Position numbers and translations under genes: made by a program
Notes under the pieces: generated by a model
What the model was told of the DNA's origin: nothing
Seen by the model: the letters and a program-made list of their open reading frames with translations, nothing else
Databases searched by the model: none
Shown here: in pieces, positions 1 through 42,596 of the stretch
Position numbering within the stretch: the first letter of the stretch is position 1
Layout of the letters: each line of letters opens with the position of its first letter
Source of the DNA: Bacteroidaceae bacterium
Lineage (GTDB): Bacteria; Bacteroidota; Bacteroidia; Bacteroidales; Bacteroidaceae
Length of the DNA: 42,596 bases
NCBI GenBank assembly: GCA_024398665.1
Contig: JAKSIS010000016.1
Coordinates: forward strand, 1-42,596
Direction: 5' to 3'

Positions 1-521
1 AAGTAGACCTTGGCCTGTCTGTAATTTGGGCTGACAGGGATCTCAAAGCGGCTTCACCGGAAGAAGTGGGAGCAGAATATGCATGGGGACATCTTGTTTC
101 AAACGGAACCGGCAAAAGGGCCACATACATATACTGGAATGAAACAGACAATAGTTATTATAACATTGGAGAAGAAATAAGCGGAACCAAATATGATGTA
201 GCCCATTATTTGTTGGGCGACAAGTGGAGAATGCCGACAAAAGCAGAATTTGAAGAACTGGCAGCATGCGAGAAACAATTTGGGCTTAATGCGGAAAATG
301 GAATGGTGGAACACGTTACATTTTCAGGCAACGGCCACACGATAACTATAAATGACACTCCCCATTGGTCAGGCACTCTGAAAAATGAGCCGGATTTCTA
401 TGGATATTTTCGACCATATACCTTCTTTTATGTTTCACCGGACGATGATGATCCATTCAAAGATGCGGTCAGAGAGTATGAAAGACCCATCCGCCCAGTC
501 TGGGATCCGAATATGCAATAA
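1..521 (+). CDS. FISUMP-type surface protein, 5'-truncated
   Basis: The reading frame is open from base 3 and has no start in the window, so the gene begins upstream; the GTG at 66 is only an internal codon. The visible residues start VDLGLSVIWA and include YAWGH, then GDKWRMPTKAEFEEL, and end near IRPVWD. This order (DLGLSVxWA, AWG, WRMPTxxEfxEL, a C-terminal RPV) is the hallmark of the Fibrobacter succinogenes-type major paralogous domain, a C-type-lectin-like fold common in exported Bacteroidetes lipoproteins. The exact role is unknown; cell-surface binding is an inference from the family. It ends three bases before the next gene, so the two are probably co-transcribed. Confidence 0.75.
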   Translation, partial: VDLGLSVIWADRDLKAASPEEVGAEYAWGHLVSNGTGKRATYIYWNETDNSYYNIGEEISGTKYDVAHYLLGDKWRMPTKAEFEELAACEKQFGLNAENGMVEHVTFSGNGHTITINDTPHWSGTLKNEPDFYGYFRPYTFFYVSPDDDDPFKDAVREYERPIRPVWDPNMQ

Positions 522-524
522 CAT

Positions 525-3464
525 ATGAAAAGACTGCATCTTGTAATCCTGTCAGTGTTGCTGCTTGCTTCAGTCCGCGGGGCCTGTGCCCAGGACCGTG
601 CATCAGCAAGGAAGGACCGCAACGCCGGAAAGCCGGTATATGTCAGGCCTGATGACGTGGTGTTCTTTGAAGAAGAGAACAAACCCGGCGTCTACACGGT
701 ATGGAAGGACCTGCCAAAGAAAGGCTACCTTTCTGAGATTGCCGATGCCGAGACAAGCAGCGGAAGGGATTACATAGATGCCATGGTTGAAAAGCTGATA
801 AGGGAAAGGGGCCACAAGGATGGTTTCAATGCAGTAATTGTACTTGATAAGGTCGATGCGTCCTGGTGGGCGAATCCGACGACAAACTACGTTGAGCACC
901 TGTCCCGCAGGTGGAGATACATTCCAATAATCTATGACCCTGACGAGAACCGGCCTCCTGTCGAGGACACCCTGCGCATGTGGGCCGGCAACATACACCA
1001 GTTCAACTCAATCTTCCCGCAGGAGAAGGTGTACCTGGAGTTTGACAACAGCGCGTACTTCCAGGGTGAGAACATATGGTTCAAGGCATTCGTGACGCAT
1101 GCCAGCACGCTGCAGCGTGCGCCCAGCAAGGTGCTGTACGTGGACCTGATAGCCCCTGACGGCTATATCTGCGAATCGCTCAAGCTGAAAGTGGTTGCCG
1201 GCCAGGCCGATGGCGTGTTTTCGCTCATTGACCCCTCCACCAGTCAGGCCCGGCAGCAGCGCGGCATGCTGAACTACCCCAGCGGTTTCTATGAGATACG
1301 GGCGTACACCCAGAACCAGCTGGACTTTCCAAAGGAAGCCCTGTTCTCACGAATACTCCCGGTATATACGAAACCCCGGCATGATGGCGAATACAACAAG
1401 TCCGAGGTCCGTCATGATACCGATAGTAGGAATAAGGAGTATTTCTCCGTGCGTGAAGAGACCGATGTCCAGAAGCGTGACATAGAGGTAGCCTTCTACC
1501 CCGAGGGCGGCGACATAGTGCAGGGCCTTCCCTGCAACGTGGCGTTCAAGGCCACCGGCCCCGACGGCCTGGGCCTGGACGGCCAGCTCATACTGGTTGA
1601 TGGTGCTGATACCGTGTCAACCGTCCATGACGGCATGGGTTCAATAACGTTCACCCGCGACCGGCGTTCCGGCGCACAGGCCCAGTTCGTGAGCTGGGAC
1701 GGTGAGAGTCGCCGCGTCACCCTACCGCGCGCCGTAAGGTCCGGTTATTCGATGATAGTTTCCGAACGTACGGACAGCACCCTGAAGGCAATGGCCTATC
1801 GTACGCCAGACCGCAGCGAAGAGGAGATAGGCGTAGTGGTGACCTGCCGCGGCGAAGTGGTCCACTTCTCGAAGATAGCGGGCGCCGACAGCATGCAGGT
1901 AAGCCTTGACGCCAGCAGCTGGCCGCTTGGCGTGTGCCGCCTGACACTGTACAGCAAAGAGGGTATGGTACTGTCATCACGCAGCCTGTTCCACAGCAAC
2001 GCCAGTTTCACGGCACCCAGGATAGAAGTCTTCACAGACAGCCTGTACGGCATACCTTTCATGCCTGAAATCCTTAACCTGCGCCTTACGGACCAGAATG
2101 GCGCTCCCATACGCGACCGTTTCTGCCTGTCCGTGCGTGACATTGAAGAGTACGGTTCCGGCAACACGGACAACATAATGACCAATCTGCTGCTTTCATC
2201 GGACCTGAGGGGCTACATACAGAACCCGTCATGGTACATGGAGTCTGATGACGAACTGCACCACCGCGCCATGGACCTGCTCACGCTGGTTCAGGGCTGG
2301 GAGCGCTACGAATGGCGCACCATGACCGGCCAGGCCGGCTGGAGGGAGCAGCACCGCGTTGAGGACAGCCTGACCATGAACGGCTGGCTGCTGTCTTACG
2401 CGACCCGTGAGAAACTGCCAAATGTCAATGTGATGTCCACACTCACCCCCAAGGACAAGACAAGGTTCGAACAGTTCGAATACACCACTGACACCACCGG
2501 ATATTTCGGCTTTGACGTAAGCGACTTCTACGGTAAGGCGCGTTTCTCCATATCGCTGGTCAAATGGAACAGAAAGGGGAAACTGGAGTACCCCACACTG
2601 ACCAGAATCAAGTTCGAACGGTCCATTGTGCCTGAATCGAGATCCATTGACATAGTAGAGAAGGACCTCTCAGACCGCACATGGAAACGCCATGACATTG
2701 CCAAAGACAGCATAGGATTTGGAGAAGAGTACAGGAACATTGTCAATATTGACGAAGGCATAGTGCTTGACGACGTTGACATTGAAGCCCGGCGCCGTTT
2801 CATTGACTATGACACTTTCCATACCTGGGATGTCACCAAGGATGCGGAAGAAGAACTTGACAAGGGCGAATTTACCGGAGATCTCCGTGACTGGTTCCTG
2901 GAAAAGAATTACTTCTTCCGCAGAAAACCGTATTTCTATGTTCATAATTCGACCACGCTCCTTGACAAGAAGCCGTTTGACGAACCATGGATGATAGACA
3001 TGATTGACGTGAAGAGCATTATGGTCTATGACAAGCCCATGAAAAAAGGCCATTTCAAAGATCTTGTTCCACTGGAGGAGGAATACGCGCGCAGGCATCT
3101 CAACTATACCTGGTCTTTTGAAATGGACAGCGACATGAATGATTACATTCTTGTCGATATTCTTATCAAGGAGGACAACGAACTGCTTTCCTACAAGGAC
3201 ATACGCAACCTGAGCAGGCGTGAGACGACAGTCACCGGCTATTCTGAAACGGTGCAGTTCTACGCCCCGTCATACCCCGACGGCCCTGTCAGGGGAGAGA
3301 TTGATTACCGCCGCACCCTGTACTGGAACCCCAACGTGGTCACAGACAGCGACGGCCGCGCCAGGGTGACGTTCTACAACAACGGCTACAGCAGCCACTT
3401 CACCGTGAGCGGCTGCGGCATAACCGCCAGCGGCACACCCTACATACTGGATACTGATTTCTGA
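525..3464 (+). CDS. Large exported macroglobulin (MG2)-like protein
   Basis: 979 residues with a signal peptide (MKRLHLVILSVLLLASVRGACAQ). Residues about 150-290 carry the segment LRMWAGNIHQFNSIFPQEKVYLEFDN...YFQGENIWFKAFV, which resembles the MG2 macroglobulin domain found in many Bacteroidetes proteins of unknown substrate. The last 60 residues (YWNPNVVTDSDGRARVTFYN...) resemble the alpha-2-macroglobulin-type segment in which a beta-sandwich follows W-x-P-x-x-x-T-D. No thioester motif was seen. The protein probably sits in the periplasm or outer membrane. Residues about 25-150, before the MG2-like part, have no counterpart in the paralogue that begins at 42443. The 3' end overlaps the convergent permease gene by 25 bases. 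Function unknown. Confidence 0.8.
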   Translation: MKRLHLVILSVLLLASVRGACAQDRASARKDRNAGKPVYVRPDDVVFFEEENKPGVYTVWKDLPKKGYLSEIADAETSSGRDYIDAMVEKLIRERGHKDGFNAVIVLDKVDASWWANPTTNYVEHLSRRWRYIPIIYDPDENRPPVEDTLRMWAGNIHQFNSIFPQEKVYLEFDNSAYFQGENIWFKAFVTHASTLQRAPSKVLYVDLIAPDGYICESLKLKVVAGQADGVFSLIDPSTSQARQQRGMLNYPSGFYEIRAYTQNQLDFPKEALFSRILPVYTKPRHDGEYNKSEVRHDTDSRNKEYFSVREETDVQKRDIEVAFYPEGGDIVQGLPCNVAFKATGPDGLGLDGQLILVDGADTVSTVHDGMGSITFTRDRRSGAQAQFVSWDGESRRVTLPRAVRSGYSMIVSERTDSTLKAMAYRTPDRSEEEIGVVVTCRGEVVHFSKIAGADSMQVSLDASSWPLGVCRLTLYSKEGMVLSSRSLFHSNASFTAPRIEVFTDSLYGIPFMPEILNLRLTDQNGAPIRDRFCLSVRDIEEYGSGNTDNIMTNLLLSSDLRGYIQNPSWYMESDDELHHRAMDLLTLVQGWERYEWRTMTGQAGWREQHRVEDSLTMNGWLLSYATREKLPNVNVMSTLTPKDKTRFEQFEYTTDTTGYFGFDVSDFYGKARFSISLVKWNRKGKLEYPTLTRIKFERSIVPESRSIDIVEKDLSDRTWKRHDIAKDSIGFGEEYRNIVNIDEGIVLDDVDIEARRRFIDYDTFHTWDVTKDAEEELDKGEFTGDLRDWFLEKNYFFRRKPYFYVHNSTTLLDKKPFDEPWMIDMIDVKSIMVYDKPMKKGHFKDLVPLEEEYARRHLNYTWSFEMDSDMNDYILVDILIKEDNELLSYKDIRNLSRRETTVTGYSETVQFYAPSYPDGPVRGEIDYRRTLYWNPNVVTDSDGRARVTFYNNGYSSHFTVSGCGITASGTPYILDTDF

Positions 3465-4642
3465 ACTGTCCCGGCCTGTTCCGGCATGCGGGCGGAACGG
3501 TAGCGCCTTATGCATAAGGCCAGTGCTGTCATGAAATACGCTCCGGCCAGCAGCCACAGGCGGGTGTATTCCGGCATCACGTCACGCAGCAGCGCACCCG
3601 ATGTACCAATGCGGCAGAACCCGTTCACGGCATGGGTTGACGGGAACAGCTGCGCCAAATAGCGCCACACGGCCGGCATGTTCGATGTGGGCCATGAAAT
3701 TCCGGACATGAATATGAGCGGAACGGAAACGAACACGAACAGCAGGAAGCATGACTCCCTGTCCCTGACAAGTGAAGACAGGGTGATGGAAAAGAACACG
3801 CTGGCCAGCAGGAAAGGCGTGATGAAGGAGAGCAGCGTGGACGGCTGCCACAGCTGCGGCATATGGAACATGCAGGGCACCAGACACAGCACGTAGGCCG
3901 ATACGGCAAAGTACACCGTCAGATAGGCCAGTGCCTTTCCGCAAAGCACTGTCAGAGGATTGCCGTACTGCGGTCCAAGTGCAAGCTGCCCCTTGCGGCG
4001 TTTCTCATATTCGGTTCCGGCAAGCATGCTCACCCCCAGGACCATGGTCTGCTGCAGGACCAGAATGAGCACGGCCGGAATGAGGAATCCCTGGAAACCG
4101 TTGGCGGGATTGAACATGGTCACATATTCGTTGTCAACCGGCATGGTCTGGACTTCCATCTGCTGTGCCGTAAGTCCGCCCAGACGCTCCATCTGTATGT
4201 CCCTGTTCATGTCCAGCGACACCATGGTGCAGCCGCTCAGCAGGGCCTTGTAATACAGCAGGCCGCTCATGTCACAGTACAGGCTCACCGTAGCCTGACG
4301 GCCGTCATTCAGGGTTTCCTGGAATTCCGATGGTATGTATATCAGTCCGTAGGCCTTGTGGCGGTGCATAAGGTCACGGGCCTCCTCCATATCGGAACAG
4401 TAGGATATGATCCTGAGGTCCGGTGTGGCATCGGACTTCCTCAGGAATTCACGGCTCATGGCGCTGCGGCAGTCGTCAACCACAACGACAGGCACTTCAC
4501 GCACCACTTCGCGGCCGTAGAGATAGGCGTACAGCAACGGGTACAGAAGGGGTACGACAAGGAAGAACACCAGCACCCCGGCATCGGAAACGGCCTTTTT
4601 AATTTCAGCCCCGCAGACTGCAAGCAGATTACCCAACCACAT
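3440..4642 (-). CDS. ABC-2 type permease (second of two)
   Basis: 400 residues. An N-terminal membrane segment (VFFLVVPLLYPLLYAYLY) is followed by a large periplasmic part (about residues 40-170) and five further hydrophobic helices toward the C-terminus, the usual plan of ABC-2/DrrB/YhhJ-like export permeases. The start is taken at the ATG at 4642, one base after the upstream stop (TAA-C-ATG); an in-frame TTG at 4651 would overlap the upstream gene. Last gene of the tolC-hlyD-permease-permease operon. The substrate (drug, lipid or small molecule) cannot be told. No ATP-binding subunit is encoded in the operon. Confidence 0.88.
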   Translation of the reverse strand: MWLGNLLAVCGAEIKKAVSDAGVLVFFLVVPLLYPLLYAYLYGREVVREVPVVVVDDCRSAMSREFLRKSDATPDLRIISYCSDMEEARDLMHRHKAYGLIYIPSEFQETLNDGRQATVSLYCDMSGLLYYKALLSGCTMVSLDMNRDIQMERLGGLTAQQMEVQTMPVDNEYVTMFNPANGFQGFLIPAVLILVLQQTMVLGVSMLAGTEYEKRRKGQLALGPQYGNPLTVLCGKALAYLTVYFAVSAYVLCLVPCMFHMPQLWQPSTLLSFITPFLLASVFFSITLSSLVRDRESCFLLFVFVSVPLIFMSGISWPTSNMPAVWRYLAQLFPSTHAVNGFCRIGTSGALLRDVMPEYTRLWLLAGAYFMTALALCIRRYRSARMPEQAGTVQKSVSSM

Positions 4643-4643
4643 G

Positions 4644-5822
4644 TTATTCAAGATAAGTGTATTTGTAAGCCGTCTTCTTCAACAGCCAGATGTCCGTAAG
4701 CGGCATGAGCATGAACAGCACAAGAGCCACATAGAACCATGCCGAATAGAAGAACTGTATTCCGTTCAGGGCCTGGTCCACATAGATTAGGAAATAATAG
4801 CGCAGCGGGAACAGGTATGACAGGGCCTGGAGCGCGTCAGGCATGCCCATGACGGGGAATGAGAAACCGCTGATGGGTATTGAAAGCACGCCCCACAGAG
4901 TGCACAGGCTGAGCGACCAGCGCAGTGAGGGTATGGCCGACGCTATGAACACGGCGAATCCCTGTGACGAAAGAATGAGCAGGAACGATGCCAGCGCCAT
5001 GGGCCATATGCCGTTCTCATGCGGAAAGCCCAGTATGCAGTACAGTATTACCAGATAGACCAGCGCCATGAGCGAGAACAGAAGGGTCTGGGGCAGCAGT
5101 TTGCCGCTGACGGCCTTGAGCACGCTGCCGCCGGCCATGTCCATCCACTGCGCGGCGGTGCCGTCCTTGCCCTCGGTATGTATTGAGAAACAGGTTATCA
5201 TGAGCACCAGCAGCACCAGTATTGCCGGAAGCAGGGTGTTGGACAGATATACCGAATAGTTCAGATACGGATTCCCCAGCGCATGCATGTCCATCTTTAT
5301 GGGTTGCAGGAATCCCATGGCCTGATCCTCACCGGCGCCGCGGGCAATGAGCACCTGGCGCCCCACTCCGGCCGATGCCATGACCGCCATGGTCTTCATG
5401 TCGCGGTACAGCAGCGATGACGGAATGAGATATGTGGAATTTGTGTATATCGCTATCTGTGGCTGGTTCTGGCTGCTGGCGTCATGCTCCAGACCGCGCG
5501 GAATGTGGAAGAAACCGTATATCTCACCCCTCTGCATGGCTTCACGCGCATCGGCGAAACTGGAATACTGCCTTACGATTGCAGTCTGCTGGTATGCGTC
5601 CAGATTCCTCAGGATATTCCTTGAGACCGATGAATTGTCCTCATCGACCACGCCTGCCGGCAGTTCCTGGGGCAGGCCCTCCTTCATAAGAGTGGTGAAG
5701 AAGATATAGCAGAACAGCGGAGCCAGTATCATACTGAGCCCGTAAAGCGGCCTGGAGACCATTCTTCCAATCTCCCTGCAGGCTATGGCCAGAACTCCGC
5801 TATCTTTCAGTTTCATGTTCAC
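4644..5822 (-). CDS. ABC-2 type permease (first of two)
   Basis: 392 residues with the same architecture as its downstream neighbour: an N-terminal helix (LYGLSMILAPLFCYIFFTT), an extracytoplasmic domain containing GVVDEDNSSVSRNILRNLDA, then a cluster of C-terminal helices. The related sentence GVVDEDNSS here and VVVDDCRSAMSREFLR in the neighbour suggests an old duplication, so the two permeases may form a heterodimer. The start overlaps the hlyD stop by four bases (ATGA), indicating translational coupling. Likely inner-membrane part of a tripartite exporter with the HlyD-like adaptor and TolC-like channel. Confidence 0.88.
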   Translation of the reverse strand: MNMKLKDSGVLAIACREIGRMVSRPLYGLSMILAPLFCYIFFTTLMKEGLPQELPAGVVDEDNSSVSRNILRNLDAYQQTAIVRQYSSFADAREAMQRGEIYGFFHIPRGLEHDASSQNQPQIAIYTNSTYLIPSSLLYRDMKTMAVMASAGVGRQVLIARGAGEDQAMGFLQPIKMDMHALGNPYLNYSVYLSNTLLPAILVLLVLMITCFSIHTEGKDGTAAQWMDMAGGSVLKAVSGKLLPQTLLFSLMALVYLVILYCILGFPHENGIWPMALASFLLILSSQGFAVFIASAIPSLRWSLSLCTLWGVLSIPISGFSFPVMGMPDALQALSYLFPLRYYFLIYVDQALNGIQFFYSAWFYVALVLFMLMPLTDIWLLKKTAYKYTYLE

Positions 5823-6832
5823 TTCCTGATGAGTACTGTCATGCCGGGACGCAGGTCACCGACCTTTTCTTCAGGTACGGCACGGACTTCAAATGTCTTC
5901 AGGTCATACTGTCCCATCACCTTGGTGGCCTTCCATGCGGCATATGAACCAAGGTCGCGCATGTATGTGACCCTGACCTTGATGTCACGGTCAAGCGCGG
6001 GCACATAGGCCTGGAATTCGGAACCCATGGTCATGTCCTTGAGCAGGTCCTCACGCACGTTGAACGTGGTCCACATGTCATCCATGACGGCAATGTTCAT
6101 GATTGGCGCACCGGTGCCTACCAGTTCGCCCACCATGGGGAATATCTCACTGACTTCACCGTCAAGCGTTGCCAGCAGTATGGTTTCCTCAATGTATGCG
6201 TTGACTTCGGCCACAACGCCTTCAGCCTGGTGCATCTGTGCCTCGGCCATGTCACGCACTTCCTTTTCAGCACCGTTCACAGCCATGTCATACTGTGATT
6301 TGGCGGCCTTTTCCGTTGCTACGGCAGCGTCATACTGGGCCTTGGCCTCATCACGCTTCTGTTCGCTCACCACACCCTGACCGAACAGGTTCTCCACACG
6401 GCGGTATGACTTCTCATATATCTCAAGTCCGGCCTTGGCTTTCTGCCACAGCTCATAAGCACCCTGTATCTGCTCTTCACGCGCACCTTTCTGGGCCTTG
6501 GCGTTCTGGGCTGTGGCTGCATTCTTCACAGCCTCGGCCTGGGCCAGTTTGGCGTCAATGTCAGGGGTGTCAAGGATTGCCAGCGTGTCACCGGCCTTTA
6601 CAGCCTGTCCCTCCTGTACCAGAATCCTGGCAATGCGGCCCGGCACCTTGCTGGAAACGCGGTATTCGGAAGCCTCGGCCTGACCCTGCACGAATTCCGT
6701 TTCCTGATGTCTTGATGTCAGGATACCGACCGTACAGACTATTGCTATCACCACTGCAAAGCAGACAAGTGAAAGCACAATGTTCAATCTCTGTGTTCTG
6801 TTGTCCATATCTTTTCGAATTTTACTTTCCAT
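5819..6832 (-). CDS. HlyD-family membrane fusion (adaptor) protein
   Basis: 337 residues. A single N-terminal membrane anchor (LNIVLSLVCFAVVIAIVCTVGIL) precedes the biotinyl/lipoyl half-motif (VSSKVPGRIARILVQEGQAVKAGDTLAILDTPDIDA), a long alpha-helical hairpin rich in A, K, E and Q (about residues 95-215), a second lipoyl half (TLDGEVSEIFPMVGELVGTGAPIM) and a C-terminal beta-barrel ending LRPGMTVLIRK. This is the YbhG/EmrA-type periplasmic adaptor that bridges inner-membrane pump and TolC. The start ATG lies inside the 3' end of the tolC gene (11-base overlap); an alternative ATG at 6808 is possible. Confidence 0.93.
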   Translation of the reverse strand: MESKIRKDMDNRTQRLNIVLSLVCFAVVIAIVCTVGILTSRHQETEFVQGQAEASEYRVSSKVPGRIARILVQEGQAVKAGDTLAILDTPDIDAKLAQAEAVKNAATAQNAKAQKGAREEQIQGAYELWQKAKAGLEIYEKSYRRVENLFGQGVVSEQKRDEAKAQYDAAVATEKAAKSQYDMAVNGAEKEVRDMAEAQMHQAEGVVAEVNAYIEETILLATLDGEVSEIFPMVGELVGTGAPIMNIAVMDDMWTTFNVREDLLKDMTMGSEFQAYVPALDRDIKVRVTYMRDLGSYAAWKATKVMGQYDLKTFEVRAVPEEKVGDLRPGMTVLIRK

Positions 6833-8324
6833 TTTCCAACTGACCTGTAGCCTGACGCAGATAGACTGTGGCCATTATGCGGTCAATGCGTGCATCAATC
6901 TCCTCACTGTGCGCCTGCAGCCATGCGGTCTGCGCGGCAAGTACGGTCGACGACTCCACAACGCCTTCAGCGAATCCGATGTTGGCAATGCGCAGGTTCT
7001 CTTCAGCGTTCTCCATGTTGCGCAGGGCCATTTCCAGACGCGAATCCGATTCGGCTATCTTCTTTTCATACTGCGTGACCTGGAGTTCCACCTTTCCCCT
7101 GGCGTCATCAAGCTGGTACTGGGTGAGAAGCGCATCGGACTTTGCCCTGCGGTATTTGTTCATGCCCTCACCGAAATGGAAGATTGGAACCGATGCCATT
7201 ACACCCACGTTCCACATGCCGCCGAACTTTGTTTCAAGACCGTCCTTTGCTGACGGGTTTGTCAGGATATAGTTGCCGGTAAGCGCAACGGTGGGCAGGA
7301 AATCAGCCCTTACTATGTTGGCCTTTTCGTCATACATGCTGACAGCCAGCTGAAGGCTCTTCAGTTCGGGGCGGTTCTCATAAAGGTCCTCCCTGGTGTA
7401 CATGACGCGGTCCAGCGGAATGTCAAGCGTCTCGTTCATTTCGTCAGCAAGAGTGATCTGGGAATCCAGTTCCAGTCCGCACAGCTGGCACAGCAGCATT
7501 TTTGAAAGTTCCAGACCGTTCTGCGCCTTGACAAGACTCATTTCAGCCTCATTCAGCCTGACCTTGACTGACAGCTGGTCCGATGCGGTGGCAACGCCCT
7601 CATTCTTCATGATTTCCACGTTGGCGTCCATCTGGCGCAGCAGCTCCACATAGCGTTCCGTAAGACGCAGCTTGTTGGCTACAGAAACTATCTGCCAGTA
7701 GGCTTCGTCAACGGTGACCAGCACCTTCTGGTCCTCACCGCCCAACTGGGTTTCAGCCAGTTCCTTTGCATATGCCGTGACCCTGTTGTAGGCACGTATC
7801 TTACCGCCCGCATAAATGGGTTCCTGTACACTTACCAGGCCTACATATATGTTCTGTATATCAAGCGTAAGGTCATCGGCCAGGTCCTGTCCGATACGGT
7901 TCAGCTGCCCTTCAATGTCTTCATCGGACATCTTGCCCACAATATAGTTGGCCACGTTCCTGAGCGACGGATCGTTCAGGTAAAGCGTCATGAAATCGGG
8001 GTCCGATATGAGCGAGCCCGTAAGTCCCACGCCGGTCGTGCCTACCGCAGCCAGCCTTTCCTGCTTTTCCTGGCTTATAAGGTTTATGTTGTCACTGTTG
8101 TGAAGGTACATGGCAGTGGCCGAAACCTTGGGCAGGTAATTGGCGAATGCAGCCTTGCTGTCATATTCGGCGGCATTGACCTTCTCCCTTGCAATTTTGG
8201 ACTGGCCGTTGTTTTCCAATGCCATGGCCCTGCACTCCTCAAGTGTGAGCACGGTCTGGGCCCTGAGCGGAACGGTGGTGAACAGGACCGCAGCGGCACA
8301 GATAAGCAGTTGATATGATTTCAT
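6822..8324 (-). CDS. TolC-family outer-membrane efflux channel
   Basis: 500 residues with a signal peptide (MKSYQLLICAAAVLFTTVPLRAQT). It shows two related halves of long amphipathic helices separated by short strands, including LTLEECRAMALENN at the start and IRADFLPTVALTGNY in the second half (actual text IVRADFLPTVALTGNYIL), typical of outer-membrane efflux proteins. Role: trimeric exit duct for substrates passed on by the HlyD-like adaptor. First gene of the four-gene operon; its promoter has both expected boxes at 8351-8383, and the AraC-type gene diverges from the other side of the same spacer, which suggests that regulator controls it. Confidence 0.94.
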   Translation of the reverse strand: MKSYQLLICAAAVLFTTVPLRAQTVLTLEECRAMALENNGQSKIAREKVNAAEYDSKAAFANYLPKVSATAMYLHNSDNINLISQEKQERLAAVGTTGVGLTGSLISDPDFMTLYLNDPSLRNVANYIVGKMSDEDIEGQLNRIGQDLADDLTLDIQNIYVGLVSVQEPIYAGGKIRAYNRVTAYAKELAETQLGGEDQKVLVTVDEAYWQIVSVANKLRLTERYVELLRQMDANVEIMKNEGVATASDQLSVKVRLNEAEMSLVKAQNGLELSKMLLCQLCGLELDSQITLADEMNETLDIPLDRVMYTREDLYENRPELKSLQLAVSMYDEKANIVRADFLPTVALTGNYILTNPSAKDGLETKFGGMWNVGVMASVPIFHFGEGMNKYRRAKSDALLTQYQLDDARGKVELQVTQYEKKIAESDSRLEMALRNMENAEENLRIANIGFAEGVVESSTVLAAQTAWLQAHSEEIDARIDRIMATVYLRQATGQLENGK

Positions 8325-8350
8325 ATTTCCATCCTTTTGAAAATGCGGTG

Positions 8351-8383
8351 CAAAATTACATCCTGGCTGCTTATAAGAACAAA
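8351..8383 (-). promoter_or_regulatory. Promoter of the tolC efflux operon
   Basis: On the minus strand a TTTG (plus bases 8380-8383) is followed after 21 bases by TAATTTTG (plus bases 8351-8358). This fits the Bacteroidetes consensus TTTG-N19-21-TAnnTTTG, the best match in the window. The ATG is 27 bases after the box, with a purine-rich AAAAGGATGGAAAT stretch before it. Confidence 0.75.
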
Positions 8384-8437
8384 CATTTTAATACACATCT
8401 TGTATCTTTTGGACGAAAGTTCCAACAAATAAATGAA

Positions 8438-8463
8438 CAATTTGCAAAATTGTATTACTTTTG
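8438..8463 (+). promoter_or_regulatory. Promoter and possible operator of the araC-type gene
   Basis: TACTTTTG at 8456-8463 matches the Bacteroidetes -7 box and decides the start of the regulator: the ATG at 8484 lies 21 bases downstream, whereas the in-frame ATG at 8433 lies upstream of the box. Immediately before the box is an interrupted palindrome, CAATTT-GCA-AAATTG (8438-8452), well placed for an operator. No clear -33 box is seen. Confidence 0.6.
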
Positions 8464-8483
8464 GCGCAAATAGTTACACAATC

Positions 8484-9395
8484 ATGAGTTCTTTATCACA
8501 AATATCCGTCACTCCGTCGAACATTCAGAGCATGGTTCCGTCTGGAGCATCGGTAGGAATAGGTGACGATTTCTTCATTTCCCGACTTTCGGACATGCCG
8601 CAGTACAATCACCTGCAGTACCCTTTCCGCATTGACTGCTACCTTGCGGCATATTGCGTGGAGGGCAGCATGGACTGCACCGTGAACCTGACCAGATACC
8701 ATCTCACATCAGGTACGCTGCTGCTCATAACCCCCGGAAACATTGCCACAATAACCCGCCCCGAACAGCAGGTCGGCCGCCAGCGCTTCACCATAATCTG
8801 CGCATCGGCTGACTTCATATCAAGTGTAGGGATTGACCCCACCAAATTCCTGGTGGAGGTCATTGAAGTTCTGCGCGACCCATGCATGCACCTGTCTGCC
8901 GATGAAGCTGACCTGCTGCGCAAGTACGTGGACCTTCTTCTTGACATTGCGCGCGCCCAGCCGCATTTCACGCGCGAATGCATAGGGGGCCTGATATCAT
9001 CGGTCTTCTACCAGTTTGCCGGATTCCTGGCCGCATCGAAGAAGAAGGAGGACCTGGAATCGCCGCTGCGCACCACACGGCAGCGCCAGATGCTGGAACA
9101 GTTCATGAAACTGGCTATAACTGACCATGCACGGGAACATCTTGTGGGCTATTATGCTGACAAGCTGTGCGTGACGCCCAAATACCTTTCCAAGATAATA
9201 AAGGAATGCAGCGGCCGCTCCGTACCGGACTGGCTGAACGAACTGCTCATTCTGGATGCCAAGAACATGCTGCGCCATTCCAACATGACTATAAAGGAGA
9301 TATCGGCCCAGCTGAATTTCCCCAGCCAGTCATTCTTCTTCCGCTTCTTCAAGAACCACACCGGCATGACTCCCACCCAGTACCGTGCCGAATGA
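8484..9395 (+). CDS. AraC-family transcriptional regulator
   Basis: 303 residues from the ATG at 8484. The N-terminal part (about 20-190) is a cupin-like ligand-binding domain (YCVEGSMDCTVNLTRYHLTSGTLLLITPGN). The C-terminal 100 residues contain the two helix-turn-helix motifs of AraC proteins: YYADKLCVTPKYLSKIIKE and the signature MTIKEISAQLNFPSQSFFFRFFKNHTGMTPTQYR. It is transcribed divergently from the efflux operon, from which it is separated by about 160 bases, so local control of that operon and autoregulation are likely (inference). Ends in a shared bidirectional terminator. Confidence 0.93.
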   Translation: MSSLSQISVTPSNIQSMVPSGASVGIGDDFFISRLSDMPQYNHLQYPFRIDCYLAAYCVEGSMDCTVNLTRYHLTSGTLLLITPGNIATITRPEQQVGRQRFTIICASADFISSVGIDPTKFLVEVIEVLRDPCMHLSADEADLLRKYVDLLLDIARAQPHFTRECIGGLISSVFYQFAGFLAASKKKEDLESPLRTTRQRQMLEQFMKLAITDHAREHLVGYYADKLCVTPKYLSKIIKECSGRSVPDWLNELLILDAKNMLRHSNMTIKEISAQLNFPSQSFFFRFFKNHTGMTPTQYRAE

Positions 9396-9400
9396 TATGA

Positions 9401-9455
9401 CTTGCAGGAAAAAGAAACGGCCGGAGACTTTCCGGCCGTTTCTTTTTCCTGCAAG
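9401..9455. terminator. Bidirectional terminator, perfect 25-bp stem
   Basis: Two 25-base arms (9401-9425 and 9431-9455) are exact inverted repeats around the five-base loop GACTT. Each arm carries an A-rich or T-rich run next to a GGCCGG core, so both strands show stem plus U-run. It lies between the convergent AraC-type gene and the DUF3237 gene and can terminate both. Confidence 0.88.
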
Positions 9456-9461
9456 CTGCAA

Positions 9462-9980
9462 TCACTTGACCTTCCACACATCAAGAGTGATTCCGCCGCC
9501 TGCACCGAAACCGGGCTGGCACAGGAACAGGCAGTCGTTCATCCAGGCGTACTTGCTGTCCTTGGGGGCCTCGAACTTGGGGGCGCAGCGGAAATACATG
9601 CCGCCCTGTCCCATCTTGATTATACCGGTGTTGCGGACATGAATGCTTACACCGTCATCAGTGCGTATGCAGTAGATTGCCTCAACTTCATTGCGGCCGT
9701 CAACTGCCAGCTGGTAGTCAGCACCGCCGGGAAGGACCTCACCCTTAATGTCCGGACCCTCAAATGTGCCGCCGGTAATGGGAATGACGGTACGTGTGCC
9801 CTTGCCGTTGTCACCGACAGTGAAAGCCTGGCCCAGGCTTACGTTCAGGCGTACCACATATTCCAGTTCAGGAGCCTTGGGTTCCGCGTTCTGCTGCTGC
9901 GGGGCGCCGAATCCGAACTGTGCGTTTGCATTCACTGAAAACATGGCGGCTACTGCTGCCATAAAAAGGATCTTCTTCAT
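9462..9980 (-). CDS. Secreted DUF3237-family protein
   Basis: 172 residues with a signal peptide (MKKILFMAAVAAMFSVNANAQ). The mature part holds the DUF3237 hallmark: IPITGGTFEGPDIKGEVLPG, then GADYQL and YCIRTDDGVSIHVRNTG. Proteins of this family are small beta-barrels of unknown function. The frame stays open far upstream (to 10544) but that extension overlaps the divergent permease and lies upstream of the promoter box, so the start is the ATG at 9980. A short FGFGAPQQQNAEPKAP stretch follows the signal peptide. Monocistronic. Confidence 0.85.
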   Translation of the reverse strand: MKKILFMAAVAAMFSVNANAQFGFGAPQQQNAEPKAPELEYVVRLNVSLGQAFTVGDNGKGTRTVIPITGGTFEGPDIKGEVLPGGADYQLAVDGRNEVEAIYCIRTDDGVSIHVRNTGIIKMGQGGMYFRCAPKFEAPKDSKYAWMNDCLFLCQPGFGAGGGITLDVWKVK

Positions 9981-10011
9981 AGCTGTATATTTTAATTGAT
10001 GTTTCTGAAGG

Positions 10012-10019
10012 CAAAAGTA
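10012..10019 (-). promoter_or_regulatory. -7 box for the DUF3237 gene
   Basis: TACTTTTG on the minus strand, 32 bases before the ATG at 9980. No convincing -33 box. It shares the 88-base divergent spacer with the permease promoter. Confidence 0.6.
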
Positions 10020-10052
10020 AAAAATCCTGTCGGTTTCCATGACATCTTTCAC

Positions 10053-10060
10053 TAACTTTG
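10053..10060 (+). promoter_or_regulatory. -7 box immediately before the FecCD-type permease
   Basis: TAACTTTG ends nine bases before the ATG at 10069. If transcription starts about five bases after the box, as usual in Bacteroidetes, the leader is only about four bases. The alternative start at 10039 lies upstream of the box and is therefore disfavoured. Confidence 0.5.
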
Positions 10061-10068
10061 TAATCGGT

Positions 10069-11082
10069 ATGAAGTCGAAAAACCTATGCATTCTGCTGTC
10101 AGCGGCAATCCTGCTGCTGTTCATGTGCTGCCTGTGCCTTGGCACGGTGAGCATTCCCACCGGCAGTGTATTCAGGTCGCTTTTTGCCGGCGGATGCGGC
10201 AACGGAAGCTGGGATTTCATAATAAGGCAGTCACGCCTGCCGTCAGCCATAACCGCCATGCTGGCGGGATCGGCCCTGGCGGCGTCAGGTCTCATGCTGC
10301 AGACTGCATTCCGCAATCCTCTGGCCGGCCCTGACATACTGGGCATAAACGGCGGCGCCGGACTTGGAGTGGCGCTGGTCATGATGGCGTTCGGTGGCAA
10401 TCTGACTGTAGGCAGCATGACTCTGGGGGCATCGGTCTCAGTCATTGCGGGCGCATTTGCCGGTGCTCTGGCCGTGACCGGACTTATACTGCTGCTGTCA
10501 TCCAGACTGCGCAACCCGGTCATGCTGCTCATTGCGGGCATCATGGTCAGTTATCTGACATCGGCTGCAATTTCACTGCTCAATTTTTTTTCGACGGCCG
10601 AGGGCGTCCATTCATACACCATGTGGGGCATGGGCAATTTCGGCGGGGTGACACTGAGCCGCCTGCCGGTGCTGTGCATGTTCACAGCAGCGGGTCTGGT
10701 CATTGCGGTGCTGCTCATAAAGCCCCTGAACGCACTGCTGCTGGGTGACATGTACGCACAGAACCTTGGCGTGAACCTGAAACGCACGCGCAACTGGCTG
10801 CTTCTGTCAACCAGCCTGCTTGTGGCCATCACCACTGCGTTCTGCGGTCCCGTATCCTTTATCGGACTTGCCGTGCCGCATATTGCCCGCCTGCTTCTGA
10901 AGTCAGGCAACCACCGCAGTCTCATGCCCGTTACCATTCTTTGCGGGGCGGCCATAGCCCTGGCATGCAATCTGCTCAGCTCACTGCCGGGTGACCGCGG
11001 GCTTATACCGCTGAACGCTATCACGCCCGTCATAGGGGCTCCCGTAATACTTTATGTCCTACTCAAACAACGTCACAACTAG
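10069..11082 (+). CDS. FecCD-family (BtuC-like) ABC transporter permease
   Basis: 337 residues, about ten membrane helices. The diagnostic FecCD segment is present: AGSALAASGLMLQTAFRNPLAGPDILGINGGAGLG (residues about 65-100), and the later GPVSFIGLAVPHIARLL signature is also there. The family imports iron-siderophore, haem or cobalamin complexes as a homodimer with an ATPase and a binding protein. Neither partner is encoded nearby; instead the next gene, one base away (TAG-C-ATG), is an exported esterase. The substrate is therefore unclear. The start is set by the promoter box and by the hydrophobic N-terminus. Confidence 0.92.
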   Translation: MKSKNLCILLSAAILLLFMCCLCLGTVSIPTGSVFRSLFAGGCGNGSWDFIIRQSRLPSAITAMLAGSALAASGLMLQTAFRNPLAGPDILGINGGAGLGVALVMMAFGGNLTVGSMTLGASVSVIAGAFAGALAVTGLILLLSSRLRNPVMLLIAGIMVSYLTSAAISLLNFFSTAEGVHSYTMWGMGNFGGVTLSRLPVLCMFTAAGLVIAVLLIKPLNALLLGDMYAQNLGVNLKRTRNWLLLSTSLLVAITTAFCGPVSFIGLAVPHIARLLLKSGNHRSLMPVTILCGAAIALACNLLSSLPGDRGLIPLNAITPVIGAPVILYVLLKQRHN

Positions 11083-11083
11083 C

Positions 11084-12250
11084 ATGAAAAGACTGTTATC
11101 AGCTGTCCTTATGACAGCCGCATGCTGCATTTCAGCAGCCCAGGGATTCCAGCGCGAACAGTTCCCGGAAGGGTCCTATTCACCGGTCACGAACATCAAC
11201 CGCGGTTCATACCCGCGTGTTCTGCAGGACGGAAGCGTAATGTTCCGCGTCAGTGCGCCGCGCGCGCAGCAGGTCCAGATTGACCTGGGCGGCAGGAAAT
11301 ATGACATGGAGAAGGGAGACAACGGATCCTGGAGCGTGACTACCGCAGCGCAGGTGCCAGGTTTCCATTATTACAGCCTGATTGTTGACGGCGTTTCAAC
11401 AGCTGACCCCGCCAGCCGCACGTTCTACGGCTGCAGCCGCTGGTCCAGCGCCATTGAGATTCCGGAAAAGGGCATGGACGACTTCGAGACTCAGGACGTT
11501 CCGCACGGTCAGGTGCGCATGGTGGAATATTTCTCAAAGGTTGAAAACGGCTGGCGTCCGCTCATGGTATACACTCCGGCCGGATATGATGAGGGCAAGG
11601 CCGATTATCCCGTAGTGTACATTCAGCACGGCGGAGGCGAAGACCACCGCGGCTGGATTGAGCAGGGCCGCACCGCACAGATTATGGACAACCTGATAGC
11701 TCAGGGCAAGGCCGTTCCCATGATTGTTGTATGTACGAACAGCAACGTGCAGGCTGCCGGCGGCGCACGCGGCGGCGGGGGATACAGCTGGCAGGGCATG
11801 CAGACATTCCGCAGCGAGATGGTGGACAACGTGATTCCTTTCGTTGAAAAGACATACAGGGTGAAGAAGGACCGCAGGTACCGCGCCATGTGCGGCCTGT
11901 CAATGGGCGGCGGCCAGTCGTTCTACATAGGCCTGCGTGACCCCGAAGTCTTTGCTAGTGTGGGCGTGTTCTCGACAGGCATGTTCGGCGGCATTTCCGG
12001 CGCATCGGACTTTGATTTGGAAAAGGAAGTCCCCGGCATGATTTCAGACACGAAGAACTTCAACAGGCAGTTCGACGTGTTCTTCCTGAGCTGCGGCGAA
12101 CAGGACCCGCGCATTGAGTACACCCGCACCATTGTGGGCAAGATGCGTGACGCCGGCGTTGAAGTCAGGTTCAACTCCTACCCCGGCGACCACGAGTGGC
12201 AGGTATGGCGCAAGTCCCTGCACGAATTCGCGCAGTATCTGTTCAAGTGA
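11084..12250 (+). CDS. Exported CE1/PF00756-type esterase
   Basis: 388 residues with a signal peptide (MKRLLSAVLMTAACCISAAQ). Residues about 50-130 form an early-set (Ig-like) domain (VMFRVSAPRAQQVQIDLGG ... PGFHYYSLIVDG), followed by the alpha/beta-hydrolase: VVYIQHGGGEDHRGW, nucleophile Ser273 in GLSMGGGQS, Asp in SCGEQDPRIE and His in GDHEWQVWR. Known relatives are feruloyl and acetylxylan esterases and, more distantly, enterochelin esterases. It is homologous to the esterase at 32341 but has only a short Gly-rich loop (AAGGARGGGG) where that one has a long insert. The pairing with a FecCD permease allows a siderophore-ester role as well as a xylan one (inference). Confidence 0.87.
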   Translation: MKRLLSAVLMTAACCISAAQGFQREQFPEGSYSPVTNINRGSYPRVLQDGSVMFRVSAPRAQQVQIDLGGRKYDMEKGDNGSWSVTTAAQVPGFHYYSLIVDGVSTADPASRTFYGCSRWSSAIEIPEKGMDDFETQDVPHGQVRMVEYFSKVENGWRPLMVYTPAGYDEGKADYPVVYIQHGGGEDHRGWIEQGRTAQIMDNLIAQGKAVPMIVVCTNSNVQAAGGARGGGGYSWQGMQTFRSEMVDNVIPFVEKTYRVKKDRRYRAMCGLSMGGGQSFYIGLRDPEVFASVGVFSTGMFGGISGASDFDLEKEVPGMISDTKNFNRQFDVFFLSCGEQDPRIEYTRTIVGKMRDAGVEVRFNSYPGDHEWQVWRKSLHEFAQYLFK

Positions 12251-12266
12251 GCAGGAGCGGCTTTTC

Positions 12267-12406
12267 GCCAAAGTGTCCCGCAACAGTATCGGCAAGAGTA
12301 CCTTTTGAACCGGTTCACTGTGGGACATGCGTTCATTTTGAGGGTATGTAACGCAAAATACGTACGCACCTGCGTTATGGAGACGGTGCGTGCGGGACAC
12401 GTTGGC
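12267..12406. repeat. 140-bp inverted-repeat element, left copy
   Basis: The element starts GCCAAAGTGTCCCGC and ends GCGGGACACGTTGGC, so its ends are terminal inverted repeats (14 of 15 pairs). It is about 81% identical over all 140 bases to the reverse complement of 13476-13615 (113 of 140 by hand alignment, no gaps). Near the right end a hairpin ACGCACC/GGTGCGT encloses a 14-base loop. It sits 16 bases after the esterase stop and 12 bases after the stop of the convergent exporter gene. It has no coding capacity and looks MITE-like or REP-like. Confidence 0.85.
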
Positions 12407-12418
12407 AAGTGCGGAATT

Positions 12419-13453
12419 TCAGCAGAACAGTAAAGTAACGTATCCGACCAGAAGTGCTACTGCTACATTGACCAGTTTGGCTTTAAGGAAACTGCTGCGG
12501 CTTTCGGCCAGCAACGGCAGTGAGGCATGCCCGTCCTGACTGATACAGCTTGCCAGAAGAACAGGCAACGGTACCACACCTGCTGCATACAGGGATACAA
12601 AGACAAGATGAGGTCCTGATTCAGGAATGATGCCCACAACTGCAGCCAACAATATCATGAGCACAACATTGTCACTTATCCAAAGTGATATGTCAAATTT
12701 TGCCATAAGCAGACCAAGTACCAGCAGTGTTCCAAAAGCCCAGAGGAAAATGCTTGGCAGGTGGTGGCAGACAATATGTTCCCACAGGTGCTCTTCAATG
12801 AAATGGTCCTTTGCAAACAGCAGGACGGCAAGAACAATCAGACTGAAGGAAGCGAACATCCAGTACATCCACTCTTCGGACAGCAGGTTGAATCCTCCGC
12901 CTGATGTATCTTCCGGCTCTTCCAGGATTCCACTTACAAGTGCACTTATAAAAATCAGTACGCCGCAGAACATGAGCAGACGTTTCCATCCGAAATGACG
13001 TTTTTCGTGGTGCTCATGCTGACAGGGCTGATCTTCCTCATGAACATGCATGGAATGGCATCCGTCATAACGGTGTTGGAACAGGTCGACCAGAAGCCCT
13101 GTGGCTATGGCAACGCCAAACAGAATCAGGAAAATCCATGCCGACTTGTCGGGAAACATTGCCAACATGACAAACGCTTCATCACCCGATGACGCAATCA
13201 TCATGCTGATCAGTGCACCGAAACTGATAAGTCCGTGATTATACAGTGAGACCGATGCAAAACCGCCCATGCATCCTGGAATGGAGCCAAGCAATGCTGA
13301 CAGCAGCACCTGCCCTAAGCGGTGGTTGCGCAATCCCTGGAAGACATGTCCCTGAGACCGGACATTGAAAACCTCAATGAGCATCATCATGGTTGTGACC
13401 AGCCCAGTGATTAGGATTGCAGTGCGCAGTGAGTCAATCAGAATCTGAAGCAT
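12419..13453 (-). CDS. Predicted 10-TM heavy-metal (manganese-type) exporter
   Basis: 344 residues, about ten hydrophobic helices in two halves. A His-rich cytoplasmic loop (MHVHEEDQPCQHEHHEKRHF, residues about 133-152) joins them. Paired motifs SIPGCMGGFASVSLYNHGLISFGALISMMIASSGDEAF in the first half and GIIPESGPHLVFVSLYAAGVVPLPVLLASCISQDGHA in the second fit the ArsP_2 / putative manganese transporter family. The start is the ATG at 13453, six bases after a TACCTTTG box. Three 60-base lines counted by hand average 46% G+C, against 68% for one line in the neighbouring operon. The whole gene is framed by two inverted 140-base repeats. Confidence 0.82.
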   Translation of the reverse strand: MLQILIDSLRTAILITGLVTTMMMLIEVFNVRSQGHVFQGLRNHRLGQVLLSALLGSIPGCMGGFASVSLYNHGLISFGALISMMIASSGDEAFVMLAMFPDKSAWIFLILFGVAIATGLLVDLFQHRYDGCHSMHVHEEDQPCQHEHHEKRHFGWKRLLMFCGVLIFISALVSGILEEPEDTSGGGFNLLSEEWMYWMFASFSLIVLAVLLFAKDHFIEEHLWEHIVCHHLPSIFLWAFGTLLVLGLLMAKFDISLWISDNVVLMILLAAVVGIIPESGPHLVFVSLYAAGVVPLPVLLASCISQDGHASLPLLAESRSSFLKAKLVNVAVALLVGYVTLLFC

Positions 13454-13458
13454 GTCCG

Positions 13459-13466
13459 CAAAGGTA
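13459..13466 (-). promoter_or_regulatory. -7 box six bases before the metal exporter ATG
   Basis: TACCTTTG on the minus strand; its last base is six bases upstream of the ATG at 13453, predicting a leaderless or nearly leaderless mRNA. It lies just inside (gene-proximal to) the right 140-base element, so the upstream promoter half would fall in the element. Confidence 0.5.
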
Positions 13467-13475
13467 ATGATTTTT

Positions 13476-13615
13476 GCCAACGTGTCCCGCAAGCACCATC
13501 CCCATAACGCAGGTGCTTACGTATTTTGCGTTACACACCCTCAAAATAAGGGTATGTCCCGCAACGGAGCGGTTAAGATGGTACTCCCGCGGGCTTTAAT
13601 GCGGGACACGTTGGC
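13476..13615. repeat. 140-bp inverted-repeat element, right copy
   Basis: Ends are GCCAACGTGTCCCGCA and TGCGGGACACGTTGGC, a perfect 16-bp terminal inverted repeat. The element is the same length as the left copy and lies in the opposite orientation. Its gene-proximal hairpin reads AAGCACC/GGTGCTT on the minus strand where the left copy has ACGCACC/GGTGCGT. It starts 22 bases upstream of the exporter ATG and ends 9 bases short of the stop of the reactivation-domain gene, so it may also terminate the threonine operon. Confidence 0.85.
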
Positions 13616-13624
13616 TAAACAAAA

Positions 13625-14296
13625 TCATTTCCTGCGTTTGTAGCACATCTTCATGTCGCAGATTCCGCATGTATAGGGAAGGTAGCGGACATCGGGGCCC
13701 ACACCTATCACGCCGCTGACTGACTTGACGGGCAGCATGAGGCAGGAATCGGTAAGTTCAATGCCGCAGGGGTTCTTCTCCTCAAAAAGGCTGAACAGCC
13801 CGGGCTGCTGGGATACCGGCCAGCCGCAGTAACCGGGGCTGAAACGGTTTGTGCGGTGCAGGCCGTCAGCGTCAAGCTGCTCCTGCAGCACCTTTTCCAT
13901 ATAGTCAGCCGCAGACTCTACAATCTGGCTTCCTATGCAGTCCATGACGTACGTCTCATACACTCCGTCACGGCGCTTCACGGCATCGGCCCACTGGAAA
14001 TAGCCGGCCCCCACAGTCGCAACGAATACGATGAAACGCTGCGAACCGCGCAGCTGGCGGCATATTATACGGCCGGCACCAAAAGTGACACCGCCCAGGG
14101 TGAGAGTATCTTCAGCAAGCTGCCCTTCAACTTCAATGTACTTGAACTCCGGACGCAGGAAAAGTGCGGCCTCCTCAAGCAGATGTTCAGTGGTGCTCAT
14201 GGTCGCAGCATCGGGCCGGGACGTCTTGAAGCCCATGGCCGAATAGATTTCAGCCACAGGAATGTCAAGCAAGTTCAAGTCCAGCTGCCGCCACAT
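13625..14296 (-). CDS. Stand-alone methionine synthase reactivation-domain protein
   Basis: 223 residues. The motif RFSPGYCGWPVSQQPGLFSLF corresponds to the RxSPGY-x-x-WP segment of the C-terminal activation domain of cobalamin-dependent methionine synthase (MetH), where S-adenosylmethionine binds for reductive reactivation. The final residues (YTCGICDMKMCYKRRK) are Cys-rich. It is a free protein of domain size, not fused to a MetH core. The start is the ATG at 14296, one base after the thrC stop, with AGGAG ten bases upstream; a TTG at 14314 is in frame but overlaps thrC. Last gene of the threonine operon. Confidence 0.85.
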   Translation of the reverse strand: MWRQLDLNLLDIPVAEIYSAMGFKTSRPDAATMSTTEHLLEEAALFLRPEFKYIEVEGQLAEDTLTLGGVTFGAGRIICRQLRGSQRFIVFVATVGAGYFQWADAVKRRDGVYETYVMDCIGSQIVESAADYMEKVLQEQLDADGLHRTNRFSPGYCGWPVSQQPGLFSLFEEKNPCGIELTDSCLMLPVKSVSGVIGVGPDVRYLPYTCGICDMKMCYKRRK

Positions 14297-14297
14297 G

Positions 14298-15602
14298 TCA
14301 ACGGCTCTCCTCAAAAAGGAAGTTGCGGAAATCAGCGTAGTCCTTTGACAGTCCGATGCTCTGCTTGGTGCCTTTCATGAAGGCCTGCAGACGTGCGGGA
14401 ATCCCAACGTCACCGCCGGTGATGGAATCGACCTTCTCCTTGAACTTGGCGGGATGGGCGGTCTCAAGGAACACGCCGCACTGGCCCGGTTCAAGCTGTT
14501 CCCTCAGGGCGCGGTAGCCGCATGCTCCGTGCGGGTCAAGCAGATACCCGGTACGGGCGTAGCACTCCTTCAGCGTTTCAGCAATCTGGCTGTCGCTGTA
14601 TGTCGCGCCGCCTATATGGCCGGCAATGTCAGCATGGCTGCCGCCGTACAGGGCCAGCACGCGTGCAAAGTTGCTGGGATCGCCCACGTCCATGGCGTTG
14701 GCAAGGGTCTGGACTGACGGTCGGGGACTGTAAACGCCGGTCTGCAGATATTTGTAGAATATGTCATTGGCGTTGTTGGCGGCAATGAAACGTTTCACGG
14801 GCAGGCCCATCTTCCAGCCGAACAGTCCGGCCGTGATGTTGCCGAAATTACCGCTGGGAACGCAGATCACAAGATCATCGGCCTTGTCAATACGTTTCAT
14901 CTGGGCGTATGCGTTGAAATAGTAGAATGCCTGCGGCAGGAAACGGGCCACGTTGATTGAATTGGCCGATGTCAGTTTCATGCGGCCGTTCAGTTCAGCG
15001 TCCATGAAGGCGTTCTTGACCAGAGCCTGGCAGTCATCGAACACGCCGTCAATTTCAAGGGCGGTGATGTTCTGTCCCAGTGTGGTGAACTGGCATTCCT
15101 GGATGGGGCTTACCTTGCCTTTGGGATAGAGCACGTACACGTGCACGCCTGGAACGCCCAGGAACCCGTTGGCAACGGCGCTGCCGGTATCACCCGATGT
15201 GGCTACCAGCACATTGACCAGCTGCTTCTCATTCCTGTTGAAATACCCCAGCAGACGGGCCATGAAGCGTGCGCCCACGTCCTTGAAGGCCAGTGTGGGA
15301 CCATGGAACAGTTCCAGTGAGTATATATTCTCATCGACCTTGACGCATGGCGTCTCAAAAGCCAGGGTGTCATATACTATCTTCTTCAGGTCTTCCGCGG
15401 GAATATCCTCACCGAAAAAGGCATCGGCCACGCGGTAGGACATTTCCTGAAATGTCATGCTGTCTATGTTTTCAAAGAAGTCCCTGTCAAGACTCTTCAG
15501 TGTTTCAGGCATGTACAGACCGCGGTCAGGAGCCAGTCCCTTCACGACGGCCTCGCTTAGCGTCACATCAGGCGCCTTGTGGTTCGTGCTGTAGTATTTC
15601 AT
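14298..15602 (-). CDS. thrC: Threonine synthase
   Basis: 434 residues. It opens with MKYYSTNHKAPDVTLSEAVVKGLAPDRGLYMPE, the usual N-terminus of the long ThrC class, and carries the PLP-lysine motif HGPTLAFKDVGARF (residues about 105-120) and the phosphate-binding SGNFGNITAGL. It converts O-phosphohomoserine to threonine in the cytoplasm. Its ATG overlaps the stop of the upstream apgM-like gene by four bases (ATGA), consistent with tight translational coupling in the thrA-apgM-thrC operon. Confidence 0.96.
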   Translation of the reverse strand: MKYYSTNHKAPDVTLSEAVVKGLAPDRGLYMPETLKSLDRDFFENIDSMTFQEMSYRVADAFFGEDIPAEDLKKIVYDTLAFETPCVKVDENIYSLELFHGPTLAFKDVGARFMARLLGYFNRNEKQLVNVLVATSGDTGSAVANGFLGVPGVHVYVLYPKGKVSPIQECQFTTLGQNITALEIDGVFDDCQALVKNAFMDAELNGRMKLTSANSINVARFLPQAFYYFNAYAQMKRIDKADDLVICVPSGNFGNITAGLFGWKMGLPVKRFIAANNANDIFYKYLQTGVYSPRPSVQTLANAMDVGDPSNFARVLALYGGSHADIAGHIGGATYSDSQIAETLKECYARTGYLLDPHGACGYRALREQLEPGQCGVFLETAHPAKFKEKVDSITGGDVGIPARLQAFMKGTKQSIGLSKDYADFRNFLFEESR

Positions 15603-16813
15603 TTGAGAGAAAGGAAAATGTTCGTGAATTCTGTGCCTTCAATGAAGCCGTAAGCGCCTTCCCTGCATGACTCCTCATCAAAGGTCTGAACGCTGTCGGC
15701 ATCAAGTCCGGGTGCATATATGAGGAACGGAATGGGGTCCGATGTGTGCGTGCGGTGTGCGCATGGCGTGGGATGGTCAGGCAGCACTGCTATTGCAACG
15801 GGTTCGTCCCATTTCGAAACCTCTTCAAATATGGGGCCGATGAGACGGCTGTCCAGATCCTCGACCGTACGGTTCTTCAGCATGATGTTGCCCTCATGTC
15901 CGGCCTCGTCGGGGGCCTCGACATGCACGTACACGAAATCATCGGTCTTGAGGGCCTCAATGGCTGCCTTGGCCTTGTTTTCGTAGTTCGTGTCAAACAG
16001 TCCGGTAGCACCTTCAACGTCAATCACCCGCATGCCGGCGTAATGCCCTATTCCCTTTATAAGGTCAACGGCCGATATCACCGAACTGCGCCTGACCCAC
16101 GGGTAACGGGCCGATATTGGACTGATTGCGGGACGGTATCCCGGTGACCAGGGCCATATGCTGTTGGCCGGATCCTTGCCTTCTGCAACGCGCTTCAGGT
16201 TGACCGGATGAGCGGCAAGCACCTTCTGCGAACGGATGATAAGGTCATTCAGAAGGTCAGCGGTAGGCTGTGCCTCAGGGACCAGAGCCTTGACCATGAG
16301 CGGAGTGAACTCCTGCCCCGGCACGTCATGCGGCGGGGTGCACAGCAGTTCCTTGCGGCCGCCGTCAATGACCAGCAGGTGACGGTACTGTATGCCGGTA
16401 TGGAAATGGACAGTATCGCTGCCCAGCTCCCTTTCCAGCGCGTCAACCAGCTGTGAAGCCTCAGGGGTCGATATGTGTCCGGCCGAATGGTTCTTTATCC
16501 TGCCGTCCTGAACGCAGATTATGTTGCAGCGCATGCCCATCTGCCCGGGCTTTATGTCAACGCCGATGTTGGCGGCCTCAAGCACGCCGCGGCCTTCAAA
16601 GGCGCACCTCACATCGTACCCCATGACAGTCATGTTGGCAACTTCGCTGCCCGGAACAAATCCGTCAGGCACCGTTTTGAGCATGCCCGTACGCCCCTTG
16701 CGGGCAAGCATGTCCATGTATGGCTTGCGGGCGTTCTGAAGTATGGTCTTTCCGCCGAATTCACTGACCGGCCAATCAGCCATCCCGTCGCCCAGAATAA
16801 TCAGATATTTCAT
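15599..16813 (-). CDS. apgM: ApgM-type phosphoglycerate mutase homologue, probable homoserine kinase
   Basis: 404 residues of the alkaline-phosphatase superfamily. Metal-site motifs visible are ILGDGMADWP at the N-terminus, GSEVANMTVMGYDV (Ser nucleophile region) and VLPDHPTPCAHRTHTSDPIPF near the C-terminus. By family it is an archaeal-type cofactor-independent phosphoglycerate mutase. Its place between thrA and thrC, where ThrB would be expected, fits the proposal that this branch supplies homoserine kinase activity in Bacteroidetes (inference from context). Start at the ATG 16813, one base after the thrA stop (TGA-C-ATG). Confidence 0.9.
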   Translation of the reverse strand: MKYLIILGDGMADWPVSEFGGKTILQNARKPYMDMLARKGRTGMLKTVPDGFVPGSEVANMTVMGYDVRCAFEGRGVLEAANIGVDIKPGQMGMRCNIICVQDGRIKNHSAGHISTPEASQLVDALERELGSDTVHFHTGIQYRHLLVIDGGRKELLCTPPHDVPGQEFTPLMVKALVPEAQPTADLLNDLIIRSQKVLAAHPVNLKRVAEGKDPANSIWPWSPGYRPAISPISARYPWVRRSSVISAVDLIKGIGHYAGMRVIDVEGATGLFDTNYENKAKAAIEALKTDDFVYVHVEAPDEAGHEGNIMLKNRTVEDLDSRLIGPIFEEVSKWDEPVAIAVLPDHPTPCAHRTHTSDPIPFLIYAPGLDADSVQTFDEESCREGAYGFIEGTEFTNIFLSLK

Positions 16814-16814
16814 G

Positions 16815-19241
16815 TCAGATGTTTGCAATGCTCATGATGTCAGCGAACACGCCGGCAGCGGTAACCGCCGCACCTGCGCCGTAACCCTGTATCATCATGG
16901 GATATTCCTTGTATCTTTCCGTTGTAATCAGAATGATGTTGTTGCTGCCCTGCAGGTTGTAGAACGGATGCCAGGCATTGACCTCAGTCAGACTGACGCT
17001 GCACCTGCCGTTCTCCATGCGGGCCACGAAACGCAGGCGGCAGCCTGACGCGGCAACCCTGCTGCGCCTTTCTTCAAACCTGCCGTCATATTCCCGCAGG
17101 CTGCGCCAGAATTCGTTCATGTCAAGGTCAAGCAGCTGCTGCGAAAGGAAATGTTCACATTCAATGTCCTTCTCATCAAGCCTGTAGCCGCTCTCACGCG
17201 CCAGGATGAGCAGTTTCTGCACCACATCGGCCCCGCTCAGGTCCGTGCGCGGGTCAGGATTGCAGTAGCCCTTCTCCATGGCCAGACGTACCGCATCGCT
17301 CAGAGTGCAGTCAGCACCCACATTGTTCAGTATGAAGTTCAGCGTGCCGCTCAGGACAGCTTCTATCTTGAGAATGCGGTCACCGCTGTTGCGCAGGTCG
17401 TTGATGGTGTTTATGACAGGCAGGCCGGCGCCGACAGTAGTCTCAAACAGGAATTTCACGCCTGATTTGCGGGCCGTCTCCTTAAGTCCCATGTAGTTCT
17501 CATAGTCCGATGCGGCCGCCCGCTTTCCTGCAGCCACCACTGATATGTGATGCGCCAGGAAATCGTGGTACAGGCCTGCAACCTGTGCGCTGTCAGTGCA
17601 GTCCACAAAGACCGAATTGAATATGTTCATGCCTATGACACCGTCACGCAGCACGTTTATGTCACTGGCCGGAGCGTCCTCAAGCTGCTGCCGGTAGCTG
17701 TCAAGGCTTATTCCGTCACGTGAGAACAGCGCCTTACCTGAGCGTGCTATTCCAACCACGTTCAGTTTCAGTCCGCGTTCGCTCATGAGACGTTCGCGCT
17801 GGCTGCGTATCTGTTCCAGCAGGCTGCTGCCCACAGTGCCCACGCCGCACACGAACAGGTTCAGCACCTTGTATTCCGAAAGGAAGAACGAATCATGGAT
17901 AAGGTTCAGCGACTTGCGCAGCAGGGCCTTCTCCACCACGAATGAAATGTTGGTTTCAGTGGCGCCCTGTGCACTTGCTATCACGTTCACGCCGCCGCGT
18001 CCCAGCACGCTGTACAGTTTGCCGCTGGTACCCGGATTCTGTTTCATGTTCTCACCCACAATGGCCACGGTGGCCAGGTCCATCTGGGCGGTTATGGGAT
18101 CAATGGCACCCAGCGAAATCTCCTTTTCGAATTCCTTGGACAGCACTTCGCATGCAGGCTGCGCATCGACATTGCGCACGCCTATGGACGTGCTGTTCTC
18201 CGATGACGCCTGACATACCATGAACACGCTTATACCGTGTTCGGCCAGGGCCTTGAATATGCGGCAGTTCACGCCCACAACACCCACCATACCCAGACCG
18301 CGCATGGTTATGAGCGCCGTGTCACCTATGCTGGATATGCCCTTGATGGGTTTTGAACCGGCAGGCAGGCAGCTCACGATCTCTGTTCCGCGGGCAGCGG
18401 GGTTGAATGTGTTCTTTATCAGTATGGGTATGTTCTTGCAGCATACCGGATATATTGTGGGCGGATACACCACCTTGGCACCGAAATTGCAAAGCTCCAT
18501 GGCTTCGACATAACTCAGCTGGTCAATCGTGTAGGCCGATGATATGACACGCGGGTCAGCTGTCATGAAGCCGTCCACATCAGTCCATATCTCAAGGACG
18601 CTGGCATCGAGGACTGCAGCCAGCAGCGCTGCGGTGTAGTCCGAACCGCCGCGGCCCAGGTTCGTTATTTCACCGGTTTCAGCATCGGATGAAATGAATC
18701 CGGGAGCCAGAGCCCGGTGCGGCATTGAGGCGAATGTGTCAGCTATAAGGCTGTATGTCAGGTCACGGTCTATGGTGTGGCTGCCGGGGCGGTGTTCCGT
18801 CCTGATGAACTTGCGGGAATCATAAAGCACAATGTCGTCGACCAGCTGTGAGACTATCTGTGAAGACAGGCGCTCGCCGTAGCTGACTATGGTGTCCATG
18901 GTGCGGTCTGACAGGTCACGCAGCAGGAAAAGCCCCTGCATTATTCCGCTCAGTTCCGAAAACAGGCTGCGCACTGCCTCAAACGCCTTTTCCTGGCGCT
19001 GGGGGACTATCACGTCACGTATCATCTGCTCGTGGCGTTCCAGCATTGCGGCCACATCAGACTCGAACTGTCTGTCACCACTTGCCGCGGTTCTGGCCGT
19101 GGCAATAAGCCTGTCAGTGATTCCGCCAAGGGCTGAAACCACTACAATCACATCGTCCTGCTGGGATTCGACTATTTTCTTAAGGCTTGTAATGCTCTCC
19201 TTTGATCCTACTGAAGAGCCGCCGAATTTGAGTACTTTCAC
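16815..19241 (-). CDS. thrA: Bifunctional aspartokinase / homoserine dehydrogenase
   Basis: 808 residues. The kinase half opens KVLKFGGSSVGS, has GRGGSDYTAALLA and two ACT-type regulatory stretches (about 310-460). The NAD(P)-binding motif GVGTVGSS at about residue 466 opens the dehydrogenase half, which contains SGTLNFILNN. It catalyses the first and third steps of the aspartate pathway. The start is a GTG at 19241, because the residues before KVLKFGG are unrelated to the family, the -7 box lies upstream of it, and the longer frame would run across the divergent pnuC. First gene of the operon. Confidence 0.95.
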   Translation of the reverse strand: MKVLKFGGSSVGSKESITSLKKIVESQQDDVIVVVSALGGITDRLIATARTAASGDRQFESDVAAMLERHEQMIRDVIVPQRQEKAFEAVRSLFSELSGIMQGLFLLRDLSDRTMDTIVSYGERLSSQIVSQLVDDIVLYDSRKFIRTEHRPGSHTIDRDLTYSLIADTFASMPHRALAPGFISSDAETGEITNLGRGGSDYTAALLAAVLDASVLEIWTDVDGFMTADPRVISSAYTIDQLSYVEAMELCNFGAKVVYPPTIYPVCCKNIPILIKNTFNPAARGTEIVSCLPAGSKPIKGISSIGDTALITMRGLGMVGVVGVNCRIFKALAEHGISVFMVCQASSENSTSIGVRNVDAQPACEVLSKEFEKEISLGAIDPITAQMDLATVAIVGENMKQNPGTSGKLYSVLGRGGVNVIASAQGATETNISFVVEKALLRKSLNLIHDSFFLSEYKVLNLFVCGVGTVGSSLLEQIRSQRERLMSERGLKLNVVGIARSGKALFSRDGISLDSYRQQLEDAPASDINVLRDGVIGMNIFNSVFVDCTDSAQVAGLYHDFLAHHISVVAAGKRAAASDYENYMGLKETARKSGVKFLFETTVGAGLPVINTINDLRNSGDRILKIEAVLSGTLNFILNNVGADCTLSDAVRLAMEKGYCNPDPRTDLSGADVVQKLLILARESGYRLDEKDIECEHFLSQQLLDLDMNEFWRSLREYDGRFEERRSRVAASGCRLRFVARMENGRCSVSLTEVNAWHPFYNLQGSNNIILITTERYKEYPMMIQGYGAGAAVTAAGVFADIMSIANI

Positions 19242-19263
19242 TTTGTCACTTGTTTTCCGGCTG

Positions 19264-19271
19264 CAAAGGTA
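19264..19271 (-). promoter_or_regulatory. -7 box of the threonine operon
   Basis: TACCTTTG on the minus strand, 23 bases before the GTG start of thrA. The leader is too short for a Thr/Ile-rich leader peptide, so classical attenuation is not supported. Confidence 0.6.
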
Positions 19272-19290
19272 CTTCTTTTTATGCAAAAGC

Positions 19291-19302
19291 GCGCACGTGC
19301 GC
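19291..19302. promoter_or_regulatory. Perfect 12-bp palindrome in the thrA-pnuC spacer
   Basis: GCGCACGTGCGC is self-complementary and lies 20 bases upstream of the thrA box and 21 bases upstream of the pnuC box, i.e. nearly central in the divergent spacer. A regulator-binding role is an inference. Confidence 0.4.
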
Positions 19303-19322
19303 AGGGAGTCCTGCATTTTTTG

Positions 19323-19330
19323 TACTTTTG
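19323..19330 (+). promoter_or_regulatory. -7 box five bases before pnuC
   Basis: TACTTTTG ends at 19330 and the pnuC ATG is at 19335, so the predicted transcription start falls on or next to the start codon. A small hairpin GCAGG/CCTGC (19301-19314) followed by six T lies just upstream. Confidence 0.5.
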
Positions 19331-19334
19331 CAGT

Positions 19335-20030
19335 ATGGAAAGACAGGAAAGGCCTATCACTCTGCCCCGTTTCACATGGTGGGACTGGTTTCTCATTCTG
19401 GGATTCATGACCGTAAGCGTGATTGTCAGCGTGCTGAACGGCAATTTCAACGTGCTCAGTTTCATTGCCGGCACGTTCAGCGTACTGTGCGTCATTTTCG
19501 GTGTCAAAGGTCATGTGCTGAACTTCCTGTTCGGATTCATGGGCTCGTGCATTCAGGGTTACATGGCCCTGAAAAGCGGTCTGTACGCCAATGCGGCACT
19601 ATTCCTGCTGTACAATGTACCCATGCAGTTCGTAGGTTGGTTCCAGTGGAGAAAGCGCCTGCAGGGAGGCGGGAAGGAAGGCATAAGGACCCGATGGATG
19701 ACATGGCCCCAGCGCATTCTGCTCATTGCGCTCTGCACCGCATCGGTCTGGGCTGTAAGCCGCCTTCTCATGAAGACCGATGACCCGCAGCCCGTATCGG
19801 ACGCCCTTGCCATGACAGTGGCTGTAGGGGCGCAGTTCCTGCTTACTTTCGCATTCATCGAGCAGTGGTTCATGTGGATTGTGGTGAATGGGGCACAGAT
19901 TGTGATGTGGTCCATTGCCGTGGCCCGCGGCGTGCAGTACGCGCCCATCATGCTCATCCAATACGTATTCTACACAATGAACTCGATATACGGCATCATT
20001 CTGTGGAGCCGCATGTCACAAAAGGACTGA
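19335..20030 (+). CDS. pnuC: PnuC-family nicotinamide riboside/vitamin transporter
   Basis: 231 residues, about seven membrane helices. Family features: the N-terminal WWDWFLILGF, a central NVPMQFVGWFQWRK, and the C-terminal EQWFMWIVVNGAQIVMWS followed by QYVFYTMNSIYGIILW. PnuC proteins import nicotinamide riboside by facilitated diffusion with trapping; close relatives carry thiamine or riboflavin, so the exact vitamin is uncertain. The start is the ATG at 19335 rather than 19281, which is upstream of the promoter box. Four bases separate it from radA. Confidence 0.92.
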   Translation: MERQERPITLPRFTWWDWFLILGFMTVSVIVSVLNGNFNVLSFIAGTFSVLCVIFGVKGHVLNFLFGFMGSCIQGYMALKSGLYANAALFLLYNVPMQFVGWFQWRKRLQGGGKEGIRTRWMTWPQRILLIALCTASVWAVSRLLMKTDDPQPVSDALAMTVAVGAQFLLTFAFIEQWFMWIVVNGAQIVMWSIAVARGVQYAPIMLIQYVFYTMNSIYGIILWSRMSQKD

Positions 20031-20034
20031 TATC

Positions 20035-21411
20035 ATGGCAGGCAGGGACAAGACAGTATTTCTATGCACCGAATGCGGTGCTGACTTTCCCAAGTGGAGC
20101 GGCAAGTGCCCTTCATGCGGAGAATGGAACACTCTGGTTGAAAAGACATTCAGGACTGATTCCGGCAGCAGGGTGAAAAGCCTTGCAGGTCTCAAGTCCG
20201 GTTCTGCAGCAACGGTTCCGCTCAAGGACATACGCACCACGGATGAAGTCCGGATAGACATGCATGACGAAGAACTGAACCGCGTCCTTGGCGGCGGACT
20301 TGTACCGGGTTCGATGGTCCTCATAGGCGGAGAACCGGGCATAGGCAAGTCGACGCTGATACTGCAGACAGTCATGCAGCTGCGTGAAAAGCGCGTGCTG
20401 TACGTGTCAGGTGAGGAAAGCGCACGCCAGATAAGAATGCGCGCCGACCGCCTGTCGGATTGCGCATCGGACTCGCTGCTTGTACTGTGCGAGACTTCGC
20501 TCGAGAACATTTACGAACAGATCAGGGCATGCAGTCCGGAGATTATAGTGATTGACTCCATCCAGACCATAAGCAGCAGTTGTGTCGATTCATCGTCAGG
20601 CAGCATCACGCAGGTGCGCGAATGCGCCGCATCACTGCTCAAGTACGCCAAATCCAGCGGCACCCCTGTCCTGCTCATTGGGCATATAACCAAGGAAGGC
20701 AGCATTGCAGGGCCCAAGATCCTGGAACACATAGTGGACACGGTCATACAGTTTGAAGGTGACCAGCACTATCTGTACCGCATACTGCGCCCCATCAAGA
20801 ACAGGTTCGGCAGCACAGCTGAACTGGGAATATACGAAATGCTCGAGAACGGCCTGCGCCAGGTCAGCAACCCCAGCGAACTGCTGCTGTCGGACTCACA
20901 CAAGGGCATGAGCGGCATTTCCATAGCCAGTACGGTCGAAGGCGCACGCACTTTCCTCATTGAGGTCCAGGCGCTTGTCAGCACAGCCGTGTACGGCACC
21001 CCCCAGCGCAATGCCATAGGGTTTGACACGCGCCGCATGAACATGCTGCTGGCAGTTCTGGAAAAGCGCGTGGGGTTCAAGCTGGACCAGAAGGACGTGT
21101 TCCTGAACATTGCAGGCGGTCTGAAGGTCAGTGACCCGGCTATAGACCTGGCGGTCATAAGCGCTATCCTGTCCAGCAGTCTGGACCTTCCTGTTGACCC
21201 CACCGTCTGCGTTGCCGGTGAAATAGGTCTCTCAGGAGAGATACGGCCGGTAAACCGCATCGAACAGCGCATATCCGAATCCCAGAAACTTGGTTTCGGA
21301 CGCATACTCATCCCATCAGAAAACATGCACGGACTTGACCTGAAGAAATACAGCATTGGAATCATTGCCGTAAGTAAGGTTGAAGAGGCTTTCAAACTGC
21401 TCTTCTCATAA
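20035..21411 (+). CDS. radA: DNA repair protein RadA
   Basis: 458 residues. Domains in order: a four-Cys zinc finger (C11, C14, C25, C28 in CTECGADFPKWSGKCPSCGEWN), a RecA-type ATPase with Walker A GGEPGIGKST (about 98-107), the RadA-specific KNRFG motif (255-259) and a C-terminal Lon-protease-like domain (about 285-458). It processes recombination intermediates and drives branch migration. Start at the ATG 20035. The TAA stop shares its last base with the next ATG (TAATG), so it is coupled to the downstream FAD oxidoreductase. Confidence 0.97.
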   Translation: MAGRDKTVFLCTECGADFPKWSGKCPSCGEWNTLVEKTFRTDSGSRVKSLAGLKSGSAATVPLKDIRTTDEVRIDMHDEELNRVLGGGLVPGSMVLIGGEPGIGKSTLILQTVMQLREKRVLYVSGEESARQIRMRADRLSDCASDSLLVLCETSLENIYEQIRACSPEIIVIDSIQTISSSCVDSSSGSITQVRECAASLLKYAKSSGTPVLLIGHITKEGSIAGPKILEHIVDTVIQFEGDQHYLYRILRPIKNRFGSTAELGIYEMLENGLRQVSNPSELLLSDSHKGMSGISIASTVEGARTFLIEVQALVSTAVYGTPQRNAIGFDTRRMNMLLAVLEKRVGFKLDQKDVFLNIAGGLKVSDPAIDLAVISAILSSSLDLPVDPTVCVAGEIGLSGEIRPVNRIEQRISESQKLGFGRILIPSENMHGLDLKKYSIGIIAVSKVEEAFKLLFS

Positions 21412-22988
21412 TGATACGCGAAATCCAGCTCAGGGTCGAACCCCAGTTCGCATACTGCGAGCAGGTACTCAAGGAGACCGTTTCCAGGCAGTGCGGCATT
21501 GACCAGCGCACCATCATCGCAGTACGCACCCTGAAGAAAAGCATTGACGCACGCCAGCGCACCATATTCGTGAATCTGACCCTGAGGGTGTTCATAAACG
21601 AACAGCCGCCTACGGATGAGTTCACGAGAATTGATTACCGGCCGGTTGACGGCCGCCCGGCAGTGACTGTTGTCGGAGCCGGCCCCGGCGGACTGTTCGC
21701 AGCACTGCGGCTCATAGAACTTGGGCTGAGGCCCGTAGTCATCGAGCGCGGCAAGAACGTGCACGAACGCAAGGTGGACATTGCCGCAATATCACGCAGC
21801 CACAAGGTTGACCCTGAATCGAACTACAGTTTCGGTGAGGGCGGCGCAGGCGCCTATTCTGACGGCAAGCTGTACACCCGCAGCAGGAAACGCGGTGACA
21901 CGGACCGCATCATGAACATATTCTGCCAGCACGGTGCCAGTCCCTCAATCCTGTCCGATGCGCACCCGCATATCGGCACGGACCGCCTGCCGCGTGTCAT
22001 AGAAAACATACGTGAAACAATAATACGCTGCGGCGGCGAAGTGCATTTCCGCACCCTGATGACGTCATTCATACTTGAAGGCCGTAAAGTCATTGGAATA
22101 GAAGCCGTTCATGACGGCATTCAGGAGCAGTTCATGGGCCCGGTAATACTTGCCACCGGCCACAGCGCTCGTGACGTTTACCGCTACATGGCACAGGCCG
22201 GATTTGAAATCGAGGCCAAGGCGCTGGCCGTAGGCTGCCGTCTGGAACACCCCTCACAGCTCATTGACAGCATCCAGTACCACAACCGCAACGGACGCGG
22301 CCGTTACCTGCCTGCCGCCGAATACAGTTTCGTCACACAGGTTGACGGACGCGGCGTGTACAGCTTCTGCATGTGTCCCGGCGGATTCGTGGTCCCGGCC
22401 GCATCGGGCCCGCACCAGATAGTTGTGAACGGCATGTCGCCGTCGGGCCGCAACTCACGCTGGAGCAATTCGGGCATGGTGGTTGAGACACGCATTGAAG
22501 ACGTTGCCAAAAATGAAGAAGAGATGCGTGACCCGCTTGTCATGATGCGTTTCCAGGAAAAGCTGGAGCAGGACTGCTGGCAGGCCGGCAACATGCGCCA
22601 GACCGCCCCTGCACAGCGCATGAGCGACTTTGTAAACCGCAAGCTGAGCTATGACCTGCCCGATTCGTCATACACTCCCGGACTCATTTCATCACCCCTG
22701 CATTTCTGGATGCCGCAGTTCGTGACGGACCGTCTCAGGCAGGGATTCCTCAACTTCGGGCGCAGCAGCCACGGTTTCCTGACCAATGATGCCGTAATGA
22801 TTGCCGTCGAGACACGCACATCGTCACCGGTGCGCATTGTCCGTGACCGCGATACGCTGCAGCACATCGGACTTGAAGGTCTCTTCCCCTGCGGTGAAGG
22901 CGCCGGATATGCAGGCGGAATAGTGTCATCGGCCATTGACGGCGAACGTTGCGCCGAAAGCGCCGCCAGGTACTTGAATATCGATTAG
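21411..22988 (+). CDS. FAD-dependent oxidoreductase (HI0933/COG2509-like)
   Basis: 525 residues. After an N-terminal segment of about 80 residues (EIQLRVEPQFAYCEQVLKE), the dinucleotide-binding fold starts at VTVVGAGPGGLFAALRLIELGL, followed by VVIERGKNVHERKVDI, SYSFGEGGAGAYSDGKL (actual text SNYSFGEGGAGAYSDGKLYTR), and a C-terminal FAD motif GLFPCGEGAGYAGGIVSSAIDG. This is the layout of the uncharacterised NAD(FAD)-utilising dehydrogenases widely found beside radA in Bacteroidetes. Substrate unknown. One-base overlap with radA. Confidence 0.88.
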   Translation: MIREIQLRVEPQFAYCEQVLKETVSRQCGIDQRTIIAVRTLKKSIDARQRTIFVNLTLRVFINEQPPTDEFTRIDYRPVDGRPAVTVVGAGPGGLFAALRLIELGLRPVVIERGKNVHERKVDIAAISRSHKVDPESNYSFGEGGAGAYSDGKLYTRSRKRGDTDRIMNIFCQHGASPSILSDAHPHIGTDRLPRVIENIRETIIRCGGEVHFRTLMTSFILEGRKVIGIEAVHDGIQEQFMGPVILATGHSARDVYRYMAQAGFEIEAKALAVGCRLEHPSQLIDSIQYHNRNGRGRYLPAAEYSFVTQVDGRGVYSFCMCPGGFVVPAASGPHQIVVNGMSPSGRNSRWSNSGMVVETRIEDVAKNEEEMRDPLVMMRFQEKLEQDCWQAGNMRQTAPAQRMSDFVNRKLSYDLPDSSYTPGLISSPLHFWMPQFVTDRLRQGFLNFGRSSHGFLTNDAVMIAVETRTSSPVRIVRDRDTLQHIGLEGLFPCGEGAGYAGGIVSSAIDGERCAESAARYLNID

Positions 22989-22994
22989 TTTTAC

Positions 22995-23002
22995 TAATTT
23001 TG
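22995..23002 (+). promoter_or_regulatory. -7 box of hom
   Basis: TAATTTTG, 23 bases before the ATG at 23025. A CTTG at 22973-22976 lies 18 bases upstream and may serve as the -33 element. It shows that hom has its own promoter although it follows the radA operon closely. Confidence 0.65.
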
Positions 23003-23024
23003 CACCCGTAAATCAAAACAGATC

Positions 23025-24314
23025 ATGTTACGCATCGGACTCATTGGAACCGGAACGGTTGGAGGCGGAGTAATCGCCATTATCGAACAGAAGAAAGCCG
23101 AATACAGGGAAAAGCTTGGAATTGACCTGGAACTTGCATGCATATGCGCAAAGACCGATGAAGAGGTTGCCCCCTACAGGGCCAAGGGCTACACTGTCAC
23201 CACCGATGCCGATGCCATGATAGCCAGTCCTGACATTGACGTTCTGGTCGAACTTGCCGGCGGCTACAACATGCCGCGCAAATGGATTCTTGCAGCCCTG
23301 AACGCAGGCAAGCATGTGGTCACGGCCAACAAGGCCCTGCTTGCGAAATACGGCCATGAGATATTCCCGCTTGCAGCTGAAAAGGGACTGCATGTACTGT
23401 TTGAAGCTGCCGTAGGCGGTGGCATACCCATTATACGCAGCCTTCAGGAAGGTCTGGTGGGTTCAACCGTTGAAAGCCTGAGCTGCATAATCAACGGCAC
23501 CTGCAACTACATTCTGAGCCGCATGTCACAGGAAGGACTTGATTTCGATGAAGTGCTCCGTGACGCCCAGCGTCTGGGATTTGCTGAAGCGGACCCCACT
23601 TTTGACATAGAAGGAATTGATTCGGCCCACAAGACAGCTCTGCTGGCAAGCCTGTGCAGCGGACACCATGTAGACTTTGAAAAGATACACGTTACCGGAA
23701 TCTCCAAGATAACCGCACAGGACATTGCCATTGCAAAGGAACTTGGCTGCTCAATAAAGCTACTGGGCATTTACAACCGCGAAGGTGACCGTACCGATGC
23801 ACGCGTCCACCCGTGTTTCGTTCCACAGGACCATCTGCTTTCAAGCGTGAACCGTGTGCTGAACGCCGTTTACCTGAAATGTGACAATCTGGGCGAAACG
23901 CTGCAGACAGGCGCCGGTGCAGGCCGCATGCCTACCGCCAGCGCAGTCGTAGCCGACCTTGTCTCCCTGGCCCGTTCAATTGATACCGGCAACCGCGCCG
24001 CACTGCCCATGGGCTGGTTCAACAATGCGAATGAAGCCAGTCTGGTTCCCATTTCAGAGACCAGCGCCCGCTACTATTTCCGCATAACGTCACGTGACGA
24101 ACGCGGTGTTCTTGCCAAGATTACCGGAATTCTTGCGGAAAACAACATCTCAATCGAGACCATCATCCAGAAGAACGTCAACGATCCCGGAAAGGTGTCA
24201 ATCGTGGTCATCACCGAAAAGATCAGGGACTGCCGCGCCACCAAAGCCGTGGAATCAATTGACGCACTGCCTGAAATCGTGGAGAAGAGCCAGGTTATCC
24301 GTTTCCTTGCCTGA
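23025..24314 (+). CDS. hom: Monofunctional homoserine dehydrogenase with ACT domain
   Basis: 429 residues. NAD(P)-binding GLIGTGTVGGGVI at the N-terminus, ELAGGYNMPRKWILAAL, the substrate-site stretch SCIINGTCNYILSRM, and a C-terminal ACT domain (YYFRITSRDERGVLAKITGILAENNISIET, about 345-425) for amino-acid feedback. It makes homoserine from aspartate semialdehyde. This duplicates the activity of the ThrA fusion encoded 6 kb away; separate regulation for methionine versus threonine supply is an inference. Own promoter; convergent with mrp, 40 bases apart. Confidence 0.95.
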   Translation: MLRIGLIGTGTVGGGVIAIIEQKKAEYREKLGIDLELACICAKTDEEVAPYRAKGYTVTTDADAMIASPDIDVLVELAGGYNMPRKWILAALNAGKHVVTANKALLAKYGHEIFPLAAEKGLHVLFEAAVGGGIPIIRSLQEGLVGSTVESLSCIINGTCNYILSRMSQEGLDFDEVLRDAQRLGFAEADPTFDIEGIDSAHKTALLASLCSGHHVDFEKIHVTGISKITAQDIAIAKELGCSIKLLGIYNREGDRTDARVHPCFVPQDHLLSSVNRVLNAVYLKCDNLGETLQTGAGAGRMPTASAVVADLVSLARSIDTGNRAALPMGWFNNANEASLVPISETSARYYFRITSRDERGVLAKITGILAENNISIETIIQKNVNDPGKVSIVVITEKIRDCRATKAVESIDALPEIVEKSQVIRFLA

Positions 24315-24318
24315 TCAG

Positions 24319-24352
24319 TGGGGACAGTCCCTCGCACATGGGGACAGTCCCT
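24319..24352. repeat. Two tandem copies of an odd palindrome
   Basis: TGGGGACAGTCCCT occurs at 24319-24332 and again at 24339-24352, a 20-base period. Each unit contains GGGAC-A-GTCCC, a five-base inverted repeat around one base. It fills the 40-base gap between the convergent hom and mrp genes. It lacks a U-run, so it is not a standard terminator; a REP-like repeat is the likeliest reading. Confidence 0.65.
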
Positions 24353-24354
24353 GT

Positions 24355-25455
24355 TTAACGGTGCGTATCCACTGCTGCCGTCGGTGGAAGCTGATGGTTG
24401 CGGGCATCGGTCGCAATGGCCACTGACTGCGCCAGTTCACGGAATGCCCGGCCTACAACCGTATCGGGATCAAGAGCGACAGGAACACCGCTGTCACCGC
24501 CCTCACAAATACTTTGGACAATAGGTATCTGCCCCAGCAGAGGCACGTGCATCTCCATTGCCAGGCGTGCGCAGCCTTCCTTTCCGAACAGGTAGTATCT
24601 GTTCTGCGGCAGTTCTGCAGGAGTGAACCAGGCCATATTTTCGACCAGGCCCAGAACAGGTACGTTCACCTTTTCGTTCTTGAACATGTCTATGCCCTTG
24701 CGCGCATCGGCCAATGCGACCTCCTGCGGTGTGCTTACCACAACGGCACCGGTAATTCCAAGTGTCTGTACCAGAGTCAGATGTATGTCGCTTGTGCCGG
24801 GAGGCATGTCAATGACGAAATAGTCCAGATCACCCCAGTCGGCATCGGCGATAAGCTGTTTGAGAGCGTTGCTTGCCATGGCTCCGCGCCATAGCACAGC
24901 CTGCTGCGGATCAACGAAGAACCCTATTGACAGCAGTTTTATTCCGTATTTCTCAACCGGGACAATCAGGTCGCGGCCGCCAATGTTTTCAGCATAGGGA
25001 CGTGCGTCCTCCACATTGAACATCTTGGGCATTGAAGGACCGAATATGTCAGCATCCAGAAGCCCCACCCTGTATCCTGTTCCGGCAAGAGCTACAGCCA
25101 GGTTTGCTGCTACGGTTGACTTGCCCACTCCACCCTTGCCGCTGGCAACGGCAATGATATTCTTCACGCCCGGAAGCAGTTCCGGAGCAGCCGGACGCGG
25201 AGCCTGACGGGTCTTCACATTGACTGTAACCTGCACATCCTGACCGGCCTTCAGCTTCACAGCGGTTTCAGCTGACTTTGTTATTGACTTGATGAACGGG
25301 TCAGTAGGTTTCTCGAAAATCAGTGAGAACGATACCGAACTGCCGTCAATGCGGATATCGTCTTCAAGCATCTCCATGGCAATGATGTCCTTTCCGGTAC
25401 CCGGATAGCGGACGGTCTGGAGCGCCTCCTTTATAAGATTCGGATAGAGTGTCAT
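24355..25455 (-). CDS. mrp: Mrp/NBP35-type P-loop ATPase (Fe-S carrier family)
   Basis: 366 residues. An N-terminal MIP18/DUF59-like domain (about 1-90) precedes the deviant P-loop VASGKGGVGKSTVAANLA (about 105-122), the switch DADIFGPSMPKMF and FVIDMPPGTSDIHLTL. The family binds and transfers iron-sulfur clusters. The CxxC cluster motif that usually follows VENM in ApbC/NBP35 is not visible; here the text is VENMAWFTPAELPQNRYYLFGKEG. Third gene of the ilvE-trmB-mrp operon, two bases after trmB. Confidence 0.92.
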   Translation of the reverse strand: MTLYPNLIKEALQTVRYPGTGKDIIAMEMLEDDIRIDGSSVSFSLIFEKPTDPFIKSITKSAETAVKLKAGQDVQVTVNVKTRQAPRPAAPELLPGVKNIIAVASGKGGVGKSTVAANLAVALAGTGYRVGLLDADIFGPSMPKMFNVEDARPYAENIGGRDLIVPVEKYGIKLLSIGFFVDPQQAVLWRGAMASNALKQLIADADWGDLDYFVIDMPPGTSDIHLTLVQTLGITGAVVVSTPQEVALADARKGIDMFKNEKVNVPVLGLVENMAWFTPAELPQNRYYLFGKEGCARLAMEMHVPLLGQIPIVQSICEGGDSGVPVALDPDTVVGRAFRELAQSVAIATDARNHQLPPTAAVDTHR

Positions 25456-25457
25456 AA

Positions 25458-26216
25458 TTATCGGCTTGTCTTTGAAGCGCTGCGGCTGTAGCGGCCGTAG
25501 CTTCTGTAGTCATCCATTTCTATTTCAACATCGGGTTCGGTCAGGCTGCCGTCAGCCGGCAGGCTGAACACAATGTACTTGATTGTCTTGCCGCGGTCCA
25601 GCCACTGCTGCTCGTAATGCGTGCGTATTGACAGAATGTGGTCAGCGTCACCGCTGGCATACAGGTCATCGGTCCTGAATTCCACCGGCAGGCCGTTGTG
25701 GTCCACATTGGCGCAGGTGTAGTTGTACATGAAACCGCTGTCAGTCTTCAGGTGTATCCTGCCGCCCGGCTTGAGTATCCTGCGGTAACGCTCCAGGAAA
25801 TAGGTCGATGTAAGACGCTTGGTGGCCTTCTTCATCTGCGGGTCCGGGAACGTGAGCCATATCTCGCTGACTTCACCCGGTGCGAAGAAGCGTTCAATCA
25901 GGCCGATGTCAATCCTGAGGAACGCCACGTTCTTCATGCCGGCTTCAAGTGACATCTTCGCCCCGGTCCACATGCGCGCGCCCTTGATGTCAATTCCAAT
26001 GAAATTGCGTTCCGGATACAGTCCAGCCAGTCCCACGGTATATTCGCCGTGACCGCAGCCCAGTTCCAGCACAATGGGTCCGTCATTATGAAAGAAGGAG
26101 CTGTTCCAGCAGCCCCTCATTTCAAAAGGAATCACTTCCCTGTATGAACAGGCAGGTTCAAAGACATGCGGAAATGCCGCCATGTCAGCGAACTTGGCCA
26201 GTTTTCCCTTTCCCAT
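25458..26216 (-). CDS. trmB: tRNA (guanine-N7-)-methyltransferase
   Basis: 252 residues. S-adenosylmethionine motif [16 protein letters not shown], then [17 protein letters not shown] and the family signature [35 protein letters not shown]. It methylates G46 in the variable loop of tRNAs. The C-terminal stretch ([26 protein letters not shown]) is a polar tail. It starts one base after the ilvE stop and ends two bases before mrp, so it is translated as part of one operon. Confidence 0.95.
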
Positions 26217-26217
26217 A

Positions 26218-27240
26218 TCAGATTTCTATGATTGAAACCCAGCCATGGGTGTCAGGTGCGTCACCGTACTGTATGGCACGCAGCTGATTGTAGAGTTTTG
26301 TCAGCACAGGACCGGGTTTGCCGTCCTTTGCAACCACATAGGACTTGCCCAGTTCAATGTCATCAATGCGTGAAATGGGTGAAATGACGGCAGCAGTACC
26401 GCAGGCGCCGGCCTCTTCCATTTCAAGAAGTTCCTCCAGGGGTACAGGACGATGCTCCACAACCATGCCGTTGTCCTTTGCAATCTGCTGCAGGCTGCGG
26501 TTGGTGATTGACGGCAGTATCGATTCTGACTTTGGAGTGATGTAGCTGTTGCCCTTTATTCCTATGAAATTGGCAGCACCGCATTCATCTATATACTTCT
26601 TCTCCTTGGCATCAAGATAGAATTCGCTTCCGTAACCCTTCTCATGTGCAATGTTGTGTGCGAACAGGCTGGCTGCATAGTTTCCGCCCACCTTGTATTT
26701 GCCCATGCCGAGAGGTGCGGAACGGTCATAGGAACGGACCAGTGCATATGCATTGGCTGAAAAACCGCCCTTGAAATACGGTCCCACAGGCATTACGAAC
26801 ATAAGGCACATGTATTCCTTTGCAGGCTTGACGCCTATTTCCGCACCCGTTCCTATAAGCAGCGGACGTATGTAGAGTGATGCCCCGCTCTCATAAGGGG
26901 GAATGTAGTCGCTGTTCAGCCTGACCACGCGGCGTACCATTTCACAGAACGTTTCAGTGGGCAGTTCCGGCATCATTGTGGCACGGCAGGTGCTCTGCAT
27001 GCGTTCAGCATTGGCTTCCATACGGAATACGCGGACCTGGCCGTCCTTGCCGCGGAAAGCCTTCAGTCCCTCAAAACACTCCTGGCCGTAATGCAGGCAG
27101 GTGGCACCTATATGCATGGGAACATACTCGGAGTCCGATTCTTCAATCTCACCCCATTTTCCATCCTTGTACCAAATGCGTACATTCCAGTCGGTCTTCA
27201 TGTAACCGAAAGACAAATTTGACCAGTCAAGATCTTTCAT
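26218..27240 (-). CDS. ilvE: Branched-chain amino acid aminotransferase
   Basis: 340 residues, class IV PLP fold of the long eukaryote-like BCAT type. [20 protein letters not shown], the PLP lysine motif [30 protein letters not shown], and the C-terminal [16 protein letters not shown] are all present. It interconverts Leu, Ile and Val with their keto acids. First gene of the operon with trmB and mrp. A weak box TAATTTCG lies 26 bases before the ATG. Confidence 0.96.
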
Positions 27241-27265
27241 ATCAGTAATATATTTTATTCACTCG

Positions 27266-27273
27266 CGAAATTA
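27266..27273 (-). promoter_or_regulatory. Weak -7 box upstream of ilvE
   Basis: TAATTTCG on the minus strand, one base off TAnnTTTG, 26 bases before the ilvE start. Between it and the upstream DUF5715 stop lies a GGGCG/CGCCC inverted repeat (27289-27308) without a following U-run. Confidence 0.35.
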
Positions 27274-27320
27274 GTCAATTTACCTATTGGGCGGTCCTTG
27301 GAACGCCCATAAAAATAAGA

Positions 27321-28460
27321 TCAGCGGACAGTTATATGCAGACAGGTCTGTTTCTTCTCATATTTCACGTAGCACCGGCCTGCAGAACGCATGTCATAGA
27401 CCACCTGCATGAGCACCTGGCGCATCTTTTCCACGCTTGCCGTCTTTCCGGTTTCAGGTATCTGGAACGTGAAATATGAAATGTCCACCGTCGTTCCGTA
27501 ACAGTGCGCTGAATTTGTCGTGGAATTGGGATTGGTCTTCTGCAGGCTCCTGACCGTCTCCTGTGTTCTCAGAACGCTTGTGACCGTAAACTTGTGGTTG
27601 CGGCTGTATCCGCGGTTGAAAAGCGAATCCTGGAATGCACGGCCCATGTCTTCAACAAGCTGAGCCGCTTTGGGTACCAGATACGGCATGGAATGGGTCA
27701 GTTTGTCCACCTGATAATACCGGTTTGATTCTATCTTCACAAGACGGCTGTCATTCTCCACATCGGCGGTATTGGGAGCGCTTTTCAGGCCGTTCCTTCT
27801 CGCCGCCTCCAGCTGCGTGTCATTCAAGTCGTTGAATATGCGGTCATACTGGCGTACCGGTTCGCGGTGATCCGTATTGTGGTTTATTTCACCCTCCAAG
27901 GCAAGCTGTTCCATATCGGCAGCCCTGTCAGCCAGAGAACCGGACAGCCTGTATGATCCGATGAACAGGAACACCACCACAGCCAGCGGCACAAGCAGGC
28001 ACAGGAAAAACCCCACGTTCTGGATGGAGTCCATTCCGAACAGTTTCTTGACACTTATGCCGTACCACTTTATGAACCTGGCCGTTCCTGCCGTGACAAG
28101 AGCTCCGAAAAGGGGTACAAGTGAAACCGATATCCTGTAGCCCACCAGATACATGCCGCCGTACGAATAGAATCCGCATATACACAGCAGTACAATGAAC
28201 ACAGCGTAAAAGGCTATGACCAGCAGCCATTTCCGCCACGCACGCCGTATCTTGTGCATGCCGTAGAAGAGCACGGCGCCGGAAAGGATGCATGTCACCC
28301 AGACAGCAGCAAGCAACATGCCCGGTATGGTCACATCCGATGGAACGAACCATCGGCCAACCGAATCGGCAAAAAGGAAGAGGACCAACGACAGCAGCAG
28401 GAACCTGACGGTTCTTATCTTCCTGTCCATTCTGTCCCTATCTCTGCGGCTGCCTTCCAT
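27321..28460 (-). CDS. Multi-TM protein with C-terminal DUF5715 / M15-like domain
   Basis: 379 residues. The N-terminal half has about five hydrophobic helices (LLLSLVLFLFADSV, MLLAAVWVTCILSGAVLFYG, WLLVIAFYAVFIVLLCICGF, VSLVPLFGALVTA, FFLCLLVPLAVVVFLFIGSY). The C-terminal 150 residues form a DUF5715-like domain: FTVTSVLRTQETVRSLQ, then NSAHCYGTTVDISYF and a final CLHITVR, resembling the H-x(6)-D ... H zinc site of D,D-carboxypeptidases of family M15. A membrane-tethered peptidoglycan peptidase is the likeliest role (inference). The start is the ATG at 28460; the longer frame to 28496 begins upstream of the promoter box. Confidence 0.75.
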   Translation of the reverse strand: MEGSRRDRDRMDRKIRTVRFLLLSLVLFLFADSVGRWFVPSDVTIPGMLLAAVWVTCILSGAVLFYGMHKIRRAWRKWLLVIAFYAVFIVLLCICGFYSYGGMYLVGYRISVSLVPLFGALVTAGTARFIKWYGISVKKLFGMDSIQNVGFFLCLLVPLAVVVFLFIGSYRLSGSLADRAADMEQLALEGEINHNTDHREPVRQYDRIFNDLNDTQLEAARRNGLKSAPNTADVENDSRLVKIESNRYYQVDKLTHSMPYLVPKAAQLVEDMGRAFQDSLFNRGYSRNHKFTVTSVLRTQETVRSLQKTNPNSTTNSAHCYGTTVDISYFTFQIPETGKTASVEKMRQVLMQVVYDMRSAGRCYVKYEKKQTCLHITVR

Positions 28461-28468
28461 TACGGACG

Positions 28469-28476
28469 CAAATTTA
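28469..28476 (-). promoter_or_regulatory. -7 box nine bases before the DUF5715 gene
   Basis: TAAATTTG on the minus strand; its last base is nine bases upstream of the ATG at 28460. It directly follows the U-run of the terminator that ends the Mfa2 transcript. Confidence 0.5.
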
Positions 28477-28478
28477 GC

Positions 28479-28511
28479 AAAAAAAGGGAACCGCACCCAT
28501 ACGGTCCCCTT
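28479..28511 (-). terminator. Terminator of the Mfa2-like gene
   Basis: On the minus strand the arm AAGGGGACCG pairs with CGGTTCCCTT (ten pairs, one G-U) around an eight-base loop and is followed by seven U. It lies just after the Mfa2-like stop codon (28530). Confidence 0.75.
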
Positions 28512-28529
28512 CCATTAATCCGCAAAATT

Positions 28530-29459
28530 TCATTCGTTGAATGACAGGTCGTCAGTACCGGCCCAGGCATCATCGGCCGTCATCTGATAATCCGCCGACG
28601 TGAATTCAAGACAGCCGCCCTTGAAGAATTCACCCGAATAACGTGTAATGCGGTTCCTGGTCACAGGCACTTCAAAAGTCTGCTCCTTGACCGCATTGCC
28701 GTACACGTCAATGGCGCTGACCTTCATGTTCAGGGTATTGCCGTCACCACGCACAAAAGTGTATACCCCATACTCCTTTCCCCCGTTGCAGACCACAATG
28801 GTTTCACTCTGGGTGCTTTTCGTGGCTCCCAGCCCGGTGGTGGCGTCAACGCTGTTGCTGCCGCCGGTGTAGTCAAACTGGAACCTGGTGACCTGGGCCG
28901 GGACCGATGTATCCGTCAGTTTCAGCTGGAACATTGCCACAGCACGTTCCAGATTCAGGTCATACACCTGAGGAGCGCTTGTGACATTGATTTCAGCATA
29001 GTACAGGAACGTGTCCGTCATCTTGAGCGTTTCCTTGTTGTTGAAACTGATCTTGCGGATGTCAGTCATGGTGGGATTGCCGTCACCGTTGTGGGCAATG
29101 ACCACGACAGTGTGCGTGCCGGTACTCAGATTCAGACTTACGGTTCCGAAACCCTCATCGGAAGAAACCTGGTTGACCTGCTCCTTCCTGTCATCAGTGT
29201 AGATGGCGAAACTGATGTGCGATGCCACCGAACTGACAGGGACCTGTGACCTCGTGCCGGAACCGAAAGGCACCTGGTCAATGCTTGAGACACGGAACGT
29301 GACCGGGACTTTGCCGGTATCAGCATCTTTCAGGTCCGTGTGGACCCTGTCGCTGCACGAAACTGTCATGAACAATACTGCCGCCATGGCAAGCGGACAT
29401 GCTTTTCCCACTGCCTTCTTCAGGGCTGAAGGCTGCCGCAGACATTTTTTCTTTTCCAT
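28530..29459 (-). CDS. FimB/Mfa2-family fimbrial anchor-like lipoprotein
   Basis: 309 residues. A signal segment ends in the lipobox TVSC (about residue 35), followed by SDRVHTDLKDADTGKVPVTFRV. The body (VSFNNKETLKMTDTFLYYAEINVTSA... LERAVAMFQLKLTD) matches the transthyretin-like two-domain fold of the Mfa2/FimB minor fimbrial subunits, which anchor type V pili and cap their assembly. No major FimA/Mfa1 subunit is encoded in the window, so it may serve another surface structure. Its 5' leader contains a terminator-like hairpin (29486-29533). Confidence 0.75.
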   Translation of the reverse strand: MEKKKCLRQPSALKKAVGKACPLAMAAVLFMTVSCSDRVHTDLKDADTGKVPVTFRVSSIDQVPFGSGTRSQVPVSSVASHISFAIYTDDRKEQVNQVSSDEGFGTVSLNLSTGTHTVVVIAHNGDGNPTMTDIRKISFNNKETLKMTDTFLYYAEINVTSAPQVYDLNLERAVAMFQLKLTDTSVPAQVTRFQFDYTGGSNSVDATTGLGATKSTQSETIVVCNGGKEYGVYTFVRGDGNTLNMKVSAIDVYGNAVKEQTFEVPVTRNRITRYSGEFFKGGCLEFTSADYQMTADDAWAGTDDLSFNE

Positions 29460-29485
29460 GTGGAATTAGATGAAATTAGGTATTA

Positions 29486-29533
29486 AAATAAAAAAAAACG
29501 GCACACCGCAGGAGCTTGTCCTGCGCCATACCG
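29486..29533 (-). terminator. Terminator-like hairpin in the leader of the Mfa2-like gene
   Basis: CGCAGGA and TCCTGCG form a seven-pair stem around CAAGC on the minus strand, extended by G-U and Watson-Crick pairs outward to CGG/CCG, and followed by nine U, then A and UUUU. It ends 26 bases before the ATG at 29459. A possible -7 box, TAATATTG (plus 29546-29553), lies just upstream, so the hairpin may act as an attenuator; alternatively it is a second terminator for the GH43 operon. Confidence 0.6.
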
Positions 29534-29587
29534 AATAGTCAACTGCAATATTACGAAATCAAATGCCGTATTGTCAAGCATTCGGGC

Positions 29588-29627
29588 AAAAAAATTCAGG
29601 GGTGACCCTGAAAAAGTCACCCCTGAA
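29588..29627 (-). terminator. Terminator after the GH43 gene
   Basis: A perfect 12-bp stem (TTCAGGGGTGAC / GTCACCCCTGAA) around a nine-base loop is followed on the minus strand by an uninterrupted run of T. It begins 20 bases after the GH43 stop. Confidence 0.88.
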
Positions 29628-29647
29628 ACTTATTTGCAGTCAGCAGA

Positions 29648-31096
29648 TCAATACTGGCGGAAGTTCCACTTGCAGTTCACGTCATTGAAATCGAACTTGG
29701 CAAGTGAAGCGTTTGAATCACCCATTGACTTGATGCAGAGCTCATCCTTGCAGCCCGGAACGGCCTTGGGCATGATGCGGTAAGTGCCGTCAGTCAGCTG
29801 GTCAACGCGCCACAGCTGTTCGTCAGCGCCGGTGAATTCAGGAACTGATGTGAGTTCCCTGTCAGCGGTAGCAGCAAGAGCGCGGTTGGTACCTGCAATG
29901 ATGATCTTGTAATAGGGAGCACCAAGTGTTCCTTCTTCCATGGGAACAAGTTCCCACTTCTGGTTGGGACGGAACTGGTAGTCGCATACGCGGATTCCGA
30001 TGTTGCCGGTGGGCCAGCCGCCTATTACGTCTTCAAGCTTCTGGAATTCGACAACGGTGTTTGCACCGCCGCCACCGCCGAACATGCCGCGGCCGCCGCC
30101 CAGACGGACGTATTCAGTTGCAAGTTCAAGTGCATAACCGCGACGCTCGGACTCTATTTCATATACGCCGGGCTTCACGTTGTAGCCAGCCTCGGGCCAG
30201 CCGTTTCTCCATACGATGGGGAGAATGGCCAGTGTGCTGCGGCCTGACTGGTAGTAGTCAGCCTCCCAGTGGAATGACATCTTCTCAACGCCGTCCTCAA
30301 TGATGAAACGGCCAAAGTGTCCGGCACCGGTGTAACCGTCACGGCAACCCAGAACCATCTTGCCGCCGCCTTCAACCATGTCACGGCCAACGTTGTCGAT
30401 GAACGGGCCTGTGGGGCTTGTTGAACGGCCGCAGATGATGTTGTATGTTGAGTTCACACCGTCGCAGCATGTGCCGTGTGTACCCAGCAGATAATAGTAA
30501 CCGTCATGATAGATCATTGTGGTGGCTTCGCAGTCAACGGCAATGTTGATGTCTTCACCGAAACCTTCCAGTCTTTCACCTGTTGCGGGATCAAGTTCAC
30601 AAACGCGGATGAATCCGAAATATGTGCCGAATGTAACGAACAGACGGCCTTCCGGAGTCATGATGAGACCGGCGTCAATGGCGTCGCAGTCCTCATCGTT
30701 TTCAGAATGTGCTACAGTGGCACGGTCAGCTGCTGCGGGGAAACCGTAGTCAGGAGACTTGGGGTCAAGGGTCTTGCCCCAGCAGGTGACAATTGAACCT
30801 GCGTGGCCGCCGCCCAGTCCGCCGCCTGTGGTGGAATAGGCAAGAAGATAACGGTCACCTATCTTGAGCATGTCAGGAGCTGCACCTACATTGGGAATGC
30901 GCTCACCGCTGGTCCATACCCAACCGTCCTCAGAAACAAGGCCTGAACCGCCTGTTCCCCAAGTATAGTACTTACCGTCGCATTCTGCAATAGTGGCAGG
31001 GTCATGGATGAACGGAGAACCGATCTGTGCCATAACGCTTTCAGTCATTGTAACTGAAACAAGGGCTGCAATGCCCAGCTGGAAAATTCTTTTCAT
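29648..31096 (-). CDS. Glycoside hydrolase family 43 enzyme with ricin-like C-terminal domain
   Basis: 482 residues with a signal peptide (MKRIFQLGIAALVSVTMTESVMAQ). The five-bladed propeller shows the catalytic base in SPFIHDPATI, the pKa-modulating Asp in CDAIDAGLIM and the acid Glu in RDMVEGGGKMV, as in arabinanases and xylosidases of GH43. The last 150 residues (YKIIIAGTNRALAATADRE, NQKWELVP, EQLWRVDQ) look like a ricin-type beta-trefoil or CBM13-like domain. A Gly-rich linker (LGGGRGMFGGGGGA) separates the two. The start is the ATG at 31096; the frame's TTG at 31108 is less likely. Follows the lipoprotein gene by 15 bases. Confidence 0.85.
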   Translation of the reverse strand: MKRIFQLGIAALVSVTMTESVMAQIGSPFIHDPATIAECDGKYYTWGTGGSGLVSEDGWVWTSGERIPNVGAAPDMLKIGDRYLLAYSTTGGGLGGGHAGSIVTCWGKTLDPKSPDYGFPAAADRATVAHSENDEDCDAIDAGLIMTPEGRLFVTFGTYFGFIRVCELDPATGERLEGFGEDINIAVDCEATTMIYHDGYYYLLGTHGTCCDGVNSTYNIICGRSTSPTGPFIDNVGRDMVEGGGKMVLGCRDGYTGAGHFGRFIIEDGVEKMSFHWEADYYQSGRSTLAILPIVWRNGWPEAGYNVKPGVYEIESERRGYALELATEYVRLGGGRGMFGGGGGANTVVEFQKLEDVIGGWPTGNIGIRVCDYQFRPNQKWELVPMEEGTLGAPYYKIIIAGTNRALAATADRELTSVPEFTGADEQLWRVDQLTDGTYRIMPKAVPGCKDELCIKSMGDSNASLAKFDFNDVNCKWNFRQY

Positions 31097-31111
31097 ATAG
31101 CGTTTCAATTT

Positions 31112-32146
31112 TTACTTGTTGGTGATGGTGTAATTGGTGAAGATTGTGCCGTCCTCGCTGTAGAGGCGTGCGCACATGTCGCTCATGCCCGGGCCGTTGA
31201 TTACGGCTGCATGGATAACGTTCCTGCCCTTCTTGAGTGTGACGCGCTTTGACATGCCGTCATCGGCAACCATGCGGCGGTCAGCCTGAAGTGTCAGGAC
31301 CTTTTCACCGTTGACCCACCATATTGATGATGCGTTTGAACCGGCGGCAAGGCGGATATCCTCATAATCCTTGTCAACGTTGATGATTGTGTATGCGTGG
31401 AAGATAAGACCGTAGCGCTTCTGGCCGTTTGATGTACCCTGGGCGAAACGGATAAGCTTGATGTTGAACAGCTTGCTGTCAACTGAATGCCATGTAAGGG
31501 TATCCTTGATGGTAGCGGGAGCTGCAGGAGCTGCACCGGCACCGGGCATTCCCATGCCCATTCCCATACCCATTCCGGGGAAACCGCCCTGAGGAGCACC
31601 CTGGGGAGCACCTGCGGGAGCGCCCTGAGGACGCTGTGCACCCTGTGCGGGAGCACCCTGGGGACGCTGTGCGCCCTGAGGAGCAGCACCTGCTGCAGGA
31701 GCGCCTGCGGGACGTGCTGCACCGGCCTGTGCACCACCCTGGGGAGCACCGCCGCCAAAGCCGCCAAAGCCGCCGAAACCGCCGCGGCCACGGCTTGCAC
31801 TTGCAGCTTCGGATTCGATGATGACCTCAGTACCGGCTTCCGGAGTAGCGGTCAGCATGCCGGGGAAATATTCCTTGGTAAGTTCTCTCTCAATGTAGCT
31901 GTCAGTGAAAACTGTGTTTCCGCTGTTGGGCTTGTTGATGGGCTCCAGTATTGTCCAGCGACGGATAAAACCTTTTTCATCAGGTTTTGCAGGAGCTGCA
32001 TCGGCCTTCAACTCAGTAAAATACTGGTCAAAATCCACATTTCTGTTGGCAAGACGTGAAGGGTCAACTTTTGAACCTGAACCTGAGCAGCCGCAGATTG
32101 CGACTGTCAGAGCGACTGCCAGAAGAGATTTAATGTTTCTGTTCAT
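31112..32146 (-). CDS. Lipoprotein with G/A/P/Q low-complexity centre
   Basis: 344 residues. A signal peptide ends at a lipobox-like AICGC (Cys about 20), followed by SGSGSKVD. Residues about 118-215 are almost only G, A, P, Q, R and F, with repeats such as GAQRPQGAPA and a GM run. The C-terminal 130 residues look like a beta-sandwich: SIWWVNGEKVLTL and LKKGRNVIHAAVINGPG recall carbohydrate-binding jelly-roll modules. No catalytic motif is recognised. It lies between the esterase and GH43 genes, so a role in substrate binding at the cell surface is inferred. A weak box TATCTTTA (plus 32205-32212) precedes it. Confidence 0.7.
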   Translation of the reverse strand: MNRNIKSLLAVALTVAICGCSGSGSKVDPSRLANRNVDFDQYFTELKADAAPAKPDEKGFIRRWTILEPINKPNSGNTVFTDSYIERELTKEYFPGMLTATPEAGTEVIIESEAASASRGRGGFGGFGGFGGGAPQGGAQAGAARPAGAPAAGAAPQGAQRPQGAPAQGAQRPQGAPAGAPQGAPQGGFPGMGMGMGMGMPGAGAAPAAPATIKDTLTWHSVDSKLFNIKLIRFAQGTSNGQKRYGLIFHAYTIINVDKDYEDIRLAAGSNASSIWWVNGEKVLTLQADRRMVADDGMSKRVTLKKGRNVIHAAVINGPGMSDMCARLYSEDGTIFTNYTITNK

Positions 32147-32266
32147 TTGTAAGGTTAAATAAATGGTTTATAATAGAATTCTGTTTGTTGCGCATAAAGT
32201 CCGATAAAGATACAACATATTAGCTACGCGCGAAATAAACGTATTGTAATTTTCATATTTTTTATA

Positions 32267-32298
32267 TAAAAAACGGCCGGACTGCAAGGTCCGACCGT
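32267..32298 (-). terminator. Terminator after the xylanase-esterase pair
   Basis: Arms ACGGTCGGAC and GTCCGGCCGT (minus strand, ten pairs with one G-U) around a six-base loop are followed by six T and an A/T-rich stretch. It lies 43 bases after the esterase stop and separates that pair from the lipoprotein-GH43 pair. Confidence 0.8.
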
Positions 32299-32340
32299 CT
32301 TCTTTCCGGCGCGTGAACGGCCGGAGCATGTGTGCATAAT

Positions 32341-33669
<1,329 letters not shown>

Positions 33670-33696
33670 TTATAATTAGGTTGTTTGTGAAAAATA

Positions 33697-34854
33697 TCAC
33701 TTCTTGAAGTTCTTCTGCGCAAGAGCGGCCTTGTCATCAGCGGCCTTGTTTGCAGCCTTCTGAACTGATTTCCTTGCTGCAGCCTTCTCCGCATCAGTAG
33801 GAGTGAAGTCACGGACCTTGAAGTACGTGTCCTTGGGATCAGCGTTCTTGTCGAACAGCAGGGGGTAGTTCGATACGCCAACCCATGAATCGGCATCGGT
33901 CACATTCCAGAATGTCACCACGTCAATGACATCGGCATGACGGCGCAGGATTTCAAAGAATCCGGTGTACTTGTCATCGAACATCTTCTTCTTTTCAGGA
34001 GTCAGTTCCTCACCCTGGCGGTTCATGTTCAGGGCACCGCCCATTTCACGGTTCAGACGTATGTCAAGCTCGGTGAACTGTATGTGGTCGACAATCTCGG
34101 AATACTTGACAATGGCGGCCTCAATGTCTTCAAGTGAAGGTTCATAGACATTGAAATGTCCCTGCATGCCTATGCCGTCAATGGGTACGCCTGCAGCCTT
34201 CATTTCCTTTACCATGTTGTAGATCTTGTCGCGTTTTGCGGGAACGGCGGCATTGTAGTCGTTGTAGAAGAGAAGCGCATTGGGGTCAGCCTCACGGGCA
34301 AACTGGAATGCCTTGCGTATGAATTCGTCACCGCCGGCAATGGTCTTCCAGCTTGAACGGCGCAGGGGATCAGTCGCGTTGGCGTCATCGGTGACAGCCT
34401 CGTTGACAACGTCCCAGCAGTAGATTATGTCGCTGTAGCGCTGCATGACTGTCGTGATGTGGGTCTTCATTCTGGCATAAAGTTCCTCCTTGGTAGCCTG
34501 GCCGCCGCCGGCGCCCTGGAACATCCACTGACCCACCTGGCTGTGCCATGCAAGGCAGTGGCCGCGCAGCTTGATGCCGTGCTCACGGCAGAAGTCAGCT
34601 ATACGGTCAGCATTACGGAAGTTCCACTGGCCCTCCTGAGGCTGGACCGATGAAGGCTTGAAATCGTTTTCAGCTGTAATGCTGTTGTAGTTGTTGGTGA
34701 TGATGGCAACATGCTTGTCGTTGCTCAAGTTGCGGCCGTTGACTGCTACGCCAACTGCAAAATAATCCTTGTAGGCATCCTTCAGGCCCTGAGCCTGAAC
34801 ATTTGCGCACATGGCTGCCGCCATTGCACAGAGTGTAAGTTTCGGTAATCTCAT
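33697..34854 (-). CDS. Endo-1,4-beta-xylanase, GH10
   Basis: 385 residues with a signal peptide (MRLPKLTLCAMAAAMCANVQAQ). GH10 hallmarks are all visible: ITAENDFKPSSVQ, RGHCLAWHSQ, acid/base Glu152 in WDVVNEAV, YNDYN, and nucleophile Glu262 in FTELDIR. It cuts the xylan backbone. A short Gly-rich stretch FQGAGGGQ (residues 112-119) sits where other GH10 enzymes have an ordinary loop. The last 30 residues are an A/K-rich, probably helical tail (EKAAARKSVQKAANKAADD). First gene of the minus-strand xylan cluster. Confidence 0.96.
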   Translation of the reverse strand: MRLPKLTLCAMAAAMCANVQAQGLKDAYKDYFAVGVAVNGRNLSNDKHVAIITNNYNSITAENDFKPSSVQPQEGQWNFRNADRIADFCREHGIKLRGHCLAWHSQVGQWMFQGAGGGQATKEELYARMKTHITTVMQRYSDIIYCWDVVNEAVTDDANATDPLRRSSWKTIAGGDEFIRKAFQFAREADPNALLFYNDYNAAVPAKRDKIYNMVKEMKAAGVPIDGIGMQGHFNVYEPSLEDIEAAIVKYSEIVDHIQFTELDIRLNREMGGALNMNRQGEELTPEKKKMFDDKYTGFFEILRRHADVIDVVTFWNVTDADSWVGVSNYPLLFDKNADPKDTYFKVRDFTPTDAEKAAARKSVQKAANKAADDKAALAQKNFKK

Positions 34855-34905
34855 TTTATGGTCAATTGGTTAAGGTAGTTCCAGAAAATTCTGCGCTGTG
34901 AAGGG

Positions 34906-34913
34906 CAAATATA
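34906..34913 (-). promoter_or_regulatory. -7 box of the xylanase gene
   Basis: TATATTTG on the minus strand, 52 bases before the ATG at 34854. It is the only clear promoter box in the xylan cluster; no good -33 box is seen. Confidence 0.55.
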
Positions 34914-34958
34914 GTCAAAATGTATTACAGAAAGGCCGCCAAGGCAAAAAAAAGCCTG

Positions 34959-35141
34959 TCATTCATCGGACCCGAGTATCTTCCTTATCTCCTCATCGGT
35001 CTCATACAGGCGGTCACGGCAGAACTTTATGAGTTCCTTGGCCTCTCTGACCTTTTCACCTATCTGGTCAATGTCCAGTCTGTTCTCTTCAATCAGGGTT
35101 ACGGTTTCCTCCAACCGCTTCATCGCTTCTTCGTACTTCAT
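34959..35141 (-). CDS. xseB: Exodeoxyribonuclease VII small subunit
   Basis: 60 residues. MKYEEAMKRLEETVTLIEENRLDIDQIGEKVREAKELIKFCRDRL is the characteristic two-helix hairpin of XseB, which wraps around the XseA subunit to form exonuclease VII. The length is normal for the family. It follows xseA by 27 bases and is the last gene of the antiporter-mnmA-xseA-xseB operon. Confidence 0.93.
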   Translation of the reverse strand: MKYEEAMKRLEETVTLIEENRLDIDQIGEKVREAKELIKFCRDRLYETDEEIRKILGSDE

Positions 35142-35168
35142 AATAAACTGATGTTTTCAGGTAAACAA

Positions 35169-36398
35169 TTATATGATCTCACTCTCAACCTTTCCGTCAG
35201 CAAGCACTGTCACCAGGCGGTCACCAGGTTTCAGGTCCGATGCGCTCTTCAGGGCATGCCCGTTGCAAAGCGTCATGGAATACCCCCTCTTCAGGACCGT
35301 TGCCGGGTCTGCCGCAGCAATGCCCTTCTCCAGCAGTTCCAGTCTGTGCAGGCGTGCCGTCATCAGGTTTGCGACAGCATTCCCCACCCTTGTTCCGGCA
35401 CGTTCCAGAACCTGCTCCTGGCGTACTTTCAGCACCGCGAACAGTGAGGGCAGTTTCTGAGACAGCAGCGTTATGCGCTGTTTCTGGGCATTCATGCGCT
35501 CCTGGACCGATGTTCCCAGCCTGCGCGCCAGGTTCTCCAGTTCCATGGCCGTGTCATACATTTTCGAAATGATGTATTCAGCAGCAGCTGTCGGGGTCTT
35601 GACCTTCATGAAGGCAACGGTATCGGCAACGGTATCGTCACGGTCGTGCCCTATCCCCGTTATCACCGGCAGCGGGAAATTGGCTATGTTCGATGCCAGG
35701 TCATAGGAATCGAAGCAGCTCAGTTCGCTCACGGCGCCGCCGCCACGGATTATCACCACCACGTCCCAGCTGTCACGCTGCGCCGCAATGGTGTTCAGGG
35801 CACTTATGACACTGCTTTCCACGTCATTGCCCTGCATCATGGCCGGGAACAGGCGGCAGCGGAACCTGAATCCGTATATGTTGCTGTCCAGCTGGTTCAT
35901 GAAATCCCCGTATCCTGCGGCAGTCGCCGATGACACCACCGCAATGCGCTGCATGGGGACCGGCAGCGGAAGCCCGCGGTTCTGGTCAATCACACCGTCG
36001 GCCTTGAGGCGTTCAATGATCTCCCTGCGCCGGCGGGCCATGTCACCCATGGTGTACGTGGGGTCTATATCACTCACTACCAGCGAATAGCCGTATTCCT
36101 CATGAAAGCTGACCTTTACGGCCAGCAGCACCTTCATCCCCACGGCAAGACGTTCGCCGGTCGCCCTTTCGAACTTGGGACGCAGATTCATCCATATCCC
36201 TTTCCAGATGTTCGCCTTGGCTTTGGCCAGGAATTTCCTGCCGGTTTCATCCTTCTGCACCAGTTCCAGGTAGCAGTGCCCCGAACCTGACGGACTGAGA
36301 CTGCTTATTTCAGCCTGCACCCAGTATGTGTCCGGCATTGTGTACTGGAGCGTGCTCCTGACACGGCCGTTAAGTTCGGACAGAGTCAATGTTTCCAT
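35169..36398 (-). CDS. xseA: Exodeoxyribonuclease VII large subunit
   Basis: 409 residues. An N-terminal OB-fold (TYWVQAEISSLSPSGSGHCYLELVQ) is followed by the catalytic domain with IAVVSSATAAGYGDFMNQL, VVIIRGGGAVSELSCFDSYDLA and PVITGIGHDRDDTVADTVAFMKVKTPTAAAEYI, all diagnostic of XseA, then a coiled-coil region and a short C-terminal barrel (RGYSMTLCNGHALKSASDLKPGD). It degrades single-stranded DNA from both ends. It begins six bases after mnmA. Confidence 0.97.
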   Translation of the reverse strand: METLTLSELNGRVRSTLQYTMPDTYWVQAEISSLSPSGSGHCYLELVQKDETGRKFLAKAKANIWKGIWMNLRPKFERATGERLAVGMKVLLAVKVSFHEEYGYSLVVSDIDPTYTMGDMARRRREIIERLKADGVIDQNRGLPLPVPMQRIAVVSSATAAGYGDFMNQLDSNIYGFRFRCRLFPAMMQGNDVESSVISALNTIAAQRDSWDVVVIIRGGGAVSELSCFDSYDLASNIANFPLPVITGIGHDRDDTVADTVAFMKVKTPTAAAEYIISKMYDTAMELENLARRLGTSVQERMNAQKQRITLLSQKLPSLFAVLKVRQEQVLERAGTRVGNAVANLMTARLHRLELLEKGIAAADPATVLKRGYSMTLCNGHALKSASDLKPGDRLVTVLADGKVESEII

Positions 36399-36404
36399 AG
36401 TAAT

Positions 36405-37484
36405 TTACTGATTCTCGATATATTGGTTCAAACCTCTCTGGGACAGAATAAGCGCACCGCCCACAACACGCGTATCCGAATAGAATACCGCATACTGGCC
36501 AGGCGTCATAGCACTTGCAGTCTCATGGAAACGCACCAGCCACACATCACCGGACTGTTCCAGATGACAGGGTATGGCACGGCTGCGGTACCTTATCCTT
36601 ACGGAAAGGTCCTGTTCCGGCATCGGACCTGTAAAACAGGGCTCGTCCACAATCATCACCGCGGTTTCGAGCTGTCCGGGCAGTCCCAGCATGACGGTGT
36701 TCCTTGCCGGATTGGTCTTGAGCACGTATCTGGGCTGGCCGAAAGCCACCTCCAGTCCCTTGCGCTGGCCTACAGTATAATAAGGATAGCCTTTGTGCGT
36801 CCCTATGACATGCCCTTCCGCATCGACGAACTTTCCGGGTCCGATGCGCCTGTCCAGATCAGGCACCCTTTCACGCAGATAATCGCGGTAATCACTCTCA
36901 ATGAAGCATATCTCCATGCTCTCCCTGTCCTGCGACTTGAGTTCCATTCCGCTCTCAGACAGCAGGCTGCGTACCTGCTGCTTGGTCATGCCGCCGATGG
37001 GGAACATGATACGGGCCAGCTGTGACTGGTCCAGTTTCCACAGGAAATAGCTCTGGTCCTTCGCTCTGTCAGCGCCCTGACCTATGTAGTAACAGCCGCC
37101 GTCACTGATCACCCGGGCATAATGTCCGGTCGCCACCATGTCACAGCCCAGGCGGTCAGCCCACTCCAGCAGTATGCGGAACTTGAATGAAGGATTACAT
37201 TCGATGCACGGGTTCGGGGTCAGTCCGTCAAGCCATGCGTTCACGAACGGACAGACCACGTCACTGTCAAACGCTTCCCTTTCATCGGCCACATGGTGCG
37301 GAATGCCCAGTTCAGCCGCCAGACGCACCGCTTCCAGCACATACGGCGGCTCATCACAGCCGTCTTCAAGGCCGCGGTCAGTGTTGCGTATGGTCAGCCC
37401 TATGACTTCATGCCCCTGCTCCCTGAGCATCAGACACACCGCCGTGCTGTCCACGCCTCCGCTCATTCCGACCAGAATTCTCAT
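36405..37484 (-). CDS. mnmA: tRNA-specific 2-thiouridylase
   Basis: 359 residues. PP-loop MSGGVDSTAV at the N-terminus, a catalytic-Cys loop TPNPCIECNPSFKF (about residue 100), the second Cys in SMEICFIES (about 190), and YTVGQRKGL. It puts sulfur on U34 of tRNAs for Lys, Glu and Gln. The family Cys motif normally reads NPDVxCN; here NPCIECN carries an extra Cys. It lies 26 bases after the antiporter gene in the same operon. Confidence 0.95.
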   Translation of the reverse strand: MRILVGMSGGVDSTAVCLMLREQGHEVIGLTIRNTDRGLEDGCDEPPYVLEAVRLAAELGIPHHVADEREAFDSDVVCPFVNAWLDGLTPNPCIECNPSFKFRILLEWADRLGCDMVATGHYARVISDGGCYYIGQGADRAKDQSYFLWKLDQSQLARIMFPIGGMTKQQVRSLLSESGMELKSQDRESMEICFIESDYRDYLRERVPDLDRRIGPGKFVDAEGHVIGTHKGYPYYTVGQRKGLEVAFGQPRYVLKTNPARNTVMLGLPGQLETAVMIVDEPCFTGPMPEQDLSVRIRYRSRAIPCHLEQSGDVWLVRFHETASAMTPGQYAVFYSDTRVVGGALILSQRGLNQYIENQ

Positions 37485-37510
37485 CAGTGTGATTCCTTTA
37501 AAAATGATGT

Positions 37511-39145
37511 TCAGCCCTTCATGTCCGCCTGCTCGGGTTCAGTCTGGCATATGACCAGGACATCACCCACCTGAATCTCAGTATTGCCGTTGGGAATGAA
37601 GTCCCTGCCCCCGCGGCGTACCATGACCACAATTCCCTTTTCCGGATGTTCATAATCCTTGAGCATCCTTCCGTTCCACGAACTGCCCGGCCTGATGGTA
37701 TGCTCCTCAAGGTATGTCTGTTCGTCATCGAACGACCGGGTTATCACCACGACCTTGTCCCCTGCCTCCAGACGCGTGCCGCCGCGCGGAAGTATCTTCT
37801 GCCCGTCACGCAGCACCAGAGCTATGAGAATGTTTTCCGGCAGGCCCAGTTCACTGATCAGCTTTCCGTTCCACCGGCTGGTATCCGTAATCTTTATGCG
37901 TCCGAACTGCATTCCGCTGTTTTCGTTGTAGTCATTGAATGTCTTCATGACATCCTCGTTTTCATCGGTCATGTCCAGTTTTCCGGCCACCAGCGGAATT
38001 AGCGTGCCCTGTATCGATATCGAAAGCAGCACAATGCAGAACACTATGTTGAACAGCCGGTCAGCGAATTCGCCGGGAATTCCGCCCATGGCCATTATGG
38101 CGAACACTATCGATGCCGCTCCGCGCAGCCCCACGAATGAGATAAGGCACTGCTGGCGCAACACATACCCCTTTCTTCTCCTGCAGAACGTCAGTACGGC
38201 ATTTACGGCGGCGGGACGTGCCACAAGCAGCATGAAGGCAAAGATGGCCAGAGCCGGCAGTATGACCTTGTGCATCATGGCCGGACGTGCCAGAAGGCCC
38301 AGCAGGAAGAATATGAGCACCTGCATGAGACCGGTCAGGCCGTCAAAGAAGGCTACCAGACTGCGTTTGCAGCGCAGGTCCGCGTTCCCCATTATTATAC
38401 CTGCCAGGTACGCGCTCAGGTATCCGTTCCCGCCAATCAGGTCCGGCAGCGCGTATGACAGTACTGCCGTCCCAAGCACGAACAGCGACAGGAAGTCCGA
38501 TGACTGGTGCTTCATGCGCGAGAACACCCACACGGCGCCCCGCCCTATGAGCCAGCCGCACAGGGCACCGGCAAATATCTGCAGAAGAAGCATCAGGCAT
38601 ATGCTGCCGGCCGATGCGGTACCCTGATACACTGCCAGCATGACCATGGTCAGCATGTAGGAGAAGGGGTCGTTGCTGCCGCTCTCCACTTCAAGCAGCG
38701 GCGCCGTATTGTTCTTGAGTCCCAGTTTGCGCGAACGGAGTATGGAGAATACCGATGCCGCATCGGTCGAACCCACAACTGAACCCATGAGAAGCCCCTC
38801 GGTCCAGGACCATCCCAGCGCCCAGTGGCAGAACATGCCTATGAATCCAGCTGTCAGCACCACGCCTGCACTGGCCAGCAGCCCGGCCTCGACCGACACC
38901 TGGCGGGCAGTCTCCCACCGTGTTCCGAAACCGCCGAAGAACATTATGAAGATAAGGGCCACCGTACAGACGTTCGCAGCGGCCTGATAGTCATCAAAAT
39001 GTACAGGAATGAGTCCATTGTTTCCGAAAATGATGCCAAGTACGATGAATGCAAGCAGTGTGGGCACACCGATCCTGGCAGATATGTGGTTGAGCCACAC
39101 ACAAAGCAGAATCACTATGCCGATAAGTATAAGGAATAGGGTCAT
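37511..39145 (-). CDS. Potassium/proton antiporter, NhaP2-like (CPA1) with TrkA-C domains
   Basis: 544 residues. About twelve membrane helices (residues 1-385) include LLMGSVVGSTDAASVFSIL and ESGSNDPFSYMLT, the conserved SxTDxA and ND segments of CPA1 exchangers. Two TrkA-C/RCK-C regulatory domains follow (FGRIKITDTSRWNGKLISELGLPENILIALVLRDGQ and RPGSSWNGRMLKDYEHPEKGIVVMV). The start is the ATG at 39145, because the upstream frame (to 39190) runs across the promoter box. First gene of the operon and divergent from the MATE gene. Confidence 0.93.
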   Translation of the reverse strand: MTLFLILIGIVILLCVWLNHISARIGVPTLLAFIVLGIIFGNNGLIPVHFDDYQAAANVCTVALIFIMFFGGFGTRWETARQVSVEAGLLASAGVVLTAGFIGMFCHWALGWSWTEGLLMGSVVGSTDAASVFSILRSRKLGLKNNTAPLLEVESGSNDPFSYMLTMVMLAVYQGTASAGSICLMLLLQIFAGALCGWLIGRGAVWVFSRMKHQSSDFLSLFVLGTAVLSYALPDLIGGNGYLSAYLAGIIMGNADLRCKRSLVAFFDGLTGLMQVLIFFLLGLLARPAMMHKVILPALAIFAFMLLVARPAAVNAVLTFCRRRKGYVLRQQCLISFVGLRGAASIVFAIMAMGGIPGEFADRLFNIVFCIVLLSISIQGTLIPLVAGKLDMTDENEDVMKTFNDYNENSGMQFGRIKITDTSRWNGKLISELGLPENILIALVLRDGQKILPRGGTRLEAGDKVVVITRSFDDEQTYLEEHTIRPGSSWNGRMLKDYEHPEKGIVVMVRRGGRDFIPNGNTEIQVGDVLVICQTEPEQADMKG

Positions 39146-39153
39146 AACATTTA

Positions 39154-39161
39154 CAAAGGTA
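39154..39161 (-). promoter_or_regulatory. -7 box nine bases before the antiporter ATG
   Basis: TACCTTTG on the minus strand; its last base is nine bases upstream of the ATG at 39145, so the predicted leader is only a few bases. Confidence 0.5.
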
Positions 39162-39174
39162 AGAAAAGATTGAG

Positions 39175-39182
39175 TAATTTTG
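39175..39182 (+). promoter_or_regulatory. -7 box of the MATE operon
   Basis: TAATTTTG ends 19 bases before the ATG at 39201 and rules out the TTG at 39180 as start. It is only 13 bases from the divergent antiporter box, so the two promoters are packed back to back and their upstream halves must overlap. Confidence 0.6.
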
Positions 39183-39200
39183 CGTCGCAAACGTTATTAT

Positions 39201-40562
39201 ATGGCAGAATTGAGAACGCCCCAGGAACTGGGGACAGAAAAAATCGGCAAACTTCTTATCAGATACGCAATCCCGGCAATGATAGCCATGCTTGCGTCAT
39301 CGCTCTACAACATTGTCGACCGCGCATTCATCGGACATGGAGTGGGTCCGATGGCTCTGTCGGGACTTGCGGTCACATTTCCGCTCATGAACCTTTCCGC
39401 GGCCCTGGGTTCCATGGTCGGAGTCGGTTCGGGTACCATGATATCACTGAAACTGGGACAGAAGGACCACAAGAGCGCACAGATGCTGCTGGGCAATTCA
39501 ATAACCCTGAACGTCCTTATCGGAATACTGTTCTGCATCCTGTCACTTGCATTCCTTGACCCCATACTGAGACTGTTCGGCGCCACGGACACCACCATAG
39601 GCTATGCCCGCGAATACATGGTCATAATACTTGCCGGAAACGCTTTCACCCACCTGTATCTGGGTATCAACTGCATCCTGCGTGCCGCAGGGCACCCCCA
39701 AAAGGCCATGATAGCCACCATAGGCACAGTGCTGCTGAACACGCTGCTTGACTACCTTTTCATAATGGTGTTCCACTGGGGCATAAAAGGTGCGGCAATA
39801 GCGACTGTCATTTCACAGGTCCTGGCATTCATATGGCAGTGCGTGCAGCTGTCTGACAAGAACGAACTCATTCATCTGCAGCGCGGCACATACCGCCTGA
39901 AGGGCGATCTTGTCAAGAACATGATCACCATAGGACTGTCCCCGTGCCTGATGAACGCCGCAGCCTGTTTCGTGGTCCTGCTCATAAACCGCGGACTGCT
40001 CAAATACGGCGGCGATACGGCCATCGGAGCCTACAGCATAATCAACAGCATGGGATTCATATTCGTCATGATGGTCATGGGTTTCAACCAGGCCATGCAG
40101 CCCATTGCCGGCTACAACTACGGTGCGCGCCAGCTGCCCAGAGTGCTGAAAGTCCTGTATCTTACACTGTTCTTCGGCACGCTGGTGACAACCCTGGGCT
40201 TCCTTGTGGGCGAATTCTTGCCGGACCTGTGCATAAGGATTTTCACTGACGATGAAGAACTCATGGCAATTGCAAGGCGCGGCATGCGGATCAATTTCCT
40301 CATGTTCCCCCTGATAGGTTCGCAGATGGTAACCGGAAACTTCTTCCAGAGCATAGGAATGCCGGGCAAGTCAATCATCATGTCCCTTTCCCGCCAGCTG
40401 GTGCTGCTCATACCCCTGCTCATCATCCTGCCACGCCACTACGGCATGGACGGCGTATGGTACAGCATGCCCGCATCGGACCTGCTGTCAGTAATTCTGG
40501 GATTCTCGCTGCTCATACCGCAAATAAGGAAACTGAAACGTCAAATAGCACAAAACACCTGA
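39201..40562 (+). CDS. MATE-family efflux transporter
   Basis: 453 residues, twelve predicted helices in two MatE repeats. The first repeat starts KLLIRYAIPAMIAMLASSLYNIVDRAFIGHGVG, matching the MATE signature with VDRxFIG, and contains NCILRAAGHPQKAM; the second has FNQAMQPIAGYNYGAR. Members exchange cationic drugs or metabolites for Na+ or H+; the substrate is unknown. First gene of a plus-strand operon with the kinase-like and phosphodiesterase genes; one base separates it from the next ATG. Confidence 0.95.
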   Translation: MAELRTPQELGTEKIGKLLIRYAIPAMIAMLASSLYNIVDRAFIGHGVGPMALSGLAVTFPLMNLSAALGSMVGVGSGTMISLKLGQKDHKSAQMLLGNSITLNVLIGILFCILSLAFLDPILRLFGATDTTIGYAREYMVIILAGNAFTHLYLGINCILRAAGHPQKAMIATIGTVLLNTLLDYLFIMVFHWGIKGAAIATVISQVLAFIWQCVQLSDKNELIHLQRGTYRLKGDLVKNMITIGLSPCLMNAAACFVVLLINRGLLKYGGDTAIGAYSIINSMGFIFVMMVMGFNQAMQPIAGYNYGARQLPRVLKVLYLTLFFGTLVTTLGFLVGEFLPDLCIRIFTDDEELMAIARRGMRINFLMFPLIGSQMVTGNFFQSIGMPGKSIIMSLSRQLVLLIPLLIILPRHYGMDGVWYSMPASDLLSVILGFSLLIPQIRKLKRQIAQNT

Positions 40563-40563
40563 T

Positions 40564-41178
40564 ATGGACAAGCATTACACAATCTGCATGGGGCGCCAGA
40601 TAGGCGCTGGCGGACGCGGCATTGCCGCACTTGTATCGGAATCGCTGGGTGTGAACATATATGACCGCACCCTGCTCAAGAGCGCATCGCAGGAGACCGG
40701 ATTCTCTGAAGAGGTCTTTGAAAAGGCCGATGAGGAGAAGACCCGCCGCGGCCTGCGTTCCATGTTCATGAGCCACATCCATGCTGACGTTTCGGCCAAC
40801 TGCCTGAGCGTAGAGAATATTTTCAGCATGCAGAGTGAAGTCATACGCAACATCCACGCCCAGGAGGACTGCATATTCATAGGACGCTGCGCCGACTATG
40901 TGCTGCGTGACAGCGACCGCCTGCTGAGCGTCTTCATATCGGCCAGTCCCGAATACAGGATAAGGCGCATCATGGAAAAGGGCGGACTGAGCGAACGCAA
41001 GGCCCGCAGCATGATGGAGGAAGCTGACCGCAAGCGCGCATCGTACTACAATTATTTCACAGGACGCAGCTGGGGCATGCCCGAATCCTATGACATCTGC
41101 CTGAATTCGTCAGTGCTGGGCGACAGCAAGTGCGCTGAAATGATTGTCGCCCTGGCAAAGGAAAGACTGGGAATATGA
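40564..41178 (+). CDS. Cytidylate kinase-like protein
   Basis: 204 residues. The N-terminus YTICMGRQIGAGGRGIAALVSESLGVNIYDRTLL matches the cytidylate-kinase-like family (AAK6/Cmk2 type), with the P-loop-like GRQIGAGGRGI in place of a canonical GxxxxGKS. DCIFIGRCADYVL and IRRIMEKGGLSERKARSMMEEADRKRASYYNYFTG (helical lid) follow, as in the family. The true Cmk is usually a different gene, so the physiological substrate is unclear. The stop overlaps the next start by four bases. Confidence 0.87.
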   Translation: MDKHYTICMGRQIGAGGRGIAALVSESLGVNIYDRTLLKSASQETGFSEEVFEKADEEKTRRGLRSMFMSHIHADVSANCLSVENIFSMQSEVIRNIHAQEDCIFIGRCADYVLRDSDRLLSVFISASPEYRIRRIMEKGGLSERKARSMMEEADRKRASYYNYFTGRSWGMPESYDICLNSSVLGDSKCAEMIVALAKERLGI

Positions 41179-41681
41179 AGAGGATAGGCATCCTGTCCGA
41201 CACCCACAGCCATTGGGACGAACGCTACCGCAAATTCTTCCAGGGCTGTGACGAGATATGGCATGCCGGTGACATGGGCACCATTGCCATTGCACGTCAG
41301 CTGGAGGAGATTGCTCCGGTACGCGCCGTGTACGGCAACTGCGACGGACGTGACGTACGTCTGGAATACCCTGAAATACTGCGTTTCCGCATTGAGGATG
41401 CCGATGTCGTAATGAAACACATAGGTGGCAGTCCCGGGCATTATGACAGCACGATAAGGGAGGAGCTCAGGACCCGCACCCCTGCCCTGTTCGTATGCGG
41501 CCATTCACACATACTCAAGATACAGCATGACGCTTCACTGGGCATGCTCCACATCAATCCGGGAGCCGCAGGGCTGCAGGGCTGGCAGAACGTGCGTACA
41601 CTGGTGCGCCTTACAGTTGACGGCCGCCGTTTCCTTGATCTGGACGTGCTTGAAATAAAAAGAGACGAAGAAATTTGCTGA
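41175..41681 (+). CDS. YfcE-type metallophosphoesterase
   Basis: 168 residues. Metal-binding motifs in order: GILSDTHSHWD, DEIWHAGDMG, YGNCDGRDV, and GHSHI. The short length and the motif set fit the MJ0936/YfcE group of calcineurin-like phosphodiesterases, which hydrolyse phosphodiesters with Mn or Ni in vitro; the natural substrate is not known. The ATGA overlap with the upstream kinase-like gene shows coupled translation. Confidence 0.92.
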   Translation: MKRIGILSDTHSHWDERYRKFFQGCDEIWHAGDMGTIAIARQLEEIAPVRAVYGNCDGRDVRLEYPEILRFRIEDADVVMKHIGGSPGHYDSTIREELRTRTPALFVCGHSHILKIQHDASLGMLHINPGAAGLQGWQNVRTLVRLTVDGRRFLDLDVLEIKRDEEIC

Positions 41682-41766
41682 CGGATTAAACTTTCTGCAT
41701 TTTCGGGTATCATAGAATACGTGTGACACATGAACATTTACGTCTAACTTAATAAACCAATTCGAA

Positions 41767-42336
41767 ATGAAGAAATTTTTGTTCGCAGTTGCAGCTCTGA
41801 TGGTTTCATCCATGAGCTTCGCACAGGGATTCGGCGGCGGCTTCGGCGGCGGCCAGGGTATGGGCCAGGGTATGGGCCAGGGCATGGGCCAGATGAACCC
41901 TGAGGATATGGCAAAGCGTCAGGCAGACCGCCTGAAGGAGCAGCTTTCACTGACACAGGTACAGTATGATTCAATCTACAACTTCTATCTGGCAAACCAG
42001 AAGGAACAGGCAAAGCGCCGTGAAGAGATGCGTAACGGCGGCGGTCAGGGCCAGATGGGCCAGGGCGACATGCAGGCCATGATGGAACAGATGCAGAAAC
42101 AGCGTGAAGCACAGGAGAAGAAGATCAAGTCTTTCCTGAATGACGAACAGAAGAAGAAATATGACGAAGCTCAGGCACAGCGCCGTGAACGCGGCGGTCA
42201 GGGCGGATTCCCCGGCGGCGGCCAGGGCGGCTTTGGCGGTGGCCAGCGTCCCCAGGGCGGTCAGGGCGGATTTGGCGGTGGCCAGCGTCCCCAGGGCGGC
42301 CAGGGCGGTGCAGCTCCCCAGGGCTTCGGTTTCTGA
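41767..42336 (+). CDS. Secreted Gly/Gln-rich Spy/DUF4890-like protein
   Basis: 189 residues with a signal peptide (MKKFLFAVAALMVSSMSFAQ). A short GFGGGFGGGQ and GMGQ repeat (three copies) comes first, then a charged helical part with LSLTQVQYDSIYNFYLANQKEQ and IKSFLNDEQKKKYDEAQAQRRER, similar to the LTxxQ elements of Spy/CpxP-type periplasmic chaperones. The last 45 residues are a G/Q/R/P tail made of a 13-residue repeat (GQRPQGGQGGFGG). Likely periplasmic; stress chaperone function is inferred. Monocistronic, with its own terminator. Confidence 0.75.
   Translation: MKKFLFAVAALMVSSMSFAQGFGGGFGGGQGMGQGMGQGMGQMNPEDMAKRQADRLKEQLSLTQVQYDSIYNFYLANQKEQAKRREEMRNGGGQGQMGQGDMQAMMEQMQKQREAQEKKIKSFLNDEQKKKYDEAQAQRRERGGQGGFPGGGQGGFGGGQRPQGGQGGFGGGQRPQGGQGGAAPQGFGF
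42220..42308. repeat. 39-bp tandem repeat in the Gly-rich tail
   Basis: The block beginning GGCCAGCGTCCCCAGGGCGG at 42241 recurs at 42280, a 39-base period with almost no changes, and a partial unit precedes it. It encodes the C-terminal tail of the Spy-like protein. Confidence 0.75.
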
Positions 42337-42360
42337 TTGGAAATCATACAATAGGACAGG

Positions 42361-42400
42361 CATCCTGAAGGTTATTCTTTCAGGATGTCTTCTTTTTTTT
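42361..42400 (+). terminator. Terminator of the Spy-like gene
   Basis: A perfect nine-pair stem CATCCTGAA / TTCAGGATG with a nine-base loop is followed by TCTTC and eight T. It starts 25 bases after the stop codon. Confidence 0.88.
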
Positions 42401-42409
42401 AAAAAGATG

Positions 42410-42417
42410 TATCTTTG
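42410..42417 (+). promoter_or_regulatory. -7 box of the last, truncated gene
   Basis: TATCTTTG directly after the terminator and 26 bases before the ATG at 42443. Confidence 0.6.
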
Positions 42418-42442
42418 CGCATGACAATTCACGAACACCTTA

Positions 42443-42596
42443 ATGATGAAAAGACATATAGCCATCCTTCTTGTCCTGCTGCTTGCATTCTCCCCGCAAG
42501 CCGGCGCCCAGCGCCGTCAGTCCCGAAAGGCAAAAGAAGCGCTGAGCCAGTCCGCTCCCGCCGACAGTCTTCTCATGTGGGCCGGCAACATACACC
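42443..42596 (+). CDS. Start of a macroglobulin-like paralogue, 3'-truncated
   Basis: About 51 residues are visible: a signal peptide (MKRHIAILLVLLLAFSPQAGAQ), a short basic stretch, then SAPADSLLMWAGNIH. The last ten residues match DTLRMWAGNIH of the 979-residue protein encoded at 525, and the DNA of the last 22 bases is identical to 977-998. Two adjacent ATG codons (42443 and 42446) could start it. This protein reaches the MWAGNIH motif at about residue 45, against about residue 150 in the paralogue. The gene runs off the window. Confidence 0.75.
   Translation, partial: MMKRHIAILLVLLLAFSPQAGAQRRQSRKAKEALSQSAPADSLLMWAGNIH

Follow-up and report, generated by a model that had tools for sequence, protein, structure and literature searches.

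Double-palindrome repeats resembling REPINs around a flipped exporter gene in an uncultured rumen Bacteroidaceae bacterium, and their candidate RAYT-like transposase

Why does a single exporter gene lie between two 140-base elements of opposite orientation? The question is raised by a stretch of 42,596 nucleotides, hereafter the window, from an uncultured rumen bacterium of the Bacteroidaceae (its own genome is G000; other G-numbers denote genomes and L-numbers loci). An earlier account made from the letters alone, hereafter the sequence-only reading, described two MITE-like, non-autonomous elements with terminal repeats, about 81% identical without gaps and enclosing one complete gene, and proposed that this gene had been captured as a mobile cassette. 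Coordinates and alignments agree with the description. E1 spans 12267-12406 (minus strand, 121.7 bits with covariance model R1), from GCCAAA at 12267 to GTTGGC at 12406, and E2, inverted with respect to it, spans 13476-13615 (plus strand, 123.6 bits); an ungapped alignment over 146 nt gives 81% complementarity (80.7% by global alignment), their longest common exact run is 18 bp, and their terminal arms are complementary to 94% over 16 nt in E1 and 95% over 20 nt in E2. The only complete ORF between them is the exporter gene (12419-13453, minus strand, ATG at 13453 and end at 12419), whose 344-aa product matches PF11449 ArsP_2 (E 3.3e-37). E1 lies 16 bp past the stop of a putative esterase gene (PF00756; 11054-12250, plus strand) and 12 bp past that of the exporter, while E2 lies 22 bp from the exporter start and 9 bp from the end of its other neighbour, encoding a methionine synthase B12-activation domain protein (PF02965; 13625-14314, minus strand), here the MetH-activation gene. 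On the far side of the esterase is a membrane protein gene (10039-11082, plus strand), followed by synteny and a tree, which is putatively of the FecCD/BtuC type and which we call FecCD. The low G+C that had been hand-counted for the exporter (46% against 68% in a neighbouring line) is real but smaller: the whole gene has 49.1%, versus 57.6% and 56.7% in the flanking genes, and its orthologues average 54% in the 14 relatives measured.

The internal structure of E1 and E2 is regular. The element consists of two palindromes of ~53 bp, each bounded by inverted 9-base cores of the TGTCCCRCA type, so that E1 has four cores (12274-12282, 12319-12327, 12347-12355 and 12391-12399), as does E2 (13483-13491, 13527-13535, 13555-13563 and 13600-13608). 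Across 40 elements the layout is core, 35-36-base module, core, 19-20-base centre, core, 35-36-base module, core, the whole enclosed by GCCAAA/TTTGGC ends that dominate the family. With one mismatch allowed, all 48 extracted elements had cores at positions 8, 52-53, 80-82 and 124-126 in the order forward, reverse, forward, reverse; because matching ends were a condition of extraction, the information lies in the inner positions alone. The sequence TGTCCCGCA occurs six times in the window against 0.67 expected, and the elements fold better than shuffled sequences (z -5.2 to -6.7). Modules look reassorted among copies, and copy-specific base-pair covariation is weak: a copy-specific pairing of module arms was discarded, with equally good permutations in 2702 of 20000 cases for module A and 105 of 20000 for module B, and none of the remaining three arm pairings was better than permuted.

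The repeat is not unique to this spot. A pattern search recovered 10 intact copies in G000, with 127-128 bp between 10-base cores, and none with the reversed control pattern. The family was placed in 26 of the 37 genus genomes by a covariance model built on 40 non-redundant elements, as well as by a search for both GCCAAMGTGTCCCGCA ends with one mismatch allowed; by the model, the other 11 lack the element. This model matches most copies on both strands, so that copy numbers are about half of the matches: ~13 in G000 (26 strand-matches) and ~33 each in G002 (67 strand-matches) and G006, with 20 strand-matches in G017. A strict pattern requiring AAAGTGTCCC ends found the family, among 393 genomes of the order, in G000 only, a draw that held no other member of the genus and is thus silent on divergent relatives; a previous pattern, which could not detect the TGTCCCACA variant, gave matches in 4 of 61 genomes (G000 included), all of the genus. 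Six pattern matches in viral contigs included none with the element layout by eye. No target-site duplication was seen by eye in the flanks of 10 copies, as had been noted for the window, and the places compared yielded no clean empty insertion site, one copy being truncated and one place being occupied by another repeat family. The elements are dispersed in genome and genus without a gene of their own, which upholds their description as MITE-like and non-autonomous. In otherwise near-identical DNA, the orthologous elements at L247 (11250-11388) and L256 (11052-11190) differ in one hairpin loop, AGAACGTAT versus AGAATACGT, which looks like a small inversion.

Copies sit between ORFs and near gene 3' ends, at a median of 19 bp from 56 gene ends versus 76.5 bp from 42 gene starts; these distances come from an ORF-based heuristic applied to the 49 of 53 distinct elements with enough flank, and where ORFs were cut or over-long, it produced many spurious distances of 0-2 to starts. 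Neighbouring copies are clustered and similar to each other. Closeness to stop codons and stable folds, together with orthologous positions in G002 and G006, would suit structures maintained by the host at 3' ends, such as terminators or RNA-stabilising hairpins, instead of mobile repeats. We regard this explanation as highly improbable, given that copies flank a transposase-like gene (see below), that 11 genomes of the genus lack them, that covariation is slight, and that a search of positions 11000-15000 of the window against Rfam, up to an E of 1, matched nothing.

The history of the exporter was addressed by comparing 30 loci of the genus, the window included. The exporter is co-directional with the esterase or FecCD gene in 27 (one of which, L212, holds a fragmentary gene), has no detectable neighbour in two, and points the opposite way in one, the window. 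The esterase orthologue lies immediately upstream of the exporter and in its direction in many relatives, and the FecCD orthologue is found upstream of the esterase or the exporter. Among the relatives with this neighbourhood, L052 is the most divergent, and its genes are arranged as thrC, MetH-activation, DUF, FecCD, exporter; two inversions are needed to relate it to the window, and two of the three breakpoints are E1 and E2. The third, between an AraC-type gene and the DUF gene at 9395-9462, has a short hairpin with T/A runs and no copy of the 140-bp family. The direction of the exporter relative to the MetH-activation gene is the same as at L052, and our claim is accordingly limited to a flip against the operon partners. 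The window exporter groups with L052 in an unrooted tree of 24 sequences (support 0.96), and so does the window FecCD in one of 23 (support 0.998); the esterase tree, which has no L052 sequence, was poorly resolved. Since the exporter runs in the direction of esterase or FecCD in 27 of the 29 relatives, and since it branches as FecCD does, it is, to judge from gene order and trees, a resident gene flipped against its operon partners and not captured cargo. As E1 and E2 share exact runs of at most 18 bp, an erroneous inversion of the segment during short-read assembly is hardly to be expected.

The locus in relatives had been named by the sequence-only reading as a place to look, and there the exporter mostly stands without repeats: 26 of the 29 relatives have no copy in the surroundings searched (~1.5 kb a side or less). 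In G002, G006 and G012 one copy lies directly 3' of an unflipped exporter, and G006 and G012 have a second copy ~4 kb off, past the DUF-FecCD-esterase genes.

Flipped gene orders are found at other inverted pairs. When 26 neighbouring pairs of copies were classed, 9 were inverted, 15 direct and 2 unclear; the nine represent eight loci, with the GH43 locus counted in both species, and L169 and L309 were not comparable. A flipped segment is present in four of the six inverted pairs compared, in two of these four against an element-free contig of a relative. G000 contig C1 was compared with G031 on the prediction that genes framed by inverted copies would be flipped. With a GH43 gene as anchor, the AmiA gene and the tRNA-editing gene of C1 both run against their direction in G031; each of the two has its own inverted pair around it, and the G031 contig, of 10.6 kb, has no element; this contig ends just beyond, and the comparison rests on the left-hand GH43 anchor. 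G002 and G017 differ by the inversion of a 3.25-kb block of three genes (GH43) whose limits are exactly two inverted elements, with an identity of 91.5% inside and 83% on both flanks; the G017 pair has a 105-bp exact run, which makes an assembly error less easy to exclude there. The two unflipped pairs are that of G010, whose genes are oriented with the right-hand neighbour as in G006 (the side compared), and that on G006 contig C20, which encloses DUF-FecCD-esterase-exporter, a segment placed as in G002 with respect to both flanks. Between G002 and G006, 13 of 27 breakpoints are no more than 100 bp away from the end of an element in one genome or the other (12 of 25 after dropping two places seen twice), versus a baseline of 3.4% of G006 bases; the excess is overstated, because the stretches were chosen around elements and the baseline takes all DNA of one genome and not just the intergenic part, and because both sides of a single event enter the count without being independent.

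These comparisons bear on three further explanations. An unrelated inversion could have flipped the exporter, with the repeats arriving later and preferring gaps 3' of genes. The preference for 3' ends, the copy directly 3' of the unflipped exporter in three genomes, the clustering of similar neighbouring copies and the two inverted pairs around unflipped genes are all in line with such a coincidence, which nevertheless appears unlikely in view of the four flipped segments among six pairs, two of them set against an element-free contig. A programmed switch, in which the elements are sites of an invertase-like reaction toggling single genes, would account for their inverted orientation, for the single genes between copies and for an exporter start so close to E2; yet paired copies are non-identical (81-96%) and the enclosed genes are unrelated, many being metabolic or of unknown function, so that we think it very improbable.

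Finally, the elements might be the ends of a mobile unit of 1349 bp, with the exporter excised and reinserted, or imported. At L190 and L189 (G006 and G002) the exporter and its downstream element are 97% identical and the flanks ~90%, a sign of exchange of this segment between the two species. Together with the GH43 block, this makes two cases in which identity is higher inside than outside, which supports exchange; the same pattern between species also fits transfer and counts in favour of a composite cassette, as do the breakpoints near element ends. On the other hand, the window exporter occupies its ancestral locus, branching with L052 like FecCD, and G000 has a single exporter match. Residency in the genus led us to discard the captured cassette or composite transposon as the main reading, and we consider it rather improbable.

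The window has no transposase of the RAYT-like type, in agreement with the sequence-only reading, which had advised a search elsewhere for a transposase gene with the same repeats. Such a gene was found as a 302-aa ORF between two elements in G007. Close homologues (at least 66% identity) are present in G004, G006, G007, G011, G012, G015 and G026, and, split, on G000 contig C1, and element copies lie on both sides in all eight genomes; in G004 the left ends of the flanking copies are degenerate, and in G011 the nearest full copy on one side is ~660 bp off. The G000 gene, between two elements at L021 (7233-8166), is in two pieces. The family had no Pfam match above cut-off and no NCBIfam match. 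An H-P-H (H55-P-H57) and a Y-xxx-Q (Y113-xxx-Q117) are invariant in 12 of 12 sequences; by comparison with IS608, we interpret them as the Y1-nuclease motifs HUH and Y. Profile comparison joins this family (A2) to distant homologues (A4; 99.9%, E 7.5e-32) and these to Pfam-positive RAYTs (A3; 99.1%, E 9.8e-19), while the direct comparison with Pfam-type RAYTs was weak (probability 5.7, P 0.0067). A PDB profile search gave seven matches, the best at E 0.35, which we took as chance and not as a relative, and PHROGs gave weak matches only. The chain of profiles and the motifs identify the candidate partner as a putative Y1 HUH protein.

A close homologue was not found in 18 of the 26 element-bearing genomes, including G002 and G017 (given as 100% complete), so present-day copies need none in the same genome. 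Pfam-type Y1_Tnp genes, present in 23 of the 37 genomes, were set aside as partners, as element ends were at none of the loci examined (12 loci and a few longer stretches). The 20 proteins encoded between copies included no transposase by Pfam, and two of them (L172 and L243) belong to the unrecognised RAYT-like family.

On balance, we favour the explanation that E1 and E2 are REPIN-like repeats spread by the matching RAYT-like transposase and that the resident exporter was flipped via their inverted copies, and we judge it probable. These non-autonomous double-palindrome repeats of ~140 bp would have been spread through the genus by the Y1 (HUH) protein. The presumed role of this protein is to recognise core sequences in single-stranded hairpins and then to duplicate or transfer the element, for the most part into the gaps that follow gene 3' ends. 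Inverted pairs would then act as recombination joints, where the enclosed segment is turned, or swapped for a relative's oppositely oriented copy, and the exporter would thereby have come to point away from its former operon partners. What the comparisons establish is the repeat family, its position next to the RAYT-like gene and the flipped gene orders; movement by the transposase and flipping by recombination between copies are what we infer from them, and the flip may also reflect transposase action or replacement by the segment of a relative. Several results count against this explanation, namely the two unflipped inverted pairs, the 18 genomes without a close transposase homologue and the split gene of G000, the weak direct profile link to Pfam-type RAYTs, the motifs, which differ from those usual in class 2, the lack of a PDB match above chance, and the second inversion needed relative to L052, with a third breakpoint that has no element. 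Moreover, at 81% identity and with an exact run of 18 bp, E1 and E2 would be a poor substrate for homologous recombination, and the two segments that resemble each other between species more than their flanks do are compatible with transfer as well.

How do these repeats compare with known systems? MITEs of DDE transposons, such as the Correia elements, are ~100-150 bp long, have terminal inverted repeats and lie near genes; the gene found beside the present elements is of Y1 type, not DDE, and no target-site duplication was visible by eye at the copies inspected. Integron attC sites are structured, of similar size and placed between genes, with core sites GTTRRRY/RYYYAAC, whereas the window family ends in TTTGGC/GCCAAA and has copies in both orientations. 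Unlike the cargo of a composite transposon, the exporter is not absent from the locus in relatives, 27 of 29 having it beside esterase or FecCD. REPINs, as described by Bertels and Rainey (2011, PMC3116915), are short extragenic palindromes in inverted doublets, non-autonomous and beside a Y1 transposase gene, with different families accompanying different transposases within one genome, traits that recur here. The window repeat is likewise extragenic and palindromic, with several to many copies per genome; it is an inverted doublet of palindromic units, hairpin-forming by predicted folds, and its copies flank the RAYT-like gene in eight of eight close homologues. It differs in its length of ~140 bp, in its four cores in two full palindromes, in the HPH and Y-xxx-Q motifs of its partner, and in lying beside flipped genes. 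As to the GT[AG]G foot of REPIN palindromes, a GTGG can be read within TGTGGGACA but is, by eye, not common to the sister families of the 48-57% homologues.

The class 2 signatures given in PMC6006769 are Y---NP and an HuH residue L, V, I, F, Y or M, whereas all 12 sequences here have Y-xxx-Q and HPH, at a motif distance of ~56 residues versus a median of 82 in that paper. In its TnpA-REP subclass 2.6, Y1 proteins of Bacteroidetes have atypical secondary structures on their flanks, further copies of which are found in the same genome. Our Bacteroidales Y1-type protein, with structured flanking repeats that also have copies at other places, resembles this subclass, and the two may overlap. TIRYTs/TIRtrons are RAYT-like genes with flanking inverted repeats, some double palindromic and some repeated in the genome, which the available text of PMC3733652 does not describe as fixed four-core units of ~140 bp nor link to gene flips. 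In the literature covered, which included few subscription papers, we found no description of such 140-bp elements in Bacteroidales or of gene flips framed by REPINs.

REPINs have been studied mostly in gammaproteobacteria, and to our knowledge it is an open question why cells keep their transposases. The present elements look REPIN-like and non-autonomous and are of a type that we did not find described, with an incomplete membership of the group, as their proteins depart from the class 2 signature and their mobilisation is deduced. They bring to light a longer repeat with four cores, which exists as parallel families in uncultured rumen Bacteroidales and is accompanied by proteins unnamed by Pfam or NCBIfam, and their repeated link with flipped genes offers a concrete route by which small repeats could reshape operons. 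A broader proposal, which we hold only tentatively and think doubtful, is that repeats and RAYT-like proteins form a genus-wide system whose palindromic joints would make resident genes orientation-free cassettes, flipped or exchanged between species, with parallel families each having its own transposase.

As regards these parallel families, six of seven homologues of 48-57% identity are flanked on either side by a different repeat, 133-178 bp long; these sister repeats all start with GCCAA and have paired, different cores by eye. The seventh (L316) has no flanking repeat in 752 bp upstream and ~1.5 kb downstream, and a 9-base end pattern found the window family beside none of the seven, bar one lone match in L322. 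A second family, with GCCATACTTG cores in the forward-reverse-forward-reverse layout of the window family, has copies at L036 (6030-6153), L043 (6027), L188 (2530), L191 (2527) and L256 (6931-7055 and 14750-14873), and in several relatives it takes the place immediately 3' of the exporter, where G002, G006 and G012 have a copy of the window family. A third, of the GGACGCTCC type, was observed at L255 (5417-5563, 9416-9542 and 10541-10683). Inverted GGACGCTCC-type copies bound a 3.8-kb block of G002 that is inverted relative to G006, and none was seen at the G006 breakpoints of that inversion. Very divergent RAYT-like homologues (20-22% identity) were also observed at L318-L320, L323, L325, L328 and L330, some of them flanked by long arrays of other repeats.
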